Source: Lysobacter antibioticus HS124
GTDB taxonomy: Bacteria > Pseudomonadota > Gammaproteobacteria > Xanthomonadales > Xanthomonadaceae
Length of the DNA stretch: 42,227 bases
Assembly (NCBI RefSeq): GCF_000336385.2
Contig: NZ_HG424528.1
Span: forward strand, 19,734 to 61,960
Reading direction: 5' to 3'
The position numbers were made by a program, and so were the translations under genes. The notes under the pieces were generated by a model, which worked only from the letters and a program-made list of their open reading frames with translations, had not been told where the DNA came from and made no database searches. Shown here one piece after another: positions 1 to 42,227 of this stretch. Within the stretch, counting starts at the first letter, position 1. Each line of letters opens with the position of its first letter.

Positions 1-36
1 GGACTCGGGACTCGGGACTCGGGACTCGGGACTCGG
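1..36. repeat. GGACTCG heptamer tandem repeat
   Basis: Five perfect head-to-tail copies of the 7-base unit GGACTCG open the window, so the array may continue to the left. The unit is a variant of the GGGATTC heptamer found in four other places in this window. Up to position 278 the DNA holds only this array, a palindrome and the 93-base repeats described below; I see no gene there. Confidence 0.9.
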
Positions 37-76
37 GCAAGGCAACAAGCAGCGACACTCTTCCGCAACCGAGAGC

Positions 77-95
77 CCCCTTTAGTAAAGGGGGG
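77..95. repeat. 19-bp palindrome CCCCCTTTA-G-TAAAGGGGG
   Basis: A 9-base inverted repeat around a single central G. It sits at the distal edge of the repeat zone downstream of rnpB. In RNA it would fold into a tight hairpin, so it could be a transcript end or an interspersed palindromic repeat. No U-run follows on either strand. Confidence 0.6.
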
Positions 96-97
96 CG

Positions 98-278
98 CCC
101 CGAAGGGGCGGGGATTTGGAGACACATAGCGGGGCCCGAAATTTGCGCAGCAAATTTTGGGGTTTGTAGGGCGAAGCCCGAAAAACGCCACCCCGAAGGG
201 GCGGGGATTGGGGGGAACGAAGCGGGGCCCAAAGTTTGCAAAGCAAACTTTGGGTTTTTCAGGCGCAGCCTGAAAAAG

Positions 279-283
<5 letters not shown>
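98..283. repeat. Two tandem 93-bp palindrome-rich units
   Basis: Unit A starts at 98 and unit B at 191; both begin CCCCGAAGGGGCGGGGATT. Each carries the same three nested inverted repeats: CCCC-GAA-GGGG, then a longer AT-richer hairpin (in B, CCCAAAGTTTGC pairing with GCAAACTTTGGG; in A, a diverged version), then a short hairpin (GGGC-GAA-GCCC in A, CAGGC-GCA-GCCTG in B) followed by an A-run. Stems keep pairing while bases differ, for instance AAATTTGCGCAGCAAATTT in A against AAAGTTTGCAAAGCAAACTTT in B. This looks like covariation, hence a folded RNA or DNA. The last bases of B overlap the 3' end of rnpB. Confidence 0.75.
255..277 (-). terminator. Probable rnpB terminator hairpin
   Basis: TTTTTCAGGC and GCCTGAAAAA form a 10-base perfect inverted repeat around GCA. 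It lies one base past the P1 closing helix of RNase P RNA. Read on the minus strand, U5 follows rnpB immediately, and the same hairpin would work in either direction. A second strong hairpin (229-254) lies just beyond. Confidence 0.5.
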
Positions 284-640
<357 letters not shown>

Positions 641-645
641 GGCGC

Positions 646-651
646 ATTGTC
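646..651 (-). promoter_or_regulatory. -10 element of rnpB promoter
   Basis: GACAAT on the minus strand matches the sigma-70 -10 consensus at five of six positions. Its distance to the inferred 5' end of rnpB at 640 is about 6 bases, which is right for a transcription start. I see no good -35 element. Confidence 0.45.
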
Positions 652-760
652 GCACGCCCGACCCGCTCGCGCGCCGGCACGCTTCATCTCCGCCTCAGCC
701 GCACACAGGCACGCGCTGGGCCGGATGCGCCGGCTCCGGCGTCGCGCTCATGAGCATCGT

Positions 761-1591
761 CTACTCCTCGCCGCGCCCGTACAGCGCCTTGCGCGGCGCC
801 CCGCTCAGCTCGGCGGCCAGCTTGGCCGCGGTCGACGGCGGCAGGTGCTCGCTGAGCTTGGCGTAGATGCGCCGGCCCTCGACCACCTTGGCGTCGGCGT
901 CGTCGCCGGCGCCTTCGACGATCAGCACGAACTCGCCCTTGCGCTGGTTGGGGTCGGCGGCGACCTTCTGCGCGAGTTCGCCGAGGCTGCCGTCGAGCAC
1001 GGTCTCGAACAGCTTGGTCAACTCGCGCGCCAGCACCGCCGGGCGCTGTTCGCCGAACGCGCCGACCATGTCGGCCAGGGTTTCCTCGATCCGGTGCGCC
1101 GATTCGTAGAACAGCAGGGTCTGCGGCTCGGCCGCCAACCGCGCCAGGCGCTCGCGCCGGGCCGACGCCTTGGCCGGCAGGAAACCCTCGAAACTGAACC
1201 GGTCTGAGGCCAGCCCGGCCACGCTCAGGGCCGCGATCGCGGCGCAGGCGCCGGGCACCGGCGACACCCGGATGCCGGCCGCGCGGGCGGCGCGGACCAG
1301 GCGGAAGCCCGGATCGCTGACCAGCGGGGTGCCGGCGTCGGACACCAGGGCCAGCGAATCGCCGCCCTGCAGCCGTGCCACCAGCTGCGCCGCCTGTTGG
1401 TCCTCGTTGTGCTGATGCAGGGCCAACAGGGGCCGCTCCAGGCCGAAATGGGCCAGCAGCTGGCGGGTGTGGCGAGTGTCCTCGGCACAGATCGCCGCGA
1501 CCGAGCGCAGGGTCTCCAGCGCGCGGGGCGTCAGGTCGCCGAGGTTGCCGATCGGGGTGGCGACAATATGAAGGGTGCCGGAAGTGAGCAT
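761..1591 (-). CDS. rsmI: 16S rRNA (cytidine(1402)-2'-O)-methyltransferase RsmI
   Basis: RsmI uses S-adenosylmethionine to methylate the ribose of C1402 in the 16S rRNA decoding centre. The 276-residue protein opens with GTLHIVATPIGNLGDLTPRA, the signature of this tetrapyrrole-methylase-fold family, followed by CAEDTRHTRQLL and the glycine-rich VSDAGTPLVSDPG loop at about residues 85-97. Length is normal for the family. The gene is transcribed away from lpoA, a divergent pairing common in gammaproteobacteria, and points toward rnpB. I see no clear Shine-Dalgarno sequence before the ATG; the start was chosen because the family motif begins only a few residues in. Confidence 0.95.
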   Translation of the reverse strand: MLTSGTLHIVATPIGNLGDLTPRALETLRSVAAICAEDTRHTRQLLAHFGLERPLLALHQHNEDQQAAQLVARLQGGDSLALVSDAGTPLVSDPGFRLVRAARAAGIRVSPVPGACAAIAALSVAGLASDRFSFEGFLPAKASARRERLARLAAEPQTLLFYESAHRIEETLADMVGAFGEQRPAVLARELTKLFETVLDGSLGELAQKVAADPNQRKGEFVLIVEGAGDDADAKVVEGRRIYAKLSEHLPPSTAAKLAAELSGAPRKALYGRGEE

Positions 1592-1666
1592 CGTACGGGT
1601 GCGGTGAGGCCGGGTAGAATCCTAACCGGTCCCACAGGAACGCCGCTGGACGGCGGAAGCAAGCCG

Positions 1667-3058
1667 ATGAATCAGAGCAAGAACCGGCCCGCGATGACAT
1701 GGATGTTCAGCCTGCTGGCCGCCACCGCCGTGCTCGGCGGCTGCGCCACGGTCGAAACCCGCCCCGCCGCCGCGGTCAGCGCCTCCAATCCGCTGATCGC
1801 CCAGGCCGGGCATCTGGCGCACAACAACGCCAACCTCAGCGGCGCCGAGCGTGCCGAGAACGAACGCCAGATCGAACGCCTGCTGGCGCAGCTCGACAAT
1901 GCGGCGCTGACGCGCGAAGCCGATGCCCTGCCGGTCGGCGACCCGCTGTACAACTTCGTCGGCCGCCAGCTGATGCAGCGCGGCCTGCCGCTGCCGCGGC
2001 CGTTCGACCAGACCTCGAACTGGCGCTACCAGGCCTCGGCCCAGCGCCCGCCGGCCGACAGCGACGGCTACCGTCCGCCGCTCAAGCTGGCGGTGCTGCT
2101 GCCGCTGTCGGGTTCGCTCGCCACTGCCGCCGCGCCGGTGCGCGATGGCCTGCTCGCCGGCTATTACGGCGAAACCCGGCGGCGCCCGGAAATCGTCTTC
2201 TACGACACCAACGGCACCGCCGGCGGCACCCTCGCCGCCTACGACAAGGCCGCCGCCGAGGGCAACGACTTCGTGGTCGGGCCGCTCGGCCGCGACGAGG
2301 TCAGCGCCCTGTTCGGCAAGAACGCACTGCCGGTGCCGGTGCTGGCGCTCAACCGCGGCAACGTCGCCCCGCCCAGCGGCACGGTGAGCTTCTCGCTGAC
2401 GCCCGAGGACGAAGGCGTGGCCGCGGCCGACTACCTGCTCGAACGCAAGGCCGCGCGCGTGCTCGCCATCGGCGGCGGCGACGACAGCCAGCGCCGCGCC
2501 ATCGCCGCGCTCAAGGAGCGCTTGAGCGCGCGCGGTGCCCAGGTCACCGACACGATCGGCGAAGGCACCGCGGACCTGGCGCCGTTCGCGAGCAAGGATG
2601 GCGGCATCGACGCGGTGTTCCTGGCGGTCAAGGGCAGCGCGGCGCGCGGGCTGATTCCCAAGCTCGCCCTCGCCGGCCTGGCCGAGAAGCCGCGCGTGGC
2701 GACCTCGCAGCTGTTGTCCGGCACCGGCAAGCCGGAGCAGGACCGGGTGCTCGACGGCATCGCCTTCCCCTCCGAATCCTGGACCAGCGGCGGCGTGCGC
2801 GGCCTGCCGCCGGCGCCGGGCGTCGCGGCCGGTCTGCCGACCGCGCGCGGTCCGGCCGCGCGCCTGTTCGCATTCGGCTACGACGCGTGGCTGCTGTCGG
2901 CCTATCTGGAACGCCTGGCCAGCCGCTCCGACGCCTTCGTCGCCGGCGCCACCGGCGTGCTGCGGGTCGACGGCTTCGGCAGCGTGCTGCGCACGCCGGC
3001 CTGGTCGACCTTCAGCAGCGGCGTCGCAGTGCCGCTGGCGGATGCCTCGCGCCGCTGA
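1667..3058 (+). CDS. lpoA: Penicillin-binding protein activator LpoA (lipoprotein)
   Basis: LpoA is an outer-membrane lipoprotein that stimulates the peptidoglycan synthase PBP1A from the periplasm. The 463-residue product starts with a type II signal peptide ending in the lipobox LGGC (Cys26). The C-terminal two thirds, from about residue 142 ([13 protein letters not shown]), has the periplasmic-binding-protein fold typical of the LpoA C domain. The region between, about 115 residues, is much shorter than the N-terminal TPR domain of the 678-residue E. coli protein, so this is a short form. The ATG is preceded by GGAAG seven bases upstream; an open frame extends further upstream but lacks the signal peptide at its start. 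It overlaps yraN by 17 bases, as part of a plus-strand operon. Confidence 0.9.
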
Positions 3059-3452
3059 CGGCAACGCCCGCTCCACGGGTGCGCCCTCGCGGCGCGCCCG
3101 CGGCGCCGCGATCGAAGCCGCCGCGCGCCGTCATCTGCTCGGCGCCGGACTGCGCGAAGTCGCCGCGAACGCCCATTACCGCTGCGGCGAACTCGATGCG
3201 GTGATGCTCGACGGCGCCGTGCTGGTGTTCGTCGAAGTGCGCTACCGCCGCGACGCCCGCTACGGCGGCGGCGCGGCCTCGGTCGACCTGCGCAAGCGGC
3301 GCAAACTACTGCTGGCGGCGCAGTCGTTCCTGCTCGCCCACCCCGGCTACGCCGAGCACGCCTGCCGTTTCGACGTGATCGAAGCCCAAGGCGACCCGGC
3401 CGAGCCGCAACTGCGCTGGCTGCGCGACGCGTTCCGCGCCGACGACGCCTGA
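3042..3452 (+). CDS. yraN: UPF0102 family protein YraN
   Basis: A 136-residue member of the YraN/UPF0102 family, a small endonuclease-like fold of uncertain physiological role. The conserved stretch is visible: [17 protein letters not shown], then [13 protein letters not shown] and [11 protein letters not shown]. The E-L-D and E-V-R residues correspond to the nuclease-like core. The start overlaps the end of lpoA, which implies translational coupling. The lpoA-yraN pair next to rsmI is a standard gammaproteobacterial arrangement. Confidence 0.93.
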
Positions 3453-3492
3453 CCCCTCTCCTGCCGATACCCGATCGAGACCGAGCCGCGCG

Positions 3493-4038
3493 ATGCCGAC
3501 CGTGATGACCCACGCCGCCGTACCGCTGGCCCTCGGCCTGGCCCTGGGCGCGCGCGCGGTTCCGCCGCGACTGCTGGTCGCCGGCGCGCTCGCGGCGATG
3601 CTGCCCGACGCGGATGTGGTCGCGTTCAAGCTCGGCATCGCCTACGCCGACGGCTTCGGCCACCGCGGCGCCAGTCACTCGTTCGCATTCGCCGCGTTGA
3701 TCGCCGCGCTCGGCGCGCTGGCGGCGCCGTGGCTGCGCGCCCCGCCGTGGCGCGCCGCGGCCTGGCTGTTCCTGTGCACGGTTTCGCACCCGCTGCTCGA
3801 CGCCTTGACCAACGGCGGCCTCGGCGTCGCGCTGTACTGGCCGTGGTCGGAGCAGCGCCTGTTCGCACCGTGGCGGCCGATCGAGGTCTCGCCGATCGGC
3901 GCGCGTTTCTTCAGCCTGCGCGGCCTGCAGGTGCTGTGGTCGGAGGCGCGCTGGATCGTGCTGCCGGCCTTCGCCCTGGGCCTGTGCGGCGCGGCGTTGC
4001 GGCGCTGGACCGCGCCGCGCGCGGAAGCGACGCCATGA
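3493..4038 (+). CDS. YdjM-like membrane-bound metal-dependent hydrolase (DUF457)
   Basis: A 181-residue integral membrane protein. It shows the family pattern of an N-terminal THAAVPLALGLALG helix, an LPDAD motif (about residue 38-42), the HRGASHSF motif (about 57-64) and VSHPLLDALTNGG (about 97-109). The conserved His and Asp residues are thought to bind metal. I count about four hydrophobic segments. The substrate is unknown; related proteins are annotated as inner-membrane hydrolases. Its TGA overlaps the ATG of the next gene (ATGA), so the two are probably co-translated. Confidence 0.85.
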   Translation: MPTVMTHAAVPLALGLALGARAVPPRLLVAGALAAMLPDADVVAFKLGIAYADGFGHRGASHSFAFAALIAALGALAAPWLRAPPWRAAAWLFLCTVSHPLLDALTNGGLGVALYWPWSEQRLFAPWRPIEVSPIGARFFSLRGLQVLWSEARWIVLPAFALGLCGAALRRWTAPRAEATP

Positions 4039-5420
4039 TCGCCCTGCCCGACGCCCTGCAGCGCGAGCTGGCCGCGGTGTTCGGCGATGGCTGGCTGACC
4101 GACCCGGGGCAACGGCTGGCCTACGCCTACGACAATTCGCGCCGCCAGTCCCTGCCCGACGCGGTCGCGTTGCCGCGCACGCGCGAGCAGGTGCAGACCC
4201 TGGTGCGCGCCTGCCGCCGTCATCGCGTGCCGGTGATCGCGCGCGGCCGCGGCACCAACACCACCGGCGCCTCGGTGCCGGTGGCCGGCGGCGTGGTGGT
4301 CTCGTTCGAACGCATGGACCGGATCCTCGAGATCCGCCCCGGCGACCGTTGCGCGGTGGTCGAGCCGGGCGTGCTCAACGGCGACCTGCAGGCCGCGCTC
4401 AAGCCGCACGGCCTGTTCTGGCCGCCGGACCCGACCAGCGCGGCGTTCAGCACGGTCGGCGGCAACCTGGCCTGCAACGCCGGCGGTCCGCGCGCGGTGA
4501 AGTACGGCGCCAGCCGCGACAACGTGCTGGCGCTGACCGCCGTCACCGGCGCCGGCGAGCTGATCGTCTGCGGCACCGCCACCACCAAGGGCAGCACCGG
4601 TTACGACTTGCACCGCCTGCTGGTCGGCAGCGAAGGCACCCTGGCGCTGATCGTTGAGGCCAGCCTGCGCCTGACCCCGAGCGCGCCGGCGCGCGCGGCG
4701 CTGCGCGGCATCTATCGCGACGTGTCCAGCGCGGCGCGCGCGGTGGCGCGGCTGATGGCCCAGCCGGTCACGCCGTCGATGCTGGAATTCATGGACGCGC
4801 AATGCGTGCGCCTGGCGCGCGACGTCGGCGGCGCCGAGCTGCCGCACGAGGCCGGCGCGCTGTTGATGATCGAAGCCGACGGCGATGCGCATACCCTGCC
4901 GCACGCGCTGGAAGCGCTGCGCCGCGCCGCCGCCGGCGACGGCCTGCTCGCGCTCGACGACGCCGTCGACGAGGCCGCGCGGGAAAAACTATGGGCGGCG
5001 CGCAAGGCGCTGTCGCCGGCGCTACGCACGCTGGCGCCGGGCAAGATCAACGAAGACGTGGTGGTGCCGGTGTCGCGCATCCCCGAGCTGGTCGACGGCG
5101 TGCAGGCGCTGGCGAGCGAGTTCGACCTGCCCATCGTCTGCTTCGGCCACGCCGGCAACGGCAATCTGCACGTCAACCTGCTCTACGACCCCGCCGACGT
5201 CGCGCAGGACCAACGCGCGCGCGCGGCGATGGCGCGGGTGTTCGCGCTGGCGCTGGCGCTCGGCGGCACCTTGTCGGGCGAGCACGGCATCGGCCTGGCC
5301 AAACGCGACTTCATGCCGCAGGCGGTGAGCGCACAGACCTTGGCGCTGATGCGCCAGCTCAAGCAGGTGTTCGACCCCGACGCGATCCTCAACCCGGGCA
5401 AGCTGCTGCCGGACGCGTGA
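4035..5420 (+). CDS. FAD-binding oxidoreductase, GlcD / D-lactate dehydrogenase type
   Basis: A 461-residue flavoprotein of the GlcD/Dld family, which oxidises 2-hydroxy acids such as glycolate or D-lactate. The N-terminal PCMH FAD domain shows VPVIARGRGTNTTGASVPVA and GGNLACNAGGPRAVKYG; the C-terminal oxidase domain shows CFGHAGNGNLHVNLLYDP and LSGEHGIGLAKRDFM and ends in DPDAILNPGKLLP. Full length for the family. The start is the ATG overlapping the previous stop codon; a longer upstream frame lies inside the neighbouring gene. The exact substrate cannot be read from the sequence. It converges on thiL, 87 bases away. Confidence 0.9.
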   Translation: MIALPDALQRELAAVFGDGWLTDPGQRLAYAYDNSRRQSLPDAVALPRTREQVQTLVRACRRHRVPVIARGRGTNTTGASVPVAGGVVVSFERMDRILEIRPGDRCAVVEPGVLNGDLQAALKPHGLFWPPDPTSAAFSTVGGNLACNAGGPRAVKYGASRDNVLALTAVTGAGELIVCGTATTKGSTGYDLHRLLVGSEGTLALIVEASLRLTPSAPARAALRGIYRDVSSAARAVARLMAQPVTPSMLEFMDAQCVRLARDVGGAELPHEAGALLMIEADGDAHTLPHALEALRRAAAGDGLLALDDAVDEAAREKLWAARKALSPALRTLAPGKINEDVVVPVSRIPELVDGVQALASEFDLPIVCFGHAGNGNLHVNLLYDPADVAQDQRARAAMARVFALALALGGTLSGEHGIGLAKRDFMPQAVSAQTLALMRQLKQVFDPDAILNPGKLLPDA

Positions 5421-5507
5421 GCGCGGCGGAGTGCGCCGACCCAATCCGCCACCGCCCGACGGTGCGGCACCGCCCCGGCCCAGCGACCGAACCGGCCGCC
5501 GCGGCGC

Positions 5508-6512
5508 TCAGCCGGCGAAATGCTCGTAGCCGGTCCGCGCCGGTCGCCACGGCGTGCCGTCCGGCGCGAAGGCGCGCACGCCGCGACCGGCTTCGATGCG
5601 CCCGATCCTGCAGCCGGGCACCGCGGCCTCGGCCAGCGCGCGCTCGATTGCGGTTCGCCGCTCCGGCACGGCGGTGAAGCACAGCTCGTAATCGTCGCCT
5701 CCGGCCGCCTGCAGCTGCCAGCGCGCGGCGCCTTCGGCGGCCGCGGCCAAGGCCGGCGACACCGGCAGCAGCGCCAACTCGATCCGCGCGGCGACCTGGG
5801 ATGCCGCGCAAACGTGGCCGAGGTCGGCCAGCAGACCGTCGGACACGTCGATGCCGGCCGAGGCCAGCCCGGCCAGGGAACGCCCGGCGGCGACGCGCGG
5901 CGTCGGCCGCGCCAGGCGCTCGTGCAGGCGCGCCGCATCGGTGGCCGGATCGCCGGCACAGCGGCGCACGGCCTGTTCGCGGTACGGCGCGATGCCGTCC
6001 AGGGCCAACGCCGCCGCGGCATCGCCGAGCGTGCCGGTGACCCAGATCTCGTCGCCGGGCTGCGCCGCATCGCGGCGCAAGGCCGCGCCGGGCGCGACGA
6101 GACCGAGCACGGTCACGCAGACCGACAAGGGGCCACGGGTGGTGTCGCCGCCGACCAGGGCGACGCGATGCTGCGCGGCCAGGTCGAGGAAGCCGTCGAG
6201 AAAAGCGTCGACGAAAGCGGCGTTGTCCGCCTGCGTCGGCAGGGACAGCGACAACGTGCACCAGGCCGGCTCGGCGCCCATCGCCGCCAGGTCGGACAGG
6301 TTCACCGCCAGCGACTTCCAGCCGATGTCGGCCGCCGCGGCCCCTTCGCCGAAGTGCACGCCGCGGTTGAGGGTGTCGGTGGCCACCACAAGTTGCCGCC
6401 CCGGCGGCGGCTGCAACAGCGCGGCATCGTCGCCGATGCCGAGCGCGACGTCGTCGCGCACGCCGGCGCGCGCGCGGATGCGCGCGATCAGGTCGAATTC
6501 GGCCGCGCTCAT
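5508..6512 (-). CDS. thiL: Thiamine-monophosphate kinase ThiL
   Basis: ThiL phosphorylates thiamine monophosphate with ATP to give thiamine diphosphate. The 334-residue protein has the PurM/ThiL-type nucleotide-binding pieces in order: EFDLIARIRAR at the start, GIGDDAALLQ (about 26-35), VATDTLNRGVHF, and SLAVNLSDLAAMGAEP (about 68-83), then LVGGDTTRG and GIDVSDGLLADLGH, whose Asp residues bind Mg-ATP. It is the last gene of the ribE-ribBA-ribH-nusB-thiL run, 73 bases after nusB. Clustering with riboflavin genes and nusB is common in proteobacteria. Confidence 0.96.
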   Translation of the reverse strand: MSAAEFDLIARIRARAGVRDDVALGIGDDAALLQPPPGRQLVVATDTLNRGVHFGEGAAAADIGWKSLAVNLSDLAAMGAEPAWCTLSLSLPTQADNAAFVDAFLDGFLDLAAQHRVALVGGDTTRGPLSVCVTVLGLVAPGAALRRDAAQPGDEIWVTGTLGDAAAALALDGIAPYREQAVRRCAGDPATDAARLHERLARPTPRVAAGRSLAGLASAGIDVSDGLLADLGHVCAASQVAARIELALLPVSPALAAAAEGAARWQLQAAGGDDYELCFTAVPERRTAIERALAEAAVPGCRIGRIEAGRGVRAFAPDGTPWRPARTGYEHFAG

Positions 6513-6585
6513 CGTGCCGCCCGGCGCGGCGCGCGCGTCGGCGCGGCCGCGTTCCGGCGCTGCGCGGCGGCGCAGCGCCCGCGCA

Positions 6586-7047
6586 TCAGCGCTTCTTCGA
6601 CGCGGCGAATTCCACCGCGCGCCAGTCCGCCGCGGCGTGGTCGAGCACGCCGTTGACGTAAGTGTGGCCGTGTTCGGCGCCGAAGCGCTTGACCGTCTCG
6701 ATCGCTTCGTTGATCACCACCCGGTACGGCACGTCGACGCGGTGGCGCAGCTCGTAGGCGGCGATGCGCAACGCGGCGCGCTCGATCGGATCGACCTGCT
6801 CGACCTCGCGGTCGAGGAACGGCGTCAGCGCCTTGTCGAGTTCGGCGCGATGCGCATCGACGCCGCGCACCAGGTCTTCGAAGTAGGCCAGGTCGGCGAC
6901 TTCGTGCGCCTGCTCGTGAGCGAACTGGGCGATGACGTCGTTGGCCTTGGCGCCCGACATCTGCCAGGCGTACACGGCCTGCAGCGCGCGGCGGCGAGCG
7001 CGCGAGCGCGCGACCGGATCGATTCCATCCTGACGACGGCGGTTCAT
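6586..7047 (-). CDS. nusB: Transcription antitermination factor NusB
   Basis: NusB pairs with NusE (ribosomal protein S10) on boxA RNA to keep RNA polymerase from terminating in rRNA operons. The 153-residue protein contains [18 protein letters not shown] at its N terminus and DRIERAAL-like helix [18 protein letters not shown] near residues 90-107, followed by [18 protein letters not shown], all typical of NusB. The start ATG overlaps the ribH stop by four bases (ATGA), which selects it over longer frames. The last residues form a basic tail. Confidence 0.96.
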
Positions 7048-7511
7048 GGCAATTGTTCCAGCAAGTGACTCATCTCGAGGGCGGCCAGCGCCGCTTCCTC
7101 GCCCTTGTTGCCGTGGCTGCCGCCGGCGCGGGCCATGGCGTCCTCGTGCATTTCCACCGCGAGCACGCCGTTGGCGATCGGCAGGCCGTAGTCGAGCGAA
7201 ACCCGCATCAGGCCGTCCGAGCAACCGTCGGCGACCTGCTCGTAGTGGCGGGTGTCGCCGCGCACCACGCAGCCCAGCGCGACCACCGCAGCATGGCGGC
7301 CCGCCGCGGCCAGGCGCTTGGCCAGCACCGGCAGTTCCCAGGCGCCGGGCACGCGGAACACGTCGATCGCGTCCTCGGCGACGCCGTGATCGGCGAAGGT
7401 CTTGCGCGCGCCGGCCACCAGGGTATCGGTGATGCGCGGGTTCCAGCGGCTGGCGATGATGGCGTAGCGCGCGCCCTGGGGGCTGCGCAGGTCGCCTTCG
7501 TAATGGGGCAT
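7044..7511 (-). CDS. ribH: 6,7-dimethyl-8-ribityllumazine synthase RibH
   Basis: RibH condenses 5-amino-6-ribitylaminouracil with 3,4-dihydroxy-2-butanone 4-phosphate to give lumazine, the precursor of riboflavin. The 155-residue sequence shows [54 protein letters not shown] and the catalytic-loop [12 protein letters not shown]. Length is typical. Four-base overlap with nusB; 88 bases separate it from ribBA. No Shine-Dalgarno sequence is evident before the ATG. Confidence 0.97.
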
Positions 7512-7599
7512 GGTGGGGGATCGACCGGACGAAAGGGGTAGTTTAGCGGGTTGGCGGCCGGCTCAGGTCCGGCCGCCTCGGCGGATGGGACGCGCCGGC

Positions 7600-8745
7600 T
7601 CAGCCGAGCCGGTGCGGGTCGACGTACTCGACCACTTCCAGGCCGAAACCGGCCAGGCCGATCTGCCGGCGCGGGGTGCCGATCACGCGCAGCTTGCCCA
7701 GGCCCAGGTCGGCCAGGATCTGGCCGCCGGCGCCGTTGCGGCGCCATTCGGCCAGAGCGTGGCCGCGGGTCGGCGGCGCCGCCTCGTCGGGGCCGCCCTC
7801 GCCGGCCGGCTCGTGCGCGGCCTGGCCGCGGACTCGCGCCAGCAGCGCCTCGGCGTCGGCATGGTCGGCCAGCACTACCAGCGCGCCGCGGCCCTCCCGG
7901 GCGATCGCGCCGAGCACCTCGCCGATCGCCGGGCCGAAGTCCGGCCGGCGCCAGTGCAGCGCATCGGCGAGCGGGTTCTGCACGTGCACCCGCACCAGGG
8001 TCGGCGCGGCCGGGTCGGGCTCGCCGCGCAGCAGGGCGAAATGCAGGGCGTGGCTGAGCCGGTCGCGGTAGCTCAGCAGCTGGAACGGGCCGTGCTCGGT
8101 TTCGATGGTGCGCGCGTCGACCCGCTCGACCGTGTGCTCGGTGGCCAGGCGATAACGGATCAGTTCCTCGATCGAGCCCATCTTGAGCCCGTGCTCGGCG
8201 GCGAAGGCCTCCAGCTCCGGGCGCCGCGCCATGCTGCCGTCGGGGTTGAGCACCTCCACCAGCACCGCCGCCGGCTCCAGGCCGGCGAGCAGGGCCAGGT
8301 CGGTGCCGGCCTCGGTGTGGCCGGCGCGGCTGAGCACGCCGCCGGGCTGCGACATCAACGGGAAGATGTGGCCGGGCTGGGCCAAATCGCTGGGCTTGGC
8401 GTCCGGACGCACCGCGGTGCGCACGGTATGGGCGCGGTCGTAGGCCGAGATGCCGGTGGTGACGCCTTCGGCGGCCTCGATGCTGACGGTGAAGTTGGTG
8501 TGGTGCGGCGAGGTGTTGTCGCGCACCATCGGCCCCAGGCCGAGCTGCAGGCAGCGTTCGCGCATCAGCGACAAGCAGACCAGGCCGCGCGCGTGGGTGA
8601 CCATGAAGTTGATGTCGGCCGGGCGCACCAGCTCGGCGGCCATGATCAGGTCGCCTTCGTTCTCGCGGTCCTCGTCGTCGACGATCACGACCATGCGGCC
8701 GGCGCGGATTTCTTCCAGCAGTTCGGGAACGGTGGCGAAGCTCAT
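7600..8745 (-). CDS. ribBA: 3,4-dihydroxy-2-butanone 4-phosphate synthase with degenerate GTP cyclohydrolase II domain
   Basis: The N-terminal half (to about residue 205) is a complete RibB domain that converts ribulose 5-phosphate to 3,4-dihydroxy-2-butanone 4-phosphate: VVIVDDEDRENEGDLIMAAE, the THARGLVC segment, and TGISAYDRAHTVRTAV. The C-terminal half resembles RibA (LSHALHFALL, then GGQILADLGLGKLRVIGT) but has lost the three cysteines of the zinc site GxxCxDxxCGSxxCDC, so GTP cyclohydrolase II activity is not expected. A separate RibA should exist elsewhere in the genome. The ATG has a GAGG seven bases upstream and overlaps the ribE stop by four bases. The product is 381 residues. Confidence 0.9.
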   Translation of the reverse strand: MSFATVPELLEEIRAGRMVVIVDDEDRENEGDLIMAAELVRPADINFMVTHARGLVCLSLMRERCLQLGLGPMVRDNTSPHHTNFTVSIEAAEGVTTGISAYDRAHTVRTAVRPDAKPSDLAQPGHIFPLMSQPGGVLSRAGHTEAGTDLALLAGLEPAAVLVEVLNPDGSMARRPELEAFAAEHGLKMGSIEELIRYRLATEHTVERVDARTIETEHGPFQLLSYRDRLSHALHFALLRGEPDPAAPTLVRVHVQNPLADALHWRRPDFGPAIGEVLGAIAREGRGALVVLADHADAEALLARVRGQAAHEPAGEGGPDEAAPPTRGHALAEWRRNGAGGQILADLGLGKLRVIGTPRRQIGLAGFGLEVVEYVDPHRLG

Positions 8746-9350
8746 GCGGTTTCCTCCGCGCGCGCGCCGAGCAGACGCTCGACGTAGCGCGCGACCAGAT
8801 CGATTTCCAGATTGACCGCGTCGCCGACCGAGGTCGCGGCGAAGGCGGTGTGGGCGACGGTATGCGGAATCAGCGCGACCTCGAAGCCTTCGGCGTCGAC
8901 TTCGTTGACCGTCAGGCTGACCCCGTCGACGCAGATCGAGCCTTTCTTGGCGATGTAGCGCAGCAGCGCCGCGGGCGCGCGGAAGCGCCAGCGCTGCGCG
9001 CGCGCGTCCTCGTGCACGCCCAGCACCGCACCGACGCCGTCGACGTGGCCGCTGACCATGTGCCCGCCGAGCCGGTCGGTCGGGCGCATCGCCCGTTCCA
9101 GGTTGAGCACGGCGCCGGGACGCAGCGCGCCGAGCGTGGTCAGCGCCAGGGTTTCGGTGGACGCGTCGGCCTCGAACCAATCGCGCTCGAACGCGATCGC
9201 GGTCAGGCACACGCCGTTGACGGCGATGCTCTCGCCGAGCCTGGGTTCGGAGAAATCCAGCGTGCCGGTGGCGATGCGCAGGCGCACGTCGCCGCCGAGA
9301 TCCTGCGTGGCGGCGAGCGAGCCGACGCCTTCGATGATGCCGGTGAACAT
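8742..9350 (-). CDS. ribE: Riboflavin synthase, alpha subunit
   Basis: Catalyses dismutation of two lumazines to riboflavin, the final step. The 202-residue protein starts with the family signature MFTGIIEGVGSL and has the duplicated lumazine-binding barrel: GESIAVNGVCLTAIAF and GHMVSGHVDGVGAV in the first copy, GSICVDGVSLTVNEVD in the second. The start is supported by AGGAGG seven bases upstream. The ATG shares its last base with the stop of a possible 18-codon leader ORF. It is the first full gene after the FMN riboswitch. In other naming schemes this gene is ribC. Confidence 0.97.
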   Translation of the reverse strand: MFTGIIEGVGSLAATQDLGGDVRLRIATGTLDFSEPRLGESIAVNGVCLTAIAFERDWFEADASTETLALTTLGALRPGAVLNLERAMRPTDRLGGHMVSGHVDGVGAVLGVHEDARAQRWRFRAPAALLRYIAKKGSICVDGVSLTVNEVDAEGFEVALIPHTVAHTAFAATSVGDAVNLEIDLVARYVERLLGARAEETA

Positions 9351-9406
9351 CAGCCGGCCTCCTGGCGGGCGGCCGCCGGGCAGGTGTTGCGAACGAACTG
9401 GGTCAT
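9350..9406 (-). CDS. Possible 18-residue leader ORF coupled to ribE
   Basis: An ATG at 9406 opens an 18-codon frame (MTQFVRNTCPAAARQEAG) whose TGA overlaps the ribE ATG as TGATG. It lies wholly between the riboswitch aptamer and ribE. The ribE Shine-Dalgarno AGGAGG falls inside it, so ribosomes translating it would pass over or re-initiate at ribE. Its own ribosome-binding site is weak (GGGA about 12 bases upstream). It may be a chance frame; the exact junction is the only strong argument. Confidence 0.3.
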   Translation of the reverse strand: MTQFVRNTCPAAARQEAG

Positions 9407-9523
9407 GAAACGTTTCCCGCGTGATGTTGAGCGAAAAACGCCTCAAGGCTCGAAGACAACGCACGGGCCGCGGCGCGGCCGCAGCCTCGGGCGCCCGTCC
9501 TTGCGGCGGGCGTCGCGCGTAGC

Positions 9524-9685
9524 CGTCTTCTTTCATCCGGACTGTGACCGTCGGCTCCGGCATCGGACCGGATCTGCTGACCCGCCCGGCCGGGACGTCC
9601 TGGGACGCGCGGCCGGGCAGCGCTCGCGGGCTCGCGCGTCGCCGCGCCTACCGCCGGTGGGGAGTTCCGCCCCGCCCTGAAGACG
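9524..9685 (-). promoter_or_regulatory. FMN riboswitch (RFN element)
   Basis: The minus strand matches the RFN aptamer throughout. Closing helix P1 is CGTCTTC paired with GAAGACG. Inside are GGGCGGGGCGGAACTCCC, ACCGGCGGTA, the GCCCGCGAGC segment, GGTCAGCAGATCCGGT, CCGGAGCCGACGGTCACAG and TCCGGATGAAAGAAGA. FMN binding normally lowers expression of the downstream riboflavin genes by termination or by hiding the ribosome-binding site. Here 173 bases separate the aptamer from ribE. They include a 15-base near-palindrome GGCCGCG-C-CGCGGCC but no clean U-run, so I lean to translational or Rho-linked control. ribD lies upstream and is outside its reach. Confidence 0.97.
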
Positions 9686-9853
9686 TTACCTGTGGGTGCC
9701 GGCGAACCGGCGCGCGCAGTTTAGCACCGGCCGCCCGAGCGTCCGGAGCCGGCCCACCGCCGCGGCCGCGATGCAGCGTTCCGCCGCGGCGCGGCCGGAC
9801 CGGTCGCGGGCCGCCCCGGTGCGGCCTCCGGGCGGCCGCGCCGGCCGCTGGCC

Positions 9854-10633
9854 TCAGCCCGGCTTGCGCCGCAAATGCAGGTGCAGCGGCCATTGGACGG
9901 TGCGCACGTCCTCGGCCGCGCCCCAGGCCGCGCTCAGCGCCGCGCGGTGCAGCGCCACCGGGTCGTCGCCGGTGGCGGCTCGGCAGCGCTCGACAGCCGA
10001 CAGACTGTGCAAATAGCCCAGCCAGCGGCTCAGGCTCCATTCGGCCTCCAGCCACAACGCCGGCGCCGGCAGGGCGGCGAACGGCCAGCGGTAGCCGGCA
10101 TAGCCGTCGCGGACCTCGGCGTTCTCCGTCTGCCAATAGGGACCGATGCGGGCACGGAAGGCCTCGACCGCCTCGACCATGCCCTCCGGCGGCAGGAAAT
10201 CGCCATAGGCCCACACCGCCAGCACCCCGCCGGGCACCAGCACGCGCTCGCATTCGGCGTAGAAACGCTCGCGATCGAACCAGTGCATCGCCTGCGCGAC
10301 CGCGACCAGTTCGACGCTGGCATCGGCCAGCGAGCAGCGCTCCGCCGGCTCGATCGCCAGGCTCACCCGGCCCTCGCCGCGCAATGCCGCCTCGCGCGCC
10401 CAATGGCGCTCGATCTGCGCCGCGCTCGGCTCGGTCGCGTGCACCCGCTCGAACCGCGCGGCCAAGCCTCGGGTGGCCTGGCCGCTGCCGCAGCCCGGCT
10501 CCCACACCCGCACCGCCGTCGCCGGCAGTTGCGCGGCGATGGCGTCGAACATGGCGTCGGGATACTCCGGCCGCGACGCGGCGTAGCTTTGCGCCAGGGC
10601 GGAGAAATGGTCCTTGAAGGGATTCGAGCTCAT
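9854..10633 (-). CDS. Class I SAM-dependent methyltransferase
   Basis: A 259-residue protein of the Methyltransf_11 type. Motif I is VRVWEPGCGSGQATRGLA (about residues 41-58), followed by an acidic residue at the end of the next strand (VHATEPS), and then VELVAVAQAMHWFDRERF and VLVPGGVLAVWAYGDF, a pattern seen in trans-aconitate-methyltransferase-like proteins. The substrate is unknown. The gene sits between ribD and the FMN riboswitch and is read in the same direction; nothing links it functionally to flavin synthesis. Start chosen at the ATG just before NPFKDHFSALAQSYAASRP, which is where such proteins begin. Confidence 0.85.
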   Translation of the reverse strand: MSSNPFKDHFSALAQSYAASRPEYPDAMFDAIAAQLPATAVRVWEPGCGSGQATRGLAARFERVHATEPSAAQIERHWAREAALRGEGRVSLAIEPAERCSLADASVELVAVAQAMHWFDRERFYAECERVLVPGGVLAVWAYGDFLPPEGMVEAVEAFRARIGPYWQTENAEVRDGYAGYRWPFAALPAPALWLEAEWSLSRWLGYLHSLSAVERCRAATGDDPVALHRAALSAAWGAAEDVRTVQWPLHLHLRRKPG

Positions 10634-10707
10634 GAGGCAGGCCCAACGGTCAGGAGGCAAGAGTCGGCGACGCTTCGGGCGGGCTCCTGACGCCGGCCCG
10701 CCGACGT

Positions 10708-11802
10708 CTAGGGTTTGGGCCGCAGCAGCACCCGCATATCCCCGCCCAGCTGGCGCACATCGACCAGCTCCAGCTTGCGTTTGTCCGCCATCGCCTCGAT
10801 GCCGAGGCCGTCGAACAGCGGCCGCGCGCGTTCGCCGAGCAGCACCGGGGCCATGTAGAGCAGCACTTCGTCGACCCAGCCGCCGGCCAGGAAGGCGCCG
10901 GCCAGGGTCGCGCCGGCTTCGAGCTGGATTTCGTTGACGCCGCGAGCGGCGAGCAGCTTGAGCACCGCTTCCAGGTCCATCAGGCCTTCGCGCACCGGCA
11001 CCGCGGCGTGTTCGGCGGCGAAGCCGCGCGGCAGCTTGGCGTCGGGCGCGTGCAGGTACAGGGTCGGCGCCTCGCCGCCGCGCACGCGGCCGCGGGCGAT
11101 CGTGGCCAGGCCCGGGTCGAGCACCACCCGCAGCGGCGCCACGAACGGCGTGTCGTCGCCCAGGCGCACGGTCAGCTCGGGGTCGTCGGCGAGCACGGTT
11201 CCGGCACCGGTCACGATCGCGCCGCAACGCGCCCGCCAGCGCTGCACGTCCAGGCGCGAGGCCGGGCCGCTGATCCATTTCGATTCGCCGCTGGCCAAGG
11301 CGCTGCGGCCGTCGAGGCTGGTCGCCAGCTTGACCCGCAGCCACGGCCGGCCACGCTCGATCCGCGACAGGAAACCGCGGTTGAGCGTGCGCGCCTGCGC
11401 TTCCATCAGGCCGCTGGCGACCTCGATGCCGGCCGCCTGCAAGCGGGCGAAACCGGCGCCGTCGACCTGCGGGAACGGGTCGCGCATCGCCGCGATCACC
11501 CGTCCCACGCCGGCCTCGATCAAGGCCTCGCTGCAGGGCCCGGTGCGGCCGGTATGGGCGCAGGGCTCCAGGGTCACGTAGGCGGTGGCGCCGCGCGCGC
11601 GATCGCCGGCGGCGCGCAGCGCGAGCACCTCGGCATGCGGCTCGCCGGCGCGCTGGTGCCAGCCCTCGCCGACGACCTCTTCGCCGTGCGCCAGCACGCA
11701 GCCGACCATGGGATTGGGCTTGGTGGTGTAGGCACCCTGCTCGGCCAGGCGCAACGCGCGGGCCATCAGGGCGTGATCGATAGCGCTGAAGGAGGCGGTC
11801 AT
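10708..11802 (-). CDS. ribD: Bifunctional diaminohydroxyphosphoribosylaminopyrimidine deaminase / 5-amino-6-(5-phosphoribosylamino)uracil reductase RibD
   Basis: RibD carries out the second and third steps of riboflavin synthesis. The N-terminal cytidine-deaminase-like zinc domain shows HAEVLALRAAG (His and Glu) and EPCAHTGRTGPC (two Cys). The C-terminal reductase domain starts near residue 150 with LRVKLATSLDGRSAL and includes WISGPASRLDVQRWRA and VTGAGTVLADDPELTVR. Total 364 residues, normal. A longer frame upstream lacks homology and was not used. It lies 74 bases upstream of the methyltransferase gene and 182 bases after nrdR. It precedes the FMN riboswitch, so it must be controlled separately from ribE-ribBA-ribH. 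Confidence 0.96.
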   Translation of the reverse strand: MTASFSAIDHALMARALRLAEQGAYTTKPNPMVGCVLAHGEEVVGEGWHQRAGEPHAEVLALRAAGDRARGATAYVTLEPCAHTGRTGPCSEALIEAGVGRVIAAMRDPFPQVDGAGFARLQAAGIEVASGLMEAQARTLNRGFLSRIERGRPWLRVKLATSLDGRSALASGESKWISGPASRLDVQRWRARCGAIVTGAGTVLADDPELTVRLGDDTPFVAPLRVVLDPGLATIARGRVRGGEAPTLYLHAPDAKLPRGFAAEHAAVPVREGLMDLEAVLKLLAARGVNEIQLEAGATLAGAFLAGGWVDEVLLYMAPVLLGERARPLFDGLGIEAMADKRKLELVDVRQLGGDMRVLLRPKP

Positions 11803-11984
11803 CGGCTCATTCTGGGCCCGACGCGCGCGAATAGCGACCGCGTCCGCATCGCTGGGCGTCATCGCGCCGGCCGTGACAGCGCCGATCGGGATCGCGGCGA
11901 TGGCCCGCGTGACGGCGCAGCGGCGCGGCCGCCGCACGAGCGGCGGGCGCCGGCGGTTCTCGCCGGAAGCGAACGGCCGCAGAT

Positions 11985-12503
11985 TCAGCGCTTGCGGTTG
12001 CGCTCGTGCGCGGGTTCCTCGCCGAGCAGCGGCAGTTGCCCGTCGCCGGGCGCGTCGCGTTCGAGCCGATCGAGTTCTTCGCGGAAATCGGCCACGTCCT
12101 CGAAGGCGCGATAGACCGAGGCGAAACGCACGTAGCCGACGTGGTCGAGCTTGCGCAGCTCGTCCATGACGAAATCGCCGACCCGCCGCGAAGCCAGCTC
12201 GCGCTCGGCGGTCATGCGCAGGCGGTGCACCACCGCGCGCACCGCGGCCTCGACCTGCTCTTCCGAGACCGGCCGCTTGTGCAGCGCGCGGTCCATGCTC
12301 AGACGCAGCTTGCGCGCGTCGAACGGCTCGCGGCGGCCGTCGCCCTTGATGATCATCGGCAGCTTGAGCTCGATGGTCTCCAGCGTCGAAAACCGTTCGC
12401 CGCAGGCCTCGCAGACGCGCCGGCGCCGGATCGTGGCGCCGTCGTCGGACACCCGCGAATCGATCACGCGGGTGTCCTGGTGCTGGCAGAAGGGGCAATG
12501 CAT
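11985..12503 (-). CDS. nrdR: Transcriptional repressor NrdR
   Basis: NrdR represses ribonucleotide reductase genes by binding NrdR boxes when its ATP-cone domain is loaded with dATP. The 172-residue sequence has the zinc ribbon CPFC...CEAC (Cys3, Cys6, Cys31 and Cys34) with [18 protein letters not shown], and an ATP-cone starting [19 protein letters not shown]-terminal 20 residues are a polar tail. The ATG lies only seven bases from the edge of a GGGATTC-type repeat element that forms its 5' leader, and no Shine-Dalgarno sequence is visible. The glyA-nrdR order is conserved in Xanthomonadaceae, as I recall. Confidence 0.96.
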
Positions 12504-12510
12504 GGGAAGC

Positions 12511-12633
12511 CGGGATTTGGGATTCGGGAATCGGGATTCGGAAAGTCAAAAGCGCTTGCGGCGGATGCCAGCATAGTGCCAAGCCGCCGCGAATGCGCTC
12601 TCCATCCCCGAATCCCTACTCCCGAATCCCGGC
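12511..12633. repeat. Palindromic GGGATTC-heptamer element filling the glyA-nrdR gap
   Basis: The left arm (12512-12541) is a run of GGGATTT/GGGATTC/GGGAATC heptamers. The right arm (12605-12632) is the inverted complement, CCCCGAATCCC and CCCGAATCCC. About 63 bases of non-repeat DNA lie between, including GCGCTTGCGGCGGATGCC. The element occupies nearly all of the 132-base intergenic space, ending 3 bases from the glyA stop and 7 bases from the nrdR start. Read as RNA the arms can fold into a long imperfect hairpin, so it might terminate or stabilise the glyA transcript. Confidence 0.85.
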
Positions 12634-12635
12634 GC

Positions 12636-13889
12636 TTAGCCGTACACCGGGAACTGCGCGCACTGCTTGGTGACGTTCTCGCGCACGCCGGCGATGACCT
12701 TGGCGTCCTTGGGATGGTCCAGCACGTCGCAGATCCACTCGGCCAGGGCCACGCAGTCGGCTTCCTTGTAGCCGCGGGTGGTCACCGCCGGGGTGCCGAT
12801 GCGCAGGCCGGAGGTCACGAACGGCTTCTGCGGGTCGTTCGGGACGGCGTTCTTGTTGACCGTGATATGGGCCTGGCCGAGCGCGGCTTCGGCGTCCTTG
12901 CCGGTGATGCCCTTGCCGATCATGTCGACCAGCATCAGGTGGTTCTCGGTGCCGCCGGAGACGATCTTGTAGCCGCGATTGATGATCGTCTTGGCCATGG
13001 CCTGGGCGTTCTTGACCACCTGTTCCTGGTAGGCCTTGAACTCCGGGTCCAGCGCTTCCTTGAACGCCACCGCCTTGGCCGCGATCACGTGCATCAGCGG
13101 ACCGCCCTGGATGCCCGGGAAGACGATGCTCTGCAGCTTCTTGGTCAGGTCCTCGTCGGCGCCCTTGGCCAGGATGATGCCGCCGCGCGGGCCGCGCAGG
13201 GTCTTGTGGGTGGTCGAGGTGACCACATGGGCGTGCGGCAGCGGGTTCGGGTAGACGCCGGCGGCGACCAGGCCGGCGACATGGGCCATGTCGACGAACA
13301 GGTAGGCGCCGATTTTGTCGGCGATGGCGCGGAAGCGCGCCCAGTCGATCTTCTGCGAGTAGGCGCTGAAGCCGGCCACGACCATCTTCGGCTTGTGTTC
13401 CAGGGCCAGCTTCTCGACTTCGTCGTAGTCGATCAGGCCCTGGGCGTCGACGCCGTACTGCACGGCGTTGAACAGCTTGCCGGAGGCGTTGACCTTGGCG
13501 CCGTGGGTCAGGTGGCCGCCGTGGGCCAGGGACATGCCGAGGATGGTGTCGCCGGGGTTGAGCAGGGCGAAATACACCGCCTGGTTGGCCTGCGAGCCCG
13601 AATGCGGCTGCACGTTGGCGTAGTCGGCTCCGAACAGCTGCTTGACCCGGTCGATCGCCAGCTGCTCGGCGATGTCGACGTATTCGCAGCCGCCGTAGTA
13701 GCGCTTGCCCGGGTAACCCTCGGCGTACTTGTTGGTCAGCACGCTGCCCTGGGCCTCCAGCACGCGCGGGCTGGCGTAGTTTTCCGAGGCGATCAGTTCG
13801 ACGTGGTCTTCCTGGCGGCGGGCCTCGGCCGCAATGGCCTGGGCGAGCTCGTCGTCGAATCCGGCAATACGGGTGTGGCTGGGGAACAT
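12636..13889 (-). CDS. glyA: Serine hydroxymethyltransferase
   Basis: GlyA interconverts serine and glycine with tetrahydrofolate, feeding one-carbon units to purines, thymidylate and methionine. At 417 residues it equals the E. coli enzyme. Visible motifs are [38 protein letters not shown], the substrate loop [18 protein letters not shown], and the PLP site [16 protein letters not shown] with the Schiff-base lysine. The ATG is supported by GAGG six bases upstream and by the conserved N terminus [19 protein letters not shown]. Upstream it diverges from the LpxO-like gene across 166 bases. Confidence 0.98.
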
Positions 13890-14055
13890 TCGCGGCCTCG
13901 GAAAGAAGTACGGACGGGAGGGGGAGGTACGCCGCGTCAGGCCGGGCCCGCGTGGCAGGGGGCGGGCTTGACGTAAGACTTGAAATGTTAGCCTAGGGGC
14001 GTATGGCGGCCAACCGCCAAAGCGGGGCTGCCGCGGCGCCCCGACCCGGCGGACA

Positions 14056-15027
14056 ATGCGCCGACCTCCCCTCCCCAAGGCCCGCCCTCCCCGGCCGGCC
14101 CGCTCGATCTTGGATGCCCCGACCGTGAAATGGGTCTTCGTCTTCGCGTTCCTCGCCAGCGCCGTGTACGTGCATTTCCGCGGCCGGGTCCGGCACCGGC
14201 TCGGCCGCCAGTTGCTCGACCATTCGACCTTCATGGCGCCGATCAACGTGCTGATGTACGCCTGCTCGCGGGTGCCGACCACCGCCTTCCTGAACCCGGA
14301 CCAGCACTTCCCCGAGCTGGAGCCGCTGCGCGCGCGCTGGCGCGAGATCCGCGCCGAGGCCCTGCACCTGCGCGAGCTGCAGCAGATCAAGGCCGCCGAC
14401 GGCTACAACGATGTCGGCTTCAACTCGTTCTTCCGCCGCGGCTGGAAGCGCTTCTACCTGAAGTGGTACGACGACGCCCATCCCTCGGCGGCCGAGCTGT
14501 GCCCGGTCACCACCCAGTTGCTGCGCGAGATCCCCGGGGTCAAGGCGGCGATGTTCACCGAGCTGCCGCCGGGCGGCGAGCTGCGCCCGCACCGCGACCC
14601 TTACGCGGGCTCGCTGCGCCTGCATCTGGGCCTGGACACGCCCAACGACGACGCCTGCTTCATCGACGTCGACGGCCAGCGCTACAGCTGGCGCGACGGC
14701 GAGTGGACCATGTTCGACGAAACCTATATCCACTGGGCCCAGAACGGCTCCAGCCAGAACCGGATCATCCTGTTCTGCGACATCGAACGGCCGATGCGCT
14801 GGGCCTGGGCGCGCGGGCTGAACCGCTTCATCGCCCAGCGCCTGATCGCCGCCGGCGCCTCGCCCAACCAGGAAGGCGACAAGACCGGCGCGATCAACAA
14901 GCTGTTCAAGTACTTCTACGCGGTGCGGCTGAAGACCAAGGCGCTCAAGGAGCGCAGCAAGGGCTCCTACTACGCGATCAAGTACCTGGCGGTGCTGGCG
15001 GTGGTGGCCCTGATCGTCTGGTGGTGA
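14056..15027 (+). CDS. LpxO-like aspartyl/asparaginyl beta-hydroxylase family protein
   Basis: A membrane-anchored Fe(II)/2-oxoglutarate dioxygenase of the AspH/LpxO family; LpxO adds a 2-hydroxyl to a secondary acyl chain of lipid A. The protein has an N-terminal membrane helix ([16 protein letters not shown]), the HxD iron motif in [18 protein letters not shown], the distal His in [10 protein letters not shown] with the 2-oxoglutarate Arg nearby (SSQNRIIL), and a C-terminal hydrophobic helix ([14 protein letters not shown]). Length 323 from this ATG; a TTG at 14110 would give 305 residues starting right before the helix and closer to Salmonella LpxO (302). A role in lipid A modification is inferred from family only. 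Confidence 0.85.
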
Positions 15028-15099
15028 GCCGCCGCACGGCGCGACCGCCGATGCGCCGGCCTGGAAACGTCGCTGGGACGCAGCTTGGCGCTGAAGCTT

Positions 15100-15117
15100 G
15101 CGCAGGCCGGCCTGCGC
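15100..15117. repeat. 18-bp perfect palindrome between the LpxO-like gene and ettA
   Basis: GCGCAGGCCGGCCTGCGC reads the same on both strands. It is 73 bases past the LpxO-like stop. It could be a terminator stem without a U-run, or an operator. The rest of 15028-15335 holds a possible ettA promoter and otherwise nothing I recognise. Confidence 0.5.
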
Positions 15118-15227
15118 AGGCGCGACGGCCGGCAAGGCATTAACGGATCCAACGGCCGGCCCGGGCTTGCGCCGCCCGCCCCTGCGGCCCGGCGCCCGCA
15201 GGTTCACCTGCCCGCAAGGCCCCGCGC

Positions 15228-15256
15228 TGGAACCCGCCCCCCGGCTGCGGGATAAT
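15228..15256 (+). promoter_or_regulatory. Possible ettA promoter
   Basis: GATAAT at 15251 matches the -10 consensus at five of six positions, with TGGAAC 17 bases upstream as a poor -35 (three of six). In this GC-rich background an AT-rich hexamer 80 bases before the start codon stands out. Confidence 0.35.
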
Positions 15257-15335
15257 CGGCTATTCGCAACGCCCCCCGCCCCGCCTTCCGGCCGTTCCGG
15301 CCGGGCTCGGCGCGCGCCTCTGCTTCGGAGTCTGC

Positions 15336-16997
<1,662 letters not shown>

Positions 16998-17201
16998 GCC
17001 GCAGCCCGCCGCGCGAGCGGCCGCCGCGATGCGAACGCGACGGGACCGGCGACGGTCCCGTCGCGCTATCCGGCGCGGACTCGCGCAACGGGCATCGGTC
17101 GCATTGCCGGCGCGACCGGCCGCCGGCCAGCGCAGCGCCGCGGTTTTCCCGCGCCGCCGCCGGCGTTACCCTGCACCGAGCACCGCCTCACGGATTCCGC
17201 C

Positions 17202-17939
17202 ATGACCGTACTGCACGCATTCGAACTCGAAGGCCTGCGCCGCGCAGGCTCGCTGGTCGCCTCGATCCTGGCGGCCATGCGCGAGGCCGCCGTGCCCGGC
17301 GCGGTATCGCGCGATCTCGACGCGATCGGCGCGGCGATGCTGCGCGAGGCCGGCGCGCGATCGGCGCCGCAGCTGACCTACGATTTTCCCGGCGCCACCT
17401 GCATCAGCATCAACCAGGTCGCCGCGCACGGCATTCCCGACCTCAGCGTGCTGCGCGAGGGCGACCTGGTGAACATCGACGTCTCCGCCGAACTGGACGG
17501 CTATTTCGCCGACACCGGCGGCAGCTTCGTGGTCGGCCAGGCCAGCGCCGCGCAGCAGAAGCTGCTCGATGCCACCCGCGAGGCGCGCGACGCCGCGATC
17601 GCGCAGTTGCGCGCCGGCCAGCCGATCAACAGCATCGGCCGCACGGTCGAATCGGTCGCGGCCCGGCGCGGTTTCAAGGTGATCCGCAACCTCGGCAGCC
17701 ACGGCGTCGGCCGCGCCTTGCACGAAGCGCCGGGCAACATCCCCGGCTACTACGATCCGCGCGACACCCGCCGCCTGCACGAGGGCATGGTGATTACGAT
17801 CGAACCGTTCCTGGCCACCCACACCACCCGCACCGAAGAAGGCGAAGACGGCTGGTCGATGCTGTGCCGGCGCGGCTTCGCCGCGCAATTCGAGCACACC
17901 GTGGTGGTGACTTCGGGCGAACCGATCGTGGTGACTTGA
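17202..17939 (+). CDS. map: Methionine aminopeptidase, type I
   Basis: Removes N-terminal methionine from new proteins. The 245-residue enzyme has the five metal ligands of the pita-bread fold: Asp in VNIDVSAELDGYF and in FADTGGSF, His in LGSHGVGRALHE, Glu in VITIEPFL, and Glu in AQFEHTVVV. No N-terminal zinc-finger extension. It is monocistronic or paired with pyrF, from which it is separated by a heptamer-repeat element. The 204 bases before it (16998-17201) show nothing I can name. This genus may have more than one map gene; this copy is not next to rpsB. Confidence 0.93.
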   Translation: MTVLHAFELEGLRRAGSLVASILAAMREAAVPGAVSRDLDAIGAAMLREAGARSAPQLTYDFPGATCISINQVAAHGIPDLSVLREGDLVNIDVSAELDGYFADTGGSFVVGQASAAQQKLLDATREARDAAIAQLRAGQPINSIGRTVESVAARRGFKVIRNLGSHGVGRALHEAPGNIPGYYDPRDTRRLHEGMVITIEPFLATHTTRTEEGEDGWSMLCRRGFAAQFEHTVVVTSGEPIVVT

Positions 17940-17941
17940 AG

Positions 17942-17978
17942 GCCGGGATGGGGATTCGGGATTCGGGATTCGGAAAAG
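17942..17978. repeat. Single-arm GGGATTC-heptamer element after map
   Basis: Begins within a few bases of the map stop with GGCCGGGATGGGGATTCGGG and continues with two more GGGATTC units to about 17973. Its outer boundary (GGCCGGGAT) matches the nrdR-side and gspF-side boundaries of the other elements (CCGGGATT). No complementary right arm is present before pyrF, so this is a half element. Confidence 0.8.
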
Positions 17979-18031
17979 CCGGGGCCGGGTTTTCGTTGTT
18001 TGAACTTGCATTGGAATAGGACTTGATCGCC

Positions 18032-18844
18032 ATGAACTTCATGCAGACGTTGCGCAACCGCTGGCAGCAGGCCGGCACCCTGGTCTGCGTGGGGCTGGAC
18101 CCGGAGCCGACGCGGTTTCCGGCGCGTTTCGCCGGCGACGCCGATGCGGTGTTCGCCTTCAACCGCGACATCGTCGACGCCACCGCCGAATACGCCTGCG
18201 CGTTCAAGCCGCAGATCGCCCACTTCGCCGCGCTCGGCGCCGAAGCGGCGCTGAACCGGCTGATCGAACACATCCACGCCGCGCATCCGGGCATTCCGGT
18301 GATCCTGGACAGCAAGCGCGGCGACATCGGCAGCACCGCACAGCATTACGCCGCCGAGGCCTTCGACCGGTACCGCGCCGATGCGGTCACCGCCAACCCG
18401 TATCTCGGGCGCGATTCGGTGCAGCCCTTCCTCGACCGCGCCGAGCGCGGCGTGGTGGTGCTGTGCCGCACCTCCAACCCCGGCGCCGGCGATCTGCAGG
18501 ATCTGATCGTCGACGGACGCCCGCTGTACCAGCGCGTCGCCGAGAAGGTCGCGCGCGAGTGGAACGGGCACGGAAATTGCGCGCTGGTGGTCGGCGCGAC
18601 CTGGCCGGCGCAGTTGCGCGAAGTGCGCGCGATCGTCGGCGAGATGCCGTTCCTGGTGCCCGGCGTCGGCGCCCAGGGCGGCGACGTCGAAGCGGTGGTG
18701 AGCAACGCCAAGACCGCCGACGGCAGCGGCCTGATGGTCAGCAGCTCGCGTGCGATCCTGTACGCCTCTTCCGGCGACGACTACGCGGCCGCCGCCGCGG
18801 CCGCTGCGCGCGAGCTGCGCGATCAGATCAACCGCTATCGCTGA
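18032..18844 (+). CDS. pyrF: Orotidine-5'-phosphate decarboxylase
   Basis: Final step of de novo UMP synthesis. The 270-residue length and the motif VILDSKRGDIGSTAQHYA, which carries the catalytic Asp-x-Lys-x-x-Asp array, place it in the longer PyrF class of about 270-280 residues. Other family pieces are TLVCVGLDPEP, CAFKPQIAHFAALG, and the phosphate-binding FLVPGVGAQGGDVE. I chose the ATG at 18032 over an in-frame TTG nine bases upstream because AGGA lies at a workable distance. The last 17 bases overlap the end of the convergent YtpQ-like gene. Confidence 0.95.
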   Translation: MNFMQTLRNRWQQAGTLVCVGLDPEPTRFPARFAGDADAVFAFNRDIVDATAEYACAFKPQIAHFAALGAEAALNRLIEHIHAAHPGIPVILDSKRGDIGSTAQHYAAEAFDRYRADAVTANPYLGRDSVQPFLDRAERGVVVLCRTSNPGAGDLQDLIVDGRPLYQRVAEKVAREWNGHGNCALVVGATWPAQLREVRAIVGEMPFLVPGVGAQGGDVEAVVSNAKTADGSGLMVSSSRAILYASSGDDYAAAAAAAARELRDQINRYR

Positions 18845-19721
18845 GCGCTTGCGCGCCGGCGAATTCGTGCAGCCGCCCGTCGCGGTGCACGTACAGCCGC
18901 GGCGACAGGTTGTAGGCCGAGGACTGGACGATTTCGCCGGCCACGTCCTGCAATGAGGCCAGGCTGTCGGCGTCCTCGCTGCCGCAGACCATCAGCTCGT
19001 CGCGCGCGGCGATCGCGAACACCGGCTCGCCGCGGATCTCCAGGCGGTCGCGCCAGTGTTCGAACAGCAGCACCATGCTGGCGTCGTAGTTGCGGTCCAG
19101 GCGCGCGGCGTAGCGGCCGCCGCCGCCCTGCACGTCCAGTTCGGGCAGGAACCGGGTCAGGTTCTCCAGCGCCTGCGCGCGCAGGGCCTGCGCATCCAGG
19201 CCGCGGCGTTCGGCCTCGGCCGGCGAGAGATAACTCATCGAATCCGGCGAGTCCTCGACATAGGTCAGCACCAGGTCGCCGGCCAGCGGCTCGACGATGA
19301 ACGGCATCGCGTTGCGGATGCCCATCGAGCGAGTCTGCTGCAAGGCGATCTCGTGCCAGCCGCGAGTCTTGAGCACCGGCAGGATGGCCGAGCGCGCCGC
19401 GTCGCTGCCGCGGCCGATGCCGAGCTGCAGCTCGCGCGCCGAAGCGATCTGATCGGCGAACACCGCTTCCGGCTCGTCCGGCGCATCGAGGTAACGCTGG
19501 TAACTGTTGCCGAGGAAATGGGTCGCCTGAAACCCGTCCGGCAGGCGCCAGTCGATTTTGGCGTCGGCCGCGCCGGCGCCGTGCGAGATCGCGACCGTGG
19601 CCTCGGGCCAGGCCGCGCGTATCGCCTGCGCGTAGCGTTCGGCGAACGCCACCAGATCCATCGGCTCGGCGCGTTGCGCAGCCTCGCGCCTGCCGCCGAA
19701 CAGCTTGCTGAACAACGACAT
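18828..19721 (-). CDS. DUF1444 / YtpQ-like family protein
   Basis: A 297-residue soluble protein with no signal peptide or membrane segment. Its pattern (an N-terminal helix MSLFSKLFGGRR, then ALENLTRFLPELDVQGGGGRYAARLDRNYDASMVLLFEHW) resembles the DUF1444/UPF0354 YtpQ group, whose function is not established. It is convergent with pyrF and overlaps it by 17 bases at the 3' ends. It is not clearly linked to the glycosyltransferase genes on the same strand, from which 159 bases separate it. Confidence 0.7.
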   Translation of the reverse strand: MSLFSKLFGGRREAAQRAEPMDLVAFAERYAQAIRAAWPEATVAISHGAGAADAKIDWRLPDGFQATHFLGNSYQRYLDAPDEPEAVFADQIASARELQLGIGRGSDAARSAILPVLKTRGWHEIALQQTRSMGIRNAMPFIVEPLAGDLVLTYVEDSPDSMSYLSPAEAERRGLDAQALRAQALENLTRFLPELDVQGGGGRYAARLDRNYDASMVLLFEHWRDRLEIRGEPVFAIAARDELMVCGSEDADSLASLQDVAGEIVQSSAYNLSPRLYVHRDGRLHEFAGAQALSDSG

Positions 19722-19880
19722 GACCTACCCCCTGTGGGCCAGCGTCCCCGGACTATACGGCGCATGTGACAGGCGCAATCGCCGCCGCCGCGGTTTTCCG
19801 ACTGACGGCACAGGCCGTCGGAGACGCGCGCCGCGGGGCGAGGCCGCGGGCCGGCGCGGCCCGCCCTGCCCGGCCGACGC

Positions 19881-20792
19881 TCAGCGCAACCAGGCGCGCA
19901 AGGCCGCGATCGGGAAGCGCAGCCAGATCGCCGCGAACACCCCGGCGCGCATCGCCGCGCCGCGCCGCGGCGCCTCGAACTTGCAGAAGTAGCGCCACAG
20001 CCCGCGGTGCTTGTGCCATTCGACGAAGAACGGCCGCGAACGGCTGGACACGCCGCGCACGTGCACCACGCGCACGCCGTTGGCGACCGCGACCTCGGCG
20101 CCGGCCTGGCGCACCCGCCGGCACAGGTCCAGGTCCTCGGCGTGCAGGCGATACCCTTCGTCGAAGCCGCCGATGCGCTCGAACAGCCGGCGCGGCATCA
20201 GCATCAAGGCGCCCGAGGTCGCCTCGACCCGCTGCAGTACCGCCGTGTCGTCGGGCGCGATCGCCAGCTTGGGCGCCGCCCACGGGCGCAGCAGGCCGCC
20301 GAGCATCGCACCGAAATCGGGATCGCGCCGGCGCACCGCGGCATCGCGCTCGCCGTCTTCGCTGACCAGGTCGGCGCTGACCAGGGCCTCGCCGAGCGAG
20401 GCCGCGGCGGCGTGCAGGCGCTGCAAGGTGTCCGGCTCGACCATGCAGTCGGGATTGACGAACGCCACCCAGCCGCAGTGGCTCCCCGGCGGCGGCGGTT
20501 CCAGCTCGGCCACGCCCTGATTGCAACCGACCGAGAAGCCGGGATTGTCGGGGTTGGCGATGAAACGCACGCGCGGGTCCAGCGAGGCGTGGCGCTGGAC
20601 GATCTCCAGGGTGCCGTCGTCGGACTGGTTGTCGACCACCCGGATCGCGCCGACGCCGCGACCGTTGCGCAGCCGGGTCAGGCACTCGTCGATGGTCGCG
20701 GCGCTGCGGTAGCTGACCACGACCGCGCCCAATCCGGCCCCCGAGGCGGTTTCGGGGCGGACGGACGGATCGGGCTCAGAGGAAAAAATCAC
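19881..20792 (-). CDS. Glycosyltransferase family 2 protein
   Basis: A 303-residue GT-A fold enzyme resembling rhamnosyl transferases. The N terminus has AVVVSYRSAATIDECL, RVVDNQSDDGT, NPGFSVGCNQG, and the donor-metal site VAFVNPDCMVEPD; the acceptor half has SGALMLMPRRLFERIGGFDE with AEDLDLCRRVRQAG. The start is a GTG at 20792, overlapping the upstream gene by 17 bases with a weak GGAA before it; no ATG exists before the first conserved strand. The sugar and acceptor are unknown; envelope polysaccharide is likely. Confidence 0.85.
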   Translation of the reverse strand: MIFSSEPDPSVRPETASGAGLGAVVVSYRSAATIDECLTRLRNGRGVGAIRVVDNQSDDGTLEIVQRHASLDPRVRFIANPDNPGFSVGCNQGVAELEPPPPGSHCGWVAFVNPDCMVEPDTLQRLHAAAASLGEALVSADLVSEDGERDAAVRRRDPDFGAMLGGLLRPWAAPKLAIAPDDTAVLQRVEATSGALMLMPRRLFERIGGFDEGYRLHAEDLDLCRRVRQAGAEVAVANGVRVVHVRGVSSRSRPFFVEWHKHRGLWRYFCKFEAPRRGAAMRAGVFAAIWLRFPIAALRAWLR

Positions 20793-21615
20793 GTTGCGGT
20801 TCCGGTGGGCCGATGCGTTCCAGGCGCTCGGCGAGTTGTTCGCGCAGCCCGCGCAGCGGGTCCTGCATGAGGAAATGGGCCAGGCGCGGGTGCCAGTCCG
20901 GCCAGCGCGCGGCCAGGGCCTCCATGTCGCCGTCGCAGGGACGGCCTTCGCCGCCGCGCGCGACATAGGCGGTGTCGCACAATACGTTGCGCCACCCCAA
21001 TCCGGCCAGTCGCAGCGACAGATCGGTCAGCGCCGCGTACCAGGAGCCGTAGCTGGCCGCGTCCAGGCCGCCGGCGCGGCGCCGCGCCTTGCCGCGCAAC
21101 AGCACCGCATGGCCGACCGCCGCCGGCAGCTCCGGATGCGCCGCCGGCATCTGCGCCAGCGCGCGCGCCAGGCGGTCGGCGTCGTCGCCGTCCGGTTGCG
21201 GCGCGATCTCGCCGACGCGCGGCCAGGCCGCGGCTTCGCCGGCGTTGCACCAGGGCGTGGCGGTGGCGATCGCGCCGTCGGCGGCGAAGCAGGCGCTCAG
21301 CCGCGTCAGCCAGCCCGGCGCGGGCACGGCGTCGGCCGCGAGCACCGCCACGTCGGCTTCGCCGCAGGCGCCGAGCACTTCGTCCAGATGCGCCACCTCG
21401 CCGATGCTGCGCTGGCGCCGGCTGTAGTCGGCACGCAAGGCGGTGCGCGCCAGCCAGCGTTCGACGATGGCGTAGCCGCGCGGCCCGGCCTGGGCATCGT
21501 CGGCCAGCCAGACCCGCGCGCCCGGCGGCGTGCACAGGTCCAGCGCGGCCAGGCAGGCGTCGAGCGCGTCGTCGTCGACCCCGACCGGCACCACGACGAT
21601 GGGCAGTTCTGTCAT
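20776..21615 (-). CDS. Divergent GT2-type glycosyltransferase
   Basis: A 279-residue protein with the layout of an O-antigen-type GT2 enzyme: VVVPVGVDDDALDACLAAL, VWLADDAQ, and the segment DVAVLAADAVPAPGWLTRL followed by ATATPWCNAGEAAAWPR, which parallels the usual LNSDvxVpxGWL and TxTPxSNNxxIcSyPR. The Asp of the DxD-like site is kept (AAD). C-terminal half is less conserved. Coupled to the downstream GT2 gene by a 17-base overlap. It lies 74 bases after gspD on the same strand, so it could be read from the secretion operon. Confidence 0.75.
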   Translation of the reverse strand: MTELPIVVVPVGVDDDALDACLAALDLCTPPGARVWLADDAQAGPRGYAIVERWLARTALRADYSRRQRSIGEVAHLDEVLGACGEADVAVLAADAVPAPGWLTRLSACFAADGAIATATPWCNAGEAAAWPRVGEIAPQPDGDDADRLARALAQMPAAHPELPAAVGHAVLLRGKARRRAGGLDAASYGSWYAALTDLSLRLAGLGWRNVLCDTAYVARGGEGRPCDGDMEALAARWPDWHPRLAHFLMQDPLRGLREQLAERLERIGPPEPQRDFFL

Positions 21616-21689
21616 GCCGCGGTTCTATCACGAACCCGCAGGGTCCCGCAGCCGGTGCGGCCGCGGGGCCGTCACCGGAGGGGCGCCGC

Positions 21690-23945
21690 TTATTTCTTCT
21701 TCGGCTGCAGCGGCTCCATGGCGCGGAAGCGGCGGCTGTACTCGTCGGTCAGCTCGCGCGACTCCATCGGATTGCGGACCAGGGTCGGGGTCAGCAGGAT
21801 GATGGTTTCGCGGCGGGTGGTCTTGGAGTTCTGCCGGCCGAACAAACCGCCGACCACCGGGATCCGGCTCAACCCCGGCAGCCCCTTGGAGCCGCGGTCG
21901 GTCTGGTCGGCGATCAGGCCCGCCAGCAGCACCGTCTCGCCGCTCTGCACCGCCGCCTCGGTCTTGAGCTTCTTGGTGTTGATGACGACGTTGCTGCTGT
22001 TGGCGTTGAGCGGATTGCCGGCCGAGCTGACCTCCTGGACGATGTCCAGGAACACCATGCCGTCGCGGCTGACCCGCGGCCGCACCTTGAGGATTACGCC
22101 GGTGTCCAGGTACTGCACCTGGCTGTAGGTGTTGTTGTTGCCGGTGCCGGCGTTGACCGACACCGACTCGATCGGGATGCGGGTGCCGACGTTGAGGGTG
22201 GCCTCGGCGTTGTTGCGCACGAACACCGACGGGGTCTGCAGGATATGCACGTCGGTGACCTGGTCCAACGCGGTCAGCACCGCCGCGGCGTTGTTCTTGA
22301 TCAGCGACCAGGCCAGGCCCTCGCCGCTCTTGCCGCCGATGCTGCCGGCGATCGTGCTCCACTTCGACGGCACCAGCGGATTGGTGCGGCGGTTGAGGTC
22401 GCCGAAGCCGTTGTCGATGGTGGCGCGCTCGAGGAACCACTGCACGCCGTACTCCAGGCCGTTGTTGAGCTCGACCTCGGCGACCTGGGCCTCGATGTGC
22501 ACCTGCATCGGCATGACGTCGAGCTTGTCGATCACGTCGCGGATCGACTTCCAGGCCTGCGGGCTGCTGCGCACCAGGATCGAATTGGTTTCCTCGACCG
22601 CGGCCACGCCGACCTTGGCGCCGTCGACTTCCAGCGTCACCGCGCCGTTGCCGGCCTGGCGCGAGCCCAGCGACATGCCGCTGCCCAGGCCGCCACCGCT
22701 GCTGCCGCCGCTGGAACCGCCATCGCTGGAGCTCTTGCCGATGTCGGCGGTGGAGCCGCCGTCGCCGTCGCGCAGCTCGACCGACTCCAGCCCCGGCATC
22801 AGCGAGGGCGCGCCGTCGCCGCCGCCACCGCCGCCGCTGCGGCCGGCGCCGTACACCTCGGCCAAGCGGTCGGCGAGATCCTTGGCCTTGATGTACTTGA
22901 GTTCGCGCGTGTACAGCTGGACGTTGTCGCCGGCGCTGTCGATCCGGTCCAGCCAGTCCTTGATGTCGTCCAGGTAGTCGGCCTGCGGGGTGATCACCAT
23001 CACCGCGTTGGCGCCTTCCAGCGGCATGAAGCGGAACATGCCCGAGACCGGCGATTTGCTCTGCTCGCCGAACACCTTCTCCAGGTCGGCCACCACCCTG
23101 GTGGCCTTGCCCGACTGCAGCGGGAACACGCCCACCGACATGCCCGACAGCCAGTCGACGTCGAACACCTCGACCGTGCGCAGGTAGTTCTCGAGTTCGG
23201 CGCGGGTGCCGCCGACGGTGATGACGTTGCGCGAATTGTCGACGTTGACGATCGCGTTCGGCCGCGCGTAGGGCTTGAGGATCTTCTCCATCTCGGTGGC
23301 CGAGATGAACTTCAGCGGCACGGTGCGCACCTCGAAGCCGCGCGCGGCGGCCGGCGAGGCGGTGCTGGGCGCGACGTTGCCGGCCAGGGCCTGGTCGGAG
23401 GGCACGATGTTGTAGCGGCCGCCGGTGTAGACCAGCCGCGCGTTGTTCCAGCTCAGCACCATCTCCAGCAGGTTCAGCGCTTCCGAGGCGCTGACCGGCT
23501 TGGGCGTGGCCAGGGTCACGGTGCCCTGCACGCCCGGCGCGATGACGTAGTTCTGCCCGAGCATGTCGCCGAGGATGGCCTTGGCCACCGCGTGCACCGA
23601 CTCGCCTTCGAAGTTGAAGGTGGCGCTGCCGCTGGTCGCGCCCAGCCCTGGCGGCGGCGCCGAAGCGGCGCGCCGGTTGATGGTCTGGCCGGTGCCGCGG
23701 CGGATCTGCGCCTGCGGTCCCTCCTCGTCGGCCTTGGCCTCCAGCGGCTGCTGGACCACGCCGTCGCGGGTGACGCGCACGCCGCTGTCGGCGGCGGACT
23801 CGCCGGCCTGGTTGCCGCGCAAGGCGGACGGATCGCCGTCGCGATGCACGCGCGGCGACACCACGCTGGCGCACGAGGCCAATTGCGTGGCGATGATCGC
23901 CGCGACCAGGGCATTGCTGGCGTATTGCTGGGGACGTAGCTTCAT
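21690..23945 (-). CDS. gspD: Type II secretion system secretin GspD (XpsD), lipoprotein
   Basis: Forms the outer-membrane channel of the secretion machine. The 751-residue protein has a lipoprotein signal with lipobox LASC (Cys25). From about residue 105 it carries the N0-N3 domains (NFEGESVHAVAKAIL, then repeated NVDNSRNVITVGGTRAELENY-type modules) and the secretin barrel domain with VEAQVAEVELN-like IEAQVAEVELNNGLEYGV, TPSVFVRNNAEATLNVG, and the closing GETVLLAGLIADQTDRG and VGGLFGRQ. Between N2 and N3 is an unusually glycine- and serine-rich insert encoded at about 22665-22855. Xanthomonas XpsD is likewise a lipoprotein, as I recall, which may replace a pilotin. Ends in a basic PKKK tail. 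Confidence 0.96.
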   Translation of the reverse strand: MKLRPQQYASNALVAAIIATQLASCASVVSPRVHRDGDPSALRGNQAGESAADSGVRVTRDGVVQQPLEAKADEEGPQAQIRRGTGQTINRRAASAPPPGLGATSGSATFNFEGESVHAVAKAILGDMLGQNYVIAPGVQGTVTLATPKPVSASEALNLLEMVLSWNNARLVYTGGRYNIVPSDQALAGNVAPSTASPAAARGFEVRTVPLKFISATEMEKILKPYARPNAIVNVDNSRNVITVGGTRAELENYLRTVEVFDVDWLSGMSVGVFPLQSGKATRVVADLEKVFGEQSKSPVSGMFRFMPLEGANAVMVITPQADYLDDIKDWLDRIDSAGDNVQLYTRELKYIKAKDLADRLAEVYGAGRSGGGGGGDGAPSLMPGLESVELRDGDGGSTADIGKSSSDGGSSGGSSGGGLGSGMSLGSRQAGNGAVTLEVDGAKVGVAAVEETNSILVRSSPQAWKSIRDVIDKLDVMPMQVHIEAQVAEVELNNGLEYGVQWFLERATIDNGFGDLNRRTNPLVPSKWSTIAGSIGGKSGEGLAWSLIKNNAAAVLTALDQVTDVHILQTPSVFVRNNAEATLNVGTRIPIESVSVNAGTGNNNTYSQVQYLDTGVILKVRPRVSRDGMVFLDIVQEVSSAGNPLNANSSNVVINTKKLKTEAAVQSGETVLLAGLIADQTDRGSKGLPGLSRIPVVGGLFGRQNSKTTRRETIILLTPTLVRNPMESRELTDEYSRRFRAMEPLQPKKK

Positions 23946-23954
23946 GCGTTCACT

Positions 23955-24779
23955 CTACGGCGTGTTGGCCGGGGGTTGAGCGGCTTGCTGCTGCCGCAGT
24001 TGCGCGCGTCGCGCCTCGATCCGCTTGCGGATGGCTTCCATTTGCGCCTGCTCGGTCAGCGGCGCGGCGTTGCTGGCTTCGTTCGGCGCCGCCTCGGCCG
24101 GTTTGACCGGCTGCGGCGGCGGCACCTGCGACACGCTGCGATTGGGCGGCTGCGGCTGGGGTTGCGGCACCGGCTGCGGCGGTTGCGGCGGCGGGATCGG
24201 CCGGCCCGGCTGCGGCACCGCGCCCGGCACGCTGCCCGGCGTGGGCCCGGCGACCTGGGTCGGCGGTTCGCCGCCCTGGCCGTTGAACACGCGCAGGTCC
24301 AGTTCGCGCCGCCCCTCGGGGCCCTCGAACACCGCCCGCCGCGGTTCCAGCGACGTCAGCCGCCAGGCAGGGTGCGATTCGGGCACTTCGCCGAGCTTGA
24401 CCCGCACCGATTCGCTGCCGTCGGCCGGTTGCAGGAAGGCCATCGACAGCTGCGGAGTGATCAGCACGCTGGTCAGCAGGTAGTCGAACGCGGCGGCCTG
24501 GTTCTCGCCTTCGCCCTTGCCCTGCATGAAGAACGGCTTCGGCCGGCGGTCGTCGACGAACAACGGCCGCGCCGCGATCTCGCTGTACTTGGCCAGCGGG
24601 CCGAGCGAATCGGCAGCGCTCTTGCCCGATTGCGGCAGCGGCTTGATCAGGGTCGGGTCTTCGTCGAGCTGAGCCACGCTGCGGCCCATGCCGGCCAAGG
24701 CCAGCACCCAGGACAACAGCGCCCAGCCGGCCACGGTGGCCAACAACCAGGTGCGCGGGCTGGCGTCGTCAAGGCGCAT
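23955..24779 (-). CDS. xpsN: Type II secretion system protein XpsN (GspC-like)
   Basis: A bitopic inner-membrane protein thought to do the work of GspC, linking the platform to the secretin. The 274-residue sequence has one N-terminal membrane helix (WLLATVAGWALLSWVLALAG), a periplasmic homology region (about 60-170, with YSEIAARPLFVDDRRP), a strongly proline- and glutamine-rich linker (about 180-225) and a C-terminal charged coiled segment (EAIRKRIEARRAQLRQQQ). No PDZ domain. Position between xpsM and xpsD is as in Xanthomonas. Overlaps gspM by 11 bases, ends 9 bases before gspD. Confidence 0.88.
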   Translation of the reverse strand: MRLDDASPRTWLLATVAGWALLSWVLALAGMGRSVAQLDEDPTLIKPLPQSGKSAADSLGPLAKYSEIAARPLFVDDRRPKPFFMQGKGEGENQAAAFDYLLTSVLITPQLSMAFLQPADGSESVRVKLGEVPESHPAWRLTSLEPRRAVFEGPEGRRELDLRVFNGQGGEPPTQVAGPTPGSVPGAVPQPGRPIPPPQPPQPVPQPQPQPPNRSVSQVPPPQPVKPAEAAPNEASNAAPLTEQAQMEAIRKRIEARRAQLRQQQAAQPPANTP

Positions 24780-25440
24780 CGGCGTCCCCCGCAGCGGTGT
24801 TGGTGGCGGCGGAGGCAGCGCCTGCCGTGCCCGGGCCCGGACGCAGGTAACCGTACAGGTCGAAACTCACGTCGAGGCCGCCGTCGTTGGCCGGGCCGGC
24901 GGTGCCGGGCACGAAGTAGCCGCGGGTGGAGAGCAGGTTGAGGTTGCCGACGAACAGCCGGGGCGACCCGCTTTCCAGCGAATGCAGCACCGCCGCGGTC
25001 TCCGGCGCGCCGCAGCGCAGGCGCACCTGCACCACCACCCGCGCGTAGCGGTCGCGGCGCGGCTCGGCCAGCGGCGAGCGGTTGACGATGCCGCAGCTGC
25101 GGTTGCCCGGGCTGGCCTGCAACACCACGGTTTCCAAGCGCTGGACCAGGCCGGCGGTGGCCAGCTCGGCGGTGGCCTCGGGCAGGAAGCCAGGGCGGTC
25201 GGCCTGGCGCTTGCGCACCTCGTCCAGGCGGTTGCGGATCTGCGGCGCCTGCCGCAGCTCCATGCGCTGGCGCAGTTCGCGCTGCTGCAGGTCGGACAGT
25301 TCGTCGCCGGCTTCCATCATCGGCACCGTCCACCAGGGGTGGATCAGCACCGCATAGGCGACCGCGAGCGTCGCCAGCAGCAGGCCCAGGGCCAGCCAGC
25401 GTTCGCGGTCCGCGCCGAGGGATCGCCAGTTACGGGCCAC
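24769..25440 (-). CDS. gspM: Type II secretion system protein GspM (XpsM)
   Basis: Inner-membrane platform protein that partners GspL. 223 residues with a short cytoplasmic N terminus, a single membrane helix (WLALGLLLATLAVAYAVLI), then a periplasmic helix and a ferredoxin-like domain (YARVVVQVRLRC ... HSLESGSPRLFVGNLNLLST). The C-terminal tail is Gly/Ala/Asn-rich and reads into the start of xpsN. The start overlaps the gspL end by 11 bases. Confidence 0.9.
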   Translation of the reverse strand: MARNWRSLGADRERWLALGLLLATLAVAYAVLIHPWWTVPMMEAGDELSDLQQRELRQRMELRQAPQIRNRLDEVRKRQADRPGFLPEATAELATAGLVQRLETVVLQASPGNRSCGIVNRSPLAEPRRDRYARVVVQVRLRCGAPETAAVLHSLESGSPRLFVGNLNLLSTRGYFVPGTAGPANDGGLDVSFDLYGYLRPGPGTAGAASAATNTAAGDADAP

Positions 25441-26593
25441 GCGCGGCCTCCGGGTTTTGCGGTTTGGGCGGGCCGATCTCGGCGGTCAGGGTGAAGCGGT
25501 CGCGATTGGTCGCCGGGTCCGGTTGCACCGCGCCGGTCAGCGCCGGCGAACGCCACAGCGGCGTGCCCTGCAGCTTGCCGATCAGCGCCGAGGCTTCGCC
25601 GCTGAGGCCGATCATCAGCAGGCTCTCGTCTTCGATCGCGAGTTTTTCCAGATAAGTGCCGTCGGGCAAGCGGCGGCTGAGTTCGTCGATCACCTCGACG
25701 GTGCTGGGCCGCGCTTTGCGGGTACGGTCGAGGAAGGCCTGGCCCTGGATCAGGTCGACCAGTTCCTGGCGCTGGATCGCGGCCTGGCGCGCACCGGCGG
25801 CGTTGCGGGAAATGGTCTGCTTGAGGTCGGCGATCGCTTCGCGGCGGTTCTCCAGCACCTGCCACAGAGCCGCGGCCAGGGCCAGCACGGCGACCGCGGC
25901 CAGGGCCAGATTCCAGTAGCGGAACGGATCGCTGCGGGTGCTGCGCTGCGCCGGAGGCAGCAGATTGACCCCGAGCGGTGCGCCGTCGGCGCCGGCGACT
26001 TCGATCCCCGACAGGGTCGACGCCAGCGGGCCGATCGCGGCCAGCTGCGGGTCCAGCACCTGGCGCGGCACCGCGACCAGTTCGGCGTCGAGCTGGCCGT
26101 CGGCGTCGCGGCGCGCCAGCACGCGCGCGTCGTAGGCCACCGCATCGGCGGTGAAAGGCGTTTGCCGGTCGATCTCGAAGCCGACCACGTCGCGCAAGCG
26201 CTCGGCGGCGGCGGCCGGCAGGTTCAGGCGGCGGCGCAGACTGGACGCCGGCGGCAACAACAGCCAGCGCGGCAGCTCGGCCACGCGCGGCGGCAGCAAC
26301 GGTTCCAACGGATCGGACGCGGCCGCTGCGGTCAGGTCGGCCAGGCTCGGCAGCACCGCCAGGTCGCGCACTTCGCCGGCCTGTTGCAGGCGCAGATGCA
26401 CGCTGTCGCCGTCGACCTGCAGCAACAGACGGCCGCGGTCGACGCCGAGCGCCTGACGGGTCCGCAACGGCAGCCACGACGCCAGCGTGCGCCCCCACCA
26501 AGAGAAAAAGCCGCCCGCACCCGGCGCGAACCGGGCGCTGAGACGTCGCAACCGGTCATTGCCCGACCGACCCTCGGCAACCTGCGCATTCAT
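25430..26593 (-). CDS. gspL: Type II secretion system protein GspL (XpsL)
   Basis: Bitopic protein that couples the cytoplasmic ATPase GspE to the pseudopilus. 387 residues: an actin-like cytoplasmic domain (about 1-230, with [19 protein letters not shown] and [20 protein letters not shown]), a membrane helix ([19 protein letters not shown], about 240-260), a coiled segment, and a periplasmic ferredoxin-like domain ([20 protein letters not shown]). The start is the ATG that overlaps the gspK stop as ATGA; a GTG two codons upstream is possible. Confidence 0.9.
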
Positions 26594-27576
26594 CGTGACG
26601 AAGCTCCCTCCTCCCAACGCAGCGGCGTGTAGGCCATGCCGGGCATGGAACCTCCCCCCGCCCGCACGACCGCTCGCAACACCGCTTCGCGGCCATCCGC
26701 TAGCCGGGCGCGGCTGTCGATACTATAGGTGCCGCTGCGTTCGCCGACGAGACCGGGAAGATCTCCGCCGCCGGTGCCGCCGGGCAATTGTGATCCGGGC
26801 TGCGTTCTGCGCCGTTGCTCGACGATTTGTGTGCCATTCATGCCGATAGCATCGAGCACTTCCTTGGACGCGAACGCAGGTTCGGGCCGCGTGCGGCCGC
26901 TGTAAACCGTGACATGCGGCTCGATCTTTTCGTACAGCGCCGGCGTGAAGCCCAGCACCTGTTCGAGTTCGGCCACGCTTTCGAACTCCGCATCCTTGGC
27001 GCCGTAAGGACGACCGGCCGAGGCGTAGTCGGCGTCTTCGGCGCCGCCGGCCGGCTGGGTCAGGGTATCGGCATCGCGCCAATCCATGATCGCCGCGGCC
27101 AGGCGCGCGGCCTCGGCCTGCTCCAGTCCGCCGGCGCTCTGCATCAGTCCGGCCAGCACGGTGGCGTCGCCCTGGTTGAGGTCGACCTTGCCGTTCTCAT
27201 CGACGATGCCGATCTCCAGCTGCGCGTCGCCGAAACGCCAACGATGCGGGCGGCCGTCGGGCTGCCACTGCAGCTTGGGGTCGTTCATCGCGACCCGGGT
27301 CATGGCGTACTCCAGGCCGGCGCGCGCTGCGTTCTGTGCCACCAGGCCGCGCACCATCACCCGTCCTTGCAGGTTCTCGGTGCGGGCGGTGAGGGCGAAG
27401 GCGCCGATCAACGCGGTCAGCAGCGCGATCAGCCACAGCACCAACAGCAGCGCCGCCCCACGCGAGCGTCCAGGCGCGGTTGCCGGATCGCGGCGCTCGC
27501 CGGCGCAAGCCGGCAGCGGCGCCGCGCGTCGCGCGATGCCTTGCGTTGTCGTCCCGATCGCTCGCGCCGTCCTCAT
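26590..27576 (-). CDS. gspK: Type II secretion minor pseudopilin GspK (XpsK)
   Basis: Caps the tip of the pseudopilus with GspI and GspJ. 328 residues. After an unusually long 43-residue basic leader comes the prepilin cleavage site [29 protein letters not shown]-type helix (shown in part as [20 protein letters not shown]). Position +5 is Leu rather than Glu, normal for GspK. The large globular domain includes [27 protein letters not shown] and [16 protein letters not shown] shares one base with the gspJ stop (TGATG). Confidence 0.93.
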
Positions 27577-28253
27577 CACAACTCCGGCACGAAGCCGCCG
27601 CTGGCGGTGGCCAACGGCAGCGACACGATCAGCGGCGGCCAGCGGCGGCCGTCGCGATCGACGAAGGTCGCCTCGACGAACAGCGGCAGTTGCTCCGGCG
27701 TGGTCCAGCGCTCCTGCCATTCGCCGAGTTCGCCGCGCTGCGGGTCGATCGAACGGTAACGGAAGCGTGCCGACTTCAGTCCGTCGACCAGCAACTCCGG
27801 CGGGCGCGGCTGCGGGTCCTTGATGGTCTCGCCGGCCAGCACCATCGACAGCGACAGCACCATGCGCGCCTGGTCGCCGTCGCTCTCGATCGCGAAATCG
27901 TGCAGATACGGCCCGCCCTGGCCGAGGTAGTCCGGCAGGTCGGCGACGAAGCGCAGACGGTCGGGCTCGCCGACGAAGCGCTGCGGCACCGCCGTGCTCT
28001 GGTCGAAGGCGAACGGGATCGGACGGGTCGCGGCGATGCGCTTGCGCAGGAACCCGACCACGGCGCGCTCGCGTTCGCTGCGCTGGGCCAGGGACTCGCC
28101 GCGCGCGGCGGTCTTGGTCGCCGCCGACAAGGTGGCGAAGGCCAGGGTCAGCCCGGCCACCAGCAACACCATCGCCAGCAGCACTTCGATCAGGGTGAAG
28201 CCGCGCGCAGCGGCGCGCGGCGCAAGGCGCGGGCGGACGACGGCGCCGTTCAT
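27576..28253 (-). CDS. gspJ: Type II secretion minor pseudopilin GspJ (XpsJ)
   Basis: 225-residue tip pseudopilin. Prepilin peptidase site [19 protein letters not shown] with Glu at +5 and the following hydrophobic helix are clear (cleavage after about residue 18). The C-terminal beta domain includes [15 protein letters not shown] and [15 protein letters not shown], typical of GspJ. The ATG overlaps the gspI stop by four bases. Confidence 0.93.
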
Positions 28254-28705
28254 GGCGAAATCTCGTTGGACGGCGGCGCGCTGCGCAGGCTGCGCAGCAT
28301 CAACCGCCGGCCGGAACCGCCGTCGCCCCACTCCACCGCCAACTGCACTTCCATCAGCCGCAGCGCGTTGGGATCGATCGGCTGGGTCGAGGCCGGCGCC
28401 GGATCGCGCCATGGCTTCACTCCCAGCGTCCAGCGGTAACGCCCTTGTTCGAAATCGCCGCTGCGCTGGCCCGGCTTGAGCGCCTGGCCGACCCCGACCT
28501 GGTCCATCAGCGACTGCGCGTACATCGCCGCGCGCCCGGCATCGTTGGACCAGCGCACTTGGCGGGCGGCGCCGGACAGGGTGCCGAGCAACAGGGTCAA
28601 GGCCATGGCGAGCAGAGCGAAAGCGACGATCACTTCCAACAGGGTATAGCCGCGCGTTCGCGCGGGCCGCGACAGCAGGGCGCGCGTTCGCCGCGACCGG
28701 CTCAT
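28250..28705 (-). CDS. gspI: Type II secretion minor pseudopilin GspI (XpsI)
   Basis: 151-residue minor pseudopilin that starts the pseudopilus tip. Basic leader of about 18 residues, cleavage site [20 protein letters not shown] with Glu at +5. The C-terminal part has [11 protein letters not shown] and [13 protein letters not shown], a GspI pattern. Coupled on both sides by ATGA overlaps with gspH and gspJ. Confidence 0.92.
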
Positions 28706-29271
28706 CGCCGCGCCTCGCTGCGCTTGAGCTTGACCTCGCCGGTCAGCCAGGCGACATCGACGTTCCACGCCGCTTGCTCGACCGCCAACTGCACCCGGCC
28801 GCCGGTGGAGGCGCCGTCGGCGAAGAACACGATCGCGCCCTCGCCGCGGCGCGGCTGCACTTCGCGCGCGCCGGTGAACACGATCCGCACTTTCTTCGGA
28901 ATCTCGCCGCGGCGACCGCTCGGCGCGCTCCAGGTGTGCGCGGAGGGGTCGAGGGTGAATTTCTGCGGCCGCCCGGTGGCGATCGCCTGACTGCGGGTGA
29001 AGCGCAACTGCGCGGCGACTTCCTTGGCCGCGCTACGCAACTGCATGCCGGCTACGCCGCCGGTGAGCGCGGCCACGGTCAGCACGCCGATCGCGGCGAT
29101 CAGCGCGATCACCAGCAGCATCTCCAGCAAGGACATGCCGCGCGAAGTCCGGCGCACCGTGGCCGCACCCGGCGTGCGCTGAGTCCGCCCGGCGCGGCCG
29201 GGGGCGCTGCGCGCCGCGGCCCCGTTCCCGCGCCCTCCGGCGCGGGAAGGGCTATGCCGCAGGCGCGTCAT
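28702..29271 (-). CDS. gspH: Type II secretion minor pseudopilin GspH (XpsH)
   Basis: 189-residue minor pseudopilin. The leader is long (about 41 residues, Arg/Gly/Ala-rich) before the cleavage site SRG/MSLLEMLLVIALIAAIGV with Glu at +5. The GspH/FimT domain includes AAKEVAAQLRFTRSQAIATG and EIPKKVRIVFTGARE. The ATG at 29271 follows gspG by 11 bases; an internal ATG right at the cleavage site would leave no leader, so the longer form is preferred. Confidence 0.9.
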   Translation of the reverse strand: MTRLRHSPSRAGGRGNGAAARSAPGRAGRTQRTPGAATVRRTSRGMSLLEMLLVIALIAAIGVLTVAALTGGVAGMQLRSAAKEVAAQLRFTRSQAIATGRPQKFTLDPSAHTWSAPSGRRGEIPKKVRIVFTGAREVQPRRGEGAIVFFADGASTGGRVQLAVEQAAWNVDVAWLTGEVKLKRSEARR

Positions 29272-29282
29272 GAGCGCTGGAC

Positions 29283-29729
29283 TCAGTTGTTCTTGATGTC
29301 GGCGTCGACGCTGCTGCCGCCGGCCTTGCCGTCCTTGCCGTAGCTGACCAAATCGTAGGGACCGCTCTCGCCCGGCTGGCGGTACTCGATCGGATGGCCC
29401 CACGGGTCCTTGAGTTCGGCATCCTTGGCGTAGGGGCCGAGCCACCCATTGGCGTCGGCCGGCTGCTTGACCAGTTCTTCCAGCGAGCCCGGCAGGCGAC
29501 CGGTGTCCATCTGGAACGAATCGACCTTGCCGGCCAGGGTCTGGATCTGGCCCTTGGCCAGGTTGTAGTCGCCGCGGTCCTTGCCGCCGAGCACGCGGTT
29601 GCCGACGAAGGCGAGCACCGCACCGATCAGCACGATCACGATGATGATCTCGATCAGGCTCATGCCGCGCTGGCGGGCCGGGGACGGGGAGCGGGTCATC
29701 GAACGGGGATTGCGCATTTCGATCGTCAT
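29283..29729 (-). CDS. gspG: Type II secretion major pseudopilin GspG (XpsG)
   Basis: Main subunit of the pseudopilus. 148 residues; leader ends at RQRG/MSLIEIIIVIVLIGAVLAF with Glu at +5. The globular domain is classical: GDYNLAKGQIQTLAGKVDSF, MDTGRLPGSLEELV, and the calcium-site region DPWGHPIEYRQPGESGPYDL ending in SYGKDGKAGG. ATGs at codons 1, 5 and 11 are all possible; none has a strong Shine-Dalgarno. The gene has its own promoter-like sequence, which fits the need for many copies. Confidence 0.96.
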   Translation of the reverse strand: MTIEMRNPRSMTRSPSPARQRGMSLIEIIIVIVLIGAVLAFVGNRVLGGKDRGDYNLAKGQIQTLAGKVDSFQMDTGRLPGSLEELVKQPADANGWLGPYAKDAELKDPWGHPIEYRQPGESGPYDLVSYGKDGKAGGSSVDADIKNN

Positions 29730-29749
29730 CCGTAGGTGGTGGTAGCTGA

Positions 29750-29778
29750 ATAAAACGCGGAGCCGGCCTGGGTATCAA
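29750..29778 (-). promoter_or_regulatory. Probable sigma-70 promoter of gspG
   Basis: On the minus strand TTGATA (29773-29778, five of six to the -35 consensus) and TTTTAT (29750-29755, four of six to the -10) are exactly 17 bases apart. The predicted start is about 14 bases before the first gspG ATG, giving a very short leader. The 203-base gap before it, the widest in the cluster, supports a separate transcript. Confidence 0.6.
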
Positions 29779-29932
29779 ACGCGCCGGCAGCGGCCGCGGG
29801 GTCGAGCCGGCGGTCTGGGCCGCCCTGGAGTGTGTTCCGCGTGGATTTGCAAAGTTCGGCGCTCGCCGGCATCGGTACAGCCGGCGTTCAACCAGGCGGC
29901 GGCGGATGGCAGGGGCGAGAGGCGGTTCATGC

Positions 29933-31150
29933 TCACCCGATCGCGTTGGTCAGGTCGTACAGCGGCAGCAGCACCGCCATGACCACGGTGGCGACGATGC
30001 CGGCCAGCACCACCGTCACCACCGGCACCAGCGCCGCCAGCATTCGGTCCAGGGCCATGCCGGTGTCCTGCTCGAAGGTTTCGGCGGTCTTGATCAGCAT
30101 CGAATCCAGCGCGCCGGACTCCTCGCCGACCTGGATCATCTGCAGGGCCAGGCGCGGGAAGCGCTTGCCCTTGCCGAGCGCGGTCGACAAGGCCACGCCG
30201 TTCTTGACCTCTTCGCCGGCCGCGTCGACGTCGGCGGCGAGCACGCGGTTGTCGAGCACGTTGCGGCCGATGCCGATCGCGGTCATCAGCGGCACGCCGT
30301 TGCGCACCAAGGTGCCCAGCGTGCGCGCCAGGCGCGCGGTCTCGATCTTGCCGATCAGCGGGCCGACGAACTTGCGCTTGAGCAGCCAGGCGTCGAGCGC
30401 CTCGCGGAACGCGGGGTCGCGGCGCTTGCGGTCGAACCACCACAAGGCCAGCGCCGGCGCGACGATCAGCACGATCCACCAGTCGCGCACGAACAGGCCC
30501 AGCGCCAGCACCACCTGGGTGAACATCGGCAGCTCGGCGTCCAGGCTCTCGTACATCGCGCCGAACTGCGGCACCACGTAGCCGAGCAGGAACAGCAGGC
30601 TGGCGCCGACCATCAGCAGCAGGATCGCCGGATAGATCAGCGCGTTGATCACCCGCCCCTGCAACTGGCGGCTGCGTTCCAGGTAATCGTCGAGGCGGGC
30701 CAGGGTCTCGTGCAGATTGCCGCCGGCCTCGCCGGCACGGACCATGTTGATGTACAGGCGCGAAAACGTGCCGTGCTGGCGTTCCAGCGCCACCGACAAC
30801 GAAGTGCCGCCGCGCACCGCGTCGCGAATGTCGGCGACGGTGCTCTTGGCCGCCTCGTCCTCGGGCAGATCGAGCAAGATGGTCAGCGCCCGGTCCAGCG
30901 GCTGGCCGGCGCCGAGCAGGGTCGACAGCTGCTGGGTGAACTGCACCAGCCGCGCGCCGGTGAACGGCTTGGGTTTGAACAAGCCCTTCCACGACGAAGC
31001 CGCGCCCGCCTCCGAAGCCAGCTTCGCCTCGACCGGCAAATGCCCCTGCTCCTGCAGGCGCTGCACCACCTCGCCGTTGCTCGCGGCCTCCATCTGGCCG
31101 TCGAGCAGCTCGCCGCGCGCGTTCAGGGCTTTGTAGTGGTAGAGGGGCAT
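29933..31150 (-). CDS. gspF: Type II secretion inner-membrane platform protein GspF (XpsF)
   Basis: Polytopic protein at the base of the pseudopilus, contacted by the GspE ATPase. 405 residues with the duplicated PilC/GspF domain: first copy QFTQQLSTLLGAGQPLDRAL with GEAGGNLHETLARLDDYLE, second copy RLARTLGTLVRNGVPLMTAI with GEESGALDSMLIKTAETFE. Three membrane segments are visible (near 170-190, 220-240 and 375-400). The start codon lies 8 bases from a repeat element, with no Shine-Dalgarno. Confidence 0.96.
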   Translation of the reverse strand: MPLYHYKALNARGELLDGQMEAASNGEVVQRLQEQGHLPVEAKLASEAGAASSWKGLFKPKPFTGARLVQFTQQLSTLLGAGQPLDRALTILLDLPEDEAAKSTVADIRDAVRGGTSLSVALERQHGTFSRLYINMVRAGEAGGNLHETLARLDDYLERSRQLQGRVINALIYPAILLLMVGASLLFLLGYVVPQFGAMYESLDAELPMFTQVVLALGLFVRDWWIVLIVAPALALWWFDRKRRDPAFREALDAWLLKRKFVGPLIGKIETARLARTLGTLVRNGVPLMTAIGIGRNVLDNRVLAADVDAAGEEVKNGVALSTALGKGKRFPRLALQMIQVGEESGALDSMLIKTAETFEQDTGMALDRMLAALVPVVTVVLAGIVATVVMAVLLPLYDLTNAIG

Positions 31151-31153
31151 GGA

Positions 31154-31260
31154 GGCCGGGATTGGAGATTAGGGATTAGGGATCAGTAAAAGCGGGAGGG
31201 GTCGAAGACGATCGAGTCGGGTGGATCCGCTTTGCGAATCCCCAATCCCCAATCCCGAAC
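31154..31260. repeat. Palindromic GGGATT-heptamer element filling the gspE-gspF gap
   Basis: Left arm 31159-31186 (GGGATTGGAGATTAGGGATT...) and inverted right arm 31236-31259 (GAATCCCCAATCCCCAATCC) flank about 50 unrelated bases. The 112-base gap between the gspE stop and the gspF start is almost wholly this element. The boundary next to gspF (CCAATCCCGGCCTCC-ATG) closely resembles that next to nrdR (AAATCCCGGCTTCCC-ATG). Confidence 0.85.
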
Positions 31261-31262
31261 GA

Positions 31263-33020
31263 TCAGCCATCTTCGGTAACACGCAACACTTCCTCGATTG
31301 TGGTCTGGCCGGCCAGAGCCTTGACGATGCCGTCCTCGTACATGGTGCGCATGCCGGCCTGGCGGGCGATCTGTTCGATCTCGCCCATGCCGGCATGGCG
31401 CATCACCGCGCGGCGCAGTTCGTCGTTCATGACCAGGAACTCCATGATCGTGGTGCGGCCGAGGTAGCCCGACGGCGCCAGCGCCGAGCCGCGCGGGCGG
31501 TACAGGAAGATCTCGCCTTCGGGCTGGTAACGGCGCAGGCCGAATTTGTCGATTTCCTCCGGCGAGGCCGGGTACTTCTCGGCATGGGTCGGCTCCAGCC
31601 GGCGCACCAGGCGCTGGGCGAGGATGCCGTTGATGGTCGAAGTCAGCAGGTAGTCCTCGACCCCCATGTCGAGCAGGCGGGTGATGCCGCCGGCGGCGTT
31701 GTTGGTGTGCAGCGTCGACAGCACCAGGTGACCGGTCAGCGCCGACTGGATCGCGATCCGGCAGGTCTCCAGGTCGCGCATTTCGCCGATCATGATGATG
31801 TCCGGGTCCTGGCGGACGATCGAACGCAGCGCATGGGCGAAGTCCAGGCCGATCTGCGGCTTGGCCTGGATCTGGTTGATGCCTTCGATCTGGTACTCGA
31901 CCGGGTCCTCGACGGTGATGATCTTGACGTCGCTGGTGTTGAGCTTGCTCAGCGCGGTGTACAGGGTGGTGGTCTTGCCCGAACCGGTCGGGCCGGTGAC
32001 CAGCATGATCCCGTGCGGCAGGTCCAGCACCTTCTGGAACTGCGGCAGGAACTCGTCGGTGAAACCGAGCTTGTAGAAGTCGAACACCACCGTTTCGCGG
32101 TCGAGCAGTCGCATCACCACCGACTCGCCGTGCGCGGTCGGCACGGTGCTGACGCGCAGGTCGAGTTCCTTGCCCTGCACCCGCAGCATGATCCGGCCGT
32201 CCTGCGGCAGGCGGCGCTCGGCGATGTTGAGCTTGGCCATGATCTTGATGCGGCTGATCACCGCCGCGGTCAGGTTGGCCGGCGGGCTTTCGCCCTCGGC
32301 CAGCACGCCGTCGATGCGGTAACGCACCTTGAGCCGATTCTCGAACGGCTCGATATGGATGTCCGAAGCGCGCAGCTCGACCGCACGCTGGATCACCAGG
32401 TTCACCAGGCGGATCACCGGCGCTTCCGAAGCCAGGTCGCGCAGATGTTCGACATCGTCCAGATCGCCGGCGCCTTCGCCCTCGGCGGTCTCGACGATCG
32501 CGCCCATGGCGCTGCGGCCCTGGCCGTACCAGCGCTCGACCAGATCGCCGACCTCCGAGCGCAAGCCGACCAGCGGCCGGATCTCGCGGCCGGTGGCCAG
32601 GCGCAGGGCGTCGACCTGATAGGCGTCCTGCGGGTCGGCCATCAGCACGTCGACCCGCGCCTCGCTCTCGGCGACCGGGCAGACGGCGAACTGTTTCATG
32701 AATTTCGGCGTCAGGCTGACCCCTTCCGGCGGCAGCTCGGGCGCGTCCTTGACGTTGACCAAGGGCAGGCCGAGCACCGCGGCCACGGTCTCGGCGTGGT
32801 CGCGCTCGGACACCAGGCCGAGCCGGGCCAGCAAGGCCAGCAGGCTGCCGCCGGTCTCTTCCTGCAAGCGCCGCGCCCGCGCCAGATCCGGCTCCTTGAG
32901 CCGCCCCTTGGCGAGCAGCGCATCGACGATGCGCGCATCGACCGCGGCCTGACCGTCTTCGGCCACGCCGTCCGCGATCCCGCCGGCGCCCGCGCCGGCA
33001 CTGTTCACTACTGCGTTCAC
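31263..33020 (-). CDS. gspE: Type II secretion ATPase GspE (XpsE)
   Basis: Cytoplasmic hexameric ATPase that powers secretion. The 585-residue protein has an N-terminal GspE_N region (to about residue 165) that would bind GspL, then the RecA-like core: Walker A GPTGSGKTTTLY (from residue 343), Asp box ITVEDPVEYQIEG, Walker B PDIIMIGEMRDLETC and His box LVLSTLHTNNA. The tetracysteine zinc subdomain of most GspE proteins is absent: only two cysteines exist, far apart. The same loss is reported for Xanthomonas XpsE, as I recall. The start is a GTG, fixed by AGGAGG five to six bases upstream. First gene of the cluster. Confidence 0.96.
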   Translation of the reverse strand: MNAVVNSAGAGAGGIADGVAEDGQAAVDARIVDALLAKGRLKEPDLARARRLQEETGGSLLALLARLGLVSERDHAETVAAVLGLPLVNVKDAPELPPEGVSLTPKFMKQFAVCPVAESEARVDVLMADPQDAYQVDALRLATGREIRPLVGLRSEVGDLVERWYGQGRSAMGAIVETAEGEGAGDLDDVEHLRDLASEAPVIRLVNLVIQRAVELRASDIHIEPFENRLKVRYRIDGVLAEGESPPANLTAAVISRIKIMAKLNIAERRLPQDGRIMLRVQGKELDLRVSTVPTAHGESVVMRLLDRETVVFDFYKLGFTDEFLPQFQKVLDLPHGIMLVTGPTGSGKTTTLYTALSKLNTSDVKIITVEDPVEYQIEGINQIQAKPQIGLDFAHALRSIVRQDPDIIMIGEMRDLETCRIAIQSALTGHLVLSTLHTNNAAGGITRLLDMGVEDYLLTSTINGILAQRLVRRLEPTHAEKYPASPEEIDKFGLRRYQPEGEIFLYRPRGSALAPSGYLGRTTIMEFLVMNDELRRAVMRHAGMGEIEQIARQAGMRTMYEDGIVKALAGQTTIEEVLRVTEDG

Positions 33021-33021
33021 G

Positions 33022-33066
33022 TCACCCTCCTGCGCGTGAACCCTGGACTTTAGCAGTTTCGCTCAT
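33022..33066 (-). CDS. Possible 14-residue leader ORF before gspE
   Basis: ATG at 33066 opens MSETAKVQGSRAGG and stops with a TGA one base before the gspE GTG (TGA-C-GTG). The gspE Shine-Dalgarno lies inside its last codons, so translation of the leader could gate gspE. Its own ribosome-binding site is weak. May be chance. Confidence 0.25.
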   Translation of the reverse strand: MSETAKVQGSRAGG

Positions 33067-33126
33067 GGTCTCTACCAGACCGCGCGCGACCGCTCCGGTT
33101 CCTTGCCGGCGTGTCCGGCCGCGCGT

Positions 33127-33155
33127 TCGCACAGAGTGTGCGAGAGTTGTCGCAC
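33127..33155. promoter_or_regulatory. Three alternating half-sites TCGCAC / GTGCGA / TCGCAC
   Basis: TCGCAC (33127-33132), GTGCGA (33138-33143) and TCGCAC (33150-33155) are spaced 5 and 6 bases apart. The middle half-site can pair perfectly with either neighbour, so RNA from here would hold two mutually exclusive hairpins; as DNA it is a compound inverted repeat suitable for a dimeric regulator. It lies 107-135 bases upstream of the gspE start. The rest of 33067-33605 is GC-rich and shows no convincing gene. Confidence 0.5.
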
Positions 33156-33605
33156 GTATTCGGATTCAGGCGGCCAAGCACGATCGGACTGCTCGGATCA
33201 TCACACTTCACAGGCCCTCCGCGCCGGACAAACCGGCCGTCGACAGCGGATTCATGCTACGCCCTTTCGGACGCTCGAATCCGGGCCTGCGTTGCGTGCC
33301 GTACCGTCGCCGTCCGGGCCGGCCGACTTCGCGCGCAGGCCGGCGATCGCCGCAGCGCCGCATCGCGCAAGCCGGGCGCGGGCATCGGCCGGGACCCGGC
33401 GGCGACCCTGTGCGTTGCCGGCTCGGCGGCGCCGGGGACGGGGACGGGCATCGGAGCCGCCCCCACTGGGAAAAGGCTCGCTCAACCAGAACGCCGCACG
33501 TCTTCGCAGGCTGCGGGCGGTCGCGATTCAAAGGCCGGCCCTGCCCGCGGGGGATCGGTGAGGAAACCCAAGGCCGCGTGAGCCATGCGGCGACGGCGCT
33601 CGCGG

Positions 33606-33752
33606 TCAGTCCGGCTCGTCGCCGTCTCCGGTCGACCCGGCGGTCATGTCGATCGCCTGCGGCGGCGCATCTTCGGGGTCCGCAGGCCGCGGGTTCCATC
33701 GAGCCTGCGATGACCGATGCGGGCGCCGCCGGAACGGCTCAAGCGCCGGCAT
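33606..33752 (-). CDS. Possible small protein of 48 residues
   Basis: A frame starting with ATG at 33752, with GAGGG five bases upstream, overlaps the last 14 bases of the upstream gene in another frame. It has a basic first half and an acidic tail (DMTAGSTGDGDEPD). No family recognised. In DNA this GC-rich such a frame can occur by chance; the Shine-Dalgarno and coupling are the only support. Confidence 0.22.
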   Translation of the reverse strand: MPALEPFRRRPHRSSQARWNPRPADPEDAPPQAIDMTAGSTGDGDEPD

Positions 33753-34269
33753 CGCTGCCCTCGCGCTTCGACGGAAACAACAGCCGCTGAAAGAACAGAT
33801 CCATTTCCGGATAGCCGCCCGTGTCGCCCAGCAGGAACTCTTGCCGCATGTGTTCCAGCAAGCGCCCGGCCCCGCCCACATCGGCCAGCAACGCCTCCAT
33901 CCGTGCAGCCTCGCCCGCGAACACGGTCATGTCGGCGTCTGCGACGCAGCCGAACGCCGCATCGGCGCCCGTCATTCGATACGCCAGCGAATACGCCCGC
34001 GGCCGCGCCATGAACTCACGATAGTCTTCCCACGCGAAGGGCAGCGCGCACACCTCCGCAAGCCCCGCATCGGCGAAGCCATCGCCGGCCACAAGCAGCG
34101 CTACGCGGTCGCCGAAGCGCTTCGATGCCGCCCTGAAGAACCATTCCGGCATGCGCGTGCGGTCGTAGGCGTTCCTTTCGAACGCGACCGCGATCCAACT
34201 GCGATCCCGGAATGGGAAATCGGAATGGGCGCGCTCGGAAAAGACACTGGCGAATGCCTGGTCGAACAT
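33739..34269 (-). CDS. Hypothetical protein, 176 residues
   Basis: I do not recognise a family. The product is soluble and slightly acidic, with two conserved-looking blocks, RDRSWIAVAFERNAYDRTR and PFAWEDYREFMARPRAYSLA, and a C-terminal EFLLGDTGGYPEMDLFFQRL. No signal peptide. Its ATG shares one base with the stop of the preceding gene (TGATG), so the two are translated together. Codons such as GCA, AGT, CCA, AGG and CTT are more frequent than in neighbouring core genes, which suggests later acquisition. Confidence 0.75.
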   Translation of the reverse strand: MFDQAFASVFSERAHSDFPFRDRSWIAVAFERNAYDRTRMPEWFFRAASKRFGDRVALLVAGDGFADAGLAEVCALPFAWEDYREFMARPRAYSLAYRMTGADAAFGCVADADMTVFAGEAARMEALLADVGGAGRLLEHMRQEFLLGDTGGYPEMDLFFQRLLFPSKREGSDAGA

Positions 34270-34655
34270 CAGATCCCGCGCTCCGGAACGTCCCGAACGA
34301 CGATGGGCGGACCGCTCGGCCCGTCCGCTGCGCTTGTGCCGAGCGCCGCAGCGCGCGCGGGCCGCAACCAAGTGAAACGCCGCGCCTCCACACACACCGC
34401 GTCGCCGGACTGAATGCACAGATCCAACCACACGGCCCCGTCCGATCGCGTGACCGGGCCGGCCATCTCCTGCACCGATCCGCTGACGCCCCAGGGCAGC
34501 TCCCGGTTCACGGTCGGTCTGCGCAGCCCCTCGGCGAGCAAGGCCGCCGGCGACGAGCCGCAGTCGAGAAAACGAATCGTCGCCGTCGCGCCGCCCCGGT
34601 CCACTTCGATTGCGCTCAGCGTCCAGTCGTGCGCAGACTCGGGTGGGCCCTGCAT
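34269..34655 (-). CDS. Hypothetical protein, 128 residues (Imm50-like pattern)
   Basis: A small soluble protein. The order WTLSAIEVDRGGATATIRFL, LPWGVSGSVQEM and LDLCIQSGDAVCVEARRFTW resembles, as I remember them, short beta-rich proteins of the Imm50-type group found among immunity genes; this is a weak guess. Third-position GC is clearly lower than in purL or gspE (codons CCA, TCT, ATT, CGT, TTT, AGA). With the next gene it forms a two-gene operon between purL and the secretion cluster. No toxin gene is visible nearby. Confidence 0.7.
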   Translation of the reverse strand: MQGPPESAHDWTLSAIEVDRGGATATIRFLDCGSSPAALLAEGLRRPTVNRELPWGVSGSVQEMAGPVTRSDGAVWLDLCIQSGDAVCVEARRFTWLRPARAAALGTSAADGPSGPPIVVRDVPERGI

Positions 34656-34713
34656 GCAGCCGCCTCTTTCGACAACGGTGTATTCGGCCTATCGATCATG
34701 TCGCCGTACAACG

Positions 34714-34743
34714 AAGACGGGCGCCTTGCAGGGCGCCCGTCTT
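34714..34743 (-). terminator. Terminator-like hairpin after purL
   Basis: AAGACGGGCGCC and GGCGCCCGTCTT form a perfect 12-base stem with a 6-base loop, 25 bases past the purL stop. Only a short TT tail follows on the minus strand, so termination would rest mostly on the stem. It also separates purL from the two hypothetical genes. Confidence 0.6.
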
Positions 34744-34768
34744 GGCGTGCATCGATGCGGTACGGGTC

Positions 34769-37700
34769 TCAGCCCACCCACACCCGCGCGTTGCGGAACA
34801 TCCGCAGCCACGGCGAGTCGCCGCTCCAGTCCTTCGGCGCCCAGCTGAAGTTGGCGCTGCGCAGGGTGCGCTCGGGGTGCGGCATCAGGATGGTGGCGCG
34901 GCCGTCGGCGCTGGTCAGGCCGGCGATGCCGTCGGGCGAGCCGTTGGGGTTGAGCGGGTAACGGTCGGCGACGCGGCCGTCGCCGTCGACGTAGCGCAGC
35001 GCGACGTTGGCCGCGGCCTGGTCCAGGCCGCTGGCGAAGTCGGCGCGGCCTTCGCCGTGCGCGACCGCGACCGGGATGCGCGAGCCCGCCATGCCGCGCA
35101 GGAACAGCGACGGCGACTCGACCACTTCCAGCAGGCCCAGGCGCGCTTCGAACTGCTCGCTGCGGTTGCGCAGGAACACCGGCCAGTGCTCGGCGCCGGG
35201 CACGATCGGCTTGAGCTGGGCGAGCATCTGGCAGCCGTTGCAGACGCCGAGCGAGAAGCTGTCTTCGCGGGCGAAGAAAGCGGCGAAGGCGTCGCGCAGC
35301 GCGCTGCGCTCGAGGATGCTGGTGGCCCAGCCGCGGCCTGCGCCGAGCACGTCGCCGTAGCTGAAACCGCCGCAGGCGGCGAAGCCCTTGAAGTCTTCGA
35401 GCCGGAAGCGGCCGGCGATCAGGTCGCTCATGTGCACGTCGTAGGCTTCGAAGCCGGCCTGGTGGAACGCCGCCGCCATTTCGATCTGGCCGTTGACGCC
35501 CTGCTCGCGCAGGATCGCGACCTTGGGCCGCGCGCCGCCGATGTGAACGGCATGGGAGACGAACGGCGCGGCGATATCGTCGTTGGCGTCGAAGCCCAGC
35601 TTCGGCTTCAGCCCCGGGGCGTTGAAGTCGCGCGCGATCGCGCGCTCCTCGTCGGCGCAGTCGGGGTTGTCGCGCAATTTCTGCAGCGCGTGACTGGTCG
35701 ACCACCAAGCGTCGAACAATTCTTCCCAGCGCCACTCGACCAGCACCTTGCCGTCCTCCTTGACCCGCACCGAAGCGGCGGTGGTCGGCTTGGCGATGCG
35801 CTGGGCGCAGTCGATCAGGCCGTGGCGGGCGATGAGGTCGGCGAACTCGGCGCGGTCCTCGTCGTGGATCTGCACGATCGCGCCCAGCTCTTCGTTGAAC
35901 AGGGTGCGGAACGGATCTTCGCCCCAGCCGTCGAGGCTGATGTCCAGGCCCAGGCGCGAGCAGAACGCCATTTCGGCCAGGGTGGCGAAGGCGCCGCCGT
36001 CGCTGCGGTCGTGGTAAGCCAGCAGCAGGCCGGCCTCGCGCGCGTCGCGGATCAGCTCGAAGAAATCGCGCAGGCGCTGCGGACTGTCGAGGTCCGGCAC
36101 GCCGGTGTCGAAGCGCGCGCCCTCGCCGGGCAGGCCGGCGAACGCGGGCAGTCCGTCGGCCGCGCCGGCCTCCGGATGCACCTGGGCCAGCACCGAACCG
36201 CCGAGGCGCTGCTTGCCCGCGCCCAGGCCGATCAGCCACAGCTCGGTCTCGGCCTCGCGCGACAGCAGCGGAGTCAGCTGCTGGCGCACGTCGACCACCG
36301 GCGCGAACGCGCTGACGATCAGCGACACCGGCGACACCGACTTATGGGATTGGGGATTGGAGATTCGGGATTCGGCATCGGTCGCCGGGGAATCGCTCTT
36401 GCCAATCCCCAATCCCGAATCCCGAATCCCGTCGCTCCATTGCGCCTGCATCGACAGCGAATCCTTGCCGACCGGGATGCTCAACTCGAGCTCCGGGCAC
36501 AGCTCCAGGCCGACCGCCTTGACCGCGTCGAACAGCAACGCGTCTTCGCCCGGATGCGAGGCCGCGGCCATCCAGTTCGCCGACAGCTTGATCCGGTTCA
36601 GCGATTCCACCGGCGCCGCGCACAGGTTGGTGATCGCTTCGCCGACCGCCATGCGCGCCGCCGCGGCCGCGTCGAGCAGGGCCAGCGGGGTGCGCTCGCC
36701 GATCGCCATCGCTTCGCCCACAAAGCCGTCGAAACCGCTCAGGGTGATCGCGCAGTCGGCCAGCGGCAGCTGCCAGGGGCCGATCATCTGGTCGCGCGCG
36801 ACCAGGCCGCCGACGGTGCGGTCGCCGATGGTGACCAGGAAGTTCTTCGCCGCCACGGTCGGGTGCGCGAGCACGCGCAAGCCGGCCTGGTGCAGGTCCA
36901 GCCCGTCCCAGTCCAGCGCCGGCCACGGCGCTGCGGCCGGATGGCGGGTGTCGCGGTGCATCTTCGGCGGCTTGCCGAACAGCACGTCCATCGGCAGATC
37001 GATCGGCCAGTCCGCCGCGGGCTCGGCACCGTCGCCGTACACCGACTCGACGGTAGCGCCGTAGCCGACCACCAGCCGCTCTTCGGCGGTGGCGTAGCCG
37101 ACCACCGCGAACGGGCAACGCTCGCGCTCGCAGATCGCGGCGAAGTCGGCCACGCGATCGGCCGGCAGGCCGAGCACGTAACGCTCCTGCGATTCGTTGC
37201 ACCACAGCTGCATCGGCGACAACGAGGGGTCGTCGCTGGGCACCTTGGCCAGGTCGATCACGCCGCCCAGGCCGGAGTCGTGCAGCAGTTCGGGAATGGC
37301 GTTGGACAGACCGCCGGCGCCGACGTCGTGAGCGCTGTCGATCGGGTTGGCCTCGCCCAGCGCGACGCAGCGGTCGATCACCTCCTGGCAGCGACGCTCC
37401 ATTTCCGGGTTGTCGCGCTGGACGCTGGCGAAATCCAGTTCCTCCGCGCTGTCGCCGGAGGCGACCGAGCTGGCCGCGCCGCCGCCGAGGCCGATCAGCA
37501 TCGACGGGCCGCCGAGCACGATGACCGCATGGCCCGGCCTGAGGCCGAGCTTGGCCACCTGGACCCGGTCGATCGCGCCGAGACCGCCGGCGAGCATGAT
37601 CGGCTTGTCGTAGGCGCGGGCGATCTCGCCCTGGCCCAGTTCGAAGCTGCGGAAGTAGCCGGTCAGGTTCGGCCGGCCGAATTCGTTGTTGAACGCGGCC

Positions 37701-38797
37701 GCGCCGATCGGGCCGTCGAGCATGATTTCCAGCGCCGGGGCCATGCGCGGATTGAGCGCGCGCGGGCTTTCCCAGGGCTGCGGCAGGGTCGGGATGCGCA
37801 GGTGCGAGACGCTGAAACCGCACAGGCCGGCCTTGGGCCGGCCGCCGCGGCCGGTCGCGCCTTCGTCGCGGATCTCGCCGCCGTTGCCGGTGCTGGCGCC
37901 GGGGAACGGCGCGATCGCAGTCGGATGATTGTGGGTTTCGACCTTGATGCAGAACGCCGAAGGGATTTCCGCCTCGGCCGCGTAGGCCTGGCTGCCCGGC
38001 TGCGGCCGGAACCGGCGCGCGGCATAGCCCTCGACCACCGCCGCGTTGTCGCTGTACGCCGACAGAGTGTTCTCCGGCGTTTGCGCATGGGTGTGCTTGA
38101 TCATCTTGAACAGCGACAGCGGTTGTTCGCGGCCGTCGACGGTCCAGGAGGCGTTGAAGATCTTGTGCCGGCAGTGCTCGGAATTGGCCTGAGCGAACAT
38201 CATCAGTTCGACGTCGGCCGGCTCGCGGCCGAGCGCGGCGTAACGCTCGCGCAGGTAGGCGATTTCGTCGTCGGCCAGGGCCAGGCCGAGGCGGGCGTTG
38301 GCGGCCTCCAGCCGATCCAGCGGGATGCGTTCCAGTTCGCCGCGCGCCGGCACCGCGAACAGCGCCGCGGCATCGTCGCGTGCGTCCAGCAGCGACTGGG
38401 TCATCGGATCGTGCAGGGCCTTGGCCAGCGCCCCCTGGGTGGCGGCATCGGCCGGCCAGCCCAGGAGGTCGTAGCGGGTGCCGCGTTCGACCCGCTTGAC
38501 CGGCTGCCCGGCGCCGCGCAGCAGCTCGGTGGCCTTGCTGGCCCAGGGCGACAAGGTGCCCAGGCGCGGGGTGACGTAGCGCGAGACCGCGCCGTCGGCG
38601 CGCGCGGCGGCCTCAGGCTGCGCCTGCAGGATGCGGCGCAGGGTCGCATCGTCGGGCGCGGCGCCGGCCTCGGGCTCGACCCAATACACGGGCCAGGCAT
38701 CGAGCAGACGCACATCGGGGTGGATGACTTGCAGGCGGGCTTGAAGCCGATCGCGGCGGAACGAAGACAGGGCCGAAGGGCCCTCGAGGACGATCAT
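34769..38797 (-). CDS. purL: Phosphoribosylformylglycinamidine synthase PurL
   Basis: Large single-chain FGAM synthase: converts FGAR, glutamine and ATP to FGAM in purine synthesis. 1342 residues against 1295 in E. coli. The N-terminal part begins [20 protein letters not shown]; the catalytic ATP core shows [35 protein letters not shown]-type [18 protein letters not shown], and [15 protein letters not shown]; the glutaminase domain at the C terminus has the nucleophile Cys in [15 protein letters not shown], with VAHGEGR and [10 protein letters not shown]. Residues 790-818 are encoded by an inserted heptamer-repeat element. A longer upstream frame without homology was not used. Confidence 0.97.
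36344..36430. repeat. In-frame GGGATTC palindromic element inside purL
   Basis: Eighty-seven bases (29 codons) with a heptamer arm at 36346-36374 and an inverted arm at 36402-36430. On the purL strand it encodes residues 790-818, starting [13 protein letters not shown] and ending [11 protein letters not shown]. coli PurL has only about ten residues (QEGNEEREMT) between the matching Trp and the SPLSLVISAF strand; removal here would leave about five. The arms match those of the intergenic elements, so this looks like an insertion tolerated in a surface loop. Confidence 0.88.
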
Positions 38798-38966
38798 GTC
38801 CGGGGAACCGTGCAACGCAGGGCCCGGTATTGTAACCAAAACGCCGGCCCGGCTCGGGCGGCTCCAGGCTTCGGCCGGCGTCCGCGGCGGCCGGCCGACC
38901 CGGTCGCCCCGCTCCGCACGGGCCTCGCCCGCCCGCCCCGTGCGCCCCTTCCCGCCCCACAAACGA

Positions 38967-38990
38967 CGACGCCGCCCGAAGGCGGCGTCG
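38967..38990 (-). terminator. Terminator of dsbC with UUCG tetraloop
   Basis: CGACGCCGCC and GGCGGCGTCG form a 10-base stem. On the minus strand the loop reads C(TTCG)G, a very stable tetraloop, and the stem is followed by GTCGTTTGT. It lies 25 bases past the dsbC stop, before purL. Confidence 0.7.
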
Positions 38991-39015
38991 AGGCGAACGC
39001 GGCAGGGCCCGCGGC

Positions 39016-39900
39016 TTACAGGCCGCCGACCGGCGCGGCGACCGCGGCGGAGGGCTTGGCGCCGGCGGCCGCCGGCTTGCTGTCCGCGGCGATCTTGTCC
39101 AGGGTCTGGCGCAGCTGCGCCGGCGGCACGTAGCCGCCGACCTGGACGCCCTCGGCGGTGAGGATCATCGGGGTGCCGGTCAGGCCGGCGCGCTGGCCGA
39201 CGTTGTACTGCTGGGTGACGGTGTTCTTGCAGTCCTTGCTGGGCACGCTGTGCTCGGCCTTGGCGTCGGTCAGGGCCTTGCGGCGGTCCGCCGCGCACCA
39301 GACCGAAACCATCTTCTTGTAGTCCTCGCTGCCGATGCCCATGCGCGGGAACGCCAGGTACTCGACCGCGATGCCCTGGCGGTTGTACTCGGCGATTTCG
39401 CTGTGCAGCTTGCGGCAGTAGCCGCACTCGACGTCGGTGAAGATGGTGACGGTGTGCTTGGGGTTGGCCGGGGCGAACACGATGCGCTCGCTGGCCGGGA
39501 TGGTCTTCAGCAGGTCCTTGCGCATCGCCGCCAGGCTGTCCTCGCTGAGGTTCTTCTTGGCCTGGGTGTCGAACAGCGCGCCGCCCGAGCCGGGCAGGAA
39601 CAGGTAGCGGCCGTCGTCGCTGATGTAGACCACCTGGCCCTGGGCCAGGGCTTCGCGGAAGCCCGGCATCGGCGCCGCGCCGACCTTGTCGATGGTGATG
39701 TTGGGGTTGAGCTGGCGGATCGCCTCGACCGCGCGCGCCTCGGCGCTGCCGGCCTTGACCTCCGGCGCCTTGCCGGTCGGTGCGGCAGCGACGGCATCGG
39801 CCTTGGCGGCCGGCTCAGCCTTGGCGGCGGCGCCCTGCGGCGCCTGGGCGCAGGCGGACAGGCTGATCGCGCCGAGCACGGCGAAAATGATGCGCTTCAT
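39016..39900 (-). CDS. dsbC: Thiol:disulfide interchange protein DsbC, lipoprotein form
   Basis: Periplasmic disulfide isomerase that reshuffles wrong disulfides. The 294-residue protein has a lipoprotein signal with lipobox LSAC (Cys17) and Ala at +2, then an Ala/Lys-rich linker to about residue 55, a DsbC dimerisation domain ([35 protein letters not shown]), and the thioredoxin domain with active site [13 protein letters not shown] (Cys159, Cys162), the second Cys pair (VWCAAD and SKDCKN) and the cis-Pro loop TGTPMI. AAGGA lies eight bases before the ATG. Next to xerD, as in E. coli. E. coli DsbC is soluble and lacks the lipobox and linker. Confidence 0.93.
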
Positions 39901-39922
39901 CCATCGAATCCTTGGTTCAGAG

Positions 39923-39943
39923 GTCGGGCTTGGACCGCCCGAC
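39923..39943 (-). promoter_or_regulatory. Hairpin in the dsbC leader
   Basis: GTCGGGC and GCCCGAC, 7 bases each, flank a 7-base loop 23 bases upstream of the dsbC ATG. Too far from the Shine-Dalgarno to mask it. Of the 467 bases between dsbC and xerD, 39944-40187 otherwise shows nothing I can name. Confidence 0.3.
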
Positions 39944-40187
39944 GGGGAATAGGTTCTGCCGATTGTGGCACGGGCGGCGCCGCGATCGCGGTACCGCGAC
40001 CGGATCGCCGCGCGAGTGGCGATGCCGGTCGCGGTTTGCGGCGCGGGCCGCCCGTCGCGTGGAGTGTGCGCCGGCCCGGGGCCGCCGGGGTGAATGCGCC
40101 GATGTGCGGGGGACAAGGACCGGCGGACGGAAGCCAGGGAGGGAGGGGGGCAAGCCCGCTCGACGCCCGCCGTGACGCGGAGGTGCT

Positions 40188-40352
40188 GGCGACCTGACCC
40201 GACGCGCCCGGCCCGGCACAGGGGCGCCGGGCGTTCGGATCAGCAGGCGGCCGTGCCGCACGCGGCTTCGTTGGGGGTACTCGCGACCTGATCCGATGCG
40301 CCCGGCCCGGCGCAGGGGCGCCGGGCGTTCGGATCAGCAGGCGGCCGTGCCG
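40188..40352. repeat. 94-bp tandem repeat, about 1.75 units, 3' of xerD
   Basis: The segment starting CGACCTGACCCGACGCGCCC recurs 94 bases later (GCGTTC at 40231 and 40325) with few differences. Each unit has a CCGGCCCGGC..CGCCGGGC inverted repeat and GGCCGTGCCGCACGCGGCTT or its beginning. The second copy ends 16 bases from the xerD stop. Same family as the array at 41928. Confidence 0.85.
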
Positions 40353-40367
40353 CCTGAGCGCTGATCC

Positions 40368-41309
40368 TCACCCACGCGGGTGGTGCTTGGCGTGCAGGCG
40401 CTTGAGCTGCTCGCGCGCTACCAGGGTGTAGATCTGGGTGGTCGACAGCGAGCTGTGGCCGAGCAGCATCTGCAGCGCGCGCAGGTCGGCGCCACGGTTG
40501 AGCAGGTGGGTGGCGAAGCTGTGGCGCAAGGCATGCGGGCTGATCCGCGCCGGATCGATGCCGGCGACGGCAGCGTAGCGCTTGACCAGGTGCCAGAACT
40601 CCTGCCGGCTCGGCGCTTCGCCGGAAGCCCCGATGAACAAGGGCGCCAGGGCGCGCTTGCCGGCCAGTCGCGGGCGGGCCTGGCTCAGGTAGCGCTCGAG
40701 CCAGTGCTGGGCCTCTTCGCCCAGCGGCACCAGCCGCTCCTTGCTGCCCTTGCCGGTGACCCGCAGCACACCCTGACGCAGATTGACCGCGGTCGCCGGC
40801 AGGTTCACCAGTTCGCTGACGCGCAGGCCGGAGGCGTACATCAATTCCAGCATCGCGCGGTCGCGCAGCCCCAGCGGCGCGTCCGTCTCCGGCGCGGCCA
40901 GCAAGGCGTCGATCTGGCTTTCCGCCAGCGCCTTGGGCAGCGACCGCGGCAGTTTCGGCGGCTCCAGCAGCGCCGTCGGATCGTCGCTGCGCAGGCCGCG
41001 GCGCAGGCGCCAGGCGTAGAACGCGCGCAGCGCCGACAGCAGCCGCGCATTGCTGCGCGGCGAGTAGCCCTCGCGGGTGCGCCAGGCCAGGTACTCGAAC
41101 AGCGCGGTGCGGTCGGCGCCGGCCAGCCCGCGGCCGTCGCGCCAGCGCGCCAGCCCTTCCAGGTCGCGGCGATAGCTGTGCAACGTCTGCTGCGCCAAGC
41201 CGCTCTCGGCCCAGATCGCATCGAGGAACGCGGCGATGTCGGCGTCGTCGCGCTCCTCCAGCGGCGGCAGAGCCATGGCGAGCGTGCGGCGATCGGCGGG
41301 CGTGGGCAT
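40368..41309 (-). CDS. xerD: Site-specific tyrosine recombinase XerD
   Basis: With XerC, resolves chromosome dimers at dif. 313 residues. The N-terminal SAM-like domain shows [16 protein letters not shown]. The catalytic set is complete: Arg163 (ASGLRVSEL), Lys187 (VTGKGSK), His259 and Arg262 ([14 protein letters not shown]), His285 ([14 protein letters not shown]) and nucleophile Tyr294. A second ATG at codon 12 gives a 302-residue form closer to E. coli XerD (298). dsbC as neighbour and the absence of phage genes mark it as the housekeeping enzyme. No dif site seen here. Confidence 0.95.
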
Positions 41310-41432
41310 GGGGGAAGCTTACGGCGAGGGGCGAGTGGAAAGGAGTGAGGCAGCAACTGCAGGGGAACAGCGGTCCCCGCCCGCGCTCACTTCTCACTCC
41401 TCTGCGCCGGTTCCTGCACGTATCCTGCCGCG

Positions 41433-41906
41433 ATGACCGCAACCGCCCCCACCGCTGCCCCGCCCCGCCCCGCCGCCCTGCTGCATTGGCGGCTGTTCTC
41501 GCTGTTCTACGATTTCTGGCCGGTGCTGGCGCTGTGGATGCTGATCGGCCTGCTGATGGTGCTGGCCTTCACTCTGGCCGGCCACGACACCCACGAGAAC
41601 ATCCGGCCGCTGACCGGCTGGTGGTGGCTGGAGTGGGCGCTGTGCTGGCTGGCCGCCGGCGGTTACGCGACGCTGAGCTGGCGCCGCGGCGGCCAGACCC
41701 TGGGCATGCGGCCTTGGCGGCTGCGGGTGATCGGCGCCGACGGTGCGGCCCCAGGCTGGAGGGCGCTGTGGATCCGCTACGCGGTGGGCACGCTCTCGCT
41801 GCTGGCCGGCGGGCTCGGCTTCTGGTGGGCGCTGTTCGATCGCGAACGGCTGACTTGGCACGACCGCGCGAGCGGGACGCGGATGGTGCGATTGCCGAAG
41901 CGTTAG
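41433..41906 (+). CDS. RDD family membrane protein
   Basis: 157-residue integral membrane protein with three hydrophobic segments (FYDFWPVLALWMLIGLLMVL; WLEWALCWLAAGGYATL; YAVGTLSLLAGGLGFWWALF). The defining Arg and two Asp residues are in HWRLFSLFYDFW and LTWHDRASGTRMV, with the family loop RRGGQTLGMRPWRLRV between. Function of RDD proteins is largely unknown; some are linked to ion transport. It diverges from xerD across 123 bases. Confidence 0.9.
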   Translation: MTATAPTAAPPRPAALLHWRLFSLFYDFWPVLALWMLIGLLMVLAFTLAGHDTHENIRPLTGWWWLEWALCWLAAGGYATLSWRRGGQTLGMRPWRLRVIGADGAAPGWRALWIRYAVGTLSLLAGGLGFWWALFDRERLTWHDRASGTRMVRLPKR

Positions 41907-41927
41907 TTGCGAGGGGGCGTAGGGACC

Positions 41928-42227
41928 GCGGGCGTTCGACCAGCCCAGGCGGCAGTGCCGCACGCGGCTTCGGGCGGCTATGCATGAGCTGGAGGGTTAC
42001 GGCCCCGGCCCGGCGCAGCGCGCCGGGCGTTCGCCAAGCCCAGCGAGCAGTGCCGCACGCGGCTTCGGGCGGCTATGCGTGAACTGGAGGGTACGGCCCC
42101 GGCCAGGCGCAGCGCGCCGGGCGTTCGACCAGCCCGGGCGGCAGTGCCGCACGCGGCTTCGGGCGGCTATGCATGAACTGGAGGGTACGGCCCCGGCCCG
42201 GCGCAGCGCGCCGGGCGTTCGCCAAGC
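41928..42227. repeat. 94/95-bp tandem repeat array, more than 3 units, to window edge
   Basis: The marker CACGCGGCTT occurs at 41961, 42056 and 42150, giving periods of 95 and 94. Units carry GTGCCGCACGCGGCTTCGGG, CGGCTATGCATGAACTGGAG and a stem CCCGGCGC-AGC-GCGCCGGG. The longer period comes from one extra T in GGGTTACGG. The array starts about 22 bases after the RDD stop and is cut by the window end. No gene lies in 41907-42227. Confidence 0.92.

Follow-up and report, generated by a model that had tools for sequence, protein, structure and literature searches.

Heptamer repeats of Xanthomonas (GGGAATC/GGGNATC) were described by Rehm et al. (2015, PMC4692102) as tandem GGGANTN arrays of about four units that often form convergent inverted pairs and are mostly intergenic. 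According to the main text of that paper, 83% of the repeats occupied the same place in two Xanthomonas species (one of them X. axonopodis pv. citri) with varying sequence and length, and 7–11% were intragenic, a term covering at least partial overlap with an ORF. The main text names dnaE once, as a repeat-associated gene, and mentions neither in-frame copies nor purL nor hrpA. Short palindromes within genes are also known as intragenic GTAG/CGTC REPs, which, in the part of the work of Di Nocera et al. (2013, PMC3733652) considered here, are located in genes for replication and repair in several bacteria; in X. campestris and X. oryzae, recB carries one at roughly the same site in both. In the open-licence literature, supplements aside, no paper came to light that describes in-frame heptamer inserts in PurL, DnaE, HrpA or MetH, recurrence at the same loop or genome dialects; the supplementary intragenic list of Rehm et al. 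may name some of the genes.

In the 42,227-nt stretch of Lysobacter antibioticus HS124 DNA analyzed here (referred to as the window), purL is located at bp 34769–38797 on the minus strand and encodes a phosphoribosylformylglycinamidine synthase of 1342 aa, matching NCBIfam NF003672 over residues 1–1342. The original prediction that an 87-base palindromic heptamer element lies in frame within this gene was confirmed from the sequence and translation: the element (bp 36344–36430, minus strand; designated site A) has no stop codon and is read as residues 790–818. Its first arm in the coding direction (bp 36403–36430, minus strand) reads GGGATTC GGGATTC GGGATTG GGGATTG, and its second arm (bp 36346–36373, plus strand) GGGATTG GGGATTG GAGATTC GGGATTC. 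The arms are convergent and hence form an inverted pair of arrays with four heptamers per arm, one of the eight units being GAGATTC. They are separated by a spacer (bp 36374–36402, minus strand) that starts with GCAAGAGC at the inner end of the first arm (bp 36395–36402, minus strand). Motifs of this kind were found beside further copies: of 90 arrays, 48 had one within the inner 14 nt and 13 within the outer 14 nt, compared with 5.5% of random 14-mers, the motif having been picked after inspection of the copies. RNA folding of bp 36336–36440 gave −48.6 kcal/mol versus −38.25 ± 3.89 for shuffled sequences (z = −2.66); since 4 of 200 shuffles folded equally well, the energy alone is modest evidence. 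An AlphaFold model of PurL residues 604–1012 (mean pLDDT 43.5) was too poor for use. The convergent heptamer arms and the in-frame reading support the view that a palindromic repeat of the intergenic family resides in a housekeeping enzyme, resembling in effect the Rickettsia palindromic elements (RPE). The 87-base stretch is a coding copy of an element that is built from two convergent arrays of about four heptamers each (GGGANTC and variants) and is widespread in Xanthomonadaceae.

Five heptamer spellings were found among the relatives, namely GGGATT(C/G), GGGAAT(C/G), GGGACT(C/G), GGGACC(C/G) and GTGATT(C/G), hereafter the ATT, AAT, ACT, ACC and GTG dialects. The exact heptamer GGGATTC occurred 12 times in the window (4.68 expected; maximum of 11 across 100 shuffles), and in the genome of the window (G000) 149 exact GGGATTCGGGATTC dimers were counted, the reversed control pattern being absent. 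Besides purL, exact heptamers were located at four places of the window, bp 10619 and 12.5, 17.95 and 31.2 kb, the last three being intergenic arrays of the ATT dialect: 1) an inverted copy at bp 12512–12630, with mainly ACT at the orthologous place in the sister species G016 and ATT in G006, 2) a single array at bp 17951–17971 (plus strand), with AAT in G016, G002, G001, G003, G004 and G010 and ATT in G008, and 3) an inverted copy at bp 31158–31256, with AAT in G016, G002, G003 and G004 and ATT in G006. In addition, a GGGACTC array at the start of the window (bp 7–34, plus strand) adjoins a run of N in the contig and has an AAT counterpart in G016. It was also noticed that several contigs of this draft assembly end in heptamer arrays. 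Comparison of the 40 kb beside purL with 18 relatives placed the arrays on aligned sequence mainly at the few places that are intergenic in G000 (12.5, 17.95 and 31.2 kb), the arrays near 7.5 and 15.1 kb, as well as a few short or mixed ones, being left unclassed.

To place the insert within the family, 96 PurL rows were aligned, consisting of 20 genomes of the same genus and 76 of the best 80 of at least 586 loci listed; L057, L058 and L066 were removed because they are contigs of G018, G012 and G014, and G005 is represented by L059. The site A loop could be read by regular expression in 94 rows (L080 and L083 were missed). It comprised exactly 7 residues in 68 rows, 11–12 residues without arrays in three, and 13–52 heptamer-derived residues in 23, the last spanning four genera with net inserts of 6–45 residues; 21 of these 23 were identified by an exact array of at least two units and two (G010 and L121) by eye. 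The stretch from QAQW to KSVSP has 31 residues here versus 7 in relatives without the repeat, so the net gain of PurL is 24 residues (72 bases), not the 29 claimed earlier, although residues 790–818 remain the span of the element. The expectation of a loop of about ten residues in a reference PurL held, in that the best-matching solved PurL (1T3T, from Salmonella) has 10 residues there, equal to the 7 plus KSV of 68 of the 94 relatives. That orthologues would lack the insert was thus correct for these 68, but the insert is not peculiar to the strain of the window, because 23 PurLs of four genera are inserted at the same loop. Exact arrays were present in 26 of the 96 rows; in 22 they were confined to two loops of the protein, and four rows had a single short array near residues 23–31. 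The second loop, designated site B, is a short one after residue 586 (bp 37007–37039, minus strand) that is empty in the window; it contained heptamer inserts in all ten Xanthomonas rows, L088 (Pseudoxanthomonas) and L100 (Stenotrophomonas), and inserts from other repeat families in some Lysobacter.

The suggested search for other coding genes with similar peptides proved fruitful, since the same genome carries exact arrays in the HrpA helicase (at two places) and MetH. Among orthologues from 30 genomes, in which array counts are lower counts as some loci were cut, exact arrays were found in 11 HrpA helicases (first loop in 11, second loop in 6) and 11 MetH proteins, and DnaE had inserts at one loop in three genomes (G019, ACC; G014, ACT; G020, GTG), an array in a fourth row (G033) being at another place, close to residue 56 of the open frame. 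Of 26 elements in the single-contig genome G019, 5 were in frame within coding sequence, namely in the HrpA helicase (two), DnaE, MetH and PurL, the sample being 25 elements in 23 stretches picked from its ACC-dialect list plus purL. By coding score, 1 of 58 exact-array elements of G000 was coding; this census used the first 100 listed of the 149 exact GGGATTC dimers minus three contig-end clusters, dropped elements less than 260 bases from a stretch end, and overlooked the HrpA and MetH copies that the orthologue alignments revealed. None of 42 elements in G016, G014 and G001 was coding, a count that gives no rate for these genomes because known PurL, HrpA and DnaE places had been excluded from the sample. 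One place, L178, was undecided under the first-pass rule and non-coding under the second. The idea that ACT arrays mark coding copies, which came from the ACT arrays in HrpA, DnaE or PurL of G001, G014 and G016, was rejected, as 26 elements in stretches with other ACT arrays were non-coding. Together with the 40-kb comparison, the censuses indicate that coding copies are rare and concentrated in a few loops.

Tandem GGG-type heptamers are stop-free in all six frames and encode a single cyclic heptapeptide on each strand, so that only the total length modulo 3 is constrained. This openness is helpful rather than special, because half of all heptamers have it (77% at 69% G+C). In GTGATTC arrays a TGA would fall every 21 nt, and the three GTG-dialect coding copies (purL of L079 and L070, dnaE of G020) have GAA, CAA or TCA at the would-be TGA codon. 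The altered codon would fit selection for read-through, hence translation; an open frame was a precondition for counting copies, and the observation is thus no proof. Judging from these sequences, the insert most likely forms part of the translated protein, which would tolerate it and not depend on it for catalysis. We therefore favor, as the probable explanation, a tolerated protein-coding palindrome that is made of a known type of heptamer repeat, is retained in a few flexible loops and has its arms rewritten in place. Most insertions into genes would be lost by selection, a few flexible loops tolerating extra residues, and survival may be aided by GGG-type arrays, which would yield the one cyclic heptapeptide whatever the frame.

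The spelling of the inserts bears on the rewriting. A census of exact dimers of each spelling in 40 genomes (reversed control patterns, 0–8 per strand) revealed that 17 of the 23 PurL inserts, their dialect types assigned by eye, were spelled in the commonest dialect of their own genome, with 6.8 expected; in 20,000 permutations none reached the log score and one reached 17 top matches. With one row per insertion group (10 groups, L121 placed as on the tree, 60 draws), the log-score p was at most 0.0007, and the top matches were 5–8 of 10 (median p 0.007, largest 0.057), so that significance by top match alone is moderate. The six inserts outside the commonest dialect were those of G016, G010, G020, G024, G028 and G030. 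Clear matches came from G019, with 98 ACC dimers, compared with 0 or 1 in the remaining genomes of the genus (20 in total), and an ACC insert in PurL, and from G022, with 47 GTG dimers, three of other kinds and a GTG insert. The spelling of the insert mostly follows the heptamer dialect of the host genome.

The places themselves appear to be stable. Between G000 and G016, all six orthologous places in one block (−2.1 kb, 0, 12.5, 17.95 and 31.2 kb, and purL) keep an array, and the dialect differs at each; at place 0 the G000 array abuts the run of N, and the two purL copies may be separate insertions because the spacers of the two genomes are unlike each other. At the −2.1 kb place the four units of the right arm match one to one, two of them sharing odd bases, and the variable position differs in every unit, a pattern not accounted for by simple slippage or by wholesale conversion. 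Two Xanthomonas arboricola rows (L110 and L130) differ in both purL arms (ATTG versus AATG) around a similar spacer. Dialect differences at kept places, which are in line with what the main text of Rehm et al. (PMC4692102) reports, suggest that arms are rewritten in place. The rewriting might proceed by copying between repeats, through slippage, template switching from arm to arm or short-tract conversion from other arrays, and it would alter the loop peptide in step with a change of the genome's dialect. The original prediction had taken the element to be mobile or copied; the evidence points more to fixed places with rewritten heptamers than to mobility, with an inserted allele spreading to some degree by recombination, as in DnaE.

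Mobilization by a transposase, in which the inverted pair of a REP/REPIN with its RAYT, or of a MITE, is cut or copied into preferred sites including that in PurL, would account for the hundreds of dispersed copies, the inverted pairs and the inner motif. It would also account for one clean gain: when G019 was compared with sampled stretches of G015, 4 of 23 G019 stretches were matched (one partially), and one of them corresponded to a clean empty intergenic site, indicating gain in G019. However, no clear target duplication was seen at this single clean empty site. The comparison of transposases covered the Y1 family, whose domain PF01797 was present in 38 of 40 genomes regardless of heptamer load. 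Among the 38 were G036, G037 and G039, which have 0, 1 and 0 heptamer dimers, and the genomes without a match were G008 (one contig, 350 dimers) and G030 (274 dimers). RAYT mobilization, as judged by the presence of PF01797, was accordingly unsupported, presence being unrelated to load. At array ends, the frequency of GTAG/CGTC tags did not exceed that expected by chance (of 87 arrays, 7 had one at the outer end and 4 at the inner end, versus 14% at random). We consider transposition of this kind unlikely.

Rather unlikely, too, is a single ancient insertion per gene followed by vertical inheritance, many precise losses and exchange of alleles by recombination. On the PurL tree of the 96 rows (columns filled in under 80% of rows removed; L080 and L083 scored as uninserted because the alignment has no insert block for either), the insert label required 9 changes, 7 of them forced by starred branches, such counts making no distinction between gain and loss. 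None of 500 shuffles was as low, so the label is clustered by descent, as the ancient insertion would have it. All nine members of a clade of Xanthomonas PurLs likewise carry the insert, and at least L106, L110, L116, L126 and L130 have similar spacers; L134 and G010 resemble partial deletions. On the other side, the exactly 7 residues in the 68 uninserted PurLs speak for gain and would hardly be expected from repeated deletion. Within the genus, a local tree of 600 nt of DNA around site A forced three groups (G000/G007/G016, G019 and G003/G004/G010), of which the upstream 300 nt by themselves forced one and the downstream part by itself three; G010 was on a long branch because rows were treated as aligned without gaps. 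These three groups share no flank at site A: within 25 codons of it, derived bases common to the groups numbered 0 in four pairs and 1 and 2 in two wider pairs, compared with 1 in a control pair.

Shared flanking changes are clear in DnaE. Whole-gene trees with labels assigned by eye gave 5 changes (5 forced) for HrpA, 3 (3 forced) for DnaE and 6 (5 forced) for MetH, the DnaE label fitting its tree no better than shuffles. Over 3297 positions compared, DnaE of G014 and G019 had 12 shared bases absent from sister rows, of which 11 lay in or near the insert (2 in insert columns and 9 within 15 codons before or 25 after); such shared flanking changes are also what exchange of an anciently inserted allele would leave. 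The inserted DnaE allele was probably carried between species by a short recombination tract, to judge from these bases, and the arms are today in different dialects, ACT in G014 and ACC in G019. Since the two insertions are thus probably one, the event counts are upper bounds. In HrpA, 15–22 of 25–40 shared bases were in or near the loop, nearly all of them within the loop, whose alignment is uncertain. Under the favored explanation of tolerated palindromes rewritten in place, an inserted allele would occasionally cross species by homologous recombination.

What keeps one dialect per genome could be a trans-acting factor, such as a sequence-specific DNA-binding or copying enzyme, possibly template-directed, that sets the dialect and, upon its change, would cause hundreds of fixed sites to be rewritten, including those in purL, dnaE, hrpA and metH. 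We regard this as quite unlikely, although all six places changed dialect and, at one of them, odd units were kept while one position changed in every right-arm unit. If it were true, a genome-wide repeat code would directly edit loop peptides of essential enzymes.

The same observations may be read as selection for the element rather than tolerance of it, the heptamers being binding or structural sites (for instance a G-quadruplex, or a site for a DNA-binding protein) that regulate or mark purL, dnaE, hrpA and metH. Positions are conserved while the sequence changes, the −2.1 kb place has kept its odd units with one position changed in every arm unit, and the Xanthomonas repeats, according to the main text of Rehm et al. 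(2015, PMC4692102), favor four units and form G4 in vitro. Against this, 71 of the 94 readable PurLs have no insert at site A and 27 of 30 DnaE proteins have none, and Rehm et al., in the same main text, failed to identify a role in gene regulation. Selection of the element itself therefore seems improbable.

Neither an artefact of assembly nor an ordinary variable loop without relation to the repeats is tenable, although the assembly is a draft in which several contigs end in such arrays. G007, a second assembly of the same species in 3 contigs, has loop DNA identical to that of the purL insert, which makes the assembly error considered in the original prediction unlikely and refutes this explanation, and the single-contig relatives G019, G003 and G004 carry their own versions of the insert.

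These results add the free-living Xanthomonadaceae to the hosts of protein-coding palindromes, and a further kind of repeat to their sources. Three properties are measurable: 1) repeated filling of the same few loops (two in PurL, two in the HrpA helicase, and one each in DnaE and MetH), 2) spelling that mostly follows the dialect of the host genome, and 3) loss of the one stop codon to which a dialect would give rise. They also mark natural insertion-tolerant loops in PurL and the replicative polymerase, and make two questions testable, namely by what route short palindromes get into genes when no transposase is known for them, and what holds hundreds of dispersed repeats to one spelling.

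Compared with the known systems, the purL copy is of the same kind as the repeats of Rehm et al. (PMC4692102), as these are characterized in its main text. Both are tandem (GGGANTN)n arrays of at least two units, the purL copy having eight, one of them GAGATTC, and both form convergent inverted pairs of about four units. Both families are also mostly intergenic, the coding fraction here being 1 of 58 in the G000 sample, 0 of 42 in three relatives (known coding places left out) and 5 of 26 in G019. Yet the purL copy is no member under the literal search rule of at least one exact GGGAATC, because it consists of GGGATTC/G units; G003 and G004 have GGGAATC at the same loop. The dialect of each genome, its match in the coding copies and the recurrence at the same loops are features found here and absent from the parts of that paper considered. 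The GTAG/CGTC REPs, as far as described in the part of PMC3733652 considered, resemble the purL element in being short palindromes inside genes and differ from the heptamer arrays, which have no such tags above chance and do not track Y1 transposases. Enterobacterial RU elements (PMC2759123) are likewise reported as small repeats inside genes with open reading frames, but are other repeats in other hosts. The RPE of Ogata et al., by the description in the part of the review PMC10969869 considered, differ in belonging to another host group, in their length of about 150 bp and in having no heptamer arrays or dialect described; they are nevertheless alike in that palindromes lie in frame in unrelated housekeeping genes, as they do here in PurL, DnaE, the HrpA helicase and MetH.

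The loops that hold heptamer elements (tandem GGGANTC-type repeats, often as inverted pairs) in some species were found to be occupied in others by a different repeat family. Alignment revealed this family at PurL site B, a short loop after residue 586 of the protein of strain HS124 (genome G000), in the related genomes G003, G010, G012 and G018, and likewise in the MetH loops of G003 and G004, with peptides like SLLPPAGEGARRADEG...HPHPNPSPASGRG and LPLPLAGEDRGEG...PSQPSPASGGRS.

It was noticed that the site B repeat in purL of Pseudoxanthomonas sacheonensis (locus L084:3151-3420) contains an in-frame stop, and therefore either this gene is split or the draft is wrong at the repeat. In G004, a single-contig relative, the purL at C1:4906299-4909995 was interrupted: it held a single TGA, and its segments did not share a reading frame. 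Heptamer arrays were located at the start or end of several draft contigs of HS124 (C19, C57, C61, C65 and C76), suggesting that they break the assembly. Other features of the window were 94-bp tandem repeats (at 40182-40353, about 1.8 copies, and 41929-42221, about 3.1 copies), and an RNase P RNA (278-637) and an FMN riboswitch (9521-9688), both ordinary and on the minus strand.

The alignment also revealed two more types of short PurL insert in several relatives, after HS124 residues about 1004 and 1077. A KPVLSRVEG-like insert was carried by G009, G011, G012, G013, G018 and locus L077, and a PYMDV..AQDAQE-like insert by loci L076, L088, L102, L104 and L117. The last record is titled Bacillus subtilis SK7B5, yet its PurL grouped among Stenotrophomonas in the PurL tree, and it is probably mislabelled or contaminated. 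Both inserts look like other dispersed repeats, in coding frame.
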